A DNA stretch of 64,000 nt from Oscillatoria sp. FACHB-1407. GTDB lineage: Bacteria > Cyanobacteriota > Cyanobacteriia > Elainellales > Elainellaceae. This document shows, piece after piece, positions 1 through 64,000 of the stretch. The stretch spans positions 1 through 64,000 of the forward strand of contig NZ_JACJSA010000022.1 of NCBI RefSeq assembly GCF_014697545.1, written 5' to 3'. The position numbers were made by a program, and so were the translations under genes. Each line of letters begins with the position of its first letter. The stretch's first letter is position 1. Under the pieces are notes generated by a model, which made no database searches, had not been told where the DNA came from, and saw only the letters and a program-made list of their open reading frames with translations.

Positions 1-120
1 TTCTACACGAAGAACATTCTGCTCAACGAGGGTATCCGCGCCTGGATGGCACCCCAAGACCAACCACACGAACACTTTGTATTCCCTGAAGAGGTACTGC
101 CACGTGGTAACGCTCTCTAG
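1..120 (+). CDS. psbD: Photosystem II D2 protein, C-terminal end (partial)
   Basis: Only the last 39 codons are in the window. The frame reads through residues such as [20 protein letters not shown] and ends [10 protein letters not shown]-stop, which is the characteristic C-terminus of the D2 reaction-centre protein of photosystem II (thylakoid membrane; binds the P680 chlorophylls, pheophytin and QA). The gene starts left of the window. Its last 17 bases overlap the start of psbC, the usual arrangement of this pair, so the two are expected to be co-transcribed and translationally coupled. Confidence 0.97.
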
Positions 121-1486
121 TAATATCGTTGCGGGTAATCGCGACCAAGAATCATCCGGATTTGCCTGGTGGGCAGGTAATGCTCGTCTAATCAATCTCT
201 CTGGCAAACTCCTCGGTGCTCACGTTGCCCATGCGGGTTTGATCGTATTCTGGGCAGGAGCGATGACCTTATTTGAGGTCGCTCACTTTGTCCCTGAGAA
301 ACCCATGTATGAGCAAGGGTTGATTCTTCTGCCTCACCTCGCAACCCTCGGTTGGGGCGTTGGTCCTGGTGGTGAAGTAATCGATACTTTCCCTTACTTT
401 GTTGTCGGTGTATTACACCTGATTTCTTCGGCTGTTCTCGGTCTGGGTGGGATTTACCACGCCGTGCGTGGTCCTGAAACTCTCGAAGAGTACTCAGCAT
501 TCTTTGGCTATGACTGGAAAGACAAGAACAAGATGACCACCATCATCGGGATTCACTTGATCCTGCTGGGACTGGGTGCGTTCTTGTTGGTGCTCAAAGC
601 CATGTTCTTTGGTGGTGTATATGACACCTGGGCACCGGGTGGTGGAGATGTTCGTGTGATTACGAACCCCACGCTGAACCCTGCTGTTATCTTTGGCTAT
701 TTGTTGAAGTCTCCATTTGGTGGCGAAGGCTGGATCGTCAGCGTCAACAACATGGAAGACATCATCGGTGGTCATATCTGGGTTGGTTTCATCTGCATCG
801 CAGGCGGTATCTGGCACATCCTTACCAAGCCTTTTGGTTGGGCACGCCGCGCCTTCATCTGGTCTGGTGAAGCTTACCTCTCCTACAGCTTGGGTGCGTT
901 GTCCTTAATGGGCTTCATCGCGTCCACCATGGTCTGGTACAACAACACCGCTTACCCCAGCGAATTCTTCGGTCCCACTGGTCCTGAAGCGTCTCAGGCG
1001 CAAGCTCTGACCTTCTTGATTCGTGACCAACGCCTGGGTGCAAACGTTGGTTCTGCTCAAGGTCCTACTGGTCTGGGTAAATACCTGATGCGCTCTCCTA
1101 CGGGTGAAATCATCTTCGGTGGTGAAACCATGCGCTTCTGGGATTTCCAAGGTCCCTGGCTGGAGCCTCTGCGTGGACCCAACGGTCTGGATCTCGACAA
1201 GATCAAGAACGACATTCAACCCTGGCAAGCACGTCGTGCGGCTGAGTACATGACTCACGCTCCTCTCGGTTCTTTAAACTCGGTGGGTGGTGTGGCAACT
1301 GAAATTAACTCGGTGAACTTCGTGTCTCCTCGTGCTTGGTTGGCAACATCTCACTTCGTTCTTGCCTTCTTCTTCCTGGTGGGTCACTTGTGGCACGCAG
1401 GTCGTGCTCGTGCGGCAGCAGCAGGTTTTGAGAAAGGTATCGATCGCGAGAATGAGCCAGTATTGGCAATGCCAGATATTGACTAA
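104..1486 (+). CDS. psbC: Photosystem II CP43 chlorophyll-binding protein
   Basis: CP43 is the inner antenna subunit of photosystem II and supplies ligands to the Mn4CaO5 cluster. The GTG at 104 is chosen as start because it gives the family N-terminus MVTLSS...[15 protein letters not shown] (460 aa); an upstream in-frame TTG at 77 would add non-homologous residues. The GTG lies inside the psbD end, giving a 17-base overlap. The large lumenal loop holds the GGETMRFWD motif, whose Glu (residue 341) and Arg (344) correspond to the CP43 Glu354/Arg357 of the oxygen-evolving complex. Multiple histidine-rich membrane helices are visible, and the protein ends [10 protein letters not shown]. Length and sequence look fully intact. 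A rho-independent terminator follows at 1514. Confidence 0.98.
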
Positions 1487-1513
1487 TCTTCGGATTACAG
1501 TTCTCTAATCTCT

Positions 1514-1540
1514 AAAGCTCCCCTAGTGGGAGCTTTTTTT
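1514..1540 (+). terminator. Rho-independent terminator after psbDC
   Basis: AAAGCTCCC (1514-1522) and GGGAGCTTT (1528-1536) form a nine-pair stem with a five-base loop, followed by a T run to 1540. It lies 28 bases after the psbC stop. Confidence 0.9.
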
Positions 1541-1741
1541 ATGGAGGCATGAACGAAACGTGAACCTGAATTGCAGCGAACCTTACAAATACCCCACAAA
1601 TTCTCTGTGGGAGTCGTTTCTATAGGGATAGGAGTGCTCTGTCCTTTCGATAGAGGGTGTTGTTGGAGTGCGCTCATTAGGCTGGTGAGAGTGTGTTTAC
1701 TTTTAGTCACACAGCTTAATTTTCAATTGAGGTTTAGTATC

Positions 1742-2572
1742 ATGACTCAATTTCATAAGAACTGGATGATCCGTTTTAGTAGTATTGCCAGTGCAGCCGC
1801 GATCGCAGCTACTGTAGCCCTCCCTGGTTTGGCGCAGACAACCCGCCCCAGTGCAGGCACCAATCCTACTCAACGCCCCACTACTCCTGGCACAACTCAA
1901 ACCAACCCCACTCAACGTCCCACTACCCCTGGCACGACTCAAACCAACCCCACCAACCGCCCTACTCCGGGTACATCGACCACTCCTAACACTCGCCCTG
2001 TTCCAGGTACATCAACCACTCCTGGTAATACAAACCCCGGTGCTAACAACCCTACTCAGGGAACGATTTCCTCGCTGGATCGGGAATTTGTGACATTAGC
2101 CTATCAGGGTAACAACGCTGAGATTCAAACCTCTCAATTGGCGTTGCAACGCTCCCAAAACCAGCAAGTGCGGCAATATGCAGAGCGTATGATTCGCGAG
2201 CACACGCAGGCAAACCAGCTTTTGACTCAATATGCTAACCAACGTAATATTGCCCTGCCTACAGCACCCGTTGATCCATTGAACCGGGCGATCGCTGAAC
2301 GGCTCAGTCAATCGTCAGGCAGTGAGTTCGATCGCGCTTACATGGAAGTGCAAGCGGTTGCTCACCTGCGTACTGTAGCGTTGTTCCAAACACAAGCTAA
2401 CTTTGGTCAAGAGCAGGGATTGAGAGGTTACGCGGCTCAACTGCTGCCTAACATCGAAAACCACTACCAAATGGCAAGCCAAATGATTCCTAGCCGTAGT
2501 GCAGGTAACGTGCAACCTGGCACTGGCTCCGGTCTAGGTTCTGGCAGAGATATGAATCAACCCGTTCGATAA
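1742..2572 (+). CDS. Secreted DUF4142 domain protein with TQRPTTPG repeats
   Basis: The 276-aa product starts at the ATG at 1742, preceded by GAGG nine bases upstream; in-frame codons further upstream lack support. Residues 1-34 form a signal peptide (KN...R, hydrophobic AAAIAATVALPG, cleavage near GLAQ), so the protein is exported. A Pro/Thr-rich linker (about 35-105) contains 14-residue TQRPTTPGTTQTNP repeats. Residues about 108-255 match the DUF4142 ferritin-like helical family (SLDREFVTLAYQGN...AEIQTSQLAL, later HLRTVALFQTQA...NIENHYQMA). Members are periplasmic helical-bundle proteins without an agreed function. The end is low-complexity (Gly/Ser). It is monocistronic and followed by its own terminator. 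Confidence 0.85.
   Translation: MTQFHKNWMIRFSSIASAAAIAATVALPGLAQTTRPSAGTNPTQRPTTPGTTQTNPTQRPTTPGTTQTNPTNRPTPGTSTTPNTRPVPGTSTTPGNTNPGANNPTQGTISSLDREFVTLAYQGNNAEIQTSQLALQRSQNQQVRQYAERMIREHTQANQLLTQYANQRNIALPTAPVDPLNRAIAERLSQSSGSEFDRAYMEVQAVAHLRTVALFQTQANFGQEQGLRGYAAQLLPNIENHYQMASQMIPSRSAGNVQPGTGSGLGSGRDMNQPVR
1868..1951 (+). repeat. 42-bp tandem repeat inside the DUF4142 gene
   Basis: Two 42-bp units (1868-1909, 1910-1951) differ at three positions and encode TQRPTTPGTTQTNP twice. A diverged third unit follows. Being in frame (14 codons), copy-number change would only alter linker length. Confidence 0.9.
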
Positions 2573-2588
2573 GTTCTGTCTTAGCTCT

Positions 2589-2624
2589 AAAAAGCGATCG
2601 CTCTTACGGGGGCGATCGCTTTTT
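2589..2624 (+). terminator. Rho-independent terminator built from two HIP1 octamers
   Basis: AAAAAGCGATCGC (2589-2601) pairs with GCGATCGCTTTTT (2612-2624). Each arm contains the cyanobacterial HIP1 palindrome GCGATCGC, followed by a T run. It lies 17 bases after the DUF4142 gene stop. Confidence 0.85.
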
Positions 2625-2675
2625 TAGTGGTCACAATTTAGCGTATAGGATGGAATCCTTACATCCTGATTCTGT

Positions 2676-2771
2676 ATGGCTAGCGCGTTTTCCCTTCCAC
2701 CCGGTTATACCATTCGTGATGTTCGAGGTCGGACGGCTCAACAGCAGGGATACAACATGGTGCTTCGTTAG
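2676..2771 (+). pseudogene. Possible remnant of a GNAT acetyltransferase N-terminus (31 codons)
   Basis: An ATG at 2676 opens a 31-codon frame beginning MASAFSLPPGYTIRDV and closing at TAG 2769-2771. LPPGYTIR resembles the first strand of cyanobacterial GNAT-family acetyltransferases, but the frame ends where the acetyl-CoA fold would begin. It may be a degraded gene end or a chance frame. No clear Shine-Dalgarno sequence is present. Confidence 0.3.
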
Positions 2772-2849
2772 ATGAACAGGCTGAACCTCTGCAACGGATA
2801 ATGAGGAGCAGGACTGCTTCATTACGATATAACTCACTACGATAGAACC

Positions 2850-3626
2850 ATGACTCAACTGCAAGCCTTAATTTTTGATGTCGATGGCACGCTCGCCGAT
2901 ACTGAACGGGACGGACATCGCATCGCCTTTAATCGTGCCTTTGCTGATGCGGGCTTAGCGTGGGAATGGTCAGTGGAACTGTACGGCGAACTGTTAGAGG
3001 TGACAGGCGGCAAGGAGCGAATCAAGTTTTACATCGATCGCTACAATCCTGAGTTTGAACCTCCAGCCAATCTAAAAGAGTGGATCGCTGGGCTACACGC
3101 CGCGAAGACCAAACACTACACGCAACTATTGAGTGAGGGAACAATCCCGATGCGACCGGGAGTAAAGCGACTGTTGCTAGAGGCAAGACAACAAGGGGTG
3201 AGATTGGCGATCGCTACGACGACCACCCCTGCCAATGTGACGGCTTTGCTGGAAAATGCGTTAGCTCCTGATAGTGTGGGGTGGTTCGACATTATCGGTG
3301 CGGGAGATATCGTTCCTGCGAAGAAACCTGCCCCTGACATTTATGACTACGTCTTGAAGGAACTCAACCTTGATCCAAAAGCATGTTTGGCATTTGAGGA
3401 TTCCCAGCAAGGAGTAAAGTCTTCACGAGCAGCCAACCTGGCGACGATTGTGACGGTCAATGGCTATACCCAAGATCACGATTTCACCGGAGCAGAACTG
3501 GTGATCGATCAGTTTGGGGAACCTGATCAATCATTTCAAGTCATTTCTGGAAATGCTTACTCTGCCTCCTACTTTGATCTGGAATTAGCAGAGCAAGTCT
3601 TAAAAGAAGTGAACGCCAGCTTGTAA
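2850..3626 (+). CDS. HAD-superfamily phosphatase, CbbY type
   Basis: The 258-aa protein has all four HAD motifs: FDVDGTLAD with nucleophile Asp10 and acid/base Asp12, the Thr motif (ATTTTP), the Lys (AKKPAPDIY) and FEDSQQGV with the metal-binding acidic pair. The cap region after motif I (RIAFNRAFADAGL...VTGGKERIKFYI) is the CbbY/beta-phosphoglucomutase-like cap. Known plant and bacterial CbbY enzymes dephosphorylate xylulose-1,5-bisphosphate, an inhibitor of Rubisco, which would be a fitting cytosolic role here; this substrate is inferred. The gene stands alone, with no neighbouring Calvin-cycle genes. Other sugar-phosphate substrates remain possible. Confidence 0.88.
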   Translation: MTQLQALIFDVDGTLADTERDGHRIAFNRAFADAGLAWEWSVELYGELLEVTGGKERIKFYIDRYNPEFEPPANLKEWIAGLHAAKTKHYTQLLSEGTIPMRPGVKRLLLEARQQGVRLAIATTTTPANVTALLENALAPDSVGWFDIIGAGDIVPAKKPAPDIYDYVLKELNLDPKACLAFEDSQQGVKSSRAANLATIVTVNGYTQDHDFTGAELVIDQFGEPDQSFQVISGNAYSASYFDLELAEQVLKEVNASL

Positions 3627-3734
3627 CCTTTGTATTATTTGTAGTACAATCAGGGTGTTGCACTGATCCCGTCAGCGCAGAGCATGATGCCGGTTTGAAA
3701 CATCTTTGAGCCATATCAAGATCGGGAGCACGAA

Positions 3735-3820
3735 CTACGGAAAATTAAGGTTTGCCGAGCCGACGCAGGTTGGTTTTGCCCCTGTAGTCATGGTTTCAAC
3801 CGCCAAGATCCATACTCCAA
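3735..3820 (+). repeat. Degenerate copy of a dispersed cloverleaf-like repeat
   Basis: This stretch aligns with the fuller copy at 11480-11610: both contain ACGCAGGTTGGTTTTGC and an AACCGCC(A/G)A(A/G)ATCC segment in the same order and spacing. The left arm is missing here. It occupies most of the 275-bp gap between the HAD and AAA genes, in which no other feature is visible. Confidence 0.6.
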
Positions 3821-3901
3821 ACTCAGGTTGTTCAGAACCAATCGTGTTTTCCAGGCAAATCGGTATGAGAACGTTGTCGTTTTGATTGAGCGATCGCCCC
3901 C

Positions 3902-5110
3902 ATGAGTTCAGGCTACCCTTGGAATGATTACGGTTCTTCCGACAACAGCCCCCACGCCAAAGGGCTATTGGGATCGGGTTGGCGACCGCTTGTGCGTCAG
4001 CTCGACCTGAACTTTTTGGGACAACTCATGCTCCATGACACCTGGGAACTGTCCTACAAAGTCATGGATCTGACGAGCAGCATTGCTAACGCGATGGGAC
4101 GAAACGAGTTTACCTGGTGGGCAAATCTCCTGAATGCCTTCTCAGAAGACACACGCTACACCATCGACCAATTCTGGAATTACGTCACCCCAGAGCCACC
4201 CGCCCCCGATCGCCGTTTCAAAGATGTTTTGAGCACCGAAACCCCGATCAAACAAACCATTAGCCGTGACAACGTCCCGGTTGATTTTGTCTTGCGGCGA
4301 TTGCAAGAGATTACGATTCTCAAAATCCTGGAGTTTTTGGGTCGTCCAGATATCGTGACCCAATATTGCCTGGATCGCTACTTCTACTACCCGGTTGAGC
4401 GGTTCACTCAATGGGAACGGCTAGAGGTCATTGGTGTTGCCTACGCCTATTGGGCAGAGCACAAGGTCTGGTTGCAGATTGATCCGGGCGATCGCCAAAA
4501 CAAACGTTGGTACACCCTGATTGCGGATGATATGGCTCCCTTGATTCACAAAGCCACCTTTAATCTGGCGGTGATGTTGAGTGGCTATCAGAGCCGTGTG
4601 GGTAAAGTCCACAGTCAGTTCACGATTCGCGATTTTCCAGCCGAGGTGCAAGCCTTTACCGATGCGGTGCAACACGCGATTCTCAACCAAACCCAGTTGG
4701 CGGTATTGGTACAGGGGGAACCGGGAACCGGAAAAACGGCATGGACTCAAGCGATCGCCAAAGAAATCCTGGCACCCTTGGGCTATGTCATTTTTATTCT
4801 GGATCACGATGCCGTTGAAAATTTCATCCCCCCTGGCTACCTGGAGCGCATCTGCATCATCATTAACGAAGCAGATAACCTGGCGAAAAATCGGGCGTTT
4901 GAGATTGCTCAAAGCAATAACAAAACGGAGCACATCCTGAGCTTGCTGGATGGCACTCTTTACCAGAGTGTGGTGGATGAAATGGAGATCCAAGCACAGC
5001 AACGTCTGGTGGTGCTCATGACCTGCAACACCACGGAGCGACTCGACCCAGCCGTATTACGAAAAGGTCGAGTGGACTTAATTGGGGAGTTTACCCACCA
5101 GTTTGTATAG
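3902..5110 (+). CDS. AAA-family ATPase with altered Walker B
   Basis: 402 aa. The first about 240 residues are not recognised. They are followed by a AAA module: Walker A GEPGTGKTA (about 271-279), a Walker B-like strand ICIIINEAD (about 317-325), and sensor 1/second-region-of-homology MTCNTTERLDPAVLRKGRVD (about 371-390) with the Asn sensor and arginine-finger candidates. The order and SRH text resemble classical AAA proteins (FtsH/BCS1-like), but the Walker B Asp that precedes Glu is Asn. The C-terminal lid is short. This implies a cytosolic remodelling or regulatory ATPase; the substrate cannot be told. No strong Shine-Dalgarno is seen; the ATG at 3902 is the first in-frame start. It converges on arsS, with 20 bases between stops. 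Confidence 0.8.
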   Translation: MSSGYPWNDYGSSDNSPHAKGLLGSGWRPLVRQLDLNFLGQLMLHDTWELSYKVMDLTSSIANAMGRNEFTWWANLLNAFSEDTRYTIDQFWNYVTPEPPAPDRRFKDVLSTETPIKQTISRDNVPVDFVLRRLQEITILKILEFLGRPDIVTQYCLDRYFYYPVERFTQWERLEVIGVAYAYWAEHKVWLQIDPGDRQNKRWYTLIADDMAPLIHKATFNLAVMLSGYQSRVGKVHSQFTIRDFPAEVQAFTDAVQHAILNQTQLAVLVQGEPGTGKTAWTQAIAKEILAPLGYVIFILDHDAVENFIPPGYLERICIIINEADNLAKNRAFEIAQSNNKTEHILSLLDGTLYQSVVDEMEIQAQQRLVVLMTCNTTERLDPAVLRKGRVDLIGEFTHQFV

Positions 5111-5130
5111 GACGATTTGTGTAGGTGATC

Positions 5131-6252
5131 CTACTCCTCGATCGCCCCACCACAGGAACTCCCGGCACCAGCTGTGCAACCAAAACAGTGGCGAGCAGTG
5201 ACAATCTGTCGTTCTGCCAACAGTTGCGGGTCGAAATCGCGAATGTGAGCTGATGAGCGATCGGGCAGTTGCACCTCCAGATCGAGCATCTGATTGAAGT
5301 CGCAATCAAACAAGCGACCATCCCACGATACAGATAGGGTGTTGCGACACATCAACCCTGATATGGTTGCTGGGTTAAAGGAGTTGACCAACACTTCCAT
5401 ATAGCGGTGCAGGTTGCCCGACTGCTCCAGCCATTCTAAAAAACGGGAGATGGGCATATTGTTCAACGCGATCAGGCGATCGAAACTGACCCCATGATTT
5501 TTCAGGAGCCCGGTCTTCCATTCCTGCTCCATCTTTTTCTGACCACTGGCTAAAAATGCCCCGGTTGGATTGGACATAAGGGTCAGGCAACGCTTGGGAT
5601 CTCCCTGTCCATAGCCCGCTGCATTGAGTCGCCGCAGTGCCTCAATCGATCGCTCAAAGGTGCCATCTCCGCGTTGCGCGTCCGTGTTGAACTTGCGATA
5701 GTGGGGCAACGAGCACACCACTTCGACTCCTCGTTCTGCAAACCATTCCGGCAAATCCTGCATCCGGGGCAACAGCAGCACCGTCAAATTACAGCGATCG
5801 ATAACGTGCTTGCCGCGAATGACACACTGCTCGACCAGATAGCGAAAGTGGGGGTTCAGTTCGGGCGCACCTCCGGTGATATCAACCGTGTGGGCGGTTG
5901 TCTGGTCAAGTGCTCGCAAACAAGCATCGATTGTGCTGCGATCCATGATTTCGGTGCGATCGGGTCCAGCGTCCACATGGCAGTGACGACAGGTCATGTT
6001 ACACAGCTTGCCAACGTTGATTTGAAAAATGTCCAGTTGGGCCGGTTGCAAGGTCTGCCAACCGTGCGACTGGATCGCTGCCAAAAAGTCGCTGGGTTTT
6101 GGAGTGTGGGACAAATCCAGATTTACCAGAGTGCTCTGTTGGGCTTGTGGATCTGATAGGGGCGATCGCCGCCTTAGCAGGGATGTCGTCGGTTTTGGTC
6201 CTGTGCTGGGGCTAGACAAATCCAGATCGGTTATAGCGGTTTCATCAAACAT
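5131..6252 (-). CDS. arsS: Radical SAM protein of arsenosugar biosynthesis (ArsS-like)
   Basis: 373 aa starting at ATG 6252 with AAGGA eight bases upstream (a TTG one codon earlier is ignored). The radical SAM CxxxCxxC cluster is at Cys84, Cys88 and Cys91 (KLCNMTCRHCHVD), and the C-terminal Cys-rich region (HCFGCTAGAGSSCGG) is the DUF3641 tail. Together these define the ArsS family, which is linked to forming the dimethylarsinoyl-ribose core of arsenosugars from methylated arsenic. The AhpD-like gene is 20 bases upstream in the same operon, as is usual for this pair. The methyltransferase ArsM is not in the window, so the arsenic role rests on family and pairing. Confidence 0.88.
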   Translation of the reverse strand: MFDETAITDLDLSSPSTGPKPTTSLLRRRSPLSDPQAQQSTLVNLDLSHTPKPSDFLAAIQSHGWQTLQPAQLDIFQINVGKLCNMTCRHCHVDAGPDRTEIMDRSTIDACLRALDQTTAHTVDITGGAPELNPHFRYLVEQCVIRGKHVIDRCNLTVLLLPRMQDLPEWFAERGVEVVCSLPHYRKFNTDAQRGDGTFERSIEALRRLNAAGYGQGDPKRCLTLMSNPTGAFLASGQKKMEQEWKTGLLKNHGVSFDRLIALNNMPISRFLEWLEQSGNLHRYMEVLVNSFNPATISGLMCRNTLSVSWDGRLFDCDFNQMLDLEVQLPDRSSAHIRDFDPQLLAERQIVTARHCFGCTAGAGSSCGGAIEE

Positions 6253-6272
6253 CAAATATTTCCTTGGCTGCT

Positions 6273-6605
6273 TTACATGGCTAACTGTTTGACGTGGTCG
6301 AGCATCTGCATCCCATGAACAAGCGATGCCCCTCCACGAATTGCCGTTGCTACATGCAGGGCTTCGGTCATCTGTTCCACATCAGATCCCTGTTGCAAAC
6401 ACTCCTTACTGTAGGCCTCAATGCAATAGGGGCATTGCACCGTATGAGCTACAGCTAAAGCAATCAATGCCTTTTCTCTCGCCGACAGTGCTCCATCAGC
6501 AAACACGGCTCCGTAGTAGTCAAAAAACTTGCGGGCTAACTCAGGATTGCCCTCTGCAACCTGACCAAAGTGGGCTAAATGCTCCGGCTTATAATACTGT
6601 TCCAT
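6273..6605 (-). CDS. AhpD/carboxymuconolactone decarboxylase-like protein, ArsS partner
   Basis: 110 aa, all-helical AhpD-type protein. The motif CPYCIEAYSKEC has Cys58 and Cys61 as a CxxC pair, the arrangement used by AhpD-like thiol peroxidases, plus Cys69 and a helical HVATAIRGGASLVHG segment. Family members directly upstream of arsS are annotated as arsenosugar biosynthesis-associated peroxidase-like proteins. The small spacing to arsS (20 bases) makes co-transcription likely, but the actual reaction of this protein is not established. It begins at ATG 6605 with only a weak AGG nearby. Confidence 0.8.
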   Translation of the reverse strand: MEQYYKPEHLAHFGQVAEGNPELARKFFDYYGAVFADGALSAREKALIALAVAHTVQCPYCIEAYSKECLQQGSDVEQMTEALHVATAIRGGASLVHGMQMLDHVKQLAM

Positions 6606-7264
6606 ATCCTGGGTTCTCAGAGAAAAACGTCAGCGCATGTACATCTCTTATTGACCTTAACAGACTGCAATAGATGACAACCTTGCAAAATGGCACTTCA
6701 AAATGCTGTGTGCCAGTGTCACGCTTGCAAGCAACTGGAATGCATCAGGTGACGCCATCTCGTGAGTGGTTCACGGGGGGTTGGTTTACCTTGACCGCAC
6801 TGTAAAAAACTTCAGGCAGATTATGAATACAGCCTTATTGCGAGTATTCAAATTGCTACAACCTGAATGGCAATGGCAGTAGAACTTCATCAAAAATTGA
6901 TATAACCAGGTGGGGTTTTTCAAGTAGCTTGTGAATAGTTTCCATGCCTGATTTCATAAGAGTTGAGAATGTGCTCATCCGCCTGAAAATCTCCAGTTTT
7001 CTGATACAACCGTTATTCATCTTCTGTAAAATGAAACTTGGATTAAAAATCCCAGAATGGCAGCTTAGAATGTGTTGGAAGTAAGTCAAACCAATCTCGT
7101 GTCTTGTTCGCGAGTCATAGTATTGACTTCATCAATGGTTTGAGAAAAAATTCTTGGGCTGCATCGTCAATCCCATTGATTCTGGTGGGCAATCTAGCTT
7201 CGGGACATCCACCGTGCTGTGGGCTTCTTCACTCCTCTGCCAAAACCTCTCTTTCAAGGAAACA
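6606..7264. other. 659-bp gap without a convincing gene
   Basis: The region is AT-rich between the ArsS operon start and the next plus-strand gene. It presumably holds both divergent promoters. A 77-codon minus-strand frame at 6856-7089 lacks homology and a Shine-Dalgarno sequence and is not called. No repeat, tRNA or hairpin of note was found. Confidence 0.5.
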
Positions 7265-8632
7265 ATGACAGCACCAACCCATTTTGATGCGGTTATTCAG
7301 GGTCTATCGCAAGATCAAAACGTAACGCGCATTAAGAAGCTGTTGCTTTATCTTTGTCGAAATCAGTGGGAGAGTAACGTCGATCGGTTAAACCAGGTCA
7401 ATCTTCATCCTCTGGTACAGGACTTGTTACACGTTGCACCTGATCTGGAACAACTCAGAGCAAAGTTAAGTAAGGTCGTCAAGTCTCTCAATAAACCTGC
7501 TGAGTATGCCCTGGTTGCCAATGCAATCATTAATCATCTCAAACCTCTCTACACCGTTGAGGATGCCACTCAAGTCATTTCGGCTCCAGGCAATTATGAC
7601 GAGATTAGTGCGTTACTAGAGCAGGATCCGCAACACGTTCGCATCAAAAAAATTTTGTTCTGTGCCTGCAACGGTCGTTGGGAGAATGATCCCAACATTT
7701 TAGCAAGCTACTCCCTTGAGGGCTTGGTGGAGCGATTGCATACCCTGACTCCTTCGCTTAACGAATTGAGTGCGGTGCTCTACAGCATTGTAAAAACGCT
7801 GAATCGGCAGGCGGAATATACGCTAGTTGCCAACACGATTGTGGAAGCCTTCACACGGTTGTATCCTACCCCTTCTGTCTCGACTCGTATCCTGTTTGCT
7901 GAGACAAACGGGACTGCAAATCAGGCTCCACCTCCGGTTGCGTCGCCGATGGTTGCCTCTCCCCCAACTCAGCAAGTGGCGATCGCCTCCACATCCCATG
8001 AATCGTCCGCAGAGTTCCCTAAAGAACCGCCTAATTTGTTTGACCTGCGGATTGAGGTGATGAAATACACGAGCCCGTTGAGAGCTAAAGCGTTGCTGTT
8101 TTCAGCTCTGTACCGCTCGGTGGATGCCACGGGAGAAGGGTGGGCTGTCGTGCGATCGCACGATTTAGATGAACTGTTGCAATCGGCAGTCGATCGCTAT
8201 CCCAGCTATGAGTTGTTAGAAGTCGCTCTCAAAGATGCCGCAAAAGCGTTAAGCGATTCCAAGCAGTATTTGCAGGCAGCCGGTGCTGTGTTACGTGCCG
8301 TGCGATCGTGGTATCACTACATGGCAGCCCTACCAAAACCCAATCCGAAAGCCCACACTCAGGCAGCACAAGTCAGCCGCCCCCCTCAACCACCCCCCAA
8401 TACTGCGCCAATTTTACCGATCGCCCCCTCTGACAAACCAGTGGATGACACCTGCTCTTTTTTGCCGCCTCCAGTTCCATCTCAACCCCTCAACACCGAG
8501 GAAAATCAGAGCCGACCGCTCACCCCACCGCCGTTGAAGTTGGACAACGATGATCTAGACCAGGGCGATCGCACCCTGGATCTGACTCCCCCATCAACTT
8601 ATCCAGAAAACGGCTTTCCCAAACCCCAATAA
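7265..8632 (+). CDS. Three-repeat helical protein of unknown function
   Basis: 455 aa. The ATG at 7265 is preferred because AAGGA lies four bases upstream and homologous-looking sequence begins there. Three related helical units are visible: about 18-95 (RIKKLLLYLCRNQW...EYALVANAIINHL), about 110-185 (RIKKILFCACNGRW...EYTLVANTIVEAF) and a diverged one at about 250-340 (RAKALLFSALYRS...YLQAAGAVLRAV). Each has a core of the form K(A)LL-x(30)-L-x(20)-(K)xLN/S-x-(A)EY. They are joined by Pro/Ala-rich linkers and followed by a Pro-rich acidic tail from about 350. No signal or membrane segment is present. I do not recognise a named family. It is 24 bases upstream of the pentapeptide-repeat gene and probably co-transcribed. 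Confidence 0.75.
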   Translation: MTAPTHFDAVIQGLSQDQNVTRIKKLLLYLCRNQWESNVDRLNQVNLHPLVQDLLHVAPDLEQLRAKLSKVVKSLNKPAEYALVANAIINHLKPLYTVEDATQVISAPGNYDEISALLEQDPQHVRIKKILFCACNGRWENDPNILASYSLEGLVERLHTLTPSLNELSAVLYSIVKTLNRQAEYTLVANTIVEAFTRLYPTPSVSTRILFAETNGTANQAPPPVASPMVASPPTQQVAIASTSHESSAEFPKEPPNLFDLRIEVMKYTSPLRAKALLFSALYRSVDATGEGWAVVRSHDLDELLQSAVDRYPSYELLEVALKDAAKALSDSKQYLQAAGAVLRAVRSWYHYMAALPKPNPKAHTQAAQVSRPPQPPPNTAPILPIAPSDKPVDDTCSFLPPPVPSQPLNTEENQSRPLTPPPLKLDNDDLDQGDRTLDLTPPSTYPENGFPKPQ

Positions 8633-8656
8633 TGCCCGCGAGCAGAGGTCAGTGGT

Positions 8657-9649
8657 ATGCATGTGAGTGAATTGTTAAGGCGATATGCCAGTGGGCAAAT
8701 TGATTTCAACGGCGAAAATTTAGGGGGAGCCAATCTAACTGGAGCCGATCTGATCGGGGTTGATCTAAGTGAAGCAAATCTGAGTAGCACGATTTTCGTG
8801 TTTGCCTATCTCAACCGGGCTAGCCTGAGCCGAGCCAATCTAATGAGTGCCAAACTCAGTGGAGCGAATCTAAGCCAGGCTAATCTGATCGCCTCAAAGT
8901 TGCAGGATGCTGACCTGCATGGAGCAACGTTGCAAGGGGCTGATCTGCGGAGTGCTGACCTGACGCTGGCCAATCTTCTGGATGCAAACTTGATTGATGC
9001 CGATCTGCGAAATGCTAATTTGGGTGGTGCGAACCTGACCGGAGCTTGTTTACGGGGGGCAAACCTGCGGGAAGAAAACCGCAAATACACGGCAAACCTG
9101 CGCGGCGCAAACCTGCACAAGGCTGACCTGCGCGGCGCAAACCTGACTGGGGCTGATCTTGCCAGAGTAGATCTGCGGGGCGCGAATTTGAGTGAGGCAA
9201 CTTTGCGAAATGCTGACTTAAGCGGGGCTGACCTCAGCGGTGCTATTTTGCGAGGGACATTTCTCACGGAGGCAAATCTGCTCGAAGCCAACCTAGAGGG
9301 GGCTGATCTGTGGAATGCTAAGTTGGAGCGAGCAGACCTGACGGAGGCAAATTTAAACGCAGCCGGGCTGCAAGGGGCGATCATGCCCGATGTGCGCCTT
9401 ACCAAGGCTGACTTAAACGGGGCGAACTTGACAACGGCGAAACTGTCGCGGGCTGATTTAAGTCGTGCCAGCTTGCAAGGGGCGATATTGCGTGAGGCAA
9501 ACCTGACAGATGCTTATCTAGCACGGGCTGACTTGATGGATGCTGACTTGCAGGATGCCAGCCTGGTGAGAGCTGAACTCAGTAGTACAAACCTGATGGG
9601 AGCTATCCTCAAAGGGGCTGTTTTGCCCGATGGCAGCGTGCATGATTAG
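8657..9649 (+). CDS. Pentapeptide-repeat protein
   Basis: 330 aa made almost wholly of A(D/N)LXX pentapeptides, beginning near residue 23 (GANLTGADLIGVDLSEANL) and running to the end. This composition forms a right-handed quadrilateral beta-helix. One irregular interruption (EENRKYTANL, about residue 137-145) breaks the coil midway. There is no signal peptide or fused domain. Functions in the family range from DNA mimicry to structural roles; cyanobacteria carry many copies and nothing here fixes the role. Its stop overlaps the convergent DUF2808 gene by four bases. Confidence 0.92.
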   Translation: MHVSELLRRYASGQIDFNGENLGGANLTGADLIGVDLSEANLSSTIFVFAYLNRASLSRANLMSAKLSGANLSQANLIASKLQDADLHGATLQGADLRSADLTLANLLDANLIDADLRNANLGGANLTGACLRGANLREENRKYTANLRGANLHKADLRGANLTGADLARVDLRGANLSEATLRNADLSGADLSGAILRGTFLTEANLLEANLEGADLWNAKLERADLTEANLNAAGLQGAIMPDVRLTKADLNGANLTTAKLSRADLSRASLQGAILREANLTDAYLARADLMDADLQDASLVRAELSSTNLMGAILKGAVLPDGSVHD

Positions 9650-10218
9650 AACGGTACGATGTGATTGGGTTCGTCAAACTGAAACCGTCCGTAACCAAGG
9701 AACTGCCCATAGGGAGTGTCGCCCGCAGGGTAAGCAGTCACTCCAAACAGGTAAGTGCCACCTGCATTAGGATTGCGATCTGGACGCAGTCCAATCGTGA
9801 CCGTGGTGCCCGGAGGAACGGGTGGGTCAAAGGTAACCGTAACGGTTTGGGTATCGCGATCAAACGTCGTGTCTGCCAGCGTTAGAGCTTCACCACGATC
9901 GCCACGAGTACCTGTAAAGGCGCGGGTTTCATCGAGTTCATACCGCACTAATCGAGAACTGGTTGAACCATTTTCTTGGGCGATCGCCACTCGTTGTAGA
10001 GGTTCTCCGGCATTATCGGGAACCGTCAACGTGAAGTAATAGGTGGCTCCTGGGGCACTGGTCAGATTGCGGGTCGTGGCACTGTAGGTCAGTCGGGGAG
10101 GCTGTACAAAATAAACTCTGCCATCGGAGAGCCTTACTGCCTCGACGGGTAAGCTAATCCAGGCGACAGTGCCAACGACCGCCGCCAGGGTTGTTGCGAG
10201 CCAGGTTGAGGTACGCAT
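9646..10218 (-). CDS. Exported DUF2808 protein
   Basis: 190 aa from ATG 10218, with GAGAG about nine bases upstream; a TTG five codons earlier is less likely. The N-terminus is a signal peptide (TSTWLATTLAAVVGTVAWI, cleavage near PVEA). The mature part matches the DUF2808 beta-rich family: VYFVQPPRL, YYFTLTVPDNAGEPLQRVAI, VTVTFDPPVPPGTTVTIGL and GTYLFGVTAYPAGDTPYGQFLGYGRFQF. The family is common in cyanobacteria and of unknown function, likely periplasmic. It may be co-transcribed with the SIMPL gene upstream, 162 bases away. Confidence 0.85.
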   Translation of the reverse strand: MRTSTWLATTLAAVVGTVAWISLPVEAVRLSDGRVYFVQPPRLTYSATTRNLTSAPGATYYFTLTVPDNAGEPLQRVAIAQENGSTSSRLVRYELDETRAFTGTRGDRGEALTLADTTFDRDTQTVTVTFDPPVPPGTTVTIGLRPDRNPNAGGTYLFGVTAYPAGDTPYGQFLGYGRFQFDEPNHIVPF

Positions 10219-10272
10219 CACTAAATCTCTCAAAGCGAACTGCTGCCTCTACTCTAGCGAATTCGTTGAGGA

Positions 10273-10380
10273 GTGAGGGGGGCAGCAAGTGGGGGAGTTA
10301 TGGGGTGGGGAGAAACCATCTATGAATTGCCTCATCCACTCATCTGCCCCACTCCCTACGCCCTATTCCCCACTCCCTCC
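10273..10380. repeat. CCCCACTCCCTA-type short repeats
   Basis: Between the DUF2808 and SIMPL genes the sequence is rich in CCCCACTCCC and GGGGAG heptamers (for example CCCACTCCCTACGCCC near 10348). These match the short tandemly repeated repetitive sequences known in cyanobacteria. It is non-coding. Confidence 0.6.
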
Positions 10381-11112
10381 CTAATAGCTGATCTCCAATG
10401 TGACGTTAGCCTGCACCTGTTGCTCACCACCGATGACGGGGGTTGCATTAGCCGATCGCTCAGCAGCAGCGTAGGGAAGGGGAGGCGAGAAGACAGGACC
10501 ACCACCAATTTGGATACTGACGACATCTCCTCGGTTCAACCCTAATGCGTCTAACACAGCATCCGCTTGTTGTTGTGCGTCTTCGGTGGCTTCGCGCAAT
10601 GCCACTTGACGAGCAGTGGCGATCGCTTCATCGGAGGCGATAAAACTAACGCTATCAATACGGCTGGCTCCGGCTCTGACAGCATCATCCAGCAGGGTTC
10701 CGACTTGCGACGTTTCTAACTGAAAACTGACGACATTGGCGGCAGCATATCCTGTAACCCGTTGCTGGTTGTCAGTGTAGGTGTAAACGGGATTCAGGTT
10801 AATGCCTGTGGTTTGCAAGCGGTTGACATTGCGCGATCGCAACAGTTCCACCACAGCTGCCGATCGCCGCGCAACTTCCTGCTGAACTTCCTGAGCGGTT
10901 CTACCTTGTGCTTCAACTCCTAATTGCACTTGCGTCAGCGTAGTGCCAATCACCTCAACGCCCTGTCCAGTGACTGTAATCGTTCTGGCACGGCGTTCCT
11001 CGGCAAAGGCAGCTGACATGGGGGTTAAGCCAAACACACCCAGGGTCAACGGGACGATGCAACAGGCTTTGATGAGATTGGATAGATGACGGGATGACAG
11101 CATAGATTTCAT
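10381..11112 (-). CDS. SIMPL (DUF541) periplasmic protein
   Basis: 243 aa from ATG 11112, preceded by GAGGAG at five bases; a GTG 11 codons upstream is ignored. The N-terminus has a signal peptide (hydrophobic CCIVPLTLGVFGL, cleavage near AFAEE). The mature part shows the SIMPL hallmarks: TITVTGQGVEVI, the QEVARRSAAVVELLRSRNV helix, TTGINLNPVYTY and the repeat half ASRIDSVSFIASDEA with a C-terminal NVTLEISY. The fold is shared with BP26/OMP28-type envelope proteins, which form ring or channel-like oligomers. The specific role here is unknown. Confidence 0.88.
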   Translation of the reverse strand: MKSMLSSRHLSNLIKACCIVPLTLGVFGLTPMSAAFAEERRARTITVTGQGVEVIGTTLTQVQLGVEAQGRTAQEVQQEVARRSAAVVELLRSRNVNRLQTTGINLNPVYTYTDNQQRVTGYAAANVVSFQLETSQVGTLLDDAVRAGASRIDSVSFIASDEAIATARQVALREATEDAQQQADAVLDALGLNRGDVVSIQIGGGPVFSPPLPYAAAERSANATPVIGGEQQVQANVTLEISY

Positions 11113-11377
11113 GGTTCTCCTCACTGAGAAAAGCGTCTGGATCACGCGACGCTATAGATTGATGTTTCTAATCTGCCATCTCTGATCCAGGTTCGTGTGT
11201 TTGGTTACAGTTTTAGCAACTACGAACTAAGCCGATATGAACCGTTTGAAGGGGGCGATCGCCTGATACCGCCAGATTTTGCATGGGGTAGGTGTTTCAG
11301 TAGTATCCTGAGTCATTTTCGTTCTCGTCCCTACCAAATCTCAAACTTATTTATAGCAGTACTCACTAAGGTTAGAA

Positions 11378-11428
11378 CGGGGTGCAGGGGTGGAACCCCT
11401 GGCTGGGGCGCAGCCCCCACAACCCCTT
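11378..11428 (+). repeat. GC-rich dispersed hairpin repeat, copy 1
   Basis: GGGGTGCAGGGGTGGAACCC is followed by CTGGCTGGGGCGCAGCCCCC; the two internal inverted pairs (AGGGGTGGAACCCCT and GGGGCGCAGCCCC) make two hairpins. The same module occurs at 12638, 21478, 23545, 37635 and 37781. Confidence 0.8.
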
Positions 11429-11479
11429 ATGTCCTAATGCCTATGCGTAGGGCTATAACGTCAGTTCGGTTTAAGAGCC

Positions 11480-11610
11480 CGGCAAATGAATTCGCGGCTA
11501 CTAGAGCAAAGTCCGCCGACACGGACTCCGGAAAATGCGGAATTTGACGAACCAACGCAGGTTGGTTTTGCTCTGATAGCAGCGGGTTTAACCGCCGAAA
11601 TCCTGATCCC
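11480..11610 (+). repeat. Dispersed cloverleaf-like repeat, full copy
   Basis: The outer arms GCTACTAGAGCAAA (about 11498) and TTTGCTCTGATAGC (about 11567) are inverted repeats. Inside are two hairpins: GTCCGCCGACACGGAC and CCAACGCAGGTTGG. GGC at the left and GCC at the right extend the outer stem. A degenerate copy lies at 3735. Repeats of this text are widespread in cyanobacterial intergenic regions. Confidence 0.75.
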
Positions 11611-11672
11611 GAATTGACGTTATTTACTTCCCATTCCTAAGCTTTCTGGCTAAAGCTAATACTCCTCTACTC

Positions 11673-11702
11673 TTGACAGTTAAGCGAAAGCTTATCTATA
11701 CT
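11673..11702 (+). promoter_or_regulatory. Sigma-70-type promoter of the arsR-SRPBCC operon
   Basis: TTGACA at 11673-11678 and TATACT at 11697-11702 with an 18-base spacer form a near-consensus promoter 34 bases upstream of the ArsR-family ATG. Confidence 0.8.
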
Positions 11703-11726
11703 GCCAATAGTTAAGTATTTGCTTAA
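11681..11726 (+). promoter_or_regulatory. Two inverted repeats, candidate ArsR operators
   Basis: TAAGCGAAAGCTTA (11681-11694) lies in the promoter spacer, and TTAAGTATTTGCTTAA (11711-11726) lies just after the -10 box. Both have TAAG/CTTA arms. Their position would block RNA polymerase, as expected for autorepression by the ArsR-family product; the link is inferred. Confidence 0.6.
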
Positions 11727-11736
11727 ATTTTGTCTG

Positions 11737-12060
11737 ATGAGTAGACCCATTGCCAGTGCTGATGTGTTTCAGGCGATCGCTGACCCCACTCGCCGTGCCA
11801 TTCTCGATCGGTTGCGATCCGGAGAACAGCCCGTCAAACAGCTTGCCGAACCCTTTGAGATGTCATTACCTGCCATCTCTCAACATCTGCAAATTCTGTG
11901 TAACGCGGGGTTAGTCAGTCAACAAAAATCAGGACGACAACGGCTCTATCGACTCAACCCAGTCCCCTTACAGGAGGTGTCTGAGTGGATTGCCCATTAT
12001 GAGTCGTTTTGGCAGCAAAAACTGGATGCCCTTGGTGCCTATTTGGAGGAAAACCCATGA
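11737..12060 (+). CDS. ArsR-family transcriptional regulator
   Basis: 107 aa winged-helix repressor from ATG 11737 (a TTG six codons upstream is inside the operator). The core ADVFQAIADPTRRAILDRLRSGEQPVKQLAEPFEMSLPAISQHLQIL...GLVSQQKSGRQRLYRL is the ArsR HTH with wing. It lacks the metal-binding CxC of the arsenic/cadmium sensors and belongs to the metal-independent group usually paired with an SRPBCC (AHSA1) protein. That partner follows with an ATGA overlap, so the two are translationally coupled. The promoter region carries two inverted repeats that it may bind. Confidence 0.9.
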   Translation: MSRPIASADVFQAIADPTRRAILDRLRSGEQPVKQLAEPFEMSLPAISQHLQILCNAGLVSQQKSGRQRLYRLNPVPLQEVSEWIAHYESFWQQKLDALGAYLEENP

Positions 12061-12641
12061 GTCAGGCAGTTCATCTGGAGGTGTTTTATCCGCATCCACC
12101 GGAGCGGGTATGGCAAGTGTTGACCGATCGCCGTGTCCTCGCTGACTGGATGATGGAGAACAACTTTGAACCCAAGTTGGGACATCGGTTTCAGTTTTAC
12201 GCTCAACCCTTACCGGGGCTGACATCCATTATTGAATGCGAAGTAGTGGAATTGGAGGAGCCTACTCGTCTGGTTTACACCTGGCGCGAATCTCCCACAG
12301 CTGAACCCTCTCTGGTGATCTGGACACTGACCACAGTTGCGGGTGGCACTCAAGTTCGCTTGAAACACCACCAGCACAGCTATGCGTATGCTGTAGCGAC
12401 TCTAAATCGCTCTGGCACGCCCAATACGCATCGTGCCAATCATACTGCTGAGAAAACCGCTCACTTCTACGGTGATCACCTTTCCACAACCTCAGTGCTG
12501 GAGGCTCCATCCCGTTATTCAACCTCACGGAATATAACGCAGTCTCTTCCTTCAGGGATCGCTACTGCTCTGGAGCTGTTTGAGTTTCAACCATTCAACT
12601 GGGACTACTATCTCAATCACCAACTGCCAAAAACGTTATAG
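12057..12641 (+). CDS. SRPBCC (AHSA1-like) domain protein
   Basis: 194 aa beginning at ATG 12057, which overlaps the ArsR stop (ATGA). Residues 1-105 show the SRPBCC ligand-binding fold: VHLEVFYPHPPERVWQVLTDRRVLADWMMENNFEPKLGHRFQF, VVELEEPTRLVYTWRE and VIWTLTTVAGGTQVRLKH. The end, FNWDYYLNHQLPKTL, is also typical. Between them (about 110-170) lies a Ser/Thr/His-rich stretch without resemblance to the family, where a short helix-rich segment is normally found; this may be an insertion or a pair of compensating frameshifts. Such proteins bind small hydrophobic ligands; the ligand is unknown. Confidence 0.8.
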   Translation: MSQAVHLEVFYPHPPERVWQVLTDRRVLADWMMENNFEPKLGHRFQFYAQPLPGLTSIIECEVVELEEPTRLVYTWRESPTAEPSLVIWTLTTVAGGTQVRLKHHQHSYAYAVATLNRSGTPNTHRANHTAEKTAHFYGDHLSTTSVLEAPSRYSTSRNITQSLPSGIATALELFEFQPFNWDYYLNHQLPKTL

Positions 12642-12681
12642 CAACCGAGGGGTTGGTTGGGACGGGGTGCAGGGGTGGAAC
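12638..12681 (+). repeat. GC-rich dispersed repeat, copy 2 (partial)
   Basis: TATAGCAACCGAGGGGTTGG and GGGGTGCAGGGGTGGAAC repeat text from copies 1 and 5. It is truncated on the right and overlaps the last codons of the SRPBCC gene. Confidence 0.7.
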
Positions 12682-12738
12682 ATTGCCTTTGCCTTAAGCT
12701 TTGTGACCAAAGCTGTAATTCATGAGGAGAAACCTCTG

Positions 12739-13113
12739 ATGATCCATACACCGATCGCCCAATTAGAAGAAAAACTAGAGCACGCGATGCTCACTAGCGA
12801 TGTTGCTGTCTTGGATGAACTCATTGCTGATGATCTGATCTGGACAATGCACACTGGGTTTGTCAGCAACAAACAACAGGATTTGGAGGCGCACCAGACA
12901 GGTGCGATCCGCTTTACAAAAGTGGAGATTAGCGATCGCCAAATACATTCCTACAGCAACGATTGCGTGGTCGTTACGCTCAAAGCAGACCTCGCTGGAA
13001 CCCTCTACGGTCAAGCCTTTTCAGAACCCTATCGCTTTACTCGAATTTGGTTGCACCGTGACAATCGCTGGCAAATTGCCGCTGGTCATGTGAGCCAAAT
13101 TATCTCCCTTTAA
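12739..13113 (+). CDS. NTF2-like (DUF4440/SnoaL-type) protein
   Basis: 124 aa from ATG 12739, with GAGGAG nine bases upstream; upstream in-frame sequence is repeat-derived. The sequence IAQLEEKLEHAMLTSDVAVLDELIADDLIWTMHTG...ALKADLAG...YRFTRIWLHRDNRWQIAAGHVS follows the NTF2-like/DUF4440 pattern of one long helix and a curved sheet forming a small pocket. It is cytosolic. It follows the ArsR/SRPBCC pair but is separated by a repeat, so co-regulation is uncertain. The function is not specified by the fold. Confidence 0.82.
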   Translation: MIHTPIAQLEEKLEHAMLTSDVAVLDELIADDLIWTMHTGFVSNKQQDLEAHQTGAIRFTKVEISDRQIHSYSNDCVVVTLKADLAGTLYGQAFSEPYRFTRIWLHRDNRWQIAAGHVSQIISL

Positions 13114-13143
13114 TCGTTTACTCTCGCTTACTGCTACTCTCGA

Positions 13144-14325
13144 TTACTGGGCGATCGCAATCTCTTGAGTCGCTGCCCATTGGGTCAGGTCTTGTCGATT
13201 AATCGCAGCTGCCATCAAATCAGGGAACAGGTCTGGTGTACAGGCAAAAGCGGGAATTCCGAGTTTTGCTAATGCGTGAGCATTGTCGTGATCATAGGCG
13301 GGTGAACCATCGTCGTTCAGAGCAAATAGGGTAATGACTTGTACCCCACTGGACACCAGCGTCCCCAATCGTTTGATCATTTCTTCACTGCCCGGACCTT
13401 CATACAAATCCGAGATCAACACAAAAATGGTTTCCTGAGGACGTTGAATCAGCTTTTGACAATAAGCCAGTGCTTTGGGTGTGTCATTGCCACCCCCCAG
13501 TTGAGTTCCAAATAAGACCTCTATCGGATCTTGCAATAAATCTGACAGGTCAACGACCTCTGTGTCGTATGCGACCAGGCGCGTGCGGACAGCCGGAAGT
13601 GACGCTAAGACACAACTGAAAACGCCTGCATACACCATGGAAGACAGCATAGAACCGCTCTGATCCACACACAGGATAATGTCCTGGAGCGACGATCGCT
13701 TCCGTCCATAGCCAATGCGACGCTCCGGAATGATGGTGCGATAGTCTGGCTGATAGTGCTTCAGGTTCGCTCGAATGGTGCGTTGCCAATCAATCTCATG
13801 GTGTCGGGGACGACGATTCCGAACGGCGCGGTTGAGGCTCCCCATGATCGCCTGCCGAGTCGGATTCGCGAGTTTCTGCAACAGGTCATCCACGACTCGT
13901 CGCACCACAATTCGGGCTGTTTCTTTGACCTTGGCGGGCATAACCGCATTCAGCGACAACAGATTTGACAATAGATGCACGTCCGGTTCCACCGCTTCCA
14001 GCATTTCTGGTTCCAGCAATAGTCGTTGTAGATTGAGACGTTCCAGAGCGTCTTGCTGCATTACTCGCACAACCGACGTTGGAAAATAGGTGCGAATGTC
14101 GCCTAACCAACGAGCCACCTGTGGCGACGCAAATCCGGCTCCACTTCCTCGTTGCGACTCATACAAAGCAGCTAACGCCTTATCCATGGCGCGATCGCTA
14201 TCACTTAGAGTTAACGACCCACCCCGCTCATCCCCATCGGCTCCTGCACAAATACCATCGGCGGCACCTCCACCCAGAATGAGCCGCCAACGTCGCAGCC
14301 GCTTTTGTGACGAGAAGTCAGTCAT
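13144..14325 (-). CDS. VWA domain protein of a MoxR-associated operon (YehP-like)
   Basis: 393 aa, last gene of the SWIM-DUF5691-MoxR-DUF5682-VWA operon. The VWA domain (about 210-390) has a complete MIDAS: Asp221-x-Ser223-x-Ser225 in CVDQSGSM, Thr in GGGNDTPKAL and Asp in LISDLYEG, so metal-dependent ligand binding is likely. The N-terminal about 200 residues are helical with a Gly/Asp-rich start. Members are the presumed adaptor/target of the MoxR ATPase. The start ATG 14325 has GAGG seven bases upstream, in the flank of a 13-bp triple repeat. Confidence 0.85.
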   Translation of the reverse strand: MTDFSSQKRLRRWRLILGGGAADGICAGADGDERGGSLTLSDSDRAMDKALAALYESQRGSGAGFASPQVARWLGDIRTYFPTSVVRVMQQDALERLNLQRLLLEPEMLEAVEPDVHLLSNLLSLNAVMPAKVKETARIVVRRVVDDLLQKLANPTRQAIMGSLNRAVRNRRPRHHEIDWQRTIRANLKHYQPDYRTIIPERRIGYGRKRSSLQDIILCVDQSGSMLSSMVYAGVFSCVLASLPAVRTRLVAYDTEVVDLSDLLQDPIEVLFGTQLGGGNDTPKALAYCQKLIQRPQETIFVLISDLYEGPGSEEMIKRLGTLVSSGVQVITLFALNDDGSPAYDHDNAHALAKLGIPAFACTPDLFPDLMAAAINRQDLTQWAATQEIAIAQ

Positions 14326-14330
14326 GATGA

Positions 14331-14369
14331 AACCTCACAGTGCAACCTCACAGTGCAACCTCACAGTGC
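14331..14369. repeat. Three perfect 13-bp tandem repeats carrying Shine-Dalgarno cores
   Basis: AACCTCACAGTGC occurs at 14331-14343, 14344-14356 and 14357-14369. On the coding (minus) strand each unit contains TGAGGTT. The third copy includes the DUF5682 stop codon, and the first supplies the GAGG used by the VWA gene. Confidence 0.9.
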
Positions 14370-16712
14370 AACACCTAGTAACTGAGCAATCAGAGGAAGA
14401 ACCGCCTCTGCGCGATGACTATCCCACTCGCCAGGGCTGCTCCATGCTCTATTTGCCATACCCCGTTCCCCGTCCTGACGGACACGCTCTCCCATCTGAC
14501 GACGCTCTGAGGCAGAAAAGGTGGAAAAGGTGCGACGCAACAGGGGCAGAACTGCCGTAAAGGTATCCCCTGAGAGTTGCATCACCCAGTCATCCAAAAC
14601 CTGCCAGAGAGTTGGGTTGTGCAGTAACAACAGCCCACTCCCTGCAAGGAAGCCTTCAATCCAGTGGGCAGCATGGGCAGGCTCAGTAGCGGTAGAGAGT
14701 GCCAATCCCAGACGACGGGCAGTGTCTTCTGCCTGAAATACACCCGCCTCAAACAACAATCGGCAACACCGACCCGCCAACAGCCCATGCAATCCCTGCT
14801 GGTCTGCCAGTTTTGCCAGCACCTGTTGCCACCGCTCCAATGCATTCGGTTGCTGGAGTAACCCGATCGCCCCCTGCACTGCAATGATCAACCGATACAA
14901 ATTAGCCGCCGCCTCATCATCCAGCGAAGCTGACGCCACCGGAAGACCAACGCAAATCCGGGTAATGAGCCCATCCACCACATGCCCCACCACCTCTGTC
15001 TCAAACTGGCGCACTGTGCCATAGCGCATGACGTTTACCAAAGGCGGCAACGCTGCCATCAGATGGGTAATGTCGCTCGCGATCGCCGCTTCAGCTTGCA
15101 GACGAGCCATCAGATGAGCGATTACCGATGGCAGATTTGCCACCAAAGTTTGATCAATCAACTCCGTCAACTCTGGCAAATTCGCTCGATTCGAGCGATC
15201 GCACGTCCAGGCGGTGGCTGCACTCTCAACCGTGTTTCCCCAAACGCCCGCCTCAATCAACCGAATCGCAAATTCGGGTTTCCACTGCAACTGCCACGAC
15301 TCCCGAAACGTCCCTTTTGTGTTGCCCAGCAACTGGGGTTTGCCCCACGGGAGGTGGATCAGTCTCAGCCGATGCAACAGTTGCGATCGCTCCAGGTCAA
15401 GGGGTTTTCGTAAATCGAGGTCTAAGCTGGTTTCCGCTGCATCGGGTTTCATCCGCAATCGCTTTTGCTGTCGCTGGAGATCCTGCTGGAGCGGCACCAT
15501 CGGCGTCTCGTCAGGAACCTTGCCCAACCGTTCACCGACAATCAACTGATTGTGAATCAATTGCATCGGGAGCGGATCCCCAAAGCACAGCACAGTTTGT
15601 GTGGCTTCGTTTAACTCCGGCAACCCAGGAAGGGGGCGATCGCGCAAAGCAGCCAGGGTTTCGGCTAAACGCACCGCTTCGATGACGTTTGCAGAAGAGG
15701 CATCCAGGTCTTGTTTGCGTAGCAATCGCGCCACTTGAGTCATCCAGCAAATTGAGCTATCCATTGTTTTGCTGGCACTCTGCGTTTGACCCCATTGTGG
15801 CGATCGCTGTTGGCTCCGTTCTCCCTGATCCCAGAGATGCTGATACCAGCCTGGTGACTCGATTCCAGCCCCATAGCCACTACTCATAGACAAGCGTCCA
15901 TGTGTCCAGGGAACCCAGGTTGTCTCCACCTTACACTTGGGCAAGCCTTTCAAGAGCGCGTTATCGTCTTTAGCGGGAGGCATGTTAACCAGTGCAGGCG
16001 CGTGCCATGCTCCGCAAACCACAGCAATTTTTTGAAAGCCCTGCTTTTCCGCCTCGCGAATCGTTTTTCGCATGTAGGCTTCGCGGAGTGGTTCCAATGG
16101 AGATAACCAGGCGGTCGTCTGCTCCACCTCAGCCCGCAAAACAACCATTGCTTCGAGAATCGCCGCGAATAATTCCGTGCTGTCCTGCCGCTGTTCTACC
16201 AGGTGCTCCCACCAGCGTTCTCCATCGCTGTAGCCTGCGGCTTGTGCCAGGAGACTGAGGGGATCAGTCTGGCAGGTAGCCTGGGGCAGGGGGGAATGGG
16301 GAGTCGGGGCGATCGCCTCTGTGGCTTGACCCTCCTCCGCTACTTCATTGTCTTTCACATCTTCACCTGCCTCTCCTCCCATCGCCAATCGATGCGCTTG
16401 AGGCAAATCCATAAACCGCACGGGGACTTGCTGCTCCAGGGCATAGCGAAGGGCTTGCCACTCCGGTGAGAAGACAGCAAAGGGATAGTAGACCGCCCGC
16501 TGAGGATTGTCTGGGACGTAAACCAGTAAGGCGACCGGGGGACGCATCTGAGGATGGATCAGCAACGGCAGAGCAGCTTCAGCATCCGGTGGTCCTTCAA
16601 CCAGCACCATGTCAGGTCGCAGTGCCTCTAACGACTGGCATAAGCTGCGAGCAGAACCGGGGCCATGATGACGAATACCAAAAATGTGAACACGAGAATG
16701 AGCAGTTGGCAT
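14361..16712 (-). CDS. DUF5682 family protein (YehM-like)
   Basis: 783 aa. The N-terminal domain shows three spaced motifs: HIFGIRHHGPGSARSL (about 9-24), VLVEGPPDAEA (about 36-46) and VVCGAWHAPALV (about 233-244). The remaining about 500 residues are helical. The family (DUF5682) always accompanies a MoxR ATPase and VWA protein; E. coli YehM is the comparable member. The His...Glu...His motifs recall the EreA/ChaN/TraB hydrolase superfamily, which I infer only from pattern. An acidic linker (about 110-150) is low complexity. The start lies one base after the MoxR stop, implying tight coupling. Confidence 0.82.
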   Translation of the reverse strand: MPTAHSRVHIFGIRHHGPGSARSLCQSLEALRPDMVLVEGPPDAEAALPLLIHPQMRPPVALLVYVPDNPQRAVYYPFAVFSPEWQALRYALEQQVPVRFMDLPQAHRLAMGGEAGEDVKDNEVAEEGQATEAIAPTPHSPLPQATCQTDPLSLLAQAAGYSDGERWWEHLVEQRQDSTELFAAILEAMVVLRAEVEQTTAWLSPLEPLREAYMRKTIREAEKQGFQKIAVVCGAWHAPALVNMPPAKDDNALLKGLPKCKVETTWVPWTHGRLSMSSGYGAGIESPGWYQHLWDQGERSQQRSPQWGQTQSASKTMDSSICWMTQVARLLRKQDLDASSANVIEAVRLAETLAALRDRPLPGLPELNEATQTVLCFGDPLPMQLIHNQLIVGERLGKVPDETPMVPLQQDLQRQQKRLRMKPDAAETSLDLDLRKPLDLERSQLLHRLRLIHLPWGKPQLLGNTKGTFRESWQLQWKPEFAIRLIEAGVWGNTVESAATAWTCDRSNRANLPELTELIDQTLVANLPSVIAHLMARLQAEAAIASDITHLMAALPPLVNVMRYGTVRQFETEVVGHVVDGLITRICVGLPVASASLDDEAAANLYRLIIAVQGAIGLLQQPNALERWQQVLAKLADQQGLHGLLAGRCCRLLFEAGVFQAEDTARRLGLALSTATEPAHAAHWIEGFLAGSGLLLLHNPTLWQVLDDWVMQLSGDTFTAVLPLLRRTFSTFSASERRQMGERVRQDGERGMANRAWSSPGEWDSHRAEAVLPLIAQLLGVAL

Positions 16713-16713
16713 A

Positions 16714-17865
16714 TCAAATCATTTCCCGACTGGCACGATACAAGTCTTTCCAGCCATCGCGCTCTTTTACGACGGTTTCCAAATATTCCTTCCACACCAC
16801 CTGATCTTGAATGGGATCTTTCACAACTGCCCCAACTAACCCAGAAATCAGGTCATTGGCTTTCAACGCCCCATCTCCAAAATGGGCCGAGAGTGCCATG
16901 CCACTATTCACCACGGAAATGGCTTCTGCGGTGCTGAGGGTGCCCGTTGGCGACTTCAGTTTTGTTTTGCCGTCGATTGTGACTCCATTGCGCAGTTCTC
17001 GAAAGATGGTGACCACTCGTTGAATTTCCTCCAATGCGGGCACTTCCGCAGGCAGTTCTAAAGCACGTCCCAGGCTTGTTACCCGCTGATGGACGATCGC
17101 CACCTCTGATTCGATTGTGTCGGGTACGGGCAAAATCACTGTATTAAAGCGGCGTTTTAATGCGCTGGAGAGTTCATTAACCCCGCGATCGCGATTGTTA
17201 GCCGTAGCGATCACATTAAAGCCCTTCGTCGCCTGAACTTCGGCATTCAGTTCAGGAATAGGCAACACCTTTTCAGACAAGACAGTAATCAGCGTATCCT
17301 GCACATCGGAGGGAATGCGCGTCAGTTCTTCCACACGGGCAATTTTGCCGTCTGCCATCGCCCGCATCATCGGACTCGCCACCAATGCCTCCATCGACGG
17401 ACCTTCCGCCAGCAAGCGAGCGTAATTCCATCCATAGCGAATCGCCTCTTCGCTCGTGCCTGCGGTGCCTTGAATCAGCAGGGTAGAGTCACCAGAAATG
17501 GCCGCTGTCAGATGTTCAGATACCCAGGATTTAGCCGTTCCCGGAACGCCATAGAGCAACAGAGCGCGATCGGTAGCAAGGGTAGCGATCGCCACCTCCA
17601 TCAAGCGTCGATTGCCGATGTATTTGGGAGACACTTCAAATCCGTTGTCCAGCGTTCCACCCAGCAAATAAATTGACACCGCCCAGGGGGATAGCTTCCA
17701 GTTGGGCGGACGTTGCCGAGTATCAGCTTGAGCCAATTCATCTAATTCGTGAGCAAATTGTTGTTCAGCGTGCTCGCGCAAAAGAGAGGAGGGAGGAGTT
17801 GGCGGTTGGGAGTTGGGAGTTGTCTGAGAGTGAGCGGTCTGAGCGTTCGCTTTTGGGGTTGCCAT
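16714..17865 (-). CDS. MoxR-family AAA ATPase (YehL subfamily)
   Basis: 383 aa. A Gln/Pro/Ser-rich N-terminus (1-30) precedes a AAA_5-type module: Walker A GVPGTAKS (106-113), a Walker B-like strand KIARVEELTRIP (normally DE, here EE), sensor 1 NVIATANNRDRGVNELSSALKRRFN with Asn and the arginine finger, and a helical lid (LKSPTGTLSTAEAISVVNSGMA). The Glu at the first Walker B position is a feature I associate with the YehL-type MoxR group. Such ATPases act with VWA proteins to assemble or activate partners. It starts at ATG 17865, 111 bases after the DUF5691 gene, and couples to DUF5682. Confidence 0.9.
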   Translation of the reverse strand: MATPKANAQTAHSQTTPNSQPPTPPSSLLREHAEQQFAHELDELAQADTRQRPPNWKLSPWAVSIYLLGGTLDNGFEVSPKYIGNRRLMEVAIATLATDRALLLYGVPGTAKSWVSEHLTAAISGDSTLLIQGTAGTSEEAIRYGWNYARLLAEGPSMEALVASPMMRAMADGKIARVEELTRIPSDVQDTLITVLSEKVLPIPELNAEVQATKGFNVIATANNRDRGVNELSSALKRRFNTVILPVPDTIESEVAIVHQRVTSLGRALELPAEVPALEEIQRVVTIFRELRNGVTIDGKTKLKSPTGTLSTAEAISVVNSGMALSAHFGDGALKANDLISGLVGAVVKDPIQDQVVWKEYLETVVKERDGWKDLYRASREMI

Positions 17866-17976
17866 GGGTGATGGGGTGAAAGGTGGTGAGGATGTTTGAC
17901 TGTGGAATTTGTAGCCTAGAAATCAATAACTAGAAATCAATAGGAATAAAGCTTTTGGAAACCAGTCTCGGTCTAT

Positions 17977-19506
17977 CTAATGGGCACCCTGCGGAATGCT
18001 GTGCCCCACCGAGGACGGTTGCTCAAATGCTTGCCGCATGTCGTATCGAAATTGCAGTAATGCCAAAAAATGATGTATTGCACTATTCAAGATGGTGTTA
18101 TCTTCAAATGTTGTTCTGAGGTCCGTTGCCTCCGTAATCAGTTCAGGTGGAATTCGTAAAGCAAACTCTTCCAGTGCGGAGCGCAATTGCCAGAGAACAG
18201 TTGTCTCAGGAACAAGATTGGATAAACCATGCATCACTTCACGCGCCAACTCTACACTCCAGGGGTTTTGGTGGCGTTGCAGTATCCAGAGAAGCTGATT
18301 AAGTTGACCGGGATCAGACTGTAATTCGTGAATCACAACTGCTTCCAGTTGTTCTTCTGATAAGACTTCGACACAGACTTGACCGCGTGCGCTTTTGCCG
18401 GAGTAATTGAGGATTGCGGCTGCCCAATCCCGATCGCCATGCCGTCTTGCCGCTTGTGCCCATCCATCTAATAAAACGGTTTTCCATTCACTCAGTGCCG
18501 CTGCTTTAACTAGCTCAGTCGGGGTTTGACAAAACGTTTGTTGCCAAAACCTCAACGGAACACCTGCGATCATTTGCAACAACCAGTTTGCTTTTTCTCC
18601 TAAATTTCGGTTAGGGGTTGATTGTCCAACGCCATCTCGTAACATCTCGGTATCACAACTTGCTGGCAGTTCGATTTGAATCCCATCCTGGTGTGCCTTT
18701 GCAGGGATCAAAGCGTTGATCCGTTCAGTCATGCGTTGACACAATCGCGAGTCTGGGAGGTTAGCCAGTAGGTCGGCTGCAACCCGACGCACCTCTTTAC
18801 TGCGATCGCCCAATTTTTCCTCCAGGAACGGTTCATCTGCCATGCTCAACTCAATTCGGAGGATTTCAAGAAACTTAGCGCGATCGCCCGCTGACTCCTG
18901 GCTCCAGGTGCCTTGCAGTAGCTCTCTGGCGCGATCGGGCTGATGTGAGCGTAAATCTTGTAAATACAGCAGTCGGGCGGCTGTACTGCCCGTCTCCCAG
19001 TCCTCCTCTGTGGCTACCTCTACTGCATAGCTCCAATCGGGGTTTTGAGCAGCAAGCCAGCGTCCTCGCTGTCCTAACACAAGCAGAATTGCAGCCCGTA
19101 AATCTCGCTGTTGTCTTCCTGCGTCCAGTAATTCCGGCAGATACAGTTCAGGGACTCGCTGGCGTTGTTTGGAGGCGATCGCCAACCACTCTGGCAACAC
19201 CTGGGTATATTGCCCCTGAAGCATCTGCTGTAGTAGACAAGCCGCACGGGGGCTACAACGGGGCAGATCGTCATCCTGGTAGGGTTTTTGAGCCACAACA
19301 GGATAGGTTCTGGGCAGCCAGCCTGCCTGTCGGTGTAGCGAGAGAATCGCCGCAGTCGTTAACAGAGCCGCTTCGGGGGACAGGTGACTCACTTGCGTCA
19401 ATAGCTGCCCGACCTTGCCAGATACCATCGGAACGGTAAAAGGTTGCCGTTCAGTACCCAACAGCGCAGCGGATACCACCTGCTGCCAGGGATCATCCAA
19501 GCCCAT
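17977..19506 (-). CDS. DUF5691 family protein
   Basis: 509 aa, entirely helical in appearance, with HEAT-like stretches such as RSKEVRRVAADLLANLPDSRL (about 230-250). The N-terminus WQQVVSAALLGTERQPF is typical of DUF5691, a family found in operons with SWIM and MoxR proteins. No catalytic motif, signal or membrane segment is evident, so it is probably a scaffold; this is inference. Its ATG (19506) lies within the 3' end of the SWIM gene (14-base overlap), so translation is probably coupled. Confidence 0.82.
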   Translation of the reverse strand: MGLDDPWQQVVSAALLGTERQPFTVPMVSGKVGQLLTQVSHLSPEAALLTTAAILSLHRQAGWLPRTYPVVAQKPYQDDDLPRCSPRAACLLQQMLQGQYTQVLPEWLAIASKQRQRVPELYLPELLDAGRQQRDLRAAILLVLGQRGRWLAAQNPDWSYAVEVATEEDWETGSTAARLLYLQDLRSHQPDRARELLQGTWSQESAGDRAKFLEILRIELSMADEPFLEEKLGDRSKEVRRVAADLLANLPDSRLCQRMTERINALIPAKAHQDGIQIELPASCDTEMLRDGVGQSTPNRNLGEKANWLLQMIAGVPLRFWQQTFCQTPTELVKAAALSEWKTVLLDGWAQAARRHGDRDWAAAILNYSGKSARGQVCVEVLSEEQLEAVVIHELQSDPGQLNQLLWILQRHQNPWSVELAREVMHGLSNLVPETTVLWQLRSALEEFALRIPPELITEATDLRTTFEDNTILNSAIHHFLALLQFRYDMRQAFEQPSSVGHSIPQGAH

Positions 19507-20824
19507 ACAGTGACTCCTCCATCCAAACGTTTAACGGCAACAGATCGTCTCCATTCCATTCCCCAAAAATGGTTAACGGTGTGCCTCCACTCAATGCCAA
19601 CAGTTGCCACGCCTGTCTCGGCTCTAACCGATTGGAGAGCGGCAACACGGCTCCCTGAGCATCCTGAATCAGCCAGTGATCACCCTCCCGGAACGGCACA
19701 ACGGCTTGCAACAACAGGGGAAACTGTTCCAACCAGGGACAAACCGCAAAGGCATGGCTATAGGTGGCGATCGCCTCTGCAATTGTCGTCTTTCCGGGCG
19801 GTTGCTTTGACAGCAACACCGCTTCCTGCCGAGTTTTGATCAGGGCACGTAGAGGGTAAGCACTGGGATAAAAAACAAGCTCTGCTTCCAGACAGGTGCC
19901 TGACAAAAAGCTGTGTTCAAACGGTTGCTGTCCATGGGCGAAATCGAGCAGGAGGGCAAAGGTAGCCGTACCGATGCCCAATAGCCATGTCCGACGAATC
20001 CTCAAACGATCTTCGACCTCAGTACGCTGTCCGACCACGAGCCAGAGATCGGAGTGGGGTTTACGGTTGAACACCTCATCTTGACTCACCGTCCAACCAA
20101 TTTGCGTCCGCAGGTCCGCTTGCACCTCTAGTGGCAGGCTGTCGATGTGCTGAAACCCTTCTGTAATCAGATAAAGCTGTCCTAACCGCTCCAACAACCG
20201 AGCATGACCTCCAGCACTAAGATTGGCAAGACCCGCCATCTCCCGCAATTGACGAGCAAGCCCCGGAGCCTGAGCATCTACCATGCGTGCTGCAACGGTA
20301 TCCCAAACCTGATAAGCCTCTTGTTGCACCGTCGCTAGCCCTTGCCGAACGCGATCTTCTAACCAGAGGCGCAAGTCCTGAATGCCCAAGCTCACCTTAT
20401 GCTGTCGGGCAGCAGCCCGTTTTGCCTGTGCTGTCGGATCGGCAACCTGCTCCTGTTGCTTGGCTTGCTTTGCGGCTTGTTTTTCAGCCCGTTGAGAACG
20501 GCTCAAGACCCATTCTGCAACCCATGCAGGAGGCTCTGTTTCTGCAAATTCATTGGCTTGTTCTGCCAGTAGCAAGAAGAGTCCCAAACCATGCTTACAG
20601 GGAAACTTTCGACTCGGACAACTACAGCGAAACGCAGGTTCACTGACATCAATCTGCGTCCGGTAGGGATCGTTGCCACTGCCCTGACACTCCCCCCACA
20701 CCACGCTTGAGGAACACCCCAGAGACGACCATTTCCTCAGTGTCGCCAATCCTCGTCCATTTTTAGCGGAAGCTGCATCTGGTGCGAGTGCCAACACTTG
20801 TTCAGATGTCCATTGGGAGGGCAT
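19493..20824 (-). CDS. SWIM zinc-finger protein (YehQ-like), first gene of the MoxR operon
   Basis: 443 aa from ATG 20824, with GGAG five bases upstream; the in-frame GTG two codons earlier is poorly spaced. The SWIM motif CxCx6CxH is Cys67, Cys69, Cys76 and His78 (FRCSCPSRKFPCKHGLGL), a zinc-binding module for DNA or protein contacts. It is preceded by LALAPDAASAKNGRGLA, characteristic of this operon's SWIM proteins. A Lys/Gln/Ala-rich linker (about 110-140) follows. It is encoded first and overlaps DUF5691. The promoter should lie in the 341-bp region shared with the HU gene. Confidence 0.85.
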   Translation of the reverse strand: MPSQWTSEQVLALAPDAASAKNGRGLATLRKWSSLGCSSSVVWGECQGSGNDPYRTQIDVSEPAFRCSCPSRKFPCKHGLGLFLLLAEQANEFAETEPPAWVAEWVLSRSQRAEKQAAKQAKQQEQVADPTAQAKRAAARQHKVSLGIQDLRLWLEDRVRQGLATVQQEAYQVWDTVAARMVDAQAPGLARQLREMAGLANLSAGGHARLLERLGQLYLITEGFQHIDSLPLEVQADLRTQIGWTVSQDEVFNRKPHSDLWLVVGQRTEVEDRLRIRRTWLLGIGTATFALLLDFAHGQQPFEHSFLSGTCLEAELVFYPSAYPLRALIKTRQEAVLLSKQPPGKTTIAEAIATYSHAFAVCPWLEQFPLLLQAVVPFREGDHWLIQDAQGAVLPLSNRLEPRQAWQLLALSGGTPLTIFGEWNGDDLLPLNVWMEESLYGLG

Positions 20825-21165
20825 AGTCACTCCAGATGCATCGTATTAGGGATAACTCTCCCAAGCTTTGATAACTTTGCTATCCAGGCAACGTCATCAG
20901 TAGATTTACTATCACCAACAATTATAGTACTTTTGAACTAATTCTATCGAAAGAGATGAATTTCAGGACTTTACAAAATGTGACGGTTGAGGTGATTAAC
21001 TCGCGCAATTTTGTGATTGTTTAGCTATAAAAGTGGCTATAGCTATGAGATACACGCTCTATCGTGTGTATTTGTTACGCCAGAATCTTTAAATTGATTC
21101 AGTTCCCAAGAAGCTGTAGTACAATTGCGCAAACGTTTGTTATCCCTTAGTTTGAGGAGTTACAG
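20825..21165. promoter_or_regulatory. Divergent control region of the MoxR operon and HU
   Basis: The 341-bp AT-rich spacer has no gene. It contains the palindrome TAGTACTTTTGAACTA (20925-20940) and an 8-bp inverted repeat TAGCTATA/TATAGCTA (21022-21045). A TACAAT -10-like box lies at about 21119, about 40 bases before the HU ATG. None has a known binding protein. Confidence 0.5.
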
Positions 21166-21441
21166 ATGAACAAAGGTGAATTAATCGATGCGATCGCCGA
21201 GAAGGCGAGTGTTTCTAAGAAGGATGCTGACCGGATTTTGACCGCAGCTCTAGAGACGATTCAAGAGGCAGTTTCGTCGGGTGAAAAAGTCACCCTGGTT
21301 GGGTTTGGTACCTTTGAGCCGCGTGAACGTTCGGCTCGTGAGGGCCGCAATCCTAAGACAGGCGAAACGATGACGATTCCAGCGACACGAGTTCCAGCCT
21401 TTAGTGCCGGAAAGCTGTTTAAAGAAAAAGTTGTTAGCTAA
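21166..21441 (+). CDS. hup: HU-family DNA-binding protein
   Basis: 91 aa, full-length HU/IHF-family histone-like protein. MNKGELIDAIAEKASVSKKDADRIL forms the helical dimer body, VTLVGFGTFEPRERSAREGRNPKTGE the beta arm, and IPATRVPAFSAGKLFKEKV the end. The TIPAT sequence sits at the arm tip exit. It bends and compacts chromosomal DNA and is normally abundant. GAGGAG lies six bases before ATG 21166. Confidence 0.97.
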   Translation: MNKGELIDAIAEKASVSKKDADRILTAALETIQEAVSSGEKVTLVGFGTFEPRERSAREGRNPKTGETMTIPATRVPAFSAGKLFKEKVVS

Positions 21442-21477
21442 GTACTGCTATTCACAGATAGGGTTTGGAAATAAAAC

Positions 21478-21541
21478 CAGGGGAGTGCGGGGGCTGCGCC
21501 CCCAGCCAGGGGTTTCACCCCTGCACCCCAAATTCCCACCC
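21478..21541 (-). repeat. GC-rich dispersed hairpin repeat, copy 3
   Basis: GGGGGCTGCGCCCCC and AGGGGTTTCACCCCT hairpins, followed by GCACCCC, are the reverse-orientation version of copy 1. It sits 36 bases after HU and could act as a bidirectional terminator. The rest of the 321-bp gap to the next gene has no visible feature. Confidence 0.8.
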
Positions 21542-21762
21542 TGATTTACAACGAGTCGTACTAAGACTCCATTACAGAAGTCGGTATACCCTATAGCACC
21601 CGTTTTACGGTTGTTGTAGGGTTTGTTTTTGCCCGTACTCAGACGGATTTAGTCAGTGAATGACAGCCAATTCATGGTCTGTGTCCTCTAACTTTTGAGG
21701 GAATTGAGGCATTCTAATAAGTAATGCTTTGAGTAAACCTGACCTGCTCATTTTCCTCCCCC

Positions 21763-23505
21763 ATGCAACTTGAAAGCCTATCCGCTTATTTGCCATCTCT
21801 AGAGACAACAATCGACTCACAACCGACCCTTGTTGCGCCTGGTACTCCCCTCATCGAAGTCATTGCCCGAATGAGTCAGGTTACCCAACAGCAGTGCATT
21901 CTACCGACAGACTCAAACAGTGCAGCGTTTGACTCGGCGTTGTTGCAAGCCAGCAGTGCCGTCTTGGTGGTAGAACAATCAAAACTCATTGGCATTTTTA
22001 CAGAGCACGACCTGGTCAAGTTAACCGCTGCCCAAACTCAGTGGCGCGACCTCAAAATTGAGGATGTTATGAGCCATCCCGTCGTAACGCTGACAAAAGC
22101 TCCCGCGCTCAGTTTACTAGCTGCCCTTTCAATTTTTAGAGAGTATAAAATTCGCCATCTGCCAGTTTTAGATGAGCAGGGAAATATTTTAGGGTTGATC
22201 AGCTCTGGCAGCATTCGCAAAGCTCTGCAACCGTTAAATATGTTGAAGTGGAAACAAGTGCGGGATGTCATGACCTGTGAGGTAGTGTCTGCCCCGGCTT
22301 CAACCAATGTTCTGACGTTGACGCAATTGATGATCCAGCATCAAGTCAGTTCCATTGTCCTGACTCAGAGTGATATTCAAACAGGCTCTCAATCCCTGTA
22401 TGCTGTCGGTCTAATCACTGAACGAGATATTGTGCAATATCAGGCTTTAGAGCTTGATCTGTCTAGCCTGCGAGCTGAGGCAGTGATGAGTACTCCTCTA
22501 TTTCAAATTCATCCCTCAGACCCGTTGTTAAAAGCCCAACAGTTAATGCAACAACACCGCATTAGACGATTAGTTGTTACTGGAGAGCAGGGAGAGTTAA
22601 AGGGAATTGTGACTCAAGGCAGTTTGCTGAGAGTATTTGATCCACTGGAAATGTATGAATTGTTAGAATTTTTGCACCAAACCGTCGAGCGACGAACGAC
22701 TGAACTGCATCAAATCAACCAGAAACTCCAGACTGAAATTTTAGAACGAGAATTAGTCGAAAGCCACCTTCGCGAAACTCTACTGAAAGAACAGGAATTG
22801 AACCAATTTAGAAGTTATGTAACTGCAATGGCATCTCATGATCTGCGGTTGCCATTGACGAATATTTCGATGGCAGCAGAGCTATTACAACTAAAAGGAA
22901 ATGTGATTTCTGAGGCAAAAAGAGAGCAGTATCTCGATCGCATCCGATTAGCCGTGAAGCAAATGAATGTGTTGTTAAACGACATTGTCACCATTAGCGA
23001 GGTTGAATCTGGAAAGCTAGATCTCAATTCAGGCACTTTGGAACTGGTGCAATTTTGTCAGACGTTGATTGAAGAAATCCACCTGGCAACCCAGTCTAAG
23101 TGCGTGATTCAGTTTAACTGCGGTGTTGCTGAAGGGATGACCACGGTGGATGAAAAAGTCCTTCGGCAAATTCTGGTTAACTTGCTTTCCAATGCAGTTA
23201 AGTACTCACCCGCAGGCACAACCGTTACATTTGATTTGCTGACTGAAGCCGATCACGTTGTCTTTCGGATTCAAGATCAGGGAATTGGGATTCCAGAAAA
23301 AGATCAGGAGCAATTGTTTGAACCCTTTTATCGTGCCAGCAATGCTCACAGCTTTGAAGGCACAGGCTTGGGGCTTGCCATTGTGAAACGATGTGTAGAC
23401 GCCTATCAGGGGGCGATCGCCCTCACTAGCCAGATCGGCTCAGGAACCCTCTTTACCATTCGATTGCCGTTGGTGGTCAACCTGAGCCAAGTCTCTCCAC
23501 AGTGA
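21763..23505 (+). CDS. Sensor histidine kinase with four CBS motifs
   Basis: 580 aa, soluble. Residues about 15-290 contain four CBS motifs in two pairs (for example VMSHPVVTLTKAPALSLLAALSIFREYKIRHLPVLDEQGNILGLIS), which usually bind adenine nucleotides. A coiled coil (about 300-350) leads to HisKA with phosphoacceptor His359 (ASHDLRLPL) and an HATPase domain with N box NLLSNAVKYSP and G boxes QDQGIGIP and GTGLGLAIVK. It may couple cell energy state to phosphotransfer; this is inferred from the CBS input. No response regulator gene is adjacent, so the partner is unknown. Confidence 0.92.
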   Translation: MQLESLSAYLPSLETTIDSQPTLVAPGTPLIEVIARMSQVTQQQCILPTDSNSAAFDSALLQASSAVLVVEQSKLIGIFTEHDLVKLTAAQTQWRDLKIEDVMSHPVVTLTKAPALSLLAALSIFREYKIRHLPVLDEQGNILGLISSGSIRKALQPLNMLKWKQVRDVMTCEVVSAPASTNVLTLTQLMIQHQVSSIVLTQSDIQTGSQSLYAVGLITERDIVQYQALELDLSSLRAEAVMSTPLFQIHPSDPLLKAQQLMQQHRIRRLVVTGEQGELKGIVTQGSLLRVFDPLEMYELLEFLHQTVERRTTELHQINQKLQTEILERELVESHLRETLLKEQELNQFRSYVTAMASHDLRLPLTNISMAAELLQLKGNVISEAKREQYLDRIRLAVKQMNVLLNDIVTISEVESGKLDLNSGTLELVQFCQTLIEEIHLATQSKCVIQFNCGVAEGMTTVDEKVLRQILVNLLSNAVKYSPAGTTVTFDLLTEADHVVFRIQDQGIGIPEKDQEQLFEPFYRASNAHSFEGTGLGLAIVKRCVDAYQGAIALTSQIGSGTLFTIRLPLVVNLSQVSPQ

Positions 23506-23544
23506 GCCTTTCCCCAACTAGTGTTGCGAACACAAAGTTCTGCA

Positions 23545-23616
23545 ATGTAGGGGGTTTGGGGACTTCGCCCCCAAGAAGGGGTTCCACCCCTTCACCCCTT
23601 TCAAACCTTATTTTTT
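23545..23616. repeat. GC-rich dispersed hairpin repeat, copy 4
   Basis: GGGGACTTCGCCCCC and AAGGGGTTCCACCCCTT hairpins followed by TTATTTTTTGCTGTACT. It lies between two convergent genes and may terminate both transcripts. Confidence 0.8.
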
Positions 23617-23622
23617 GCTGTA

Positions 23623-24468
23623 CTAGCCTGGTAGATGTGCTGGTAAGAGAGATAAAGCCGCGATCGCCAGAAATAACAGAGCCGTTCCAGTCTCCAACAT
23701 GGCAACAAACTGGATTTTGGTCGTGCAATACCACTCTTTTTGCCAAAGAATAATGCCCAGCTTGAGCAGCGCAACGCTAAACGCCAGTGCCGTTAGAGGA
23801 GATAACCAACCGATCGCCCACAGTCCTGCAACTACTACAGAAGCGATCGCATGGTAGAGCAGACTGGGAGTAAGAGGGTGCTGTTTATTTTTGCGAAACT
23901 TGACAGTAAAGATAGCACTGGAGAAAAATAAACCGTTCAACAACCACAACCCCAACACTGGAGTTGCAAGAGTCCCTGTGGTCACAACATACGCCAGTGG
24001 AGTTGATAAACACACGGCAAAGAAGGTGATCAACTCATTCAGAACCGATTTTTGTTCGCGATAAAAGACAGAAACAGCATCAATCCCAAAGGCAGCGATC
24101 GCTCCCAAATAGATCCACAATAAAGGAGTTTGCAGATTCCCCTGAAGCCAGTAGAGGTAAAGCGCAAGGGCGATCGCCACGACGGAATACAATCCACCCC
24201 AGACCAACAATCGCGGTTTCAAACTCCGCCGTTGCTTGATCTGCACCACCAGTGGATGTTCTGCTTGAAAACCACAGAAAGCTGTCATGAGAGCCAGTGT
24301 TGTTGCCCATGTCCAATGGAATGCAGCAGCGGCTCCGATCAAAAAGGACACCAGCAGCATGATGTACACCCCATGCTCTGGAGATACGGTCGGACGATAC
24401 CACACTGGCGCGTTAGACTGACGCGGAGATGGCTCGGTTGCAGTTGAGTTGAGCGGCGGTGAAGTCAT
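23623..24468 (-). CDS. YwiC-like membrane protein
   Basis: 281 aa with about eight or nine hydrophobic helices. The segment PTVSPEHGVYIMLLVSFLIGAA (about 28-49) carries the conserved EHG of the YwiC family, and a polar QAEHPLVVQIKQRRSLKPR loop follows. The N-terminal about 25 residues are Ser/Pro-rich and cytosolic. YwiC-like proteins are uncharacterised integral membrane proteins. GGAG precedes ATG 24468 by about eight bases. It is divergent from the Asp-box lipoprotein gene across 183 bp, which suggests a shared control region. Confidence 0.8.
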   Translation of the reverse strand: MTSPPLNSTATEPSPRQSNAPVWYRPTVSPEHGVYIMLLVSFLIGAAAAFHWTWATTLALMTAFCGFQAEHPLVVQIKQRRSLKPRLLVWGGLYSVVAIALALYLYWLQGNLQTPLLWIYLGAIAAFGIDAVSVFYREQKSVLNELITFFAVCLSTPLAYVVTTGTLATPVLGLWLLNGLFFSSAIFTVKFRKNKQHPLTPSLLYHAIASVVVAGLWAIGWLSPLTALAFSVALLKLGIILWQKEWYCTTKIQFVAMLETGTALLFLAIAALSLLPAHLPG

Positions 24469-24651
24469 AATGTAGCTCCCTATCGCTCCCAGTTTAACAA
24501 GCAGGAGATTTAAGGATTTCTTCTACTTAAAACAGCCGCAAAGTGGTCACTCTAAGGGTAGAAACGCATCATTGCCAAACTGGCAGTGCTTTTGTGCTCC
24601 ACCTGTGGGCACCGTCAAACTAGCAGGCACCGTAACTCTAGGAGTTTCGTT

Positions 24652-25635
24652 ATGCATGAATCTAAATCCTATGTCAGCAACAGCCTCAAGCTGGCAATTG
24701 GTGTAGTGGGAGCGATCATGGTTGTCAGTTGTTCCACATCACCACTCCCCAATCAAACCACTACGAGTCCCCAACCCTCAGTCCTCGACGCTTCACCGAC
24801 ACCCTCCAGCGAACCGATCGCGATCGCTCTCACCCCCGCATCACCCAATTGGCGAACCACTACCCACATTCATGGCATTGGTGTCAGTGCAGAAAATCCC
24901 AATATTCTCTATGTGGCGACCCATCAAGGTTTGCTGCAACGCTCAGAAACCGGGCAATGGGCATGGGTCGGGCAAGGACAGGATGACTTGATGGGCTTTA
25001 TGGTTGACCCGGCAAACCCCAACCGCTTTTACTCCAGTGGGCACCCACCCAACGGGGGTAACCTGGGATTTCGTGCCAGTGACGACAAAGGACAACACTG
25101 GGAACAGATCTCCATGCCGGGAATGGATTTTCATACGATGGCGATCGCTCCCAGCAATCCTGCCATCCTCTACGGTTGGGCGGGCAATTTCTTTGCCTCA
25201 AGGGATGGTGGGCAAACCTGGACACAACCCGACATGACCGGACTCAGTGCCCACCCGTTCGGTTTAGCGGTTGCCCCCGATGATCCCCAACATGTCTTTG
25301 CGACTACTTCAGAAGGTCTATACGAGAGTCAGGATGGCGGTAACACCTGGGCTGTGGTTGACGGTTCTCAGAATGCTCTGCTGGTGGGGTTAATCTTCAC
25401 CCAGGAAGACAGCACAACAACCCTGCATGGCTATCGCTTACTCGCCACCGCACCGGGCATCTACCAAAGTTCTGACTGGGGCAAGACCTGGGAGGCAGTA
25501 GAAACTCAGATTGACGAAACGATTGTTTACCTGACCGTTGCTCCCAGCGATTCTCAAATTCTCTATGCTGCCAGTGAGCACAACACCCTCCTTAAATCAG
25601 AGGATGGCGGTAAAACCTGGGAGGAATTGTTTTAA
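24652..25635 (+). CDS. Asp-box (BNR-type) lipoprotein, sortilin-like beta-propeller
   Basis: 327 aa from ATG 24652, with AGGAG seven bases upstream. A type II signal ends in lipobox VVSC (Cys about residue 28). After a Ser/Pro/Thr linker, at least five Asp-box motifs (SxDxGxxW) appear: SDDKGQHW, SRDGGQTW, SQDGGNTW, SSDWGKTW and SEDGGKTW, evenly spaced to the C-terminus. This pattern predicts a beta-propeller anchored on the outer face of a membrane. The family is annotated F510_1955-type or BNR/exo-alpha-sialidase-like, but catalytic residues of sialidases are not visible. The function is unknown. Confidence 0.83.
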   Translation: MHESKSYVSNSLKLAIGVVGAIMVVSCSTSPLPNQTTTSPQPSVLDASPTPSSEPIAIALTPASPNWRTTTHIHGIGVSAENPNILYVATHQGLLQRSETGQWAWVGQGQDDLMGFMVDPANPNRFYSSGHPPNGGNLGFRASDDKGQHWEQISMPGMDFHTMAIAPSNPAILYGWAGNFFASRDGGQTWTQPDMTGLSAHPFGLAVAPDDPQHVFATTSEGLYESQDGGNTWAVVDGSQNALLVGLIFTQEDSTTTLHGYRLLATAPGIYQSSDWGKTWEAVETQIDETIVYLTVAPSDSQILYAASEHNTLLKSEDGGKTWEELF

Positions 25636-25686
25636 TGGGTTTTAGGAATTAGACCGAATTGATTCGAGAACGAAGCTGACGGAGGT

Positions 25687-26361
25687 CTACAACAAGCCCC
25701 GATAGCGGATGAATACCAATACTGCTGCCCAAGAACCAAGTGCAACTTTAACCGCAACTAGAACATTCAGAATTGGCAAGAAACCACCGCTAAATAATGC
25801 ACCCATCTCTCCATGCGGCAATTCAAAACCGGATAAGACAATCACCGACAGAATAATAAACACCAACACCGAAATCTTCTCCCAGACGGCAGCACGCCAG
25901 CGTTGGTAAACAGCTTGCATCCACTCTGGCGAAGACGTGATTGCCACTAGCCCGATTGCCGTTCCTCCGGCGACTCCGGCGGCAAACCCACCCCCCGGAC
26001 TGAGATGCCCCCGAATCGCCAGTTCAAAGCCGACCAGGGCTGCGATGGTTGCCCCAAAGCGTGCCAGGACAATCGAAGCTTGATCAGTAAACTGATAAAT
26101 GGCACAGGAAGGTTGCTCATTTGCCAGGAGAAACTTACTGCCAAGAATAGCGATTGTAAACACGACAACCTCAAAGATTGTGTCGTACAACCGATTTCTA
26201 AAAATGATGCCCGAAACCGCATTGGGCACTCCACTATCGGTTACGACCGCATCCACAACGGATTTGGCTAACTCCGGCGTAGGATTGGGAATCAGGAGCA
26301 TCTTGATGAACAGGGCAACTCCGGCGGCAATGTAAAGCCATTTGATGGACAGTTCTTTCAT
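25687..26361 (-). CDS. mrpB: Na+/H+ antiporter subunit MrpB-like
   Basis: 224 aa, last gene of the mrp operon. Several membrane helices are present, and the MnhB-type core FRNRLYDTIFEVVVFTIAILG...GHLSPGGGFAAGVAGGTAIGL is clear: the RGHLSPGGGFxAG motif is the MrpB signature. The N-terminal hydrophobic extension (KWLYIAAGVALFIKMLLIP) is typical of the long cyanobacterial form. It overlaps the preceding gene by four bases (ATGA). It acts in the multisubunit Mrp cation/proton antiporter of the cytoplasmic membrane. Confidence 0.9.
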   Translation of the reverse strand: MKELSIKWLYIAAGVALFIKMLLIPNPTPELAKSVVDAVVTDSGVPNAVSGIIFRNRLYDTIFEVVVFTIAILGSKFLLANEQPSCAIYQFTDQASIVLARFGATIAALVGFELAIRGHLSPGGGFAAGVAGGTAIGLVAITSSPEWMQAVYQRWRAAVWEKISVLVFIILSVIVLSGFELPHGEMGALFSGGFLPILNVLVAVKVALGSWAAVLVFIRYRGLL

Positions 26362-26975
26362 GAATGTGCCTCCTCCAGATCAACGGTTTTGGCTTCAGCC
26401 TTGTCACTCAGTGAAGCATCCTGAGCAATATCGACATAGCTAAGGCTGGTGACGGTAGGAGCCAGTTTGTTGTGAAAAATCTCAAAGAGTCGATGCACTC
26501 GGAATGTAATGTGGTAGGGGCAGGCTGCATCCGGTGCCTCTAATGCTGAAGGCGATCGCCCCTGACAAATGCCATGCACATCTCGATCCTTTAAGGCTCG
26601 CTGGAGAGATTGCACATTCGCATGGGGCACTAGTTCTAATCGCAGATGATATTTGTTCAACGTTTTGCGGAGATCGTCTGTCAGTTGAGCAAAGGCAGGA
26701 CACGCTTCTGTCTCAGCATCTTGCTCCAAAATGCCCAACCGCATCACCAGTGAGGAGCGTACAGCGATCGCATACAGAGTAATCGCCAGCATTGTGCCCA
26801 CCAATGCCTCGGTTAATGCCACATCTGCTGCACCCAACACGGCATAGCTCATCGCCGCGATCGCCCCCAAAATGCCGCGAATCACCAGGGCATGATACGG
26901 ATCGTCCTGCAACACAACCATCGCTGCCGCTAAAGGCAACAGAGCCAGGATGATGTAGAGATAGCTATCGGTCAT
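26358..26975 (-). CDS. MbhD/DUF4040-domain subunit (MrpA C-terminal-like)
   Basis: 205 aa. Residues 1-80 hold three helices with the DUF4040/MbhD text MSYAVLGAADVALTEALVGTMLAITLYAIAVR, including GA-D-ALTEA, which corresponds to the C-terminal part of MrpA in other bacteria. A hydrophilic tail of about 125 residues follows and is unusual for the domain. In cyanobacterial operons this short gene replaces the MrpA C-terminus. It overlaps mrpG by 11 bases and mrpB by four. Confidence 0.85.
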   Translation of the reverse strand: MTDSYLYIILALLPLAAAMVVLQDDPYHALVIRGILGAIAAMSYAVLGAADVALTEALVGTMLAITLYAIAVRSSLVMRLGILEQDAETEACPAFAQLTDDLRKTLNKYHLRLELVPHANVQSLQRALKDRDVHGICQGRSPSALEAPDAACPYHITFRVHRLFEIFHNKLAPTVTSLSYVDIAQDASLSDKAEAKTVDLEEAHS

Positions 26976-27249
26976 AGGATTCTCCGCGACTAGAACAATA
27001 CGCCAATACGTAGCCCAACATAGTGTTCCAAAGTGCCAGAGAGATAATCGCCAGTATTAACCAGGGCCACGCACTGGGCACCTGAAGCAATACTCCGACA
27101 ATGATCAAAATGGCACCCAGGGTGTCGGCAATTGAAAGGCTGTGCAGTTTATAGAGCACCGATCGCCGATCGAGCAGATGAAAAGTACCCCAGAACATAA
27201 AGACCAGCCCAATACCGATGGAGACGTAGCTTAAAACATGGATCATCAT
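26965..27249 (-). CDS. mrpG: Antiporter subunit MrpG
   Basis: 94 aa with three helices. The signature GLVFMFWGTFHLLDRRSVLYKLHSLSIADTLGAILIIVGVLL carries the MrpG D-x-x-HxLsxAdtlG pattern. Two adjacent ATGs exist (27249, 27246); GAGG is better spaced (six bases) for the second. It lies 15 bases after mrpF. Confidence 0.92.
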   Translation of the reverse strand: MMIHVLSYVSIGIGLVFMFWGTFHLLDRRSVLYKLHSLSIADTLGAILIIVGVLLQVPSAWPWLILAIISLALWNTMLGYVLAYCSSRGESYDR

Positions 27250-27264
27250 TGCCTCACTGTTGCT

Positions 27265-27528
27265 TTACTGGTTGGAGTAATTCATGCGTTTCAGAATGTG
27301 CGCCAACAGCATCAGTCCTGCGTTGCCGACACTCAAGATGATGACCCCCGCCACCGCCACCATTAAATCGTTTCGCACCGTGGCTACAACCAAGATGATC
27401 AACGCTGTCTTTGTGGCAACACTGGTTAGTGCCAACATCGTCTGCCAGATATCCTCATTGCGCCACGCCTCATACAGTGGGATCAGCATTGCCCCCAGCA
27501 AAGCAAACACAACCAGTGTTAAATTCAT
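27265..27528 (-). CDS. mrpF: Antiporter subunit MrpF
   Basis: 87 aa with three helices. ALTSVATKTALIILVVATVRNDLMVAVAGVIILSVGNAGLML is MrpF-like, though the usual Asp near DR(I/V) is not present in the same place. Its ATG overlaps the mrpE stop (ATGA). Position between mrpE and mrpG supports the name. Confidence 0.88.
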   Translation of the reverse strand: MNLTLVVFALLGAMLIPLYEAWRNEDIWQTMLALTSVATKTALIILVVATVRNDLMVAVAGVIILSVGNAGLMLLAHILKRMNYSNQ

Positions 27529-27911
27529 GCGCTTCTCCTCCGACGAGTGACCTGATGCACCTCATACGAACCGTCTTTGTGATGGTTGAGAACAATGGTT
27601 TTGGGCGTAAAGGTAATGACGAAAATGTCTAAAAAGACGAGTCCGGGCGATCGCCGCGATCGCACCCGCTCCATGACTATCTCCTCCGCCTGATGGGGAC
27701 GCAGAATCAGTTCTACTGCCTCTATATAGGCTTGAGGAATCGCCTTCAACACCTTCCACACCATCCGCAACCATTCTCGCCAGGACTCTCGTGAGATGCC
27801 CTGATGGGGCAGTAACAGCGCAATGCAAACGCCAATGATGATATTTGCCAGACTAAAGTTAGCCGTTAGCAAAAACCAGAGTGTGAGTCGCAGTAGGAGT
27901 TGTCCGATCAT
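27525..27911 (-). CDS. mrpE: Antiporter subunit MrpE
   Basis: 128 aa from ATG 27911, overlapping the mrpD stop (ATGA); a TTG six codons upstream is rejected. Two N-terminal helices (LLLRLTLWFLLTANFSLANIIIGVCIALLLP) are followed by the cytosolic WREWLRMVWKVLKAIPQAYIEAVELILRP and a C-terminal beta region (VVLNHHKDGSYEVHQV in part), as in MrpE. Confidence 0.9.
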   Translation of the reverse strand: MIGQLLLRLTLWFLLTANFSLANIIIGVCIALLLPHQGISRESWREWLRMVWKVLKAIPQAYIEAVELILRPHQAEEIVMERVRSRRSPGLVFLDIFVITFTPKTIVLNHHKDGSYEVHQVTRRRRSA

Positions 27912-29356
27912 GTTGCAAACACCGCCCAAAAGAGAAAGACCAACATCAGGCTCATCATCCCCATCAACTGATCAAACTGCTCTAAAAATCGGGGTAATTT
28001 GACCGATAACCGTTTCACGATCAAGAGGTACACCAACCAACCCAGGGCGATCGTTGCCAGAGGTTTGATGATATTGCCAAGCGTGTAAGCCTCGATATAG
28101 ACAAGATTGGCAACCAATAAGCTGACAATCAAAAGCGTGACCGCCAACCAAAAGCCACGGTTGACCTTACCCAGTTCCTCCGGTTTCTCAACCTTCTTGT
28201 GAGGTAAGAAGATAAATTTGGCAAAAGAGATCGCAGTTCCCAGAGCCGCTAAATTCATGCCGATAACCTGCCAGGACACCAGATTTTTCATCGTCAAGAT
28301 CTTTGCCCCAAATCCAGACAGCATGGGGAAGCCAGAAATGGAAAAACTGGCAGCAACCAGCACAATCCACAAAGGAGTGGCGATCGCCTTCTCTTGCAAC
28401 TCTTTAAAGCTGCGACTGGGTAAAACCCCAGCAATCAAAAACAAAGCCGCTTTGACCAGTCCGTGTGTCAGGGCGTAAAACCCACCGACTTCGGGGGCTG
28501 CCAGAATGAAGCCCAACTGAGAGATCGTGTGAAACGCCAACATCCGCTTGGTGTCTTTTTCAAAGCAGGCGTAAACCACCCCCAACACCGCTGTGCCAAC
28601 CCCAAAAGCCCGAATGATGGGGTCTAGCTCTCCGACGATCAACGCACAACGCACCAGGGGTAACACGCCTGCTTTCACCACAAAGCCTGACATCATCGCC
28701 GAGACAGGGGCCTCCGATTCGGAGTGGGTGACTGGCAACCACAGCCCAGAGACAAAAATGCCACCCTTGACCAATAAGCCCATAAAAATCAGCGCAAGGG
28801 CTTCAGGTGGAGCATTTTGCACACCAGCAAAGCTAAAGGAATGGCTAGCTTTATAAACCAGCAATGCTCCCACCAGATAGAACAGCATTGCCACGTTGCT
28901 GGTGAACAGGTAGCGTAACCCAACCCAAATGGAGCGATCGCTGCGGGGATAGGAAATCAGCAAGAACGCTGCAATGCTCAAGACTTCCAGTGCGACATAC
29001 AGGCTCACAAAGTCCGTACAAGCAAAGGCTGCATTCACGCTGCCATGCAGGATCACAGCCTGTCCATAGAAAAAAGCAGTCCGAGGGGTTTGCCAGCAAT
29101 AAACAACCACCGCTGCCGTCACCAGAGCATTGGTCAAGATAAAGAACCCTGCCAACGGATCGACCAGTAACGTAACCCCAAAATTATCGAGCAATTGCAG
29201 TGTGACTGGCGTTGGAGCAGAGAACACCAGCGTTGCATAGGCAGCAGAAGCTAACGCCATCCCCAGTGCCAGATATCGATCCAGCTTTGGAATGAGATAG
29301 ACGACAAAGCCTATAAAAAAAGGTAGAGCTATCCAGGCGATCGTCAGAACATTCAT
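27908..29356 (-). CDS. mrpD: Antiporter subunit MrpD (NuoN/NuoL-like)
   Basis: 482 aa with about 13-14 helices, of the proton-translocating NADH dehydrogenase/Mrp family. Typical text includes LLVDPLAGFFILTNALV, the helix with Glu in VALEVLSIAAFLLISYPR, WLPVTHSESEAPVSAMMSGFVVKAGVLPL (key Lys), FEKDTKRMLAFHTISQLGFI (Lys and His) and FPMLSGFGAKI. This subunit is thought to move H+ (or Na+) through the membrane. It overlaps mrpC by four bases. Confidence 0.93.
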   Translation of the reverse strand: MNVLTIAWIALPFFIGFVVYLIPKLDRYLALGMALASAAYATLVFSAPTPVTLQLLDNFGVTLLVDPLAGFFILTNALVTAAVVVYCWQTPRTAFFYGQAVILHGSVNAAFACTDFVSLYVALEVLSIAAFLLISYPRSDRSIWVGLRYLFTSNVAMLFYLVGALLVYKASHSFSFAGVQNAPPEALALIFMGLLVKGGIFVSGLWLPVTHSESEAPVSAMMSGFVVKAGVLPLVRCALIVGELDPIIRAFGVGTAVLGVVYACFEKDTKRMLAFHTISQLGFILAAPEVGGFYALTHGLVKAALFLIAGVLPSRSFKELQEKAIATPLWIVLVAASFSISGFPMLSGFGAKILTMKNLVSWQVIGMNLAALGTAISFAKFIFLPHKKVEKPEELGKVNRGFWLAVTLLIVSLLVANLVYIEAYTLGNIIKPLATIALGWLVYLLIVKRLSVKLPRFLEQFDQLMGMMSLMLVFLFWAVFAT

Positions 29357-29685
29357 AACGTATTGTTCTTCTCAATCACATCACTTTCCAGCGTTGGGTT
29401 ATCCCGCGAGAGTTTCATTACACCCACGAGCATGAGTGCCTGAATTGAAAAACCGATCACGATCGCCGTGAGGATGACTGCCTGAGGCACCGGATCAGCA
29501 TAGGCTGTCTGCCCTACTGACGCAATCGGCGTAAATACACCATCTCGCGATGCAATCAGCACGTAGTAGGCAATCACACCTGTGCTCATAACATCCATAG
29601 AGACGATTTTCATCACCAAACTTTTTTTAAGAATGATGCCGAAAAATCCGAATAATACTGTTGCAAAGACACACGCTTCTAGCAC
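29353..29685 (-). CDS. mrpC: Antiporter subunit MrpC (NuoK-like)
   Basis: 110 aa, three helices; start GTG 29685 with AGG eight bases upstream. IVSMDVMSTGVIAYYVLIASR and ADPVPQAVILTAIVIGFSIQALML carry the MrpC/NuoK signature DPvPqAliLTaIVIgfa. It is the first gene of the operon; the promoter should lie within 29686-29961, a 276-bp AT-rich space without other features. Confidence 0.92.
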   Translation of the reverse strand: MLEACVFATVLFGFFGIILKKSLVMKIVSMDVMSTGVIAYYVLIASRDGVFTPIASVGQTAYADPVPQAVILTAIVIGFSIQALMLVGVMKLSRDNPTLESDVIEKNNTL

Positions 29686-29961
29686 GGGAGTTGCCTACCG
29701 AGTAAGGAACAAATGCATATGAGGTACACGTTTAGTCACCTAAACGGCAATGCCACTCAAGCAACTACTCGGCTGATGTCAGGGGATAACCAACACCAAC
29801 CCTATTCAATTCATAGATAAAAAACGATGATTTTCGGTCAAACCATAACAATTTTATGATACGCAATCCTGCCACTTCTGTGGCACATCGCACCATAGAG
29901 ATTCAATATAGAAACAAGTTGAGGTTTTCTATAGATTCAGGTATTGCTTTTTTGTCCATCT

Positions 29962-30570
29962 TTAGAACCAACGCTTAGGGTAGGTTCTGCCTGGAACCAA
30001 ATTATTAAAAACAATCGTACAGACAACCAGCACCACCGACCCAACCAACACAGGAATCCAGACAAAATCCCAGGAGGCTTGACTCATCACCCCCAAAAGG
30101 GCGATCGCCCCTCCAGGTGGATGTAGCGTTTGGGTTAGCTGCATTAACTTGATAGCAGTCGCAACTGCCAGAGCCATGACCCACGGTTCTGTGCCAAAAA
30201 GCTGCACTAATAAAACACAGGTGATAGCCGCAAGACAGTTTCCTCCAAGCACATTGCGAGGTTGTGCCATGGGGCTATCGGGTACAGCAAACACAAGGAC
30301 TGCTGTCGCTCCAAACGGTGCCGCAATCAGAGGATAGCCACTATGAATCGTTAGATAGGCGAGCACTGCAATTCCTAAAAAACTGCCTAGGTAGGACAGC
30401 AAGATTTGGCGATAAGGACTCCAAACTGACTCCGCGAAGATGTCCTGCCATGGTGCAGGTGGGCGTTGAGCAATCCGCTGCTGTGTTCGCGAGAGAAACC
30501 ACCTGACTCGCCTCCATGTCAAGGCTTTGGGGGTCAAAGACTGTTGGTATTTCGGCAATTTTCTCTGCAT
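29962..30570 (-). CDS. HPP-family membrane protein (possible nitrite transporter)
   Basis: 202 aa from ATG 30570; in-frame sequence further upstream (to 30741) is Arg/Cys-rich and unlikely to be translated. Four or more helices follow a basic N-terminus. SGYPLIAAPFGATAVLVFAVPDSPMAQPRNVLGGN and TLHPPGGAIALLGVM contain the HPP motif (His-Pro-Pro) and the PFGA/AQPRN signature. HPP proteins of cyanobacteria and chloroplasts have been linked to nitrite uptake; the substrate here is inferred from family. No nitrate-assimilation genes are nearby. Confidence 0.85.
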   Translation of the reverse strand: MQRKLPKYQQSLTPKALTWRRVRWFLSRTQQRIAQRPPAPWQDIFAESVWSPYRQILLSYLGSFLGIAVLAYLTIHSGYPLIAAPFGATAVLVFAVPDSPMAQPRNVLGGNCLAAITCVLLVQLFGTEPWVMALAVATAIKLMQLTQTLHPPGGAIALLGVMSQASWDFVWIPVLVGSVVLVVCTIVFNNLVPGRTYPKRWF

Positions 30571-30863
30571 GATATGGCAGTTAAATAGTTGATTAGGACA
30601 GGATGTTAAGGGAGAACCCATGACTGAGAAAAACACCCTCGCATCCCCTCGTCTTAACTGTCTTGTGTTTTCGTCCCGACGGTTATTGGTAGACGAATAA
30701 ATTGCAGTACCTAATCCTATTAAACAATGCTTGATCGGCAAAGAGACGAAATTTTCTGTAGTTTCTAATACATATTTTCTATAGGCAATATCGATTGAGT
30801 TGAATCCATCGCGTCACTCCAATTGATGGCTCAATGCTGACGGATTAAGATCACAACACGACC

Positions 30864-31133
30864 TCAATCGGTGGGGGCAGTTTTAACGTTATCTGCGTTC
30901 ACGGTTGCGGCACGAATCGTTCGCAATTCATCCAGAGCAACTCCGACCAATTGTTGCCCATATTCGTTGTTACAGACAGCAATCCCACTGATTACGTTGA
31001 TCGCTCGAATTTGCAAGGTTTGGTTGCCATAGTCCTGCTGAAGTTTTGGATCTGTACCAACATACTGAACCCAGTCTCCCAACTGCAACTGAGCAGATTG
31101 AAGCTGACAAGACAATAACCTGAGTCTGACCAT
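30864..31133 (-). CDS. Small hypothetical protein
   Basis: 89 aa from ATG 31133. Beta-rich text such as LQLGDWVQYVGTDPKLQQDYGNQTLQIRAI and AVCNNEYGQQLVGVALDELRTI looks like a small SH3/KOW-type barrel, an impression only. It is 37 bases downstream of the DUF1830 gene on the same strand, so it may share its transcript. I do not recognise the family. Confidence 0.55.
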   Translation of the reverse strand: MVRLRLLSCQLQSAQLQLGDWVQYVGTDPKLQQDYGNQTLQIRAINVISGIAVCNNEYGQQLVGVALDELRTIRAATVNADNVKTAPTD

Positions 31134-31170
31134 ATTAGAACCGTGCTCTAAAAGTCATGATTGTTCTGTC

Positions 31171-31443
31171 TCAAGACTGTTCTGTCTCAATAATCTGCAA
31201 CTCAGTGCATGGGATTTGTTTCACTCGATTTAGACTCGTTATCCCATTGACATAGATATCTAGAAATGCTGCGGATGTAGCGTAAAACAGCACTTGTTCG
31301 CCTGGAAAAACAACCTTTTCAAATCGTTGGGGCATGGTTTGCTCAACTCGCATGATTTGAATTTGGTTCGTTGTGTTGCGGTAATAAAAGAGCCGAGTTG
31401 TAGTGCAGTTCAGGGTGCGATCGGGATTTAAAAGCTCTATCAC
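31171..31443 (-). CDS. DUF1830 protein
   Basis: 90 aa starting at GTG 31443, with GGAGG ten bases upstream. YYRNTTNQIQIMRVEQTMPQRFEKVVFPGEQVLFYA followed by LDIYVNGI matches DUF1830, a small beta protein restricted largely to cyanobacteria. The function is unknown. Confidence 0.8.
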   Translation of the reverse strand: MIELLNPDRTLNCTTTRLFYYRNTTNQIQIMRVEQTMPQRFEKVVFPGEQVLFYATSAAFLDIYVNGITSLNRVKQIPCTELQIIETEQS

Positions 31444-31563
31444 GAATTTACATCCTCCAGTTCAATCGTTCTCTCAACGGTTATTCGCAAATTGCTAGTC
31501 AGTAGTTTGGGTCAGCTCTTACACTTCACCAATACGCACCCTCAAAGTTATCAACTGAATTTA

Positions 31564-31872
31564 TTAACTGAGTTGATGTTTAGCTGCATCAATATATTGG
31601 GCGATCGAGTGCTCTAGAGCATTCCGCTCATCAGAATTGAGCCATAGAAATTGCAGCTTTCCGCGCAAGAAGGTTGTTAGTGACAACCGCACGCTTTCCA
31701 AATCTGCCCGCAACCGCCCAGCACAGAGAGCCTGTTCAACGGTTAGATAGGACTGAGCATCTGTCACGGCATTCTGTTGCTCTGCCATAAAACATTGAAA
31801 ACTATAGCCCATCTGCTCTTGAGCAACTTGAATCATCCATCCATGATAAAACTCTTCACTCATCAGATCCAT
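31564..31872 (-). CDS. Small helical hypothetical protein
   Basis: 102 aa from ATG 31872 with GGAGG 13 bases upstream (or ATG three codons later). The sequence is helical: FYHGWMIQVAQEQMGYSFQCFMAEQQ, LRADLESVRLSLTTFLRGKLQFLWL. I do not recognise it. It lies upstream of DUF1830 on the same strand with a 120-base gap. Confidence 0.55.
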   Translation of the reverse strand: MDLMSEEFYHGWMIQVAQEQMGYSFQCFMAEQQNAVTDAQSYLTVEQALCAGRLRADLESVRLSLTTFLRGKLQFLWLNSDERNALEHSIAQYIDAAKHQLS

Positions 31873-32025
31873 TTGTTTCGTAGCACCTCCGTACCGTTTA
31901 TCCCTCGCTTACATCAAGCGATTTAGACTTTCCCAATCAGGAAGAATACTGTACAGCTATGAAACTTTTATGCAGAAGAAATGCAGAAATTGTGCAGACA
32001 CCCAAAAGGTTGCTCGCTACCTGCC

Positions 32026-32718
32026 TTACTTCAGGCGATAACCTAACCCATGTACTGTTTCAATGAAATCATCCGGTGCGCCCAGTGTTTTTAACTTTTG
32101 GCGCAGTCCCCGCATGTGAGAGTTGACGGTTTCTGCTACGGGTGAATCATCTGCCGACCACAATTGTTCAATGATGCCTGAGCGACTCAAAATTCGTCTG
32201 CCATTGGCAACCAGCAACTCCAACAGAGCGTATTCTTTGGGGGTCAAGCTGAGAGGTTGATTGTCATAGGTGGCTTCATGGGTGCTGGGGTTTAACTGAA
32301 GACTGCCCCAATGTAAGTTGAACTCACTTGTCGCAAACCCTCGTCGCAACAGTGCCCGCACACGAGCCATCAGTTCTTCGAGATCAAACGGCTTTGTCAC
32401 GTAGTCATCTGCCCCTGCATCTAAGCCAACGATTTTGTCGGCGATCGTGTCTCGCGCAGTCAGCATTAAAACAGGGGTCGCACTTCGCAATAGCTTGTGT
32501 TTCTGCGCTTCTGTCATCCGCAACTGTTGACAAAACTGGATGCCGTTGAGCTTGGGTAGGGTGACATCAAGCACAATCAGGTCGTAGGCGATCGCCTCCA
32601 CAAGATTCCAGGCAGCGGCTCCATCGCGTGCCACATCAACGACATACTGACGCCGCGTTAACGCTTCTGTTAAGACTTCTGACAATTGCACATCATCTTC
32701 AACAATCAAAATACGCAT
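32026..32718 (-). CDS. OmpR/PhoB-family response regulator
   Basis: 230 aa. The receiver (1-120) has acidic pair EDD at 7-9, phosphoacceptor in LIVLDVTLPKLNG (about Asp51), Thr in LMLTARD and Lys in DYVTKPF. The C-terminal winged helix (about 130-228) reads SLTPKEYALLELLVANGRRILSRSGIIEQLWS...NSHMRGLRQKL, with the ETVHGLGYRLK wing. It is divergently placed only four bases from the CHASE3-type kinase gene at 32723, its probable partner. Its own promoter must lie inside that gene. Confidence 0.93.
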   Translation of the reverse strand: MRILIVEDDVQLSEVLTEALTRRQYVVDVARDGAAAWNLVEAIAYDLIVLDVTLPKLNGIQFCQQLRMTEAQKHKLLRSATPVLMLTARDTIADKIVGLDAGADDYVTKPFDLEELMARVRALLRRGFATSEFNLHWGSLQLNPSTHEATYDNQPLSLTPKEYALLELLVANGRRILSRSGIIEQLWSADDSPVAETVNSHMRGLRQKLKTLGAPDDFIETVHGLGYRLK

Positions 32719-32722
32719 AGCT

Positions 32723-34195
32723 ATGCCACGATCGAGAGATCAGCTTGAGTTCTATGTGTCCTCTATGAAATGGTCGCTTGAGGAAAAGGTTGTTGCCACC
32801 AGTTTAGGCGTCATCCTACTGCTATTAGGATTTGTCAACTTGATGTCCCCTAAAAATACAACAGAGTTGGTGGAAAATGCGAACCGAGTGCAATCGACCT
32901 ACGACTTTTTGGGAAATTTGACAGATTTTTTAGCGGCTATGAGCGTTGCTGAGTCAGGGCGACGTGGCTATGTGTTCTCCAATCGGGAAGAGGAATTGGG
33001 TCGCTATCAGATAGCAATCCTGGAGATGGAAGCAGAGTTAAACCAACTGCAACAACAACCGAATCTTGCTCAACCCCAAAGACAACGGATTCAGCAATTA
33101 AGTCAGTTAACCCTGCGGCGGTTGGCATTGTTTGAGCAATCGATTACGCTTTACCAGCGCGATCGCTCCCCCACTGCAATGCAAACACAACATTCCATTA
33201 CCGATCGCAGCGTGCAATTAAGGGGGCAAATTCAGACCTTATTAACTGACATCAAAAATGCAGAAAATCAACACCTTCAAACTTCGTTAGATCAAGCTCA
33301 AACCAATATCCGATATCGAGCATCGATTGAACGAATTGGCATTTTATTAAGCTTTATCCTGACCTGCGGCATCATTATTGTGTTTTATTGGGCACAACGA
33401 CGACGACAAAAGTTACAGGTTCTCGAACAAACTTTAGCCCAGCAACGGGAACTGAATCACCTAAAATTGCGTTTGTTCTCAATGATTTCTCACGAGTTTC
33501 GTACACCGCTCAGCGTCATTCTGGCATCATCTCAACTGTTGGGCGAGATTTTAGAACCCAAGATTGAACAGAGTCATCTCAAAAATCTGTATCGGATTCA
33601 AACGTCTGCCAAACTCATGAATCGCTTGCTGACTGACATCTTGACGCTCACCAGGGCTGAGGCAGGCAACCTCGATTGCAAACCCGAATGGATTGACATT
33701 GAAGCTTTTTGTCTTAACTTGTTAGATGATCTACAATCCTCAATCCAATCGCTAAACACCCCATCCTCCCTCCAATCAGTTGACAACCTGCAACATACCC
33801 TTCATTTCACCAGTCAGGGAGGTTGTGGACGGGTGTATCTAGATGAAAAACTACTCTATTCAATTCTGAGCAATCTATTACTAAATGCGATTAAATATTC
33901 TCCTTCAGGAGGTCAAGTTTCTCTCAACCTTTACTGTGCACCGGAGCAAATTAAATTTGAGGTACAAGACCAGGGTATCGGTATTTTAGAGAGCGATCGC
34001 GACCATATTTTCATGCCCTTTTATCGGGGTCAAAATGTTGAGAGCATTGTAGGTAGCGGCTTGGGGCTTGCCGTTGTCAACAAATGTTTGGAATTGCAAC
34101 ACGGCTCCATTGCTGTTGAGAGTCAGGTCGGAGAGGGCACCCGATTTAGCGTCTCCATTCCCTGTCAGCAGAAGAGCGATCGCCACACGTCCTGA
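32723..34195 (+). CDS. Membrane sensor histidine kinase, CHASE3-type
   Basis: 490 aa. Two helices (about 21-40 and 205-226) enclose a periplasmic helical CHASE3-like domain (ANRVQSTYDFLGNLTDFLAAMSVAESGRRGYVFS). HisKA has His257 (ISHEFRTPLS) and HATPase shows NLLLNAIKYSPSG, QDQGIGI and GSGLGLAVVNK. A second in-frame ATG at 32765 (before the first helix) would also give a normal protein and would leave 46 bp to the divergent regulator; neither start has a clear Shine-Dalgarno. It pairs naturally with that response regulator. Confidence 0.9.
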   Translation: MPRSRDQLEFYVSSMKWSLEEKVVATSLGVILLLLGFVNLMSPKNTTELVENANRVQSTYDFLGNLTDFLAAMSVAESGRRGYVFSNREEELGRYQIAILEMEAELNQLQQQPNLAQPQRQRIQQLSQLTLRRLALFEQSITLYQRDRSPTAMQTQHSITDRSVQLRGQIQTLLTDIKNAENQHLQTSLDQAQTNIRYRASIERIGILLSFILTCGIIIVFYWAQRRRQKLQVLEQTLAQQRELNHLKLRLFSMISHEFRTPLSVILASSQLLGEILEPKIEQSHLKNLYRIQTSAKLMNRLLTDILTLTRAEAGNLDCKPEWIDIEAFCLNLLDDLQSSIQSLNTPSSLQSVDNLQHTLHFTSQGGCGRVYLDEKLLYSILSNLLLNAIKYSPSGGQVSLNLYCAPEQIKFEVQDQGIGILESDRDHIFMPFYRGQNVESIVGSGLGLAVVNKCLELQHGSIAVESQVGEGTRFSVSIPCQQKSDRHTS

Positions 34196-34326
34196 CTTGA
34201 CAGGAAGTAAAGGCAAAACTCTATCCTTTTGAAGACCTGATTCTTGCATCTGTAGCTAACAATAGAAGGTTTAGAGCAGGTTTTTAGAATTGGGTTTTCT
34301 CAGCTAAAAGCTGTATTAAACTTCCT

Positions 34327-36789
34327 ATGAAAAAAGAGAAGTCGTTTCGTGTTTTTCAAGCACATCGTCATTGGGTTCCCTATTTTGTTTTGATAGGAAC
34401 ATTGGGTCTAACGATATTAGCAACGGCTTATGTCAAAGATTCAGCAGAGGATAAAGATCAAATTCGCTTTCAAAATGCTATTCAACGGACTGAGAACAAT
34501 ATTGAAAATCGATTAAACACTTACATTGCGATGCTGCGGGGCGGAGCAGGGCTATTTTCAGCCAGCAAGTCAGTCAATCGAGATGAGTTTCAAGCGTATG
34601 TCACGCGACTGTTGCTAGAGAAAAATTATCCAGGCGTTCAGGGAATCGGATTTTCTAAAGAATATTCAGCATCAGAGCGGCAACAAATCCTGACAGACCT
34701 GCAAATTGCAGGAATGAGCAATGTTACCCTCTCCCCTGGTTTTATCCGTCCGGTCTATTACCCCATCGTCTACCTGGAACCATTGGATCAGCGTAATCGG
34801 GCAGCGATCGGCTATGACATGTTCACAGAGCCGACTCGACGGGCTGCCATGGAGCGTGCACGCGATCAGGGAATACCTGCGGCATCCGGTAAGGTGGTGC
34901 TGGTGCAAGAAATTGATGAACAAAAGCAAGCAGGATTTTTAATTTACGTTCCAATTTATGAAGGGGGGGGTATCCCTGATACGCTGACAGAGCGACGCAA
35001 CGAGCTAGAAGGCTTTATTTTTAGTCCGTTTCGAGCGGATGACTTGATGGCAGGGATCTTTAGTGTGGAACCCTATCCTGCTGTGAGCTTTCAAGTTTAT
35101 GATGGCACCACACCCAGCCCAGACTCGTTGCTGTATAGCTCTCGATTACACGATGGCTCAGAGCAGTTAAACTACAAACCCCGGTATACTGCTACACTCA
35201 CAACCTCGATTGCGGGTCGTCCCTGGACAGTCGTGTATGCCACCAAACCCGTGTTTGATGCCACCTCACAATTGGGTCTAGTTCCCTATGTGGCTTCGGG
35301 AGGAACGATTATTAGTCTGATCCTGTTTGGCATTACCCGCTCTCAGGTGCAAGCTCGCACTGACGCAGAACGGTCTGCTGCTAAACTCCGCCAATCCGAG
35401 TACAACCTCCAGCGATCGCACGATGAATTAGAAAACCGAGTTGAAGAACGCACGGCGGAGTTGTTGCAGGCGAACACCATTCTGCAAGCTGAAATCGCGG
35501 CTCGGCAACAAATTCAGGAGGCGTTAGAGCAGGCGGAGCAGTCTTTGAAACAAGCCCTATCGTTTGAAGCCATGCTGCGACGCATCACCGATCGAGTCCA
35601 CGACAGCCTGGATGAGAAACACATTTTGCAGACAGCGGTAGAGGCATTGGCAACCGGACTTGACGTTGCCAGGTGCAACACGGGACTGTATGACCTGGAT
35701 CAGGAGATCTCGACGATCTCAGCAGAAGCAACCGTTCATGAGCCATCGATGTTAGGGCGCACTGTACAAATGGTGGGCTTCTCCGAGGGGTATGAAGCCT
35801 TGTTGTCAGGGCAAAATTTACAATTCTGTATCATCGGCTCGGCTTCAACACCAGAACAGGTTTCGGTGTTGGCTTGCCCCATTTTTGATAATCAGGGCAT
35901 CCTGGGTGATCTATGGCTGTTTCGCCCACCCCAACAGGTGTTTAGTGCGTTTGAGGTGGGTCTGGTGGAGCAGGTGGTGACTCAATGTGCGATCGCCCTG
36001 CGTCAGGCGCGACTGTATGAAGCGGCTCAGGCACAGGTCAAAGCATTAGAAAGAGTGAATTGGCTCAAGGATGACTTCTTGAGCACTGTTTCTCATGAAT
36101 TGCGAACTCCGATGTCTAATATGAATCTGGCAATTCGGATGCTGGAGCTTACGTTTAGCAAACTAGAAAACCTCAATGGCGATCGCCAAAAAGCTCAGCA
36201 GTATCTCCAAATTTTGCACTCAGAGTGTCAGCGAGAGATCAACCTGATCAATGATTTGCTGGATTTACAACGGTTGGTATCAGGCAAACAACTCCAGAAC
36301 GTCCAGAGCATCAACCTCCGCATCTGGCTGACTCAACTGGTTGAGCCATTTGAGGAACGCGCCAGAGCGAGACAACAAAGCTTAAAACTTCAGTTGTCCC
36401 CGCAGGACTTACCGCCGCTAGTAGCTGATATTGCGGGGCTAGAGCGGATCTTGAGTGAACTCCTTAACAACGCCTGCAAATACACTCCTCCCCATGAAAC
36501 AATCACGGTTCACACTCAATCCTATCCAGGCAAAGTAGAGTTCTCTGTTTGCAATTCGGGCACTGAAATCCCTGAGGATGAGCAATCTCGCATCTTTGAC
36601 AAATTCTATCGCGTACCCAACGCCGACCCCTGGAAACAAGGGGGAACCGGGTTAGGGTTGGCGTTAGCTCAACGACTAGCAGAACACATGGGAGGGCAGA
36701 TCCAGGTGAGATCAGCTCAGAACATCACAACATTTACAGTCGTGGTTCCAAATCAAATCGTGCGCGATCGCATTCATGAACCTGTCTAA
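34327..36789 (+). CDS. CHASE-GAF hybrid-input sensor histidine kinase
   Basis: 820 aa. Helix 1 (about 17-36), extracytoplasmic CHASE domain (about 75-290; YPGVQGIGFSKEYSASERQQIL, GYDMFTEPTRRAAMERARDQG), helix 2 (about 318-336), coiled coil (about 350-415), GAF (about 425-575), HisKA with His590 (VSHELRTPMSNMN) and HATPase (ELLNNACKYTPP, GGTGLGLALAQR). CHASE domains sense small extracellular ligands such as cytokinin-like molecules; the ligand here is unknown. The pseudo-receiver gene is convergent, three bases after its stop. A phosphorelay with the local regulators cannot be shown. Confidence 0.92.
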   Translation: MKKEKSFRVFQAHRHWVPYFVLIGTLGLTILATAYVKDSAEDKDQIRFQNAIQRTENNIENRLNTYIAMLRGGAGLFSASKSVNRDEFQAYVTRLLLEKNYPGVQGIGFSKEYSASERQQILTDLQIAGMSNVTLSPGFIRPVYYPIVYLEPLDQRNRAAIGYDMFTEPTRRAAMERARDQGIPAASGKVVLVQEIDEQKQAGFLIYVPIYEGGGIPDTLTERRNELEGFIFSPFRADDLMAGIFSVEPYPAVSFQVYDGTTPSPDSLLYSSRLHDGSEQLNYKPRYTATLTTSIAGRPWTVVYATKPVFDATSQLGLVPYVASGGTIISLILFGITRSQVQARTDAERSAAKLRQSEYNLQRSHDELENRVEERTAELLQANTILQAEIAARQQIQEALEQAEQSLKQALSFEAMLRRITDRVHDSLDEKHILQTAVEALATGLDVARCNTGLYDLDQEISTISAEATVHEPSMLGRTVQMVGFSEGYEALLSGQNLQFCIIGSASTPEQVSVLACPIFDNQGILGDLWLFRPPQQVFSAFEVGLVEQVVTQCAIALRQARLYEAAQAQVKALERVNWLKDDFLSTVSHELRTPMSNMNLAIRMLELTFSKLENLNGDRQKAQQYLQILHSECQREINLINDLLDLQRLVSGKQLQNVQSINLRIWLTQLVEPFEERARARQQSLKLQLSPQDLPPLVADIAGLERILSELLNNACKYTPPHETITVHTQSYPGKVEFSVCNSGTEIPEDEQSRIFDKFYRVPNADPWKQGGTGLGLALAQRLAEHMGGQIQVRSAQNITTFTVVVPNQIVRDRIHEPV

Positions 36790-36792
36790 CCC

Positions 36793-37164
36793 TTATGGGA
36801 TCAATAGGGCGATCGTCTCTGTTAATTGATCAAAATCAATTGGCTTCGTAAAAAAAGCTTGAGCACCCGCTTGCATCGCTTGCTGCCGTGCAGCATCCCC
36901 ACTATCACTTGAACACACAATCAAGGACATGGATGGAGCGGTTGCCCGAATTGTTTTGAGTGCCTCAACCTCGCTAGCATTCATCAGCGAGACCGTAAAC
37001 ACACCTGCATGGAATGGGTTACTCTCCATCATGGGTAGCGCGCCCGTGATTGATTGCACCGCTTCCACCTCATAGCCAGCAAGAGTCAAAATCACAATAA
37101 ACAATTCGCAATCATAGCGTGAAGGATCAACACAGATAATTCTTCTGCTGGTCGAGAAACGCAT
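36793..37164 (-). CDS. Stand-alone receiver-like protein lacking the phosphoacceptor Asp
   Basis: 123 aa with the receiver fold order: CVDPSRYDC in place of the usual acidic loop (Asp13 only), FHAGVFTVSLM where the phosphoacceptor strand would be, SLIVCSSDSGD, and QAFFTKPIDF with the conserved Lys107. At the position of the Asp is Thr57. It is therefore a pseudo-receiver, unlikely to be phosphorylated in the normal way, and may act by protein binding. The gene ends three bases from the CHASE kinase gene. Confidence 0.75.
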   Translation of the reverse strand: MRFSTSRRIICVDPSRYDCELFIVILTLAGYEVEAVQSITGALPMMESNPFHAGVFTVSLMNASEVEALKTIRATAPSMSLIVCSSDSGDAARQQAMQAGAQAFFTKPIDFDQLTETIALLIP

Positions 37165-37634
37165 TACTATTCTTAATCCGATATACGTTGAATCAAGAAA
37201 AGCTAATCACTTTAAGTAATACAGAGTCAGTTCTTCAGCGAACAGACTAAAAGACAATCAATCTCTTTCATAGTGAGGTGGGACAAGTGTTAAGCCTCTA
37301 TCCCAGATCGGTCAAAAACTTAATTTTTAAGAGAACTTATGAAGAACGCATAACATCCAATCCAGCCAGGTTAAACATTTAATAAATTAAATTACGGCTT
37401 CAGCGTGGGCTTCCAGTGCAGACTTGAGCAGGGCTCTTCATGAACTCCTTTGGCGTGGAACTCTTTGTTGAAAGTTTTGAGGTTGATCCAGCGATCTGTG
37501 TACACAGCAACCTCGCCAAGGGGAGGCTGGAAGGGTTAGCGGTGTAGCCTCAAACCGTTGAATCGGTCTTAAGCCCTCGCTGTAAGGAAGGGGTTCCAGC
37601 AATCGGGCTGACCCATGCAAACAACTAAAACTTG

Positions 37635-37697
37635 ATATAGCAACCCAGGAGTTGGTTCAGGGGTAGAACCCCTAAGTGGGATAGCCCCAGACCCCAC
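37635..37697 (+). repeat. GC-rich dispersed repeat, copy 5
   Basis: TATAGCAACCCAGGAGTTGG, then AGGGGTAGAACCCCT and a GTGGGATAGCCCCA arm. The left end matches copy 2 at 12638. Confidence 0.7.
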
Positions 37698-37780
37698 TGT
37701 CTTGACAGGTGCCGCAATTTGGAATGAGCCAGTGCAAACGTGAACTAACACACATCAATTGTGTTCTTACAGCCGTGTAC

Positions 37781-37846
37781 AAGTTGGTTCAGTCCAGGGG
37801 GTGCAGGGAGCAGTGCCCTCTGTGTGGGGGTTCCACCTCCACATCC
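37781..37846 (+). repeat. GC-rich dispersed repeat, copy 6
   Basis: GTTGGTTCAGTCCAGGGGGT, GCAGGGAGCAGTGCCCTCTG and GTGGGGGTTCCACCTCCAC are diverged forms of the copy 1 hairpins. It lies about 110 bases upstream of the Crp/Fnr start. Confidence 0.65.
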
Positions 37847-37954
37847 CGTGCTTCACCCAAGCGGGTGCCGCGCTATATGAAAGCGGTCTTAACACCGAAC
37901 CCCTCACTTCACCTCAGGCTAAACGGAGCCTCTTCAAAATCCATCAGCGTCAAT

Positions 37955-38656
37955 ATGGCTACCAACTTTATTCTCGATTCGTTACCACCCGTAGAGCACG
38001 AGTGGCTACAACCCAAACTTAGAGAGGTTTACCTCCAACAAAACGATATTCTCTACCGAGTTGGGGAACCCATTCAAGATGTTTATTTCCCGACAACCTG
38101 CTTATTGTCCTGGACAAAATCAACTGAAATGGGGGAATTAGTTGAGGTCAGTATCACTGGTTATGAAGGGGTTGCTGGGATGATTCTTCTGCTCAATGAA
38201 ACCATCTCACCCTGGCAAACTGACGTTCAATTAGCCGGTAAAGCCTTCAAATTGTCAACAGAAGACTTTATCAACGCTCTGGGGCGATCGCCTGTTTTAC
38301 ACCAACGAGTAGCTGCTTTTGCTTCTTTAAAGATGGTGCAAATAAGCCAATCTGCTCTATGCAACCGCTTTCATAGTCTAGAAGAACGGCTCTGCCGCTG
38401 GCTGTTATCCGCGCAGGATCACAGTAACACATCAGAGTTTTTACTAACACGCGAGATCCTGGCGGGAATGATCGGTGCAGGACGTCCAGCGGTCAGCCTC
38501 GCCACAACAATTTTGCAATCCGCAGGCTTAATTCGCACAACACGGGGTAGTATCACCATCCTCAACCGAGAGGGAATGGAAGAGGCAGCGTGTGAGTGTT
38601 ATCAGGTTTTTAAGGGGGCGTTGGATCGATACCTCGCCCAGGAAATTCATCCTTAG
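37955..38656 (+). CDS. Crp/Fnr-family transcriptional regulator
   Basis: 233 aa from ATG 37955. The N-terminal cyclic-nucleotide-binding-like beta barrel is visible (YLQQNDILYRVGEPIQDVYFPTTCLLSW, EVSITGYEGVAGMILLL), but the phosphate-binding RE/TxS signature of true cAMP receptors is absent. The C-terminal HTH is LTREILAGMIGAGRPAVSLATTILQSAGLIRTTRGSITILN. It is thus a ligand-unknown regulator of this superfamily. No Shine-Dalgarno is evident. It is monocistronic. Confidence 0.88.
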   Translation: MATNFILDSLPPVEHEWLQPKLREVYLQQNDILYRVGEPIQDVYFPTTCLLSWTKSTEMGELVEVSITGYEGVAGMILLLNETISPWQTDVQLAGKAFKLSTEDFINALGRSPVLHQRVAAFASLKMVQISQSALCNRFHSLEERLCRWLLSAQDHSNTSEFLLTREILAGMIGAGRPAVSLATTILQSAGLIRTTRGSITILNREGMEEAACECYQVFKGALDRYLAQEIHP

Positions 38657-39036
38657 ATTGCATTTTTTGCCCACTCTAGGGTTATGACCGTAGCCCCATT
38701 CGATGGGACGAAGGCGAGCCAGAAAGTTCCCCCAGAATCAGGGTTTGACCCATTACTTTTGTCCTAAGTTTTTTGATCAAAGCTATATTCTCCGGAAAAT
38801 CAGCAAATTTCCTGGAAATACATTATTATTTCGGACTTACCCCGTATACTTGGGAACTATCTGCACCATCGCAGTATTTTTTGGGAAAAATAACTGCCAA
38901 GAGGGATGAACCCTCACATCACCGTTGCTTCAATAGGATTTACTGGGTTCCATCCCATGTGAACCGTAAATCCGATAGTTCATTCAATTCCCAGCCGGGT
39001 TCATAAGTACGGTGTATTTATCCAGGAGTGAAATTG
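38657..39036. other. 380-bp upstream region of the septum gene pair
   Basis: No gene is supported; two 68-77 codon frames on the plus strand lack Shine-Dalgarno sequences and homology. The promoter of the FtsL-like/ftsI pair is expected here. Confidence 0.5.
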
Positions 39037-39747
39037 ATGTCCGCTGCCCTCAAACCCGTTAACCGCGATCGCCTTCTCCCCAGCCAAAGCACGACCAGCC
39101 TTCAACGCAGTAGTGCCAGCAGTGGGGCAGACGTTATTCAATTTCCAACCTCCGCCAGGACTCGACGCGAACGGCAACAATTAGCTCAGCAGCAAGTCAC
39201 TCAGCACCAAATCACTCAGCACCAAGGCATACAAGGGCACAGAGGTCAGCACGGACAACATCAGCGCGGACAACATCAGCACGGACAACATCAGCACGGA
39301 CAACAATTGTCGAACTCGCTTCGCTCCCCTCAGCCCACCACCCGATTACCTGAAAGAGCTAACAGTCTTGCCTCTCTGCCCAATCCCCAGGCCATTCCAG
39401 CCTGGTTGCAACTGCTGACCACCGCTCAAAAAACTTCTTCGCTGGTCACGCTGGCATTGGTAGTGGGGGTGCTGACAATATACGGCTGGACGGTACACAT
39501 TCAACAGGTCTGGGGTCGAGAATATCGCCGTTTAGAAACGCTACAACAGCAAGAACGGCAGCTCACAACCGCCAGTGAAGTGTTAAAACATCAATTAGCA
39601 TTACAAGCCGAGAATCCTGCAACTGGGTTGGTGCAACCGACGCCCGACAATGCTATTTTTCTGGAACCTGCTCCACCCCGCCCTGCCCCAGTCGTTGTTG
39701 AGACGCCATCATTGGATATGACAACGGCAGCACCCCTGGGATATTAG
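39037..39747 (+). CDS. FtsL-like septum protein with His/Gln-rich repeat
   Basis: 236 aa from ATG 39037, with AGGAG nine bases upstream. A single membrane helix (about 138-157, SSLVTLALVVGVLTIYGWTV) is followed by a short coiled coil (VWGREYRRLETLQQQERQLTTASEVLKHQL), the topology of FtsL/DivIC-type cell-division proteins, and a Pro-rich tail. The cytosolic N-terminus contains a Gln/His-rich repeat (QHGQHQRGQHQHGQHQHGQQ). It lies 84 bases upstream of the ftsI gene, the usual neighbour. The name rests on topology and context, not strong sequence identity. Confidence 0.75.
   Translation: MSAALKPVNRDRLLPSQSTTSLQRSSASSGADVIQFPTSARTRRERQQLAQQQVTQHQITQHQGIQGHRGQHGQHQRGQHQHGQHQHGQQLSNSLRSPQPTTRLPERANSLASLPNPQAIPAWLQLLTTAQKTSSLVTLALVVGVLTIYGWTVHIQQVWGREYRRLETLQQQERQLTTASEVLKHQLALQAENPATGLVQPTPDNAIFLEPAPPRPAPVVVETPSLDMTTAAPLGY
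39246..39305 (+). repeat. 15-bp tandem repeat in the FtsL-like gene
   Basis: Four units of CAGCACGGACAACAT (one with CAGCGCGGACAACAT) encode QHGQH five-residue repeats. The reading frame is preserved. Confidence 0.85.
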
Positions 39748-39831
39748 TGTCTAGGCTGCCTTCAGTCGAGTGGCACAAGCAGGTTTATCCTTGTTTTGTG
39801 TTTAGCCCTCCTCAGCCTCCCTTCGATCTGC

Positions 39832-41718
39832 ATGGCGACTGTTCCTCCTTCCAATTCCCCTTATACGAGCCGTACGAAGCGGGCTCAGCAGCGTTCCCTC
39901 CGAAGAACTGCAAAGCGGTTCCCTCAGCGTGGCAACCTCTCCCTCCTACCGACTCGTCCGGGGCAATCCCCCGTTCAGCCCTCGCGTCTGCGCTTGCTAG
40001 TAGTCTGGGGGATCTTGATCTTGGGAGGGTTGGGGTTATTACTGAATCTGGTTGGGCTACAGATCGTTAAAGCCCCCGGCTTGCAGGAGCGTGCTCAACA
40101 GCAGCAAATCGTTTCGTTACAACCTTTTACGGCGCGTCGCCCCATCGTCGATCGCCTGGGCAATGTGTTGGCGATCGATCAACCTGTTTACACGCTGTAT
40201 GCTCATCCAATGCTGTTTAAGCAGTCTAAGGAGGAAATCGCCAATGCGCTGGCTCCCTTGCTCAAACGCACGTCGGCTCAACTGTTTAGCCAACTGAGCC
40301 AGGGTAATAGTGGAATTCGATTAGAATTTGCCCTCAGCCAGGATGCTGCCAATCAAGTCAAAGCCTTACAAATGGATGGACTGGAGTTGGTACAACACCC
40401 GCAACGGCTCTATCCTCAAGAAGACTTGTTTGCTGATGTAGTGGGGTACGTTGATGTCGATCGCCAGGGACAGGCAGGCATTGAATTTAGCCAACAACCT
40501 CTTTTAGAAAAATCGACGTCAGAGAGCATTGAACTCAGCCGGACTGGGAATGGGGCGTTGATTCCCAGCCAACTGCCTGAGGGCTTTGTGCAACAGGATG
40601 ATTTGCGCTTGCAGTTGACGCTCGATAGCCGCTTACAGCGTACGGCTCGCCATGCCTTAAAGCAGCAGATGGAGCAATTTGGGGCAAAGCGAGGGGCTGT
40701 GCTGGTGATGGATGTTCGGGATGGTGGGATGCGATCGCTCGTCGTTGAGCCATCCTACAATCCCAATGAGTATTACAGGTTCAATGTCGATCGCTTCCGC
40801 AATTGGGCAGTCAGCGATCTGCTGGAGCCGGGATCAACCTTCAAACCGATCAATGTGGCGATCGCTCTAGACGCACGCGCCATTCGTCCAAATGATGTGA
40901 TCAACGACGAAGGCACATTGCAATTTGGCGAATGGACAATTGAGAACTACGACTACGACGAGCGGGGTGGGCGCGGTGCTCAAACCATTACCGAAATTCT
41001 GCAACACTCCAGTAACGTGGGCATGGTTCACATCACAGAACGCCTGCGCCCCAACGTTTACTACAGCCGCTTAGAGGACTTGGGGTTGGGTCAAAAAACG
41101 GGGATCGACCTGCCGTTTGAGTCATCCAGTCAGATGAAACCCTACGACCAGTTTATGAATGCGGCTGTTGAACGGGCAACAACTGCCTTTGGTCAGGGGT
41201 TTTCGCTCACTCCAGTACAACTGCTGCAACTGCACGCGGCGATCGCCAACGGTGGCAGGTTAGTTAAACCCCACATTGTTGAGGGGCTGTTTCATGCCGA
41301 CGGTCAACCCGAATGGCAACCAAACGAGCCAGATCCACCGCAAGTCTTTTCACCCCAAACCAGTCAAACGGTGTTGACCATGATGGAAAGTGTTGTGACC
41401 GAAGGTACGGGGCAGTCTGCCCAAATTCCCGGTTATCGCGTGGCAGGCAAAACCGGAACCGCTCAAAAAGCCAGTCCAGACGGGGGATATTTAGACCACG
41501 CTCGCATCACCAGTTTTGTCAGCGTCTTGCCCGTGGAAGCCCCCCGCTATGCAGTGTTAGTGGTGATTGACGAACCGCGGGGAGATGATGCCTACGGGTC
41601 AACGGTATCTGCGCCGATCGCCAAATCTGTCATGGAATCGTTGATCACCCTGGAACGCATCCCACCCAGCCAACCCCTGACCGATGACCTAACCGAAGAG
41701 AGCGAGATGAGCTTCTGA
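39832..41718 (+). CDS. ftsI: Penicillin-binding protein 2/FtsI, division transpeptidase
   Basis: 628 aa from ATG 39832. An Arg-rich cytosolic tail, one helix (about 60-85), a pedestal domain (RRPIVDRLGNVLAID...) and the transpeptidase domain with Ser335-x-x-Lys (GSTFKPI), SxN Ser393-Ser-Asn395 and Lys540-Thr-Gly (AGKTGTAQ). The catalytic motifs are all present. It crosslinks septal peptidoglycan. It follows the FtsL-like gene in what looks like a two-gene operon. The Shine-Dalgarno is weak; a TTG 12 codons upstream is less likely. Confidence 0.93.
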   Translation: MATVPPSNSPYTSRTKRAQQRSLRRTAKRFPQRGNLSLLPTRPGQSPVQPSRLRLLVVWGILILGGLGLLLNLVGLQIVKAPGLQERAQQQQIVSLQPFTARRPIVDRLGNVLAIDQPVYTLYAHPMLFKQSKEEIANALAPLLKRTSAQLFSQLSQGNSGIRLEFALSQDAANQVKALQMDGLELVQHPQRLYPQEDLFADVVGYVDVDRQGQAGIEFSQQPLLEKSTSESIELSRTGNGALIPSQLPEGFVQQDDLRLQLTLDSRLQRTARHALKQQMEQFGAKRGAVLVMDVRDGGMRSLVVEPSYNPNEYYRFNVDRFRNWAVSDLLEPGSTFKPINVAIALDARAIRPNDVINDEGTLQFGEWTIENYDYDERGGRGAQTITEILQHSSNVGMVHITERLRPNVYYSRLEDLGLGQKTGIDLPFESSSQMKPYDQFMNAAVERATTAFGQGFSLTPVQLLQLHAAIANGGRLVKPHIVEGLFHADGQPEWQPNEPDPPQVFSPQTSQTVLTMMESVVTEGTGQSAQIPGYRVAGKTGTAQKASPDGGYLDHARITSFVSVLPVEAPRYAVLVVIDEPRGDDAYGSTVSAPIAKSVMESLITLERIPPSQPLTDDLTEESEMSF

Positions 41719-41779
41719 ACAATTTTAGATTTTGGATTGAGATTCTACAAAGTTTCAAAATCGCAAATCGCAAACCCCC

Positions 41780-42220
41780 TTACATCGCTCGACGGCCTAT
41801 CACCCGAATGAATTCCAGCGGCAATCCATCAGCATCGGCAATAAACGTCACCTCGTAGACGCGATCGCCAATGATCTGCTGCGTCGGTTGCAGCAACACT
41901 TTGAGCGGTTCACCCAGTCCTGCTTGAGCCGCTTGCTCAAATTTCTCCTGCAATTGCGTTAACCACGCAGGCAACTCCTCCACCTGCTGCGTCAGGTCAA
42001 ACGACAGGTGATAGTAACCTGTGTAATGCTCGTCCTCAAAAGCATCCGCTGCCGGACGAGGACGCGGCACCTGCAATAGCTCAATCCGCCCACCCAAACC
42101 CTCCATCCAGCACGCCAGTGTCACCCCCGCAGTGAACCGTTCGCAGACGACAAAGCCGAGTTGCTCATAGAAGGCGATCGCCTTAAAGATGTCAGATGTG
42201 CGAATGGAGGCGTGATGCAT
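41780..42220 (-). CDS. VOC-superfamily (glyoxalase-like) protein
   Basis: 146 aa from ATG 42220; the longer in-frame extension is rejected as repeat-derived. MHHASIRTSDIFKAIAFYEQLGFVVCERFTAGVT, GYYHLSFDLT and EVTFIADADGLPLEFIRVI show the paired beta-alpha-beta-beta-beta units, with His and Glu candidates for metal (HASIR, LEF). The substrate is unknown; a bare VOC fold may be a dioxygenase, glyoxalase or resistance protein. Confidence 0.82.
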   Translation of the reverse strand: MHHASIRTSDIFKAIAFYEQLGFVVCERFTAGVTLACWMEGLGGRIELLQVPRPRPAADAFEDEHYTGYYHLSFDLTQQVEELPAWLTQLQEKFEQAAQAGLGEPLKVLLQPTQQIIGDRVYEVTFIADADGLPLEFIRVIGRRAM

Positions 42221-42239
42221 AGAGAGAGTGTGTGGGGAA

Positions 42240-42460
42240 TGGAGAGGGTGATGGTCAGGGGGGCAGTAGTCAGGGGTCAATGGTCAATGGTCAATGGTCG
42301 GTAGTTAGTGGTCAGGGGTCAGGGGTCAGTAGTCAATGGTCAATAGTCAATAGTCAGGGGTCAATAGTCAATATAGCTATTTTTACTCCCCTACTCCTCT
42401 GCTCCTCTACTCCCCATTCCCTCTACTCCCTACTCCCCATTCCCGACTTCCTACTCCCGA
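42240..42460. repeat. Heptanucleotide short tandem repeats (STRR)
   Basis: About 140 bp of GTCAATG, GTCAGGG and GTCAATA heptamers (42250-42380) and about 80 bp of CTACTCC/CCCATTC heptamers (42380-42460), separating two minus-strand genes. Such repeats are typical of cyanobacterial intergenic DNA. They are non-coding, although the last bases overlap the end of the phosphatase gene. Confidence 0.85.
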
Positions 42461-42927
42461 CTCTCGATTTCATGCAATAACCCACTACAGGCATCCATCA
42501 GCAAATCGATGACGTAGTTAAAGCCCTCTGTTCCTCCATAGTAAGGGTCGGGCACTTCCTCGTCGGGATGCTTCTGGCAAAACTCACACATCAGCCGCAC
42601 TTTGTCGGCATATTTTCCCTCACGATCGAGCCGCAAAATATCTTGATAATTCTCCCGATCCATCGCCAGGATCAGGTCAAATTTCTCAAAGTCCTGTCGA
42701 GTGAACTGTCGGGCTGCTCCCTGGAGGGTGATCCCCAATTTCGTTTGCGCTGCCGCATTCATGCGGCGATCGGGCGGACTACCGATGTGATAGCCTGCCG
42801 TCCCCGCAGAATCGCACACAATCTGCCCTTGCAGGTTATTCTGCTCGATCAAGTAGTTCATGATGTTCTCGGCGGAAGGAGAACGGCAAATATTACCAAG
42901 GCAAACAAACAGTAGCTTATAAGTCAT
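42451..42927 (-). CDS. Low-molecular-weight protein tyrosine phosphatase
   Basis: 158 aa, with P-loop Cys9-x5-Arg15-Ser (VCLGNICRSPSAE) and the general acid Asp127 in VPDPYYGG. This is the complete LMW-PTP catalytic set. Such cytosolic enzymes remove phosphate from protein tyrosines, in cyanobacteria possibly influencing exopolysaccharide or photosystem phosphorylation; the substrate is not known. ATG 42927 is the natural start. It is divergent from the tRNA-Arg gene. Confidence 0.92.
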   Translation of the reverse strand: MTYKLLFVCLGNICRSPSAENIMNYLIEQNNLQGQIVCDSAGTAGYHIGSPPDRRMNAAAQTKLGITLQGAARQFTRQDFEKFDLILAMDRENYQDILRLDREGKYADKVRLMCEFCQKHPDEEVPDPYYGGTEGFNYVIDLLMDACSGLLHEIESRE

Positions 42928-42964
42928 GAATCATTCTAAAATGCTATACTCTCGAAAGGTTGGT

Positions 42965-43037
42965 GGGCATGTAGCTCAGTGGATAGAGCATCAGGTTCCG
43001 GTCCTGAGGGTCGGGGGTTCGAATCCCTCCATGCTCG
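42965..43037 (+). tRNA. tRNA-Arg (anticodon CCG)
   Basis: The acceptor stem GGGCATG/CATGCTC, the D arm with AGCTCAGTGGATAGAGC, the anticodon stem TCAGG/CCTGA around TTCCGGT (anticodon CCG, reading CGG) and the T arm GGGGGTTCGAATCCCTC all fold. The discriminator base is G. The CCA end is not encoded. Confidence 0.95.
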
Positions 43038-43084
43038 TTAAGAGCAGCGTAGACAAGCAAGTTCCTTGAATACAAGGCTAATCA

Positions 43085-43324
43085 TAATCTGGCAAGAAGG
43101 TAGAATCCCGGAAGTGGTGGTTGAGTTTTTGTCACCGGGCACGGAAGCCGACGATTTGGGGCGATTTTATGACGAGTCGATGGGGCGATCGCCATCTGAC
43201 CTGACACCATCTACCTCAGATACAACTGCAACGAGCCGCTCGCAATCTTGTGGCAACTGGCATGGCACCCGAACAGGTCGCCGAATTGCTGGGACTGTCA
43301 GTAGAAGAGGTGCGATCGCGTTAG
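43085..43324 (+). pseudogene. Remnant of a Uma2-family (DUF820) nuclease gene
   Basis: In one frame, EGRIPEVVVEFLSPGTEADD followed by LGRFYD is the conserved Uma2 core (PevVvEfLSPGT). In another frame, ending at TAG 43322-43324, the sequence RAARNLVATGMAPEQVAELLG continues to LSVEEVRSR, a C-terminal text of the type found in Uma2 or Rpn-like proteins. The two pieces are out of frame and shorter than a full domain, so the gene is broken. It lies directly after tRNA-Arg. Confidence 0.65.
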
Positions 43325-43338
43325 AGAACACCCACGCT

Positions 43339-45060
43339 TTACTGATAGCTACCTGTCTTACGGTGCTGCACAGCCGTCATCCCGACGGGTTCTAAGACCT
43401 TGCCGTTGTCGATCGTGGCGTAGATGAGCCAGTGATCCCCGCAGTCCATTCGGTCATGCACATTGCACTCCAGATAGGCGAGGGCATCATCCAAAATCAA
43501 GCAACCATTTGCCGCAGGGTGAGTCGGAATGTCGTGAAAGCGATTTTCACCAGGGGCGATCGGTTTCACGAAATGTCGCCGCAGGTTGCGTCCTTCCTTC
43601 AACACATTCAGCACAAACGCATCACCGATTTGGGTCAACACATCATCTGCCCAAGACTTCGCCAGTGAAACCGTCAACCCCGGTGGACTGAAAGTTGCTT
43701 GAGACACCCAGGACGTTAGGATGCCTGTGTCGGTTGCGCCCTGCTTTGCCGTTAGCACACACAATGATCCGATCACCCGACCCATCGCTTGCTCCGTGCG
43801 ATCGCTCTGAACCTCAATGCCCGGTTGCCGAATAGTACGAGTTTTGCGAGCTTTGCGGAGGGCTTGAGCAAATTCAGTGCCTGCGGTCTCGCACTGCTTG
43901 AGCACTTCATCCGTCGGTTTAAACTTGACCCGCAGCGTTTCAAAGCCAAGGGTATAGCCCGCATCCTGAAGTTTGCGTTCGATCATATCCACCGCTTCGC
44001 CGCTCCAGCCATAGGAACCAAACACCCCTGCCAGCTTGGTTTTGGAGGCAGTTGAGAGAACAATACCCAGTGCCGTTTGAATTTGGGTGGGCGGATGACC
44101 TGCCAGCGTTGGAGAGCCGATGACAAAGCCATCACTCGCTTCGATCGCCTCAGCAACATCAGCCGGATCAGCAAATTCGCAGTTAATCGATTCCACCGTG
44201 ACATCCGCTTGTTGAAGCCCCTGAGCGATCGCCCCTGCCATTGCAGTTGTGTTGCCATAGGCGGAGGCATACAACAGTGCCACCTTCAAATCCTGCGTCT
44301 TTTGCTGCTGGCTCCACTGACGATAGTCATAGTTAAATCGGCTCAAGCTGTAGCGCACGATGGGGCCATGCCCCGGTGCATAAAACTTGGCAGTAAACTC
44401 TGACAATTTATCTAATGCAGTTTCCACTTGACGCGCTTGGGAGGCGTGCAGACAGTCGAAGTAATAGTGGCGATCCTCATCCAGTTGTTTCCACTGCTCA
44501 TCAAAAATAGCGTCATCACAGACATGAGCACCAAACAATTTGTCGGTGTAGAGAATGCGAGTAGCTGGATCGTAGGTACACAGCGCATCAGGGTGTCGTG
44601 GAGTAGGCACAAAGGCAAACTGAAGCTGATGCCCGTTACCCAAATCCAGGGTTTCGTCATCCCGAACCACGCTAATGGATAGCTCTTGATTAGGGAAGGC
44701 GGCTCTAAGCGCGATCGCCCCTGGTTTAGAACAGACAAACGTCACTTGCGCGGCATATTCCAGCAAAGTCTTGAGGGTTATCAATCGATTGGGGTTGACA
44801 TGCCCCAAAATCACGTAATTGATCTTCTGCAAGTAGACATGCTGCTGCAATTCCCGCAGGTAGATGTTGGTGAAGGACTCGCCAGGCGGGTCAATCACCG
44901 CAATCTTCTCTCCCTGAATCACATAGGAGTTTGCTGTGGTGCCCTTTTGCCGAGCGTATTCCACTTCAAACTTCAGCCGATCCCAGGTACGCGATCGCAA
45001 CACGAGCGTATTGGTGCCAATTTCAGCAACCTGGACATCACGAGGTTTAACGTCAGCCAT
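43339..45060 (-). CDS. flv1: Flavodiiron protein Flv1
   Basis: 573 aa with the three cyanobacterial FDP domains: metallo-beta-lactamase-like (about 30-250), flavodoxin (about 265-400) and a C-terminal flavin reductase domain (about 425-570, ending VQHRKTGSYQ). The iron-ligand motif H-x-E-x-D-H is replaced by His87-Val-Asn89-Pro-Asn91-Arg92 (LGHVNPNR), which is characteristic of the Flv1/Flv2 type; KLAGVFGSYGWSGEAVD and KFKPTDEVLK fit Flv1. It works with Flv3 in light-driven reduction of oxygen to water downstream of photosystem I. It lies 184 bases after flv3 on the same strand. Confidence 0.92.
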   Translation of the reverse strand: MADVKPRDVQVAEIGTNTLVLRSRTWDRLKFEVEYARQKGTTANSYVIQGEKIAVIDPPGESFTNIYLRELQQHVYLQKINYVILGHVNPNRLITLKTLLEYAAQVTFVCSKPGAIALRAAFPNQELSISVVRDDETLDLGNGHQLQFAFVPTPRHPDALCTYDPATRILYTDKLFGAHVCDDAIFDEQWKQLDEDRHYYFDCLHASQARQVETALDKLSEFTAKFYAPGHGPIVRYSLSRFNYDYRQWSQQQKTQDLKVALLYASAYGNTTAMAGAIAQGLQQADVTVESINCEFADPADVAEAIEASDGFVIGSPTLAGHPPTQIQTALGIVLSTASKTKLAGVFGSYGWSGEAVDMIERKLQDAGYTLGFETLRVKFKPTDEVLKQCETAGTEFAQALRKARKTRTIRQPGIEVQSDRTEQAMGRVIGSLCVLTAKQGATDTGILTSWVSQATFSPPGLTVSLAKSWADDVLTQIGDAFVLNVLKEGRNLRRHFVKPIAPGENRFHDIPTHPAANGCLILDDALAYLECNVHDRMDCGDHWLIYATIDNGKVLEPVGMTAVQHRKTGSYQ

Positions 45061-45244
45061 AAGAATTAATTGAGGTGTGAGGAGGTCTGAGCGGCTGTCA
45101 GGATCGCGAATTTATTAAGGTGCAATTCCCAGCGTAGGGATGTGGCATTTGGTCAAGAACCCTTGCCATTGTTCCAAAACCCTCTGCCGAATGCCGCGCC
45201 CGTACAGGGGGTTGCCGTTGTTCAGGTTATTTAACTCACGATGC

Positions 45245-46963
45245 TTAGTAGTGGTTGCCCACTTTGCGATGGTGTACGGCAGTCAACGCATCCATCTTGG
45301 AAACCCGTCCCGTATCAATGGTGCTGTAGACAATCCAGTGATCGCTGCACTCAATTCGGCTGACCACCTCACACTCCAGGTAAGCCAGTGCCTCCCCTAA
45401 AATGGGGGAACCGTTGACGGCTGCGTAGGTCTTGACTCCGGCAAATCGATCCGCCCCCGGTGAGAACCGCTTGAGGAAATGCTTCATCAACGTTTGGTGG
45501 TTGCCTTCCTCCAACACATTCAGCACAAAGCGATCGCCCACATGCATAAAGGACTCGATCGCCCGGTCTTTTGCCACTGCAATGGTGATACCCAGAGGTT
45601 TTGCACTCGCCTGGGAAACCCACGATGCCAACATCGCGCTGGAGATGTCGCCCTTCTTGGCGGTGATGATGTACAAACCGCCACTGAGACGACCCAGAGC
45701 TTTATCTAACTCGTTATCGAGGGATTTCATCTGCTTCACGGCCCGATCGCGCGTGAGCCACTGACCCATGTCTGTACCCGCCTCATCACAAAGCTGATAG
45801 GTCGCATCGGTTGGTGTTTCTTTGATCAGAATGGGGGGAAAGGCTTCAGTTAAGCCAATTTCGCGGAAGCGATTTCGCAACGGGTGGACGGACTCATCGT
45901 TGCCGCCACCACTTTCAAATAGCCCGATCGCCTGCTTGGTATGGGCTGCCGCCAGGATGGTGCCCATCGCTGCCAGAGTTGAGTCATCGGATTGAGGTGG
46001 CATCCCAATCACCAACCCCGATGCCATATCGACTGCTTCTCGTACTTCTTGAGGATCAGCCGAGGTTAAGTCAATCAGATCAACGGTTACCCCAGTTTTG
46101 CTGATACCATTGGCGATCGCCTGTGCCAGCTTTTCCGAGTAGCCATAACCAGAGACATAAAATAATCCAACGCTGGTGGCTGCCTTGGCTTGAGCCTCAC
46201 TCCACTCGCGATAGCGACCGACCAGATCGGTGATGTGGTGGCGCAGCAGTGGACCATGACCTGTAGCGATCGTCTGAATCTCCGGCAACTCGTTCATCCG
46301 CTTGATTGCCGACAACACAGAGCGAGCATTGGGACCCATCAAGCAGTCATAGTAAATCTTGAAATCTTCCTCAATCAGATCCAGATCTTCGTCATAGGTG
46401 AAGTCGTTGCAGTAATGCATCCCAAAAGCATCGCAGGTGAAGAGGATCTGCGTTTTGTGGTCATAGGTAAAGATTGTGTCGGGCCAGTGCAGGTTCGGAG
46501 CCGAGACAAATTCCAACTCATGCCCATTGCCCAGGTCAAGGCGATCGCCACTCTTCACCAGCTTGCGCTCAAAGGGTTGATGTACCAGATCTTCCAGGAA
46601 CTGGATCGCAACTTTTGCGCCCACGACCGTAATTTGGGGAGCCAGTTGCAACACATCTTTGATTAACCCGCTATGGTCAGGCTCGGTGTGGCTGACGATC
46701 AGGTAATCGATCTCCTGAGGATCGATCACCCCCTGGAGCATATCGAGATATAGTTCGCGAAACTTTTCGTGGGAGGTGTCGATCAGAGCCGTCTTTTCAC
46801 CCCGGATCAAGAAGGAATTGTAGGTCGTCCCGTTTTGCAGCGCAAACTCGATGTCAAAGCGATCGCGATCCCAATCAAGCGATCGCAGCGTCGTAGTATC
46901 AGGGGCAATCTCAACCTGCTGCATTGTCAGCCGAGTGCGAGTGCGGTCTGCTAGTGCTACCAT
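45245..46963 (-). CDS. flv3: Flavodiiron protein Flv3
   Basis: 572 aa, same three-domain layout as Flv1 but with the canonical diiron motif His92-x-Glu94-x-Asp96-His97 (SHTEPDHSG). LRSLDWDRDRFDIEFALQNGTTYNS, PNLHWPDTIFTYD and the C-terminal TAVHHRKVGNHY are close to known Flv3 proteins. The FMN-binding flavodoxin part and the flavin reductase domain (NVLEEGNHQTLMKHFLKRF) are complete. Start ATG 46963 has AGGAGG seven bases upstream. It is the first gene of the flv3-flv1 pair and is expected to protect photosystem I under fluctuating light. Confidence 0.94.
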   Translation of the reverse strand: MVALADRTRTRLTMQQVEIAPDTTTLRSLDWDRDRFDIEFALQNGTTYNSFLIRGEKTALIDTSHEKFRELYLDMLQGVIDPQEIDYLIVSHTEPDHSGLIKDVLQLAPQITVVGAKVAIQFLEDLVHQPFERKLVKSGDRLDLGNGHELEFVSAPNLHWPDTIFTYDHKTQILFTCDAFGMHYCNDFTYDEDLDLIEEDFKIYYDCLMGPNARSVLSAIKRMNELPEIQTIATGHGPLLRHHITDLVGRYREWSEAQAKAATSVGLFYVSGYGYSEKLAQAIANGISKTGVTVDLIDLTSADPQEVREAVDMASGLVIGMPPQSDDSTLAAMGTILAAAHTKQAIGLFESGGGNDESVHPLRNRFREIGLTEAFPPILIKETPTDATYQLCDEAGTDMGQWLTRDRAVKQMKSLDNELDKALGRLSGGLYIITAKKGDISSAMLASWVSQASAKPLGITIAVAKDRAIESFMHVGDRFVLNVLEEGNHQTLMKHFLKRFSPGADRFAGVKTYAAVNGSPILGEALAYLECEVVSRIECSDHWIVYSTIDTGRVSKMDALTAVHHRKVGNHY

Positions 46964-47311
46964 GCCAACCCTCCTACAAAAGTGAAAAGCTTTTTGCTCT
47001 GCTCTTATTATCGGCTATTGATCCCCCTTTTTGTAAAGTTTTAATAAGCAATCTTGCCTATAAATAAAAGCTATCAAAAAAGTTACATTTAACCAAAATA
47101 ATAGATTTTTACTTATAAATCTCGTCTTTCCTGGATGCCCCATTCACCGCTTAACCCAGAACCACGCTCATTTCAGCAGTTTACAACCTACACAAACAGA
47201 CACGAGGAATCGAGCCATTCCCCATTCCCCATTTCCCATTCCCCTTGCAGACGCGATCAATCATGCTCGTCCACTTCCCACTTTCTCCATCGGTATAAAG
47301 CTCTTGAATTA
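46964..47311. other. Flv3 promoter side and short repeats
   Basis: AT-rich DNA (46990-47130) upstream of flv3 is the expected promoter region. At 47218-47245 there are CCATTCCC heptamers (CCCCATTTCCCATTCCCC). No gene is supported. Confidence 0.5.
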
Positions 47312-47325
47312 AGTACATTTGTACT
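47312..47325 (+). promoter_or_regulatory. Consensus cyanobacterial LexA (SOS) box
   Basis: AGTACATTTGTACT is a perfect 6-2-6 palindrome and matches the published cyanobacterial LexA consensus AGTACWNWTGTACT at all fixed positions. It lies 99 bases upstream of the 47424 gene, next to possible promoter elements TTGAAT (47304) and TATTAT (47325). A near match, AGTACAGTAGTACA, occurs at 47873-47886. Confidence 0.65.
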
Positions 47326-47376
47326 ATTATTGAGTAGTACAATCCACCCTTTTAGATACTCTAAATCATCATCTCC

Positions 47377-47397
47377 GTAGTGAATAAACACTACAAT
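47377..47397 (+). promoter_or_regulatory. 21-bp palindromic promoter element, copy A
   Basis: GTAGTG (47377-47382) and CACTAC (47389-47394) flank AATAAA, and AAT follows. The last six bases, TACAAT, look like a -10 box. It shares 18 of 21 bases with copy B (47851-47871) and lies exactly 26 bases before ATG 47424. Confidence 0.65.
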
Positions 47398-47423
47398 AGA
47401 GATAGTCTAAATGGATGATTGTT

Positions 47424-47816
47424 ATGCGCATGGGTCACTTCTTTTCTTTAGGAGATGGAAAAGTCGGTCAGTTTTTATCTCCGCGCGTGTTAGTCGTGCG
47501 ATCGCCCTTTCAAGCCCATCGTCTGCCTCGTCGTACAACTGAATTTTCTTGTTTTGGATTTGATACCTTTTCACAGGCGCAACGATTCATTCAATCCCTG
47601 TCCCATCTGGGTTTGCGCTTTGAATTGCGTCCTGGCAAGGTGCTGCCACACTCTGCCTATGAGGTGATTTTGTGGGGGAATACCGACCTTGCCCGGACGT
47701 TAGCTTTTTGGGATCGACATGATCTGAGGCAGTTTCAACTCCCCTCCGAGACTCTCCAGGTTCGGTCAAAGTCGGCTCCTTCAAGCCCTGATTCAACTCC
47801 AGCGATCGCCGCTTAG
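47424..47816 (+). CDS. Unknown small basic protein, first gene of a cassette
   Basis: 130 aa from ATG 47424. This start is preferred over 47415 because the 26-base spacing from the upstream palindrome then equals that of the next gene. The sequence MRMGHFFSLGDGKVGQFLSP...LVVRSPFQAHRLPRRTTEFSCFGFDTFSQAQRFIQSL...YEVILWGNTDLARTLAFWDRHDL looks globular, basic and alpha/beta. The C-terminus is Ser/Pro-rich. I do not recognise a family, and there is no signal or membrane segment. Its upstream region holds a LexA box. Confidence 0.65.
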   Translation: MRMGHFFSLGDGKVGQFLSPRVLVVRSPFQAHRLPRRTTEFSCFGFDTFSQAQRFIQSLSHLGLRFELRPGKVLPHSAYEVILWGNTDLARTLAFWDRHDLRQFQLPSETLQVRSKSAPSSPDSTPAIAA

Positions 47817-47850
47817 GACGGTTTATAGGCTGTCCCTCATGGTTGTCATT

Positions 47851-47871
47851 GTTGTGAATCTACACTACAAT
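47851..47871 (+). promoter_or_regulatory. 21-bp palindromic promoter element, copy B
   Basis: GTTGTG-AATCTA-CACTAC-AAT at 47851-47871 differs from copy A at three positions. TACAAT (47866-47871) is a -10-like box. It is exactly 26 bases before ATG 47898. Confidence 0.65.
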
Positions 47872-47897
47872 TAGTACAGTAGTACACTCTTATTCCC

Positions 47898-48173
47898 ATG
47901 ACTAAGCACTACGTCCTCAATATCAATCCTTCCGCTGAGTACGACTGGGATCGTTGCACCCTCCGCGACCCTATTACCGCTGAGCGACCCGAACTGGCTC
48001 AACTGGTTGCTGATGCCGTAGATGGGCGATCGGGTGCCTATCTCGTTTCGGTTGAGATTCAGATCAAAGTGCTGGAAGAAGCTCCCCTGCCTCAAACAAA
48101 ACCCGTTCCTCTCAGCAAAGCAGAGGTTCCGGCTCACACCTCGCGCGAAAAACAGCGAGAAATGGTGGCATAG
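47898..48173 (+). CDS. Unknown small protein, second gene of the cassette
   Basis: 91 aa. YVLNINPSAEYDWDRCTLRDP...AQLVADAVDGRSGAYLVSVEIQIKVLEEAP is followed by a charged, Pro/Lys-rich tail. No known domain. The promoter element copy B sits just upstream. An 18-base gap separates it from the coiled-coil gene, so the two likely share a transcript. Confidence 0.6.
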   Translation: MTKHYVLNINPSAEYDWDRCTLRDPITAERPELAQLVADAVDGRSGAYLVSVEIQIKVLEEAPLPQTKPVPLSKAEVPAHTSREKQREMVA

Positions 48174-48191
48174 ATTATCAGGAGATAAACG

Positions 48192-48560
48192 ATGAAACTA
48201 AGCCAATACCCTGAGGCGATCGCCCAGGCAGTAAAGGCTGTGAATACGCTCGATCAACGCATCGCTGAATTACGGCAAGATATCGCCTATCTAGAAGGCA
48301 AGGCAGAGTTGGTCGTTGCATTTGAAACAGCTCTGAAGAACGACAACCAGCGGCGAGCACGGCGGTTTGAAATTTTAGAAGCTAGCCTTGACTATCGCGA
48401 GCTACAACTCAAGCTGCTGCACCTGACCACTGAAAAGTCGAACGCTCTGGCTCATGTAGAATTTTTGCGAAACCAATTTAGTGTGGCTAAATTAGAAGCT
48501 CGATTGTCACTTGCTGACAAACTGGTGGGCATTGAGGCTCGCGAACTGGTTGAATTGTAA
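48192..48560 (+). CDS. Coiled-coil protein, third gene of the cassette
   Basis: 122 aa from ATG 48192, with GGAG seven bases upstream. The sequence is almost all helix with heptad character (NTLDQRIAELRQDIAYLEGKAELVVAFETALKNDNQRRARRFEILEASLDYRELQLKLLHL). No known domain is recognised; coiled-coil proteins of this type often dimerise. It is 18 bases after the 91-aa gene. Confidence 0.65.
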   Translation: MKLSQYPEAIAQAVKAVNTLDQRIAELRQDIAYLEGKAELVVAFETALKNDNQRRARRFEILEASLDYRELQLKLLHLTTEKSNALAHVEFLRNQFSVAKLEARLSLADKLVGIEARELVEL

Positions 48561-48645
48561 AGCGACTGGCTTCGCGCACAACTCGCAGGCTACTCGTTAG
48601 CAAACGGTTACCTCCGTTGCTCATTGGATAATATCTGTACCCACC

Positions 48646-49002
48646 ATGCAAGGAAACCTGGCAGAGGTGATTCGGGAGTTGATGGATGCCCAACATTTGA
48701 GCGTTCGTAAGGTGTCTGCCCGAATCGCCGAAAAACATGGGGGAAGTGTGTACGGTTACACTCAGCAGGTGAGCCGAATTCTCAACGACCCCAACTACGA
48801 CCCTACTTTGTCAACAGTACAAAAAATTCTCTCTGCCCTGAATGTCTCATTTTGGCAGGTCAATCGCCTCCCAAAATTGCAGGAGCAGCATCGTTTAGAT
48901 GACAATCACATTAGCGATCGCCTCGACCAGTTGAGCACCGACATGGCAGATTTAAAACTCGCGATGGCAGAGTTGCAAGAAGCGGTCAAGAAATTGCTAT
49001 GA
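48646..49002 (+). CDS. HTH (XRE-type) regulator with C-terminal coiled coil
   Basis: 118 aa. LAEVIRELMDAQHLSVRKVSARIAEKHGGSVYGYTQQVSRILNDPNYDPTLSTVQKILSALNVSFWQV is a helix-turn-helix of the XRE/Cro kind with an inserted loop. The C-terminal about 35 residues (RLDDNHISDRLDQLSTDMADLKLAMAELQEAVKKLL) are a coiled coil. It is the last gene before tRNA-Leu and may control the cassette through the palindromic elements; this is inferred. Confidence 0.75.
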   Translation: MQGNLAEVIRELMDAQHLSVRKVSARIAEKHGGSVYGYTQQVSRILNDPNYDPTLSTVQKILSALNVSFWQVNRLPKLQEQHRLDDNHISDRLDQLSTDMADLKLAMAELQEAVKKLL

Positions 49003-49019
49003 TGGATCAGCTTATATGA

Positions 49020-49101
49020 GCGGATGTGGCGGAATTGGTAGACGCGCTAGATTTAGGTTCTAGTTTCGCAAGAAGTGAAGGTTCAAGTCCTTTCATCCGC
49101 A
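49020..49101 (+). tRNA. tRNA-Leu (anticodon UAG)
   Basis: 82 nt. The acceptor GCGGATG/CATCCGC pairs, the anticodon stem CTAGA/TCTAG encloses TTTAGGT (anticodon TAG), a long variable arm follows as in leucine tRNAs, and the T arm contains GGTTCAAGTCC. The discriminator is A; CCA is not encoded. Confidence 0.94.
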
Positions 49102-49117
49102 TTCATTATTTATCAAC

Positions 49118-49645
49118 TCACCACCACTTGCGGTTGTCGTAGAACCAGCCTGTTTGTTTAGGTGGTAGACAGAGAGGTTTACCGCCTCGCAGCGTCGTCC
49201 AGGTAATCGCATCCACGATTCCAGTTTCTTTGTGGCGATGTTTTTTTTGAAAGGCGATCACGGCTTGTTGAGTTGCAGCATCAAAAATCCCATTGCGAGC
49301 AATATACTGCCCCTGCACCTGAAGCAATCCCTGCAATTCGTAGACATCAACGCCAGTATGCCCATACTTTAAAGTCCGGCAACCCGCCTGCACAGAGGAT
49401 TTTAAGGCAATCCAAGTCTTGTGACCCACAATGCCATCCGCTCTCAAATGGTGTAACCGTTGAAAGGCTTTGACAGCCGCTTCTGTTACACTTCCAAAGT
49501 CACCATCAATACGCAACTGGAAACCATGAGCCTGTAACAATTCCTGCAACTCAGCGACCACAGGACCAGAATCCCACGGGTGCAACTCTGGACCCATCAA
49601 CACCACATTGCTAACTGCATGAGCAAATTCAGGAGTTCCGCTCAT
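49118..49645 (-). CDS. Peptidoglycan-binding protein with two PG_binding_1 domains
   Basis: 175 aa from ATG 49645 (a GTG 11 codons upstream is alternative). Two repeats match PG_binding_1: GPVVAELQELLQAHGFQLRIDGDFGSVTEAAVKAFQRLHHLRADGIVG (about 28-75) and VDVYELQGLLQVQGQYIARNGIFDAATQQAVIAFQKKHRHKETGIVD (about 98-145). No signal peptide or catalytic domain is seen, so export or partner is unclear. Confidence 0.85.
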   Translation of the reverse strand: MSGTPEFAHAVSNVVLMGPELHPWDSGPVVAELQELLQAHGFQLRIDGDFGSVTEAAVKAFQRLHHLRADGIVGHKTWIALKSSVQAGCRTLKYGHTGVDVYELQGLLQVQGQYIARNGIFDAATQQAVIAFQKKHRHKETGIVDAITWTTLRGGKPLCLPPKQTGWFYDNRKWW

Positions 49646-49767
49646 TGCCCCGTCTACCTCGCTCAAATCAGCTATCACAGCACTTTACTGCTCTATAGAT
49701 TACCCCGATTTGCCACTTTTCTACGGGTACGTCGGATACCTAAAATCCGCTCCAAACTACTGAGACG

Positions 49768-50202
49768 TTAGCCCAAAAACGTTGCCCCGTTTCCTTGCTC
49801 AATCCGAATTTTGGCTTCTTTCTCAAACCACTGAACCACATCAGATACCGTTAACGCTTCGATCGCCACCCCTGCCTCCAGAGCGATTTGCTTCAGTGGC
49901 TTGAGCGAGGAGAGTACCAGTTGAACAAAAAAAGTTCTAAAGTTGGCATCAGCCCCGTTCACAGCATCCAGGGTTTCGTCTTGGGCCATCCAATTCGCGA
50001 TTTGTTGGGGGTGGAGGTCGGCGATCCCACTGCTGGAGGAACCATTTTGCGTCGCACTCCCTTGTGATTCTACAATTTGCTTGAGTAGCCGCAGCGAATA
50101 AATCGCAACTCGGGCCGAAAAGCGATCGCGGGAGGTCATCATGGCGCGATCGACTTCAGCCGATTCTTCAACGGTTAAAAACTGGTCAATCGGTTGAGTC
50201 AT
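49768..50202 (-). CDS. Conserved-looking helical protein co-transcribed with sufR
   Basis: 144 aa, mainly helical (ARVAIYSLRLLKQIVESQG, FRTFFVQLVLSSLKPLKQIALEAGVAIEAL, VVQWFEKEAKIRIEQ), with a Ser-rich linker in the middle. It begins 10 bases after the sufR stop, so it is probably read from the same message. I cannot assign a family. Context hints at a link with iron-sulfur homeostasis, but that is inference. Confidence 0.6.
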   Translation of the reverse strand: MTQPIDQFLTVEESAEVDRAMMTSRDRFSARVAIYSLRLLKQIVESQGSATQNGSSSSGIADLHPQQIANWMAQDETLDAVNGADANFRTFFVQLVLSSLKPLKQIALEAGVAIEALTVSDVVQWFEKEAKIRIEQGNGATFLG

Positions 50203-50212
50203 ATGTACGTTT

Positions 50213-50890
50213 CTACTTAGGTTGGATTAGATAGCCGCAGCGGTGCTCTCCATTTACCAACCAATGGGTTCGCTCCACCCGGCAATCTTGCAATGCCACC
50301 TCAAACATCTCCAACTCGTGTCCACATACGCTGGGAAACGATTCGGCAATGTGGGAAATCGCACAATTATATTCAGTGATGATAAACTTATTTGCCTGGA
50401 CTGAGTCAGAGCCTCCCTCCGATTCCACAACTCCCTCTGGCTCAACGTAGTGCCATTCTGCCATGTAGCCTTCTGCCTTGCGCAGTTCCACCAATCTTTC
50501 CACTCGCTCTTGCAGGGCACCAGTGCCCACCTGCCGCTGATATTCCAGTGCTTTTTGCTCCCACTGTTTCCGCAGAATCGTACCGACCTGATCTTGACCT
50601 ACCGTTTCTGCCAGCGTATTCAACAGCGAAAGGGCAAAGTCATCGTAGCGACCAGGGAGGCGATCGCGCCCTTCTCGGCTCAATTGGTACACAAAATTTG
50701 GGCGTCCCATTCCAGCTTGAACCAGTTGATGCTCAATTAAGCCGTCTGCCTCTAAATCTTTTAGATGGCGGCGAGTTGCTTGTGGGCTGATGTTAAGCTG
50801 CTCAGCCAAGTCTTGAGCACTGGCTTGCCCTTGCTTGAGTAACAAGCGCAGGATGTCTTGTTTTGTGGAAGGTTGCTGCGTGGCTGTCAT
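50213..50890 (-). CDS. sufR: Iron-sulfur biogenesis repressor SufR
   Basis: 225 aa from ATG 50890; the longer in-frame extension to 50977 has no support. The N-terminal winged HTH (STKQDILRLLLKQGQASAQDLAEQLNISPQATRRHLKDLEADGLI) is followed by a dimerisation region. Four cysteines, Cys176, Cys189, Cys203 and Cys218, lie in YNCAISHIAESFPSVCGHEL, DCRVERTH and GEHRCGYLI; three of these are the expected [4Fe-4S] ligands. In cyanobacteria SufR represses the suf operon and loses DNA binding when its cluster is oxidised or lost. It is divergent from ftrC and sufB, with two operators between. Confidence 0.92.
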   Translation of the reverse strand: MTATQQPSTKQDILRLLLKQGQASAQDLAEQLNISPQATRRHLKDLEADGLIEHQLVQAGMGRPNFVYQLSREGRDRLPGRYDDFALSLLNTLAETVGQDQVGTILRKQWEQKALEYQRQVGTGALQERVERLVELRKAEGYMAEWHYVEPEGVVESEGGSDSVQANKFIITEYNCAISHIAESFPSVCGHELEMFEVALQDCRVERTHWLVNGEHRCGYLIQPK

Positions 50891-51035
50891 TGGCTGTTTT
50901 CCAGATACCTTGGCAGTTTTCCAGGTGATTTTTCCAGAGCGTCTTCCCAAATTAGGGATTTCAAGCAATTTCAGCACGCAATGCGCTAAAAAAAGTGCTC
51001 AAACCGATCCCAAAAGAATTTAAGATTAACTTTGA

Positions 51036-51089
51036 CAACTTTTATGTTGCTAAAGTATCTTACAATTGAGATAAGCAACAAACAAGTTG
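51036..51089. promoter_or_regulatory. Two SufR operators (CAAC-N6-GTTG)
   Basis: CAACTTTTATGTTG (51036-51049) and CAACAAACAAGTTG (51076-51089) each match the known SufR box CAAC-N6-GTTG perfectly. They lie between sufR and ftrC, 40 bases apart from start to start, consistent with binding by one SufR dimer each. Confidence 0.9.
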
Positions 51090-51131
51090 TTTTAATTATA
51101 GAAGTTTACCGGCTGCTCTGTCGCCTAAACC

Positions 51132-51494
51132 ATGAATACATCTGAAAACACGACCCAAGCCTCTGATAAAAGCCTCGAAAGCATGAGACACTTCGCTGAG
51201 CAATACGCCAAGCGCACTGGTACTTACTTTTGTGTCGATTTAGGGGTGACCGCCGTTGTCATTGAGGGGCTTGCCAAACACAAGGATGAGTTGGGCTCCC
51301 CCCTCTGCCCTTGCCGTCATTACGAAGACAAACACGCAGAAGCAGCCGCCACATTCTGGAACTGCCCCTGTGTTCCCATGCGCGAGCGTAAAGAGTGCCA
51401 TTGCATGTTGTTTCTGACCCCCGACAATGACTTTGCAGGCGACAAGCAAGACATTTCTTTTGACGAAATTCGCGCCACCACCAACCAGTACTAA
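51132..51494 (+). CDS. ftrC: Ferredoxin:thioredoxin reductase catalytic subunit
   Basis: 120 aa. The cysteine pattern CPC (59, 61), CPC (78, 80) and CHC (89, 91) is that of the FTR beta chain: Cys61/Cys91 form the active disulfide, and Cys59, 78, 80 and 89 bind the [4Fe-4S] cluster, by alignment to known enzymes. Cys34 is an extra residue. The enzyme passes electrons from ferredoxin to thioredoxin in the light. It is encoded between the SufR operators and sufB, so it may be under SufR control. Confidence 0.94.
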   Translation: MNTSENTTQASDKSLESMRHFAEQYAKRTGTYFCVDLGVTAVVIEGLAKHKDELGSPLCPCRHYEDKHAEAAATFWNCPCVPMRERKECHCMLFLTPDNDFAGDKQDISFDEIRATTNQY

Positions 51495-51662
51495 ATCCCA
51501 GTACTCAATCCTAGTATTAACGCTCAACGAACTGGGAGAGCCACAGCCTCCCTTAGGGACAGTGGGTTTGAGGTTCTAAGCGCAGGGCAGCAGATCGGGT
51601 ACGAGAGTCGGTAGTTGAATCCCCATCGTTCACTCCTTTGATTTTTGAGAGAAGCACGTCCG

Positions 51663-53099
51663 ATGACAGCATCAGTCAAATCCTTAGTCAATCAACCCTA
51701 TAAGTACGGCTTCGTCACAGACATTGAGTCAGAAACCATTCCTCGTGGACTCAGTGAAGACGTTATTCGCCTGATCTCTGCCAAGAAGAACGAGCCAGAG
51801 TTCATGTTGCAATTTCGGCTGCGAGCTTATCGCCATTGGCTCACAATGACTGAACCCCAATGGCAGGAAGTAACCTATCCTCAAATCGACTATCAAAACA
51901 TCGTCTACTACTCTGCACCGAAACAGCAGGAAAAGAAGAAGAGTTTGGAGGAAGTTGACCCAACTCTGTTAGAAACGTTTGAGAAGTTGGGCATTCCCCT
52001 ATCAGAGCAAAAACGCCTCTCCAATGTAGCGGTCGATGCCATTTTTGATAGTGTTTCGGTTGCCACCACCTTTAAAGAGAAGTTGGCAGAGCAAGGTGTC
52101 ATTTTCTGCTCCATCTCAGAAGCCCTCCAAAAGTATCCTGACCTGGTGGAGAAGTATTTGGGTAGCGTCGTGCCGATCGCCGACAACTATTATGCAGCTT
52201 TGAACTCAGCCGTGTTTAGCGATGGTTCTTTCGTCTATGTACCGAAGAACACGCGCTGCCCAATGGAGCTATCCACCTACTTCCGGATCAACAACGGCGA
52301 CTCCGGTCAGTTTGAGCGGACGCTGATTGTGGCAGAGGAAGGCAGCTCTGTCAGCTATTTAGAAGGTTGCACTGCCCCCATGTTTGACACCAACCAGCTT
52401 CATGCGGCGGTGGTGGAACTGGTCGCACTCGATAATGCTGAGATCAAGTACTCCACGGTGCAGAACTGGTACGCCGGAGACGAGAATGGCAAAGGCGGGA
52501 TTTACAACTTCGTTACCAAGCGTGGCTTGTGCCAGGGTGCAAACTCTAAGATTTCCTGGACTCAGGTTGAGACGGGTTCCGCCATCACTTGGAAGTATCC
52601 CAGTTGTGTGCTGGTAGGCGACAACTCCGTGGGCGAGTTCTACTCGGTTGCCCTGACCAACAACAAACAGCAAGCCGACACCGGAACCAAGATGGTTCAT
52701 ATCGGTAAAAACACCCGCAGCACAATCGTCTCCAAGGGGATCTCGGCGGGCAATTCCAAGAATAGCTATCGCGGCTTGGTCAAGATCGGTCCCAAGGCAG
52801 AAGGAGCACGCAACTACTCGCAGTGCGATTCGATGCTGATTGGTGATAATGCCGGGGCAAATACCTTCCCTTATATCCAGGTGCAGAACAACTCCGCCAA
52901 AGTAGAGCACGAAGCCTCGACCTCCAAGATTGGTGAAGACCAGTTGTTCTACTTCCAGCAACGGGGCATCTCGGCTGAAGACGCTGTCTCTATGATTATC
53001 AGCGGCTTCTGCAAGGATGTGTTTAACCAGTTGCCGATGGAGTTTGCGGTAGAAGCCGATCGCCTCTTAGCCCTAAAACTCGAAAACAGCGTGGGTTAA
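51663..53099 (+). CDS. sufB: Fe-S cluster assembly scaffold SufB
   Basis: 478 aa from ATG 51663 (the in-frame extension to 51645 is ignored). Family text is strong: [68 protein letters not shown] and the beta-helix SRGNTRST-like region ([23 protein letters not shown]), ending [23 protein letters not shown]. It forms the SufBC2D complex. The gap from ftrC is 168 bases. Confidence 0.96.
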
Positions 53100-53103
53100 G
53101 GCA

Positions 53104-53232
53104 ATGGTGCAAGGTTCAATCAACAAATACGCCACCTCCGATCAGTTTGACCTCCGCAACCAGAGCAATTCGCTCTACCCCGTTCTCCAAATTCTCAAGC
53201 GCATTGCTCAACTACAAGAGACAGACCTTTAA
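53104..53232 (+). CDS. Candidate 42-aa small ORF between sufB and sufC
   Basis: ATG 53104 to TAA 53230-53232 reads [20 protein letters not shown] and continues to [19 protein letters not shown]. It lies wholly in the 144-base sufB-sufC spacer, and its stop lies within the Shine-Dalgarno region of sufC (TAAGGAG), which would couple the two. It has an amphipathic-looking C-terminus. No family is recognised; it could be a leader-like or a chance frame. No Shine-Dalgarno of its own is obvious. Confidence 0.35.
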
Positions 53233-53243
53233 GGAGTGAAGTA

Positions 53244-54032
53244 GTGATTGTTGAAAACAGCAAAACCGTTTTGTCGGTCAAAAATTTAACGGCTGAGGTG
53301 GATGGTACACCCATCCTTAAAGGGCTGAATCTGGAGATCAAAGCCGGAGAGATCCACGCCATTATGGGACCGAATGGTTCCGGCAAAAGCACCTTCTCGA
53401 AAGTTCTGGCAGGGCACCCTCAGTACACCGTGACTGGGGGTGAAGTGACCTATCTGGGTCAAGACCTGCTGGAAATGGAACCCCAAGACCGGGCGCGATC
53501 GGGCGTGTTTCTGGCATTTCAATACCCGTTGGAAATTCCCGGCGTCAGCAACCTTGACTTTTTGCGGGTGGCGTACAACTCCAAGCGCAAACACGAGGGA
53601 TTAGAAGAACTGGATGCCTTTGATTTTGATGATCTTGTGCGGCAAAAGCTGGATGTCGTCAAAATGAACCCTAATTTCCTCAATCGCAGTGTGAATGAGG
53701 GTTTTTCTGGGGGCGAGAAGAAGCGCAATGAAATTCTCCAGATGGCGTTGCTGGAACCGACTCTGGCGATTCTGGATGAAACAGATTCAGGGCTAGACAT
53801 TGACGCACTCAAAATTGTCGCCAGCGGAGTCAATCAACTTTCAACTCCTGACAACTCAATCTTGCTGATCACCCACTACCAACGCCTGCTCGACTACATC
53901 GTGCCTGATTACGTGCATGTGATGGAGGGCGGACGTATTCTCACCACGGGTGGCAAAGAGTTGGCATTGGAACTGGAAGCACGAGGTTATGACTGGGTGC
54001 GCGAAGAAGAAGCGGAGGCAGCCCTGTCATGA
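53244..54032 (+). CDS. sufC: Fe-S assembly ATPase SufC
   Basis: 262 aa, GTG start at 53244 with AAGGAG seven bases upstream. ABC ATPase motifs: Walker [10 protein letters not shown] (42-50), Q-loop FLAFQYP, signature FSGGEKKR, Walker [13 protein letters not shown], and switch His in [10 protein letters not shown]. It drives the SufBC2D scaffold. Its stop overlaps the sufD ATG (ATGA). Confidence 0.97.
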
Positions 54033-55354
54033 CGATTCAAACTTCCGGTGTTGCAACGGTTCAGCGAGGAGATGAGCGGGCTGCTTACCTACAGTCCCTT
54101 CTGGCTCTCCGTCCAACCATCAACAGCCCTTCGTTACAGCCAGAAACTCAACCCTGGTTGCAATCCCTGCGAGACAGTGCAGCCGCTAGAGTTCAGGAAC
54201 TGGCGATTCCCTCGACTCGTGATGAAGAGTGGCGGTTCACGGATCTGTCACCGTTGGTACAGACCTCTTTTCGGGTGGGCGATCGCTCACCCCACATTAC
54301 CGACATTGAAGCATTCAAACTGCCTGAAGCCGAGTGCCGCTTAGTCTTCATTGACGGCATTTTTGCCCCTGAGCTATCCACGCCCGTTGCTCAAGCTGGA
54401 ATGGTCGCTGGAAATCTAATCGGTGGTCAGTATACGCAGCCGCTACAACACTATCTAGGCAAACAGTCTGGCACAGAGGAAGTCTTCACAGCACTCAATA
54501 CAGCCAGTTTTCAGGATGGTGCGGTGATTTGGGTATCGAAAAATCAGAGCATTGAGCAACCCATCCACCTGCTCTTTATCTCCACAAGTCAGGCCGATTC
54601 CACTATCTCTCATCCGCGCTGTCTGGTCGTAGCTGAAGCCAACAGTCGCGCTACCGTGCTTGAAGAGTATGTCTCACTAGATCACGGCGGTTATTTCACC
54701 AATCCCGTGACGGAAATCTGGCTCGCCGAGAACGCTGAGGTAAACCATACTAGAGTTCAGAGGGACAATCAGGCTGCCTTTCACATTGGCAAAACGGCTG
54801 TTTCCCAGGCTCGTGACTCTCGTTATACCTGCAATGCAGTCAGTTTAGGTGGCAAGCTTTCACGTCACAATCTAGAGATTTACCAGACCGGAGAGCAGAC
54901 TTTCACCGCATTGAATGGGTTGACGATGATTCGGGGAGAACAGCTTTCTGACACCCACAGTGCGATCGCCCTGACAAAGCCCTATGGCAGCACCCGTCAA
55001 CTGCACAAATGTATCATCGATGACCGGGCACACGCTGTTTTTAACGGTAAGGTATTTGTACCCAAGGCAGCACAACTGACAGATGCCGGACAACTCAACC
55101 GCAACCTGTTGCTCTCTTCGAAAGCACGGGTAGACACTAAACCCCAGCTTGAGATCGTGGCAGATAACGTGAAATGTACTCACGGGGCAACGGTTGGTCA
55201 ACTGGATGCAGATGAGATCTTCTATCTACAAAGCCGAGGCATTGATGCCGACACTGCCCGCAACCTGCTGATTTATGCCTTTGCCTACGAAATTCTAGAG
55301 CAAATTCCGTCGAGTGCTCTCCAAAAAACTCTGGCTCAACTCATTTCCAATTAG
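54029..55354 (+). CDS. sufD: Fe-S assembly protein SufD
   Basis: 441 aa, start ATG 54029 overlapping suf[14 protein letters not shown], a long beta-helix with [19 protein letters not shown] and ETVHTHSAI-like text ([21 protein letters not shown]), and the end [33 protein letters not shown] are SufD signatures. It is the partner of SufB in the scaffold. Confidence 0.95.
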
Positions 55355-55409
55355 TAATAGTTTTGGTTGCTTCTTAATCGCCCTACGTTCTACCTCACCC
55401 CTTGCTCCT

Positions 55410-56672
55410 ATGACTCTCGCTCAAGAAAGAACCCTCGCTGCAAAAGTCCGTGCTGACTTCCCGATCCTGCACCAGGAGATTCATGGCAAACCGCTGATTT
55501 ATTTTGATAATGCGGCTTCCTCGCAGAAACCCAGAGCGGTGATTGAGGCGTTGCAGTACTACTATGAGCATGACAACGCGAACGTGCATCGGGGCGTTCA
55601 CACGCTGAGTTCACGCGCAACTGACGCTTATGAAGGGGCACGGGACAAAGTCGCTGCCTTTGTCAACGCTGCCTCTCGCAACGAGATTGTCTACACGCGC
55701 AACGCGTCTGAGGCGATTAATCTGGTTGCCTATGCCTGGGGTTCAACCAACCTGACTCCGGGGGATGAGATTATCCTGTCAGTGATGGAGCACCACAGCA
55801 ACCTGATTCCCTGGCAAATGCTGGCAGCCCGGACTGGAGCCGTGTTGAAGTTTGTTGAACTGACTGACACTCAAGAGTTTGACCTGGAGCATTTTAAGTC
55901 GTTGCTCTCTGACAAAACCAAGCTCGTTTCCGTGGTGCATGTGTCTAACACGCTGGGTTGCATTAACCCGGTCGAGGAGATCACGGCACTAGCCCATCAG
56001 TACGGCGCAAGAGTCTTGATTGATGCGTGTCAGAGCGTGCCCCACATGCCAGTTGACGTGCAGACGATCGATTGTGATTGGCTAGTGGCGTCGGGTCACA
56101 AGATGTGTGCTCCCACAGGCATTGGCTTCCTCTACGGAAAGTTGGATGTGTTGCGATCGATGCCTCCGTTTTTGGGTGGGGGTGAGATGATTGCCGATGT
56201 GTTCCTCGATCACTCGACCTATGCGGATCTGCCCCACAAGTTTGAGGCAGGTACTCCCGCCATTGCTGAGGCGATCGCCCTCGGTGCAGCAGTCGATTAC
56301 TTAGGCAGCATCGGCATGGATGCCATTCACGCTTACGAAGCTGAGCTAAACGCCTATCTCTGGCAACAACTGCTGCCGATTTCTGAACTGCGCTTGTTAG
56401 GCCCCAAACCCGATGCCAATGGCGAAGGTCGCGCTGCTCTTGCCTCCTTTACGGCCGGAACCGTTCATCCCCACGATCTCTCCACCATTCTGGATCAAGC
56501 CGGAATTGCGATTCGAGCAGGGCATCACTGCACTCAACCATTGCACCGCCATCTTGGGGCACAATCCACCGCCAGAGCCAGTTTGTATTTCTACAACACC
56601 CGCGAAGAGATCGATACCTTTATCGTGACCTTGAAAGAGGCGATCGATTTCTTTGGCAACATCTTCGGATAA
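55410..56672 (+). CDS. sufS: Cysteine desulfurase SufS
   Basis: 420 aa from ATG 55410; the in-frame extension into sufD is rejected. PLP-binding Lys231 in [11 protein letters not shown], active-site Cys374 in [11 protein letters not shown], and [19 protein letters not shown] near the start identify a class II (SufS-type) desulfurase, which removes sulfur from cysteine for cluster assembly. It is last in sufBCDS, 55 bases after sufD. Confidence 0.96.
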
Positions 56673-56717
56673 AAGACGTTGCAAAAATAAGTTTCTCGTT
56701 CCTAGATCCTGCTTGGA

Positions 56718-56751
56718 AACGCGGTCTGTATAACAACGCGGTCTGTATAAC
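56718..56751 (+). repeat. Perfect 17-bp tandem duplication after sufS
   Basis: AACGCGGTCTGTATAAC is present at 56718-56734 and 56735-56751. No coding role is seen. It lies in the 202-bp gap before the TspO-like gene. Confidence 0.85.
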
Positions 56752-56874
56752 ATTGTTTGCAGAGAGACTGATCTGGAGATTGATTCAAACCCCTGAGCAA
56801 TCTGCAAGGATTATTTTGGTTCCGTCCTCACTGCGGGTGGAATCACATATCATCCTGGCAGCTAAGGACAAGTC

Positions 56875-57351
56875 ATGATCAAATCTTGGATGGTCATTGG
56901 AGGAGTGGCGATCGCACTTGCCATTCTCAGTAATGTTTTCTTAAGACCAAAGGGGGTCAAGTGGTTTGCCCGTTTGCGGCGACCCCGTTGGTTAACGTTT
57001 GAGAAACTCATCCCCATTATTTGGACAATTGTGTTTACCTGTGCTGCCTGGTCAGCCTATCTCGTTTGGGAACGAGAACCCGGCACACCCAAAACCTGGT
57101 TCATGATGGGACTTTACATCTTGTTAGAAGTTGTAACGCTTTCCTACAATACGGTGATGCTTGCGTTGCGGAGTCTCAAAGTTGGTGTAATCATTGGCGG
57201 TGCGGGTGCTATCTTGGCACTATTGCTCGCTGCAACAGTTTTGCCACTGTCTGGGTTAGCGGCTGCACTCTTAATCCCCTATCTGTTGTGGAGTCCGATT
57301 GGCACTTACACCACCTGGGAAATGATGCATCTCAATCCAGCCGATGTCTAA
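56875..57351 (+). CDS. TspO/MBR-like membrane protein
   Basis: 158 aa with five likely helices. LRRPRWLTFEKLIPIIWTIVFTCAAWSAYLVWE and LIPYLLWSPIGTYTTWEMMHLNP follow the TspO/MBR family (tryptophan-rich sensory protein), including the Arg-Pro and Trp residues in the first loop and the PYLLW motif. TspO proteins bind porphyrins and respond to stress; the ligand here is not known. The ATG at 56875 is the first start. Confidence 0.85.
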   Translation: MIKSWMVIGGVAIALAILSNVFLRPKGVKWFARLRRPRWLTFEKLIPIIWTIVFTCAAWSAYLVWEREPGTPKTWFMMGLYILLEVVTLSYNTVMLALRSLKVGVIIGGAGAILALLLAATVLPLSGLAAALLIPYLLWSPIGTYTTWEMMHLNPADV

Positions 57352-57397
57352 CTGCCCTGGATCAGCAGAGCAACGTAATCACTGTAGGAGAATGTGA

Positions 57398-57844
57398 ATG
57401 CCTTCTTTTCGTAAGCGTGGGATCGTTATCTCGATGCTTGCTGCCGTAAGTGTTTTAGCAGCAAGTTGTGGTGAAAGTAAAGTTTCCCAATGCAACAAAC
57501 TCATTGAGGTCGCTAATAAGGCAGTATCAGATGTTCAAGCCATCACGACGAGTGCCAATCCTCAAGATGTGAATGCAATGACCCAAATTGCGGAAACCGC
57601 AGATCAAGCCAGGGCATCTATGGAAGCTTTGGAGTTATCTGATGAGTCACTCCAAGCCTTTAAGCAACGGTTTGTAACGATGTATGCCGATACGAGCAAA
57701 GCAACCCGTGACCTGGTCACGGCGGTCAATGCAAACAATAGCCAGGGTGCAGAAGCGGCATACACTGCTCTACAGACAGCAACTGACCAGGAGACCCCAT
57801 TGGTGAATGAGGTCAATACTTATTGTGGTGGCACAGCTCAATAG
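57398..57844 (+). CDS. Small putative lipoprotein
   Basis: 148 aa, AGGAG eight bases before ATG 57398. The signal ISMLAAVSVLAASC ends in a lipobox with Cys24, so it is likely a lipoprotein. The mature part is helical (SKVSQCNKLIEVANKAVSDVQAI, DEETPLVNEVNTYC in part) with paired cysteines (SQCNK and TYCGG) that could form a disulfide. The family is not recognised. Confidence 0.75.
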   Translation: MPSFRKRGIVISMLAAVSVLAASCGESKVSQCNKLIEVANKAVSDVQAITTSANPQDVNAMTQIAETADQARASMEALELSDESLQAFKQRFVTMYADTSKATRDLVTAVNANNSQGAEAAYTALQTATDQETPLVNEVNTYCGGTAQ

Positions 57845-57849
57845 AGCCT

Positions 57850-57935
57850 GTGCTGCTTTGAGGAATAGAGGGATAGAGGAGTAAAGGAGTAAGGTGGAGT
57901 GTATTATTTTCTCTTCCATCCCTACGCTTCACTCT
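57850..57935. repeat. GAGGAGTAAAG-type short repeats between convergent genes
   Basis: GGAATAGAGGGATAGAGGAG, AGTAAAGGAGTAAGG and their CT-rich counterpart CTCTCTATTCCCC form low-complexity heptamer repeats. They may also pair to form a bidirectional terminator. Confidence 0.55.
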
Positions 57936-58421
57936 CTATTCCCCTTTTCCTGGTTCCTCTTGCCGACTGTCATCAGGAGGCAATTCGACGATCTCAAACC
58001 AGTATTGCCCGATCGCTTTCATCACGTTAACGAGCGACTCAAAAGTCACAGGCTTTGTAATATACGAGCTAGCTCCCAGATTGTAGCTGCGGTATATATC
58101 CTCTTCAGTTTTGGACGTGGTTAATACAACAATTGGAATGTGACGTAACTCTGGAGATGCTTTAATTTCTCTCAATGCTTCGCGTCCATCTTTGCGCGGC
58201 ATATTCAGATCGAGCAAAATCAGCCCAGGTCGTGGAGCACTTCCAGCTTGAGCATAGCGACCCTGCTGATACAGATATTCCATCAATTCTTCACCATCGG
58301 CAACGAATTGTAAGTCGTTCATCAAGCGACATTCTGCTAATGCCTCGCTTGCCAACATGCGATCGTCTTCGTCATCATCTGCCATCAAGATTGTGATGGA
58401 TCGATGCGGTTTATGTGCCAC
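57936..58421 (-). CDS. Single-domain response regulator (Rcp1-like)
   Basis: 161 aa, GTG start at 58421 with GAGG seven bases upstream. The receiver has acidic triad ADDDEDD, phosphoacceptor in LILLDLNMPRKDG, VVLTTSK and YITKPV, with an insertion typical of Rcp1-type regulators that pair with phytochrome-like kinases. It lacks an output domain. It lies four bases after the PAS kinase gene and ends the three-gene operon. Confidence 0.9.
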   Translation of the reverse strand: MAHKPHRSITILMADDDEDDRMLASEALAECRLMNDLQFVADGEELMEYLYQQGRYAQAGSAPRPGLILLDLNMPRKDGREALREIKASPELRHIPIVVLTTSKTEEDIYRSYNLGASSYITKPVTFESLVNVMKAIGQYWFEIVELPPDDSRQEEPGKGE

Positions 58422-58425
58422 GAAT

Positions 58426-60321
58426 TCACCTCACATTGCTTACAGGTAAGGTCACCACAAATGTGGCTCCCTGTCCGGGAGTACTGTGGGCTTGAATTTG
58501 CCCTCCATGTCGTTCAACGATCCTACGGCAAATGGCTAACCCAACCCCGGTGCCTTCATATTCACTATGGCTATGAAGCCGTTGAAAAACGGTGAAGATG
58601 CGATCGAGATATTTTTCATCAAAGCCAATGCCATTGTCTGACACGGTAATTTGGCACTGCTTATGGGTGCTCTGAGAAACCGCTGAATTTGAGTCTGTGG
58701 AAAGGATTTGAGCGTTGATTTGGACTATGGGAGGAGCTTGACTGTGGAATTTGAGAGCATTGCTGATCAAGTTTTGGAACAGTTGTCGCATTTGCAATGG
58801 ATCAGCATCAACGGTTGGCAAATCTCCGACGTTGACCTGTGCCCCTACCTGTTGAATTTGAATTTCCAGGTCTGACAAGACATCTTGCACCGTTATTGTC
58901 AGATTTACGGGCACGAATGGTTGTGCCTTGGTGGTAACGCGAGAAAACATGAGTAGGTCGTTAATCAGCGTTTGCATCCGGTTTGCTGCATTTTGCATCC
59001 GTTGCAGGTAATCCTGTCCTTCATGGGTCAGAACCTCGGCGTATTTGGCTTTGAGGCGATCGCCAAATGCCTGAATCTTGCGGAGTGGTTCCTGCAAATC
59101 ATGGGACGCCACAGAGGCAAAATCCTGCAATTCGCGATTGCTGACTTCCAGGCGCAGAGCCACTTGTCTGAGTTCTAGTTCAATCCGTTTGCGATCGCTA
59201 ATGTTGATACTGGTGCCAATCAAGCGGTAAATGCGGTTTTGCTCGTTGTACAACGGGGTCAATTTCGTGATCCACCAGGTGTCTACCCCTTCAAAAGGGA
59301 GGCATTCCTCATAGGTGATAGGTTTGCCAACGGTAACGCACTCTTGATATCGCTGTCGAACGGCGATCGCTGCCGCTGGGGGCAACACATCTTCTGGTGT
59401 TTTACCCAACAGTTGTTCCAGGGCAATTCCAGTGAGTTGGGCATGGGTAGGATTAATGCCTGCAAATCGAAAATCTCCCGTTTCGAGCACATCCACCACA
59501 AAGATGGAACCTGCAATGCCCTCGTAAATGCTCCGCAAAAATTCCTCACTCTGACGCAAAGCAGCTTCCGTCCTGCGTCGGTCGGTCACGTCTTCTGCCA
59601 GAGATGCAATGCCGATGATTTCACCATCCTCCGCCATCAACAGCGTGTTGTACCACTGACAAATGATAGTTTTTCCTTCTTTGGTGACATTGGGGTTGGT
59701 GTTGCGACTCCCACCCAACTGCCGCAGTAACTGTTGCCAGACCCGTTCCAGGTCATGGTGTGCATTCAGTGGCACGATTAAATCAAGAACAGGTTGCCCG
59801 ATCGCCTCTTGTCGGCTGTAGCCAAAGATCCGCTCAGCGGCTGGGTTCCACTCAACAATGGTGCCGCGTCCATTACACTCAATAAACGCCAGAGGAGTCT
59901 GTTGAACGTGAAACGAGAGCCGCTGTTCTGACTGGCGCAATTGTTCTTCCGCCCGGACGCGATCGCTGACATCCTCAAACATCACCCCCAACCGCTGCTG
60001 CGACATGGGAAAGGCTCTGACGGAGTAAATGCGCTCAACTCGGTGGCGATCGCGATAGCGCAACTCTCCCAGATCACGAGATACACCTGAGCGAACCACC
60101 TCCGCATAGACTTCTGGCATCTCAATTTTGAGGAATGCTGGAAATGGGTCATATCCTTGTTGCAACTCTTCTTGCCGGGGAAGTCCCAAAATTTCTCTTG
60201 CTAAAGCGTTGATAGCAAGCAGTTGAAATGTAGCTGCATCATCAGGATGATCTAAGTGCCAAACGACCAACCCGACTGGCATCTGTTCAACCAAATCCGC
60301 ATAGAGTTGAGAATCACTCAT
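58426..60321 (-). CDS. Multi-PAS histidine kinase (phytochrome-type HisKA)
   Basis: 631 aa, soluble. Three PAS domains are at about 1-125, 130-260 and 265-385 (LGLPRQEELQQG, FIECNGRGTIVEWNPAAERIFGYSRQEAIG, FRFAGINPTHAQLTGIALEQLLG). HisKA has His407 in ASHDLQEPLRKIQ, the type used by phytochrome-like kinases, and HATPase has FQNLISNALKFH and GTGVGLAICRRI. The cognate partner is probably the adjacent Rcp1-like regulator. It overlaps the upstream gene (ATGA). Confidence 0.92.
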   Translation of the reverse strand: MSDSQLYADLVEQMPVGLVVWHLDHPDDAATFQLLAINALAREILGLPRQEELQQGYDPFPAFLKIEMPEVYAEVVRSGVSRDLGELRYRDRHRVERIYSVRAFPMSQQRLGVMFEDVSDRVRAEEQLRQSEQRLSFHVQQTPLAFIECNGRGTIVEWNPAAERIFGYSRQEAIGQPVLDLIVPLNAHHDLERVWQQLLRQLGGSRNTNPNVTKEGKTIICQWYNTLLMAEDGEIIGIASLAEDVTDRRRTEAALRQSEEFLRSIYEGIAGSIFVVDVLETGDFRFAGINPTHAQLTGIALEQLLGKTPEDVLPPAAAIAVRQRYQECVTVGKPITYEECLPFEGVDTWWITKLTPLYNEQNRIYRLIGTSINISDRKRIELELRQVALRLEVSNRELQDFASVASHDLQEPLRKIQAFGDRLKAKYAEVLTHEGQDYLQRMQNAANRMQTLINDLLMFSRVTTKAQPFVPVNLTITVQDVLSDLEIQIQQVGAQVNVGDLPTVDADPLQMRQLFQNLISNALKFHSQAPPIVQINAQILSTDSNSAVSQSTHKQCQITVSDNGIGFDEKYLDRIFTVFQRLHSHSEYEGTGVGLAICRRIVERHGGQIQAHSTPGQGATFVVTLPVSNVR

Positions 60322-63227
60322 TGCAAGGAGACGACGTTACGAGGGGGCTCCCAGGTCAATTCCTTAGCAATCAATCGCTCAACCGCCTGGATGTCCAGTG
60401 GTTTTGAGAAGAAATAACCCTGCCCATACTCACATTTTAAGGAACGCAACTGGGCAACCTGCATTAAAGTTTCGACGCCTTCTGCGATGACATCCATTCC
60501 CAGGTTCCAGGCGAGGGTCATGATCGTCCGGACAATCGCCAATTGTTCACCATCATGGTCGATCTTGCTGATGAAGGAGCGATCGATCTTCAGGGTATCA
60601 ATCGGGAAACGATGCAAATAGCTGAGGGATGAATACCCTGTGCCAAAGTCATCCATGGACAACCGAATGCCCATGGCTTGCAATTCTGACAACATCATGG
60701 CAGCCGAGTCTGTATTTTCCATCAACACACTTTCGGTAATTTCCAGCCGCAGGTATTTAGCACTCAGTTGAGTCTGACGCAGGATGTGTTTAATGTGAGT
60801 AATCAATTCCGGGGTGAACTGTTTGCCGGACAGGTTAACACTAACAGTTAACGGGAGTCTGTCAGGAAATTGCAAGTGCCATGCTCGCATTTGGGCACAG
60901 GCTTCCTGCAACACCCACAGGCCAATTGGAAGAATTAGCCCCGTCTCTTCAGCGATCGGGATGAATTCAGCAGGAGACACGATGCCGCGTTCAGGATGAC
61001 ACCAACGCAACAGAGCCTCAAACCCATCCAAACGACTATGCTTGAGCGACACAATGGGTTGATAGTAAATCTGCAATTCTTTGCGATCGATCGCCCGTCG
61101 CAGGTCAGTCTCTAGCTGCAAGAGAGCCACCGCAGACACATGCATTCCCCGATCGAAGATTTCATAGCGTGACTTGCCCAATGCCTTCGCTCGATACATG
61201 GCGGTGTCCGCATCCCGCAGCACATTTACTGCCGAGTCGTACTCATTGCCGCTGAGGGCAATGCCGATGCTGGCACTGGTGTAAATCTCATGCCCATCCA
61301 GATTAAACGGTTGGGATAACTCGTTTTGAATGCGGTCAGCAACCGATGTCACATCCTTGGAATCCTGAATGCCCTCCAACAAAATGACAAACTCATCGCC
61401 ACCAAGACGGGCAATCGTATCACCGGGACGCAGACAGTTTGAGAGGCGGCGGGCGATCGCAATCAACAGGCGATCGCCCATCATGTGCCCCAGGCTATCA
61501 TTGACCACCTTAAAGCGATCGAGATCCAAAAACAGGACTGCAAAACTGTAGTTTTGATGGCGTTGTGCCCACTGCACCACATAGTGCAACCGCTCCATCA
61601 GCAGCGCGCGATTTGGCAGGTCAGTCAACGTGTCATAGAGCGCATTATGCAACAATCGTTGCTCAGCCTGCTTGTGAGCCGTGATGTCGGTTTGAGAGCC
61701 AGCAAGGCGAGTGACGTTGTTTTCTGCATCTCGAACGGCTAACCCCCGACTCAACATCCAGCGATAGGTGCCATCTCGGTGACACATGCGATGTTCGTTT
61801 TCAAAATGGGGGGTCAACCCGTCGAGATGAGCCGTGATTTCGCGTTCGACTCGATGGCGATCTTCGGGATGAATGCGATTAAACCACTCAAACTGGTTTG
61901 CCCCAATCTCGTCTTCCCCATAGCCCAACATCGCTTTCCAGCGGGGTGAGAAATAAAAATCCCCGGTTTTCAGATTCCAATCCCAAATGCCATCATTGGC
62001 TCCCTGCACTGCCAGAGCATAACGTTCTTCACTCTCTCGCAGTGCCTCTTCTGAGCGTTTGCGTTCGGTCACATCTCGAAAGGTTACGACCGTTCCCATC
62101 AGTTGCCCATCTTCCCAGATAGGGTTGCTGATGTATTCCACCGAAAAACAAGTGCCATCCTTGCGCCAAAACACATCATTATCAACGTGATGCACAATGC
62201 CGTCGCGGAGCGTGGTTTCAATCAGGCAAGCAGCTTCCGGGGGAGGAAGCTCAGGATTCGCGTGATGCAAAATAGCATCAATCGGTTTGCCAATCAGCTC
62301 ATCTACTTCCCAGCCCAACATGCGAGCCGCCGCAGGATTGAGAAAAATTCCATTGCCGTGCAAGTCTATGCCGTAAATGCCTTCTCCAGCCGAGTTTAGA
62401 ATCAACTCATGCAAATGGCGCAACCGCTCTAATGCTTCTTCTGCTTGTTTGCGAGCCGTGACATCGTTTTGTAGCCCGATAAAACTGGTTAGCTTGCCTT
62501 GAGCATCAAACACCGGGTTAATTTGCAAGTCATTCCAGAAGGGAGTGCCATCCTTGCGGTAGTTCAGGAGCGTGCAGGAGATAGGTTGACGCGCAGCGAT
62601 CGCCTGCCGAATTTCCTCAATCACGGTTGCATCGGTGCCCGGTCCCTGCAACATGCGACAGTTCTCTCCCATGATGTCTTCGGGAGTAAACCCTGTAATC
62701 GCTGTAAAAGCAGGGTTTACAAAGATCACCGGGTTGTCGGGTAGCTGAGGTGCGGTAATAACGACCCCTGTGGTTACGTTTTCAATCGCCAATGCCAGTT
62801 GATCATTGTCCCGCAGGGCTTGTCGCAGTTCCTCCAGCGTTCGGGCTCGTTCAATGGCATAACGAATCGATCGCTCTAGTAATAGAGCATCAAATTTTCC
62901 TTTAACCAGATAATCGGCAACCCCAACCTTCATCGCAGCGATATCAACATCCAGATCGCCCTGCCCCGTTACCAAAATCATCGGTGCCTTGCAACCTGAG
63001 GCGATCGCCGTTTGGATCAGCTCCAGCCCAGTTGTAGATCCCAGTCGATAATCGACCAAATAAACGTCATGCTGATTTTTAAGAATAATTTCTAAAGCTG
63101 CATCATCCGTATTGACCCAATCCAGGCTAAACCGACTGTGCTGAATTTCAGCAAATAACCCTTGGGTAATGATGAAGTCGTCCTCATCATCTTCGATAAC
63201 AAGGACTCTTATGGGGTAATAAGACAT
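60318..63227 (-). CDS. Receiver-PAS-GGDEF-EAL protein
   Basis: 969 aa from ATG 63227. Receiver (about 1-125, phosphoacceptor in VYLVDYRL), three PAS domains (about 140-265, 270-390, 395-515; IFVNPAFTAITGFTPEDIMGEN and the like), GGDEF with RLGGDEF (about 606-612) and EAL with FEALLRW (about 732-738). The GGDEF and EAL motifs are intact, so both diguanylate cyclase and phosphodiesterase activity are possible; the net activity is not predictable. The first gene of the operon, it overlaps the kinase gene by four bases. Confidence 0.93.
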   Translation of the reverse strand: MSYYPIRVLVIEDDEDDFIITQGLFAEIQHSRFSLDWVNTDDAALEIILKNQHDVYLVDYRLGSTTGLELIQTAIASGCKAPMILVTGQGDLDVDIAAMKVGVADYLVKGKFDALLLERSIRYAIERARTLEELRQALRDNDQLALAIENVTTGVVITAPQLPDNPVIFVNPAFTAITGFTPEDIMGENCRMLQGPGTDATVIEEIRQAIAARQPISCTLLNYRKDGTPFWNDLQINPVFDAQGKLTSFIGLQNDVTARKQAEEALERLRHLHELILNSAGEGIYGIDLHGNGIFLNPAAARMLGWEVDELIGKPIDAILHHANPELPPPEAACLIETTLRDGIVHHVDNDVFWRKDGTCFSVEYISNPIWEDGQLMGTVVTFRDVTERKRSEEALRESEERYALAVQGANDGIWDWNLKTGDFYFSPRWKAMLGYGEDEIGANQFEWFNRIHPEDRHRVEREITAHLDGLTPHFENEHRMCHRDGTYRWMLSRGLAVRDAENNVTRLAGSQTDITAHKQAEQRLLHNALYDTLTDLPNRALLMERLHYVVQWAQRHQNYSFAVLFLDLDRFKVVNDSLGHMMGDRLLIAIARRLSNCLRPGDTIARLGGDEFVILLEGIQDSKDVTSVADRIQNELSQPFNLDGHEIYTSASIGIALSGNEYDSAVNVLRDADTAMYRAKALGKSRYEIFDRGMHVSAVALLQLETDLRRAIDRKELQIYYQPIVSLKHSRLDGFEALLRWCHPERGIVSPAEFIPIAEETGLILPIGLWVLQEACAQMRAWHLQFPDRLPLTVSVNLSGKQFTPELITHIKHILRQTQLSAKYLRLEITESVLMENTDSAAMMLSELQAMGIRLSMDDFGTGYSSLSYLHRFPIDTLKIDRSFISKIDHDGEQLAIVRTIMTLAWNLGMDVIAEGVETLMQVAQLRSLKCEYGQGYFFSKPLDIQAVERLIAKELTWEPPRNVVSLQ

Positions 63228-63689
63228 AATCAAAATTAAAGTGTTATTTAAAACACATAAAGCCCTATCTGTATAGTTCCCTCAATTTCAGGCTTTTGCA
63301 AGATAATTTCAGGGCGGTTTTCGTTAAGAATGATTGCCGTCCAGAGTATAAAACTGAGAGAAATCAAGCAATTAAAGGATTAATCAACGAAAAAGAGGGG
63401 TTAGACCCCCTTTGCCTAATGACATTCACTTGGTGTAGAGGGATTTTTAGGACATCTTTTGTCTCCTTGAGCAGCTATAGGGCTGATAGGCAAGGGATGA
63501 AACCGATGACTATTGCCAAATTTGCTGTTTTTTGAATGTCCTAAAGACTTGGAGCGATCGCGGAAAAGAGCCGCAAAAGAACGAAGTCGAGGCTTATGTG
63601 AAAGATTTCGTAACGCGATGGTTCACCTTATGGCATAGATCATAGGCTGAATTATTCGTCCTCAGGGCAAAGCTTTACTAAACGCAGGA

Positions 63690-63755
63690 ATGCAAAGGAC
63701 TGAGGACTGAGAAATGAGAACTGAGGACTGAGGATTGAGGACTGAGGTTGAAAGG
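63690..63755. repeat. GAGGACTGAG-type short repeats
   Basis: GGACTGAG, GAACTGAG and GGATTGAG heptamers repeat along 65 bp, the kind of STRR seen at 42240. Confidence 0.8.
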
Positions 63756-63869
63756 CAAGCAGTACATCATGTTGCAGCTTGAGAGATGCCCTAACAAACC
63801 GTTCAGTTGCTATGGCTGCGGTTAGACATTGGGGAATGCAGATGTAATTCTCAAAAATTGACCACCGCT

Positions 63870-63897
63870 GTAGGGGCGTTTCGCGAAACGTCCCTAC
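63870..63897. repeat. 28-bp palindrome GTAGGGGCG...CGTCCCTAC
   Basis: GTAGGGGCGTTTCG and its complement CGAAACGTCCCTAC form a palindrome with one mismatch. Such REP-like elements are common between cyanobacterial genes. Confidence 0.75.
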
Positions 63898-64000
63898 AAA
63901 ATTCATAGATTGGATCAGCAACACCGTTGCAGTTGAAACCGCAGTTATAGCCGTAGCTACCATTGTCAGGGCAACTCAAAGCCCATAATGAACAAGGAGC

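Follow-up and report, generated by a model that had tools for sequence, protein, structure and literature searches.

In Deinococcus, the XRE repressor DdrO is described as recognizing a palindromic 17-bp sequence, the RDRM, situated in or near promoters; it is reported to control about 20 scattered genes and to be cleaved by IrrE (PMC5552922, PMC12565409). A second described system, the arh cluster of the cyanobacterium Limnospira indica PCC 8005, encodes small proteins beside an XRE regulator, ArhR, which has been proposed as the controller (PMC4398503, PMC4550399, PMC8400943). The cluster is reported to be strongly induced by gamma rays (PMC8400943), and PCC 8005 is reported to be without LexA (PMC4398503, PMC4550399, PMC8400943). 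For LexA itself, the cyanobacterial consensus has been published as AGTACWNWTGTACT (PMC3091678).

Here we analysed a stretch of 64,000 nucleotides from Oscillatoria sp. FACHB-1407 (the window), whose cyanobacterial setting fits the named relatives and the neighbouring genes. Four genes lie in a row on the plus strand and form a conserved cassette: P1 (47424–47816) encodes a small protein, P2 (47898–48173) a 91-aa protein and P3 (48192–48560) a conserved coiled-coil-like protein, none with an assigned family, and P4 (48646–49002) encodes an XRE/Cro-type HTH protein whose C-terminus is coiled-coil-like. On the minus strand, the cassette is preceded by genes for two adjacent flavodiiron-type proteins (43339–45060 and 45245–46963), which contain ODP, flavodoxin and flavin-reductase domains, and a tRNA gene (49020–49101; Rfam) lies directly downstream of P4. 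Two copies of a 21-bp element, A1 (47377–47397, plus strand, GTAGTGAATAAACACTACAAT) and A2 (47851–47871, plus strand, GTTGTGAATCTACACTACAAT), precede P1 and P2. We conclude from sequence comparison that A1 and A2 are a genuine, conserved and cassette-specific pair of candidate operators on the P1 and P2 promoters, and that P4 probably represses both promoters through element A, with LexA-like boxes as a likely second layer.

The circuit predicted here resembles that described for DdrO in having an XRE-kind HTH protein, a palindrome in or beside the promoter, a likely dimer and coordinate control, the P4 side of this likeness being predicted. It differs in that two A sites serve one cassette and no set of many scattered genes was found, and the RDRM sequence is unlike element A. 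With the arh cluster, as described, the locus shares small cyanobacterial proteins without known function next to an XRE regulator. In contrast to arhR, which is described as divergent from arhA, P4 lies downstream of P3 on the same strand in the window and in all 20 P4-holding loci compared (the window's included), and all 71 P2-bearing genomes searched have LexA, unlike PCC 8005 as reported. The arh cluster is a suggestive parallel. Promoter-palindrome switches of XRE repressors are a familiar kind; for this one, no earlier description of element A or of the P1–P4 cassette was noticed among the papers listed in a literature search.

No convincing or above-cut-off family was found for P1, P2 or P3 in Pfam, NCBIfam, PHROGs and PADLOC; P1 and P2 relatives searched against Pfam likewise gave nothing above cut-off, and P3 showed similarity to ZapB only, below threshold. 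Structure models of P1 (pLDDT 80.9) and P2 (pLDDT 78.3) had no PDB match at E ≤ 0.001. P4 matches Pfam HTH_3 (PF01381) with 24.7 bits against a cut-off of 23 and so carries an XRE/Cro-type HTH domain; it had no match in NCBIfam, and a search of PDB sequences returned designed, coiled-coil and other chains but no useful relative. Across 20 aligned rows, the P4 region GYTQQ..RILND is almost invariant. An origin of P2 from plasmids or phages was considered and set aside, since tblastn at E 1e-5 gave no match in collections of 72,556 plasmids and 50,697 phages.

Element A reads GTAGTG-N6-CACTACAAT, with inverted half-sites GTAGTG/CACTAC spanning 18 bp around a variable 6-bp middle. The original prediction described two near-identical 21-bp palindromes at one distance from two ATGs, and each part of that description stands. 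The two copies share 18 of 21 bases and were recovered by a repeat search as a two-copy family with 86% identity; each is an 18-bp palindrome followed by AAT, with half-site pairs matching at 6/6 positions in A1 and 5/6 in A2. Exactly 26 bases separate the end of A1 from the ATG at 47424 and the end of A2 from the ATG at 47898. For P1, three in-frame ATGs are available, at 47415 (the start given in the ORF list), 47424 and 47430, which lie 17, 26 and 32 nt past A1. The choice of 47424 is favoured by the orthologues, in which the window's MRMGHFF aligns with MQIGRFF, mostly 26–27 nt after A; the ATG aligning with MQIGRFF was accordingly used as the P1 start in each genome, and spacings have to be read with the caveat that several P1 genes, the window's too, have alternative in-frame starts.

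The prediction was open to the objection that such a motif might recur at random positions. In the 8,128,580 bases of the window genome, GTWGTGN6CACTACAAT has two exact matches, both at the cassette, and a reversed control has none; here and in the class-wide searches below, the objection was not borne out. With up to three mismatches, the pattern gave 164 matches against 142 for the reversed control, which shows no sign of a larger site set. A dispersed repeat or mobile element was rejected as an explanation, exact copies in this genome being confined to the cassette and occurrence away from it in other genomes being at background level. An RNA element was also rejected: the region 46900–49200 has no Rfam match above the gathering score apart from the tRNA, and since the palindrome coincides with the -10 and extends upstream from it, transcripts of that promoter should not include it.

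Both elements coincide with promoter-like sequences. CACTACAAT includes TACAAT, a good -10, which occupies the right end of A1 (47392–47397) and of A2 (47866–47871). At P2, a -35-like TTGTCA (47843–47848, plus strand) lies 17 bp before TACAAT, and TTGTCA-17-TACAAT (47843–47871) is the single sigma-70-like site in 47000–49200. As shuffled sequence yields an average of 3.2 sites of this sort, the match by itself proves little; the weight rests on the comparison among genomes, in which TTG stands at the -35 place in 19/23 P2 promoters and 0/22 P1 promoters, the window's included, at the one P2-like spacing examined. The absence of TTG suggests that the P1 promoter is weaker, or different. Transcription of P1 may depend on an additional factor, or the role of A may differ there; a possible distal -10 of P1, ACTATTAT, follows a LexA-type box at 47312–47325.

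These promoter features bear on the sign of the proposed regulation. One could imagine that P4 binds A but activates, with A placed between -35 and -10 so that binding corrects a weak promoter, as the lack of TTG at the -35 place of all 22 P1 promoters would allow. We consider this highly improbable, since 19 of 23 P2 promoters have TTG at -35, separated from the -10 by 17 bp, which implies that no correction is needed there. Moreover, by covering the -10, A occupies the position at which steric repression is usual. The sites of DdrO, likewise of the XRE kind, are described as lying in or near promoters, and DdrO is reported to repress (PMC5552922). The favoured reading thus remains that P4 would act at both promoters as a repressor.

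Of the 388 class genomes, 72 contain P2, and its loci were collected and oriented for 71 of them; one genome, G340, was omitted (P2 match E 6.5e-4), at least five further P2 loci from named contigs were kept out of the counts, and second P2 copies were excluded. We scored A as present when a match with no more than two mismatches fell within 150 nt upstream of a start. By this measure, further cyanobacteria also have A in front of P1 and P2: among P4-bearing loci it precedes P1 in 20/23 and P2 in 23/23, and Markov-simulated upstream regions contained no match at the same stringency. One locus, L100 (G294), whose matched frame had a late start, is not part of the P2 promoter counts, but A2 was observed there directly. 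The end of A lies 26–27 nt from the P1 start in 17/22 promoters, the others having 24, 29, 54 or 131 nt or an unclear start, and 26–28 nt from the P2 start in 17/23, with 35–40 nt in the remaining 6. In one genome (G073), an IS605 OrfB/TnpB-type transposase gene (Pfam; L177:1161–2261) sits between P2 and P3, with both A elements and P4 retained.

The half-sites are conserved and the 6-bp middle varies among genomes. In P1 promoters, the left half GTAGT is kept in at least 21/22 at every place and the last base is G in 17/22; in the 23 P2 promoters, the left half reads G in 23, T in 22, any base, G in 23, T in 15 or C in 8, and G in 18, and the right part ACTACAAT is present in 23/23. Promoters with more than three mismatches to A were left out of these column counts, and those with more than two out of the spacing counts, so that the rows were picked by likeness to A and the counts favour the pattern. 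Inverted half-sites around a variable middle are the pattern of a dimer site. Alternatively, A could be a mere conserved core-promoter signature, read by an alternative sigma factor or acting as an extended -10, with no operator function; its most constant letters, ACTACAAT, contain the -10, and the left half is looser at P2, at its last two places. This is very unlikely considering that the left half is almost fixed at P1 around a variable middle and that A is restricted to this cassette. Taken together, the overlap of A with the -10-like TACAAT and the conservation of half-sites and ATG distance across genera support the shared promoter-operator reading that had been predicted.

The restriction to the cassette also extends to the class. 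A search of the 388 genomes with GTNGTGN6CACTACAAT returned 26 matches, distributed over 22 genomes; 18 of these matches are at P1 or P2 promoters of 14 cassette genomes. The remaining 8 are spread over 8 other genomes, compared with 5 for the reversed control, and all 8 fall in stop-free frames of 135–508 codons. When a looser pattern was applied to 25 A-bearing genomes, 36 of its 52 matches fell at the cassette and the other 16 away from it, the control having 29.

The distribution of A follows that of P4. At E 1e-10, P4 was found in 24/71 P2-bearing genomes; A is present in 24/24 of these, in all at P2, compared with 2/47 P2 genomes without P4 (at P1 or P2). Among P4-less loci with P1, A occurs at P1 in 2/12 and at P2 in 1/12 (a degenerate copy, in G235), and among P4-less loci with no P1 upstream, in 0/35. 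"P1-less" here means that no P1 was found within 1.4–1.7 kb upstream of P2; a genome-wide P1 search covered 60 relatives. The two P4-less exceptions, G235 and G165, have an intact palindrome at P1 of the ACTACGAT variant, which in G235 lies 125–131 nt before the start. In a third P4-less genome, G094, a copy with one mismatch precedes P1 by 206 nt, beyond the counted 150 nt. G235, G165 and perhaps G094 are exceptions to the association, possibly recent losses of P4. A P4 profile search gave 0/12 in the P1-bearing, P4-less genomes and, among three P1-less genomes, a weak partial match in G312 (E 3e-4); in the other 32 of the 35 genomes without P4 and without an upstream P1, P4 was sought with one sequence at E 1e-10.

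Several genomes separate P4 from the other cassette components. In G053 and G068, P4 is encoded elsewhere in the genome, away from the cassette, and A is retained. In G028, no P1 lies upstream of P2, A2 is kept and the A1 palindrome is kept without its AAT; P3 and P4 are on another contig, with P3 directly before P4, across a contig break in an assembly that is 82% complete and fragmented. Persistence of the A palindromes in G028 with no P1 found argues against P1 as the binder. It bears on the possibility that P1 or P2, and not P4, is a DNA-binding autoregulator of A, with toxin-antitoxin-like logic, which would fit the confinement of A to P1 and P2 promoters and the presence of P1 in 25/26 A-bearing genomes. 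We consider it quite unlikely: 45 P2 genomes are without A inside 150 nt of either start, and ten genomes with both P1 and P2 are without such an A, P4 being absent from all ten. The structure models are neutral on this point, neither having a clear PDB match; the many middling matches of the P1 model include the DNA-binding domain of phage T4 MotA, and its best Z of 5.3 is common to unrelated folds. P3 was found in the P2 locus of 45/50 genomes outside family f32 and 1/21 inside it.

Genus g70, in which P4 is absent from all six genomes, gives a view of the element in the absence of its predicted binder. At P2, the right-half ACTAC is altered in 6/6 g70 genomes compared with 0/23 P4-bearing loci, and 4 of the 5 fixed left-half bases are altered in 4/6 (1 of 5 in the other 2/6); at P1, 3–4 of 5 left-half bases are altered in 4/6. 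In P4-bearing loci, by comparison, left-half changes number at most two at P2 and at most one at P1, and ACTAC is intact in 23/23 P2 and 21/22 P1 promoters. The g70 promoters keep a -10-like hexamer (TAAAAT/TACGAT-like) even where the left half is strongly altered, in four of six genomes at each promoter, which speaks against A as a core-promoter signature. In the six g70 P1 upstream regions (L064, L075, L086, L106, L108 and L110), a conserved TACGATCGT continues directly from the right half of A, and in some of them a new palindrome, CTACGATCGTAG, results.

In a tree of 47 rows, comprising the P3-bearing loci plus L067 and with long branches flagged, there are 4 changes of P4 and 6 of A. Among the supported independent pairs, 2 were concordant, 0 discordant and 2 uninformative (median p 0.5), so that the P4–A association is not significant by this test. 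The association is thus strong in count, yet it rests on few evolutionary events. The co-occurrence of A with P4, its retention where P4 lies away from the cassette (G053 and G068) and the altered elements of g70 nevertheless support P4 as the predicted binder of A.

LexA-like boxes at both promoters, here called B boxes, go beyond what the original prediction foresaw. Upstream of P1, the box AGTACATTTGTACT (47312–47325), 51 bp upstream of A1 and followed by ACTATTAT, fits AGTACWNWTGTACT and precedes a gene, in a genome that encodes LexA; at P2, AGTACAGTAGTACA (47873–47886), with two mismatches to AGTACWNWTGTACT, is situated just past the -10, over the presumed transcription start. Since AGTACN4GTACT has 7 sites in the window genome and 7 in the control, a single box could be chance, and support for the B boxes comes from other genomes. 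With no more than one mismatch, they occur upstream of P1 in 9/23 P4-bearing loci (0.1 expected) and 1/12 P4-less loci, and upstream of P2 in 4/23 P4-bearing loci (0.13 expected), 5/12 P4-less loci with P1 and 32/35 P1-less loci (0.03 expected). In many P1-less loci, the B box overlaps the -10 (GTACTATAAT) with the register seen for A in other loci, and in 14/23 P2 promoters AGTAC follows A within 18 nt downstream. LexA is the predicted binder of these boxes.

These observations raise the possibility that A is itself a variant LexA box and that LexA binds both elements in an SOS response. Element A (AGTG-N6-CACT) has a core of 14 bp, as does AGTAC-N4-GTACT, and in many genomes the two are positioned alike relative to the -10 (ACTAYAAT); B boxes lie near A, and nearly all P2 promoters of loci without P4 and P1 bear one, as counted above. 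However, A has half-sites AGTG/CACT and not AGTAC/GTACT. LexA scored above cut-off in 71/71 P2 genomes, with or without A, and is therefore unable to explain where A occurs, whereas A follows P4. Finally, the window genome has two lexA genes above cut-off (L155 and L156; G000:C12:112946–113536 and G000:C7:203755–204372), and just upstream of them are GGTACAAATGTTCT and AGTACATCTGTTCT, of AGTAC/GTTCT type and GGTAC/GTTCT type, and not A. We therefore regard LexA as an unlikely binder of A, and P4 as the probable one.

We propose that each 21-bp A would serve as a dimeric operator superimposed on a promoter's -10 and spacer, with two such promoters per cassette, one before P1 and one before P2. 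P4, encoded two genes beyond, would bind both elements and block RNA polymerase sterically, resulting in coordinate repression of both promoters. If P4 is co-transcribed with the cassette, it would also be subject to negative autoregulation; as P4 in the window is not itself preceded by a copy of A, this would depend on read-through. The two LexA-type boxes, one before A1 and the other immediately after A2, would add a second, DNA-damage-responsive layer, and because they are present, DNA damage is the natural guess for the inducing signal.

A more far-reaching history can be imagined, although we hold it to be doubtful. P2–P3 would be a DNA-damage-inducible module with an ancestral LexA box over the -10, which in several lineages would have been converted on the spot into a P4 operator of unchanged 14-bp length and register, while LexA would have stayed on as a second layer at the flank. 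Loss of P4 would then lead to operator decay and the return of LexA-type boxes, and P4 may be a LexA-independent damage switch akin to ArhR of the radiation-resistant Limnospira.

With the circuit proposed here, a cassette of family-less small cyanobacterial proteins gains a concrete regulatory scheme, in which one regulator would act at two sites on two promoters under a LexA-type overlay. The cross-genome comparison in turn provides natural experiments on the joint gain and loss of an operator and its putative repressor. If P4 is indeed a damage-responsive repressor, the cassette would bear on how damage is sensed in cyanobacteria whose LexA does not control repair genes.
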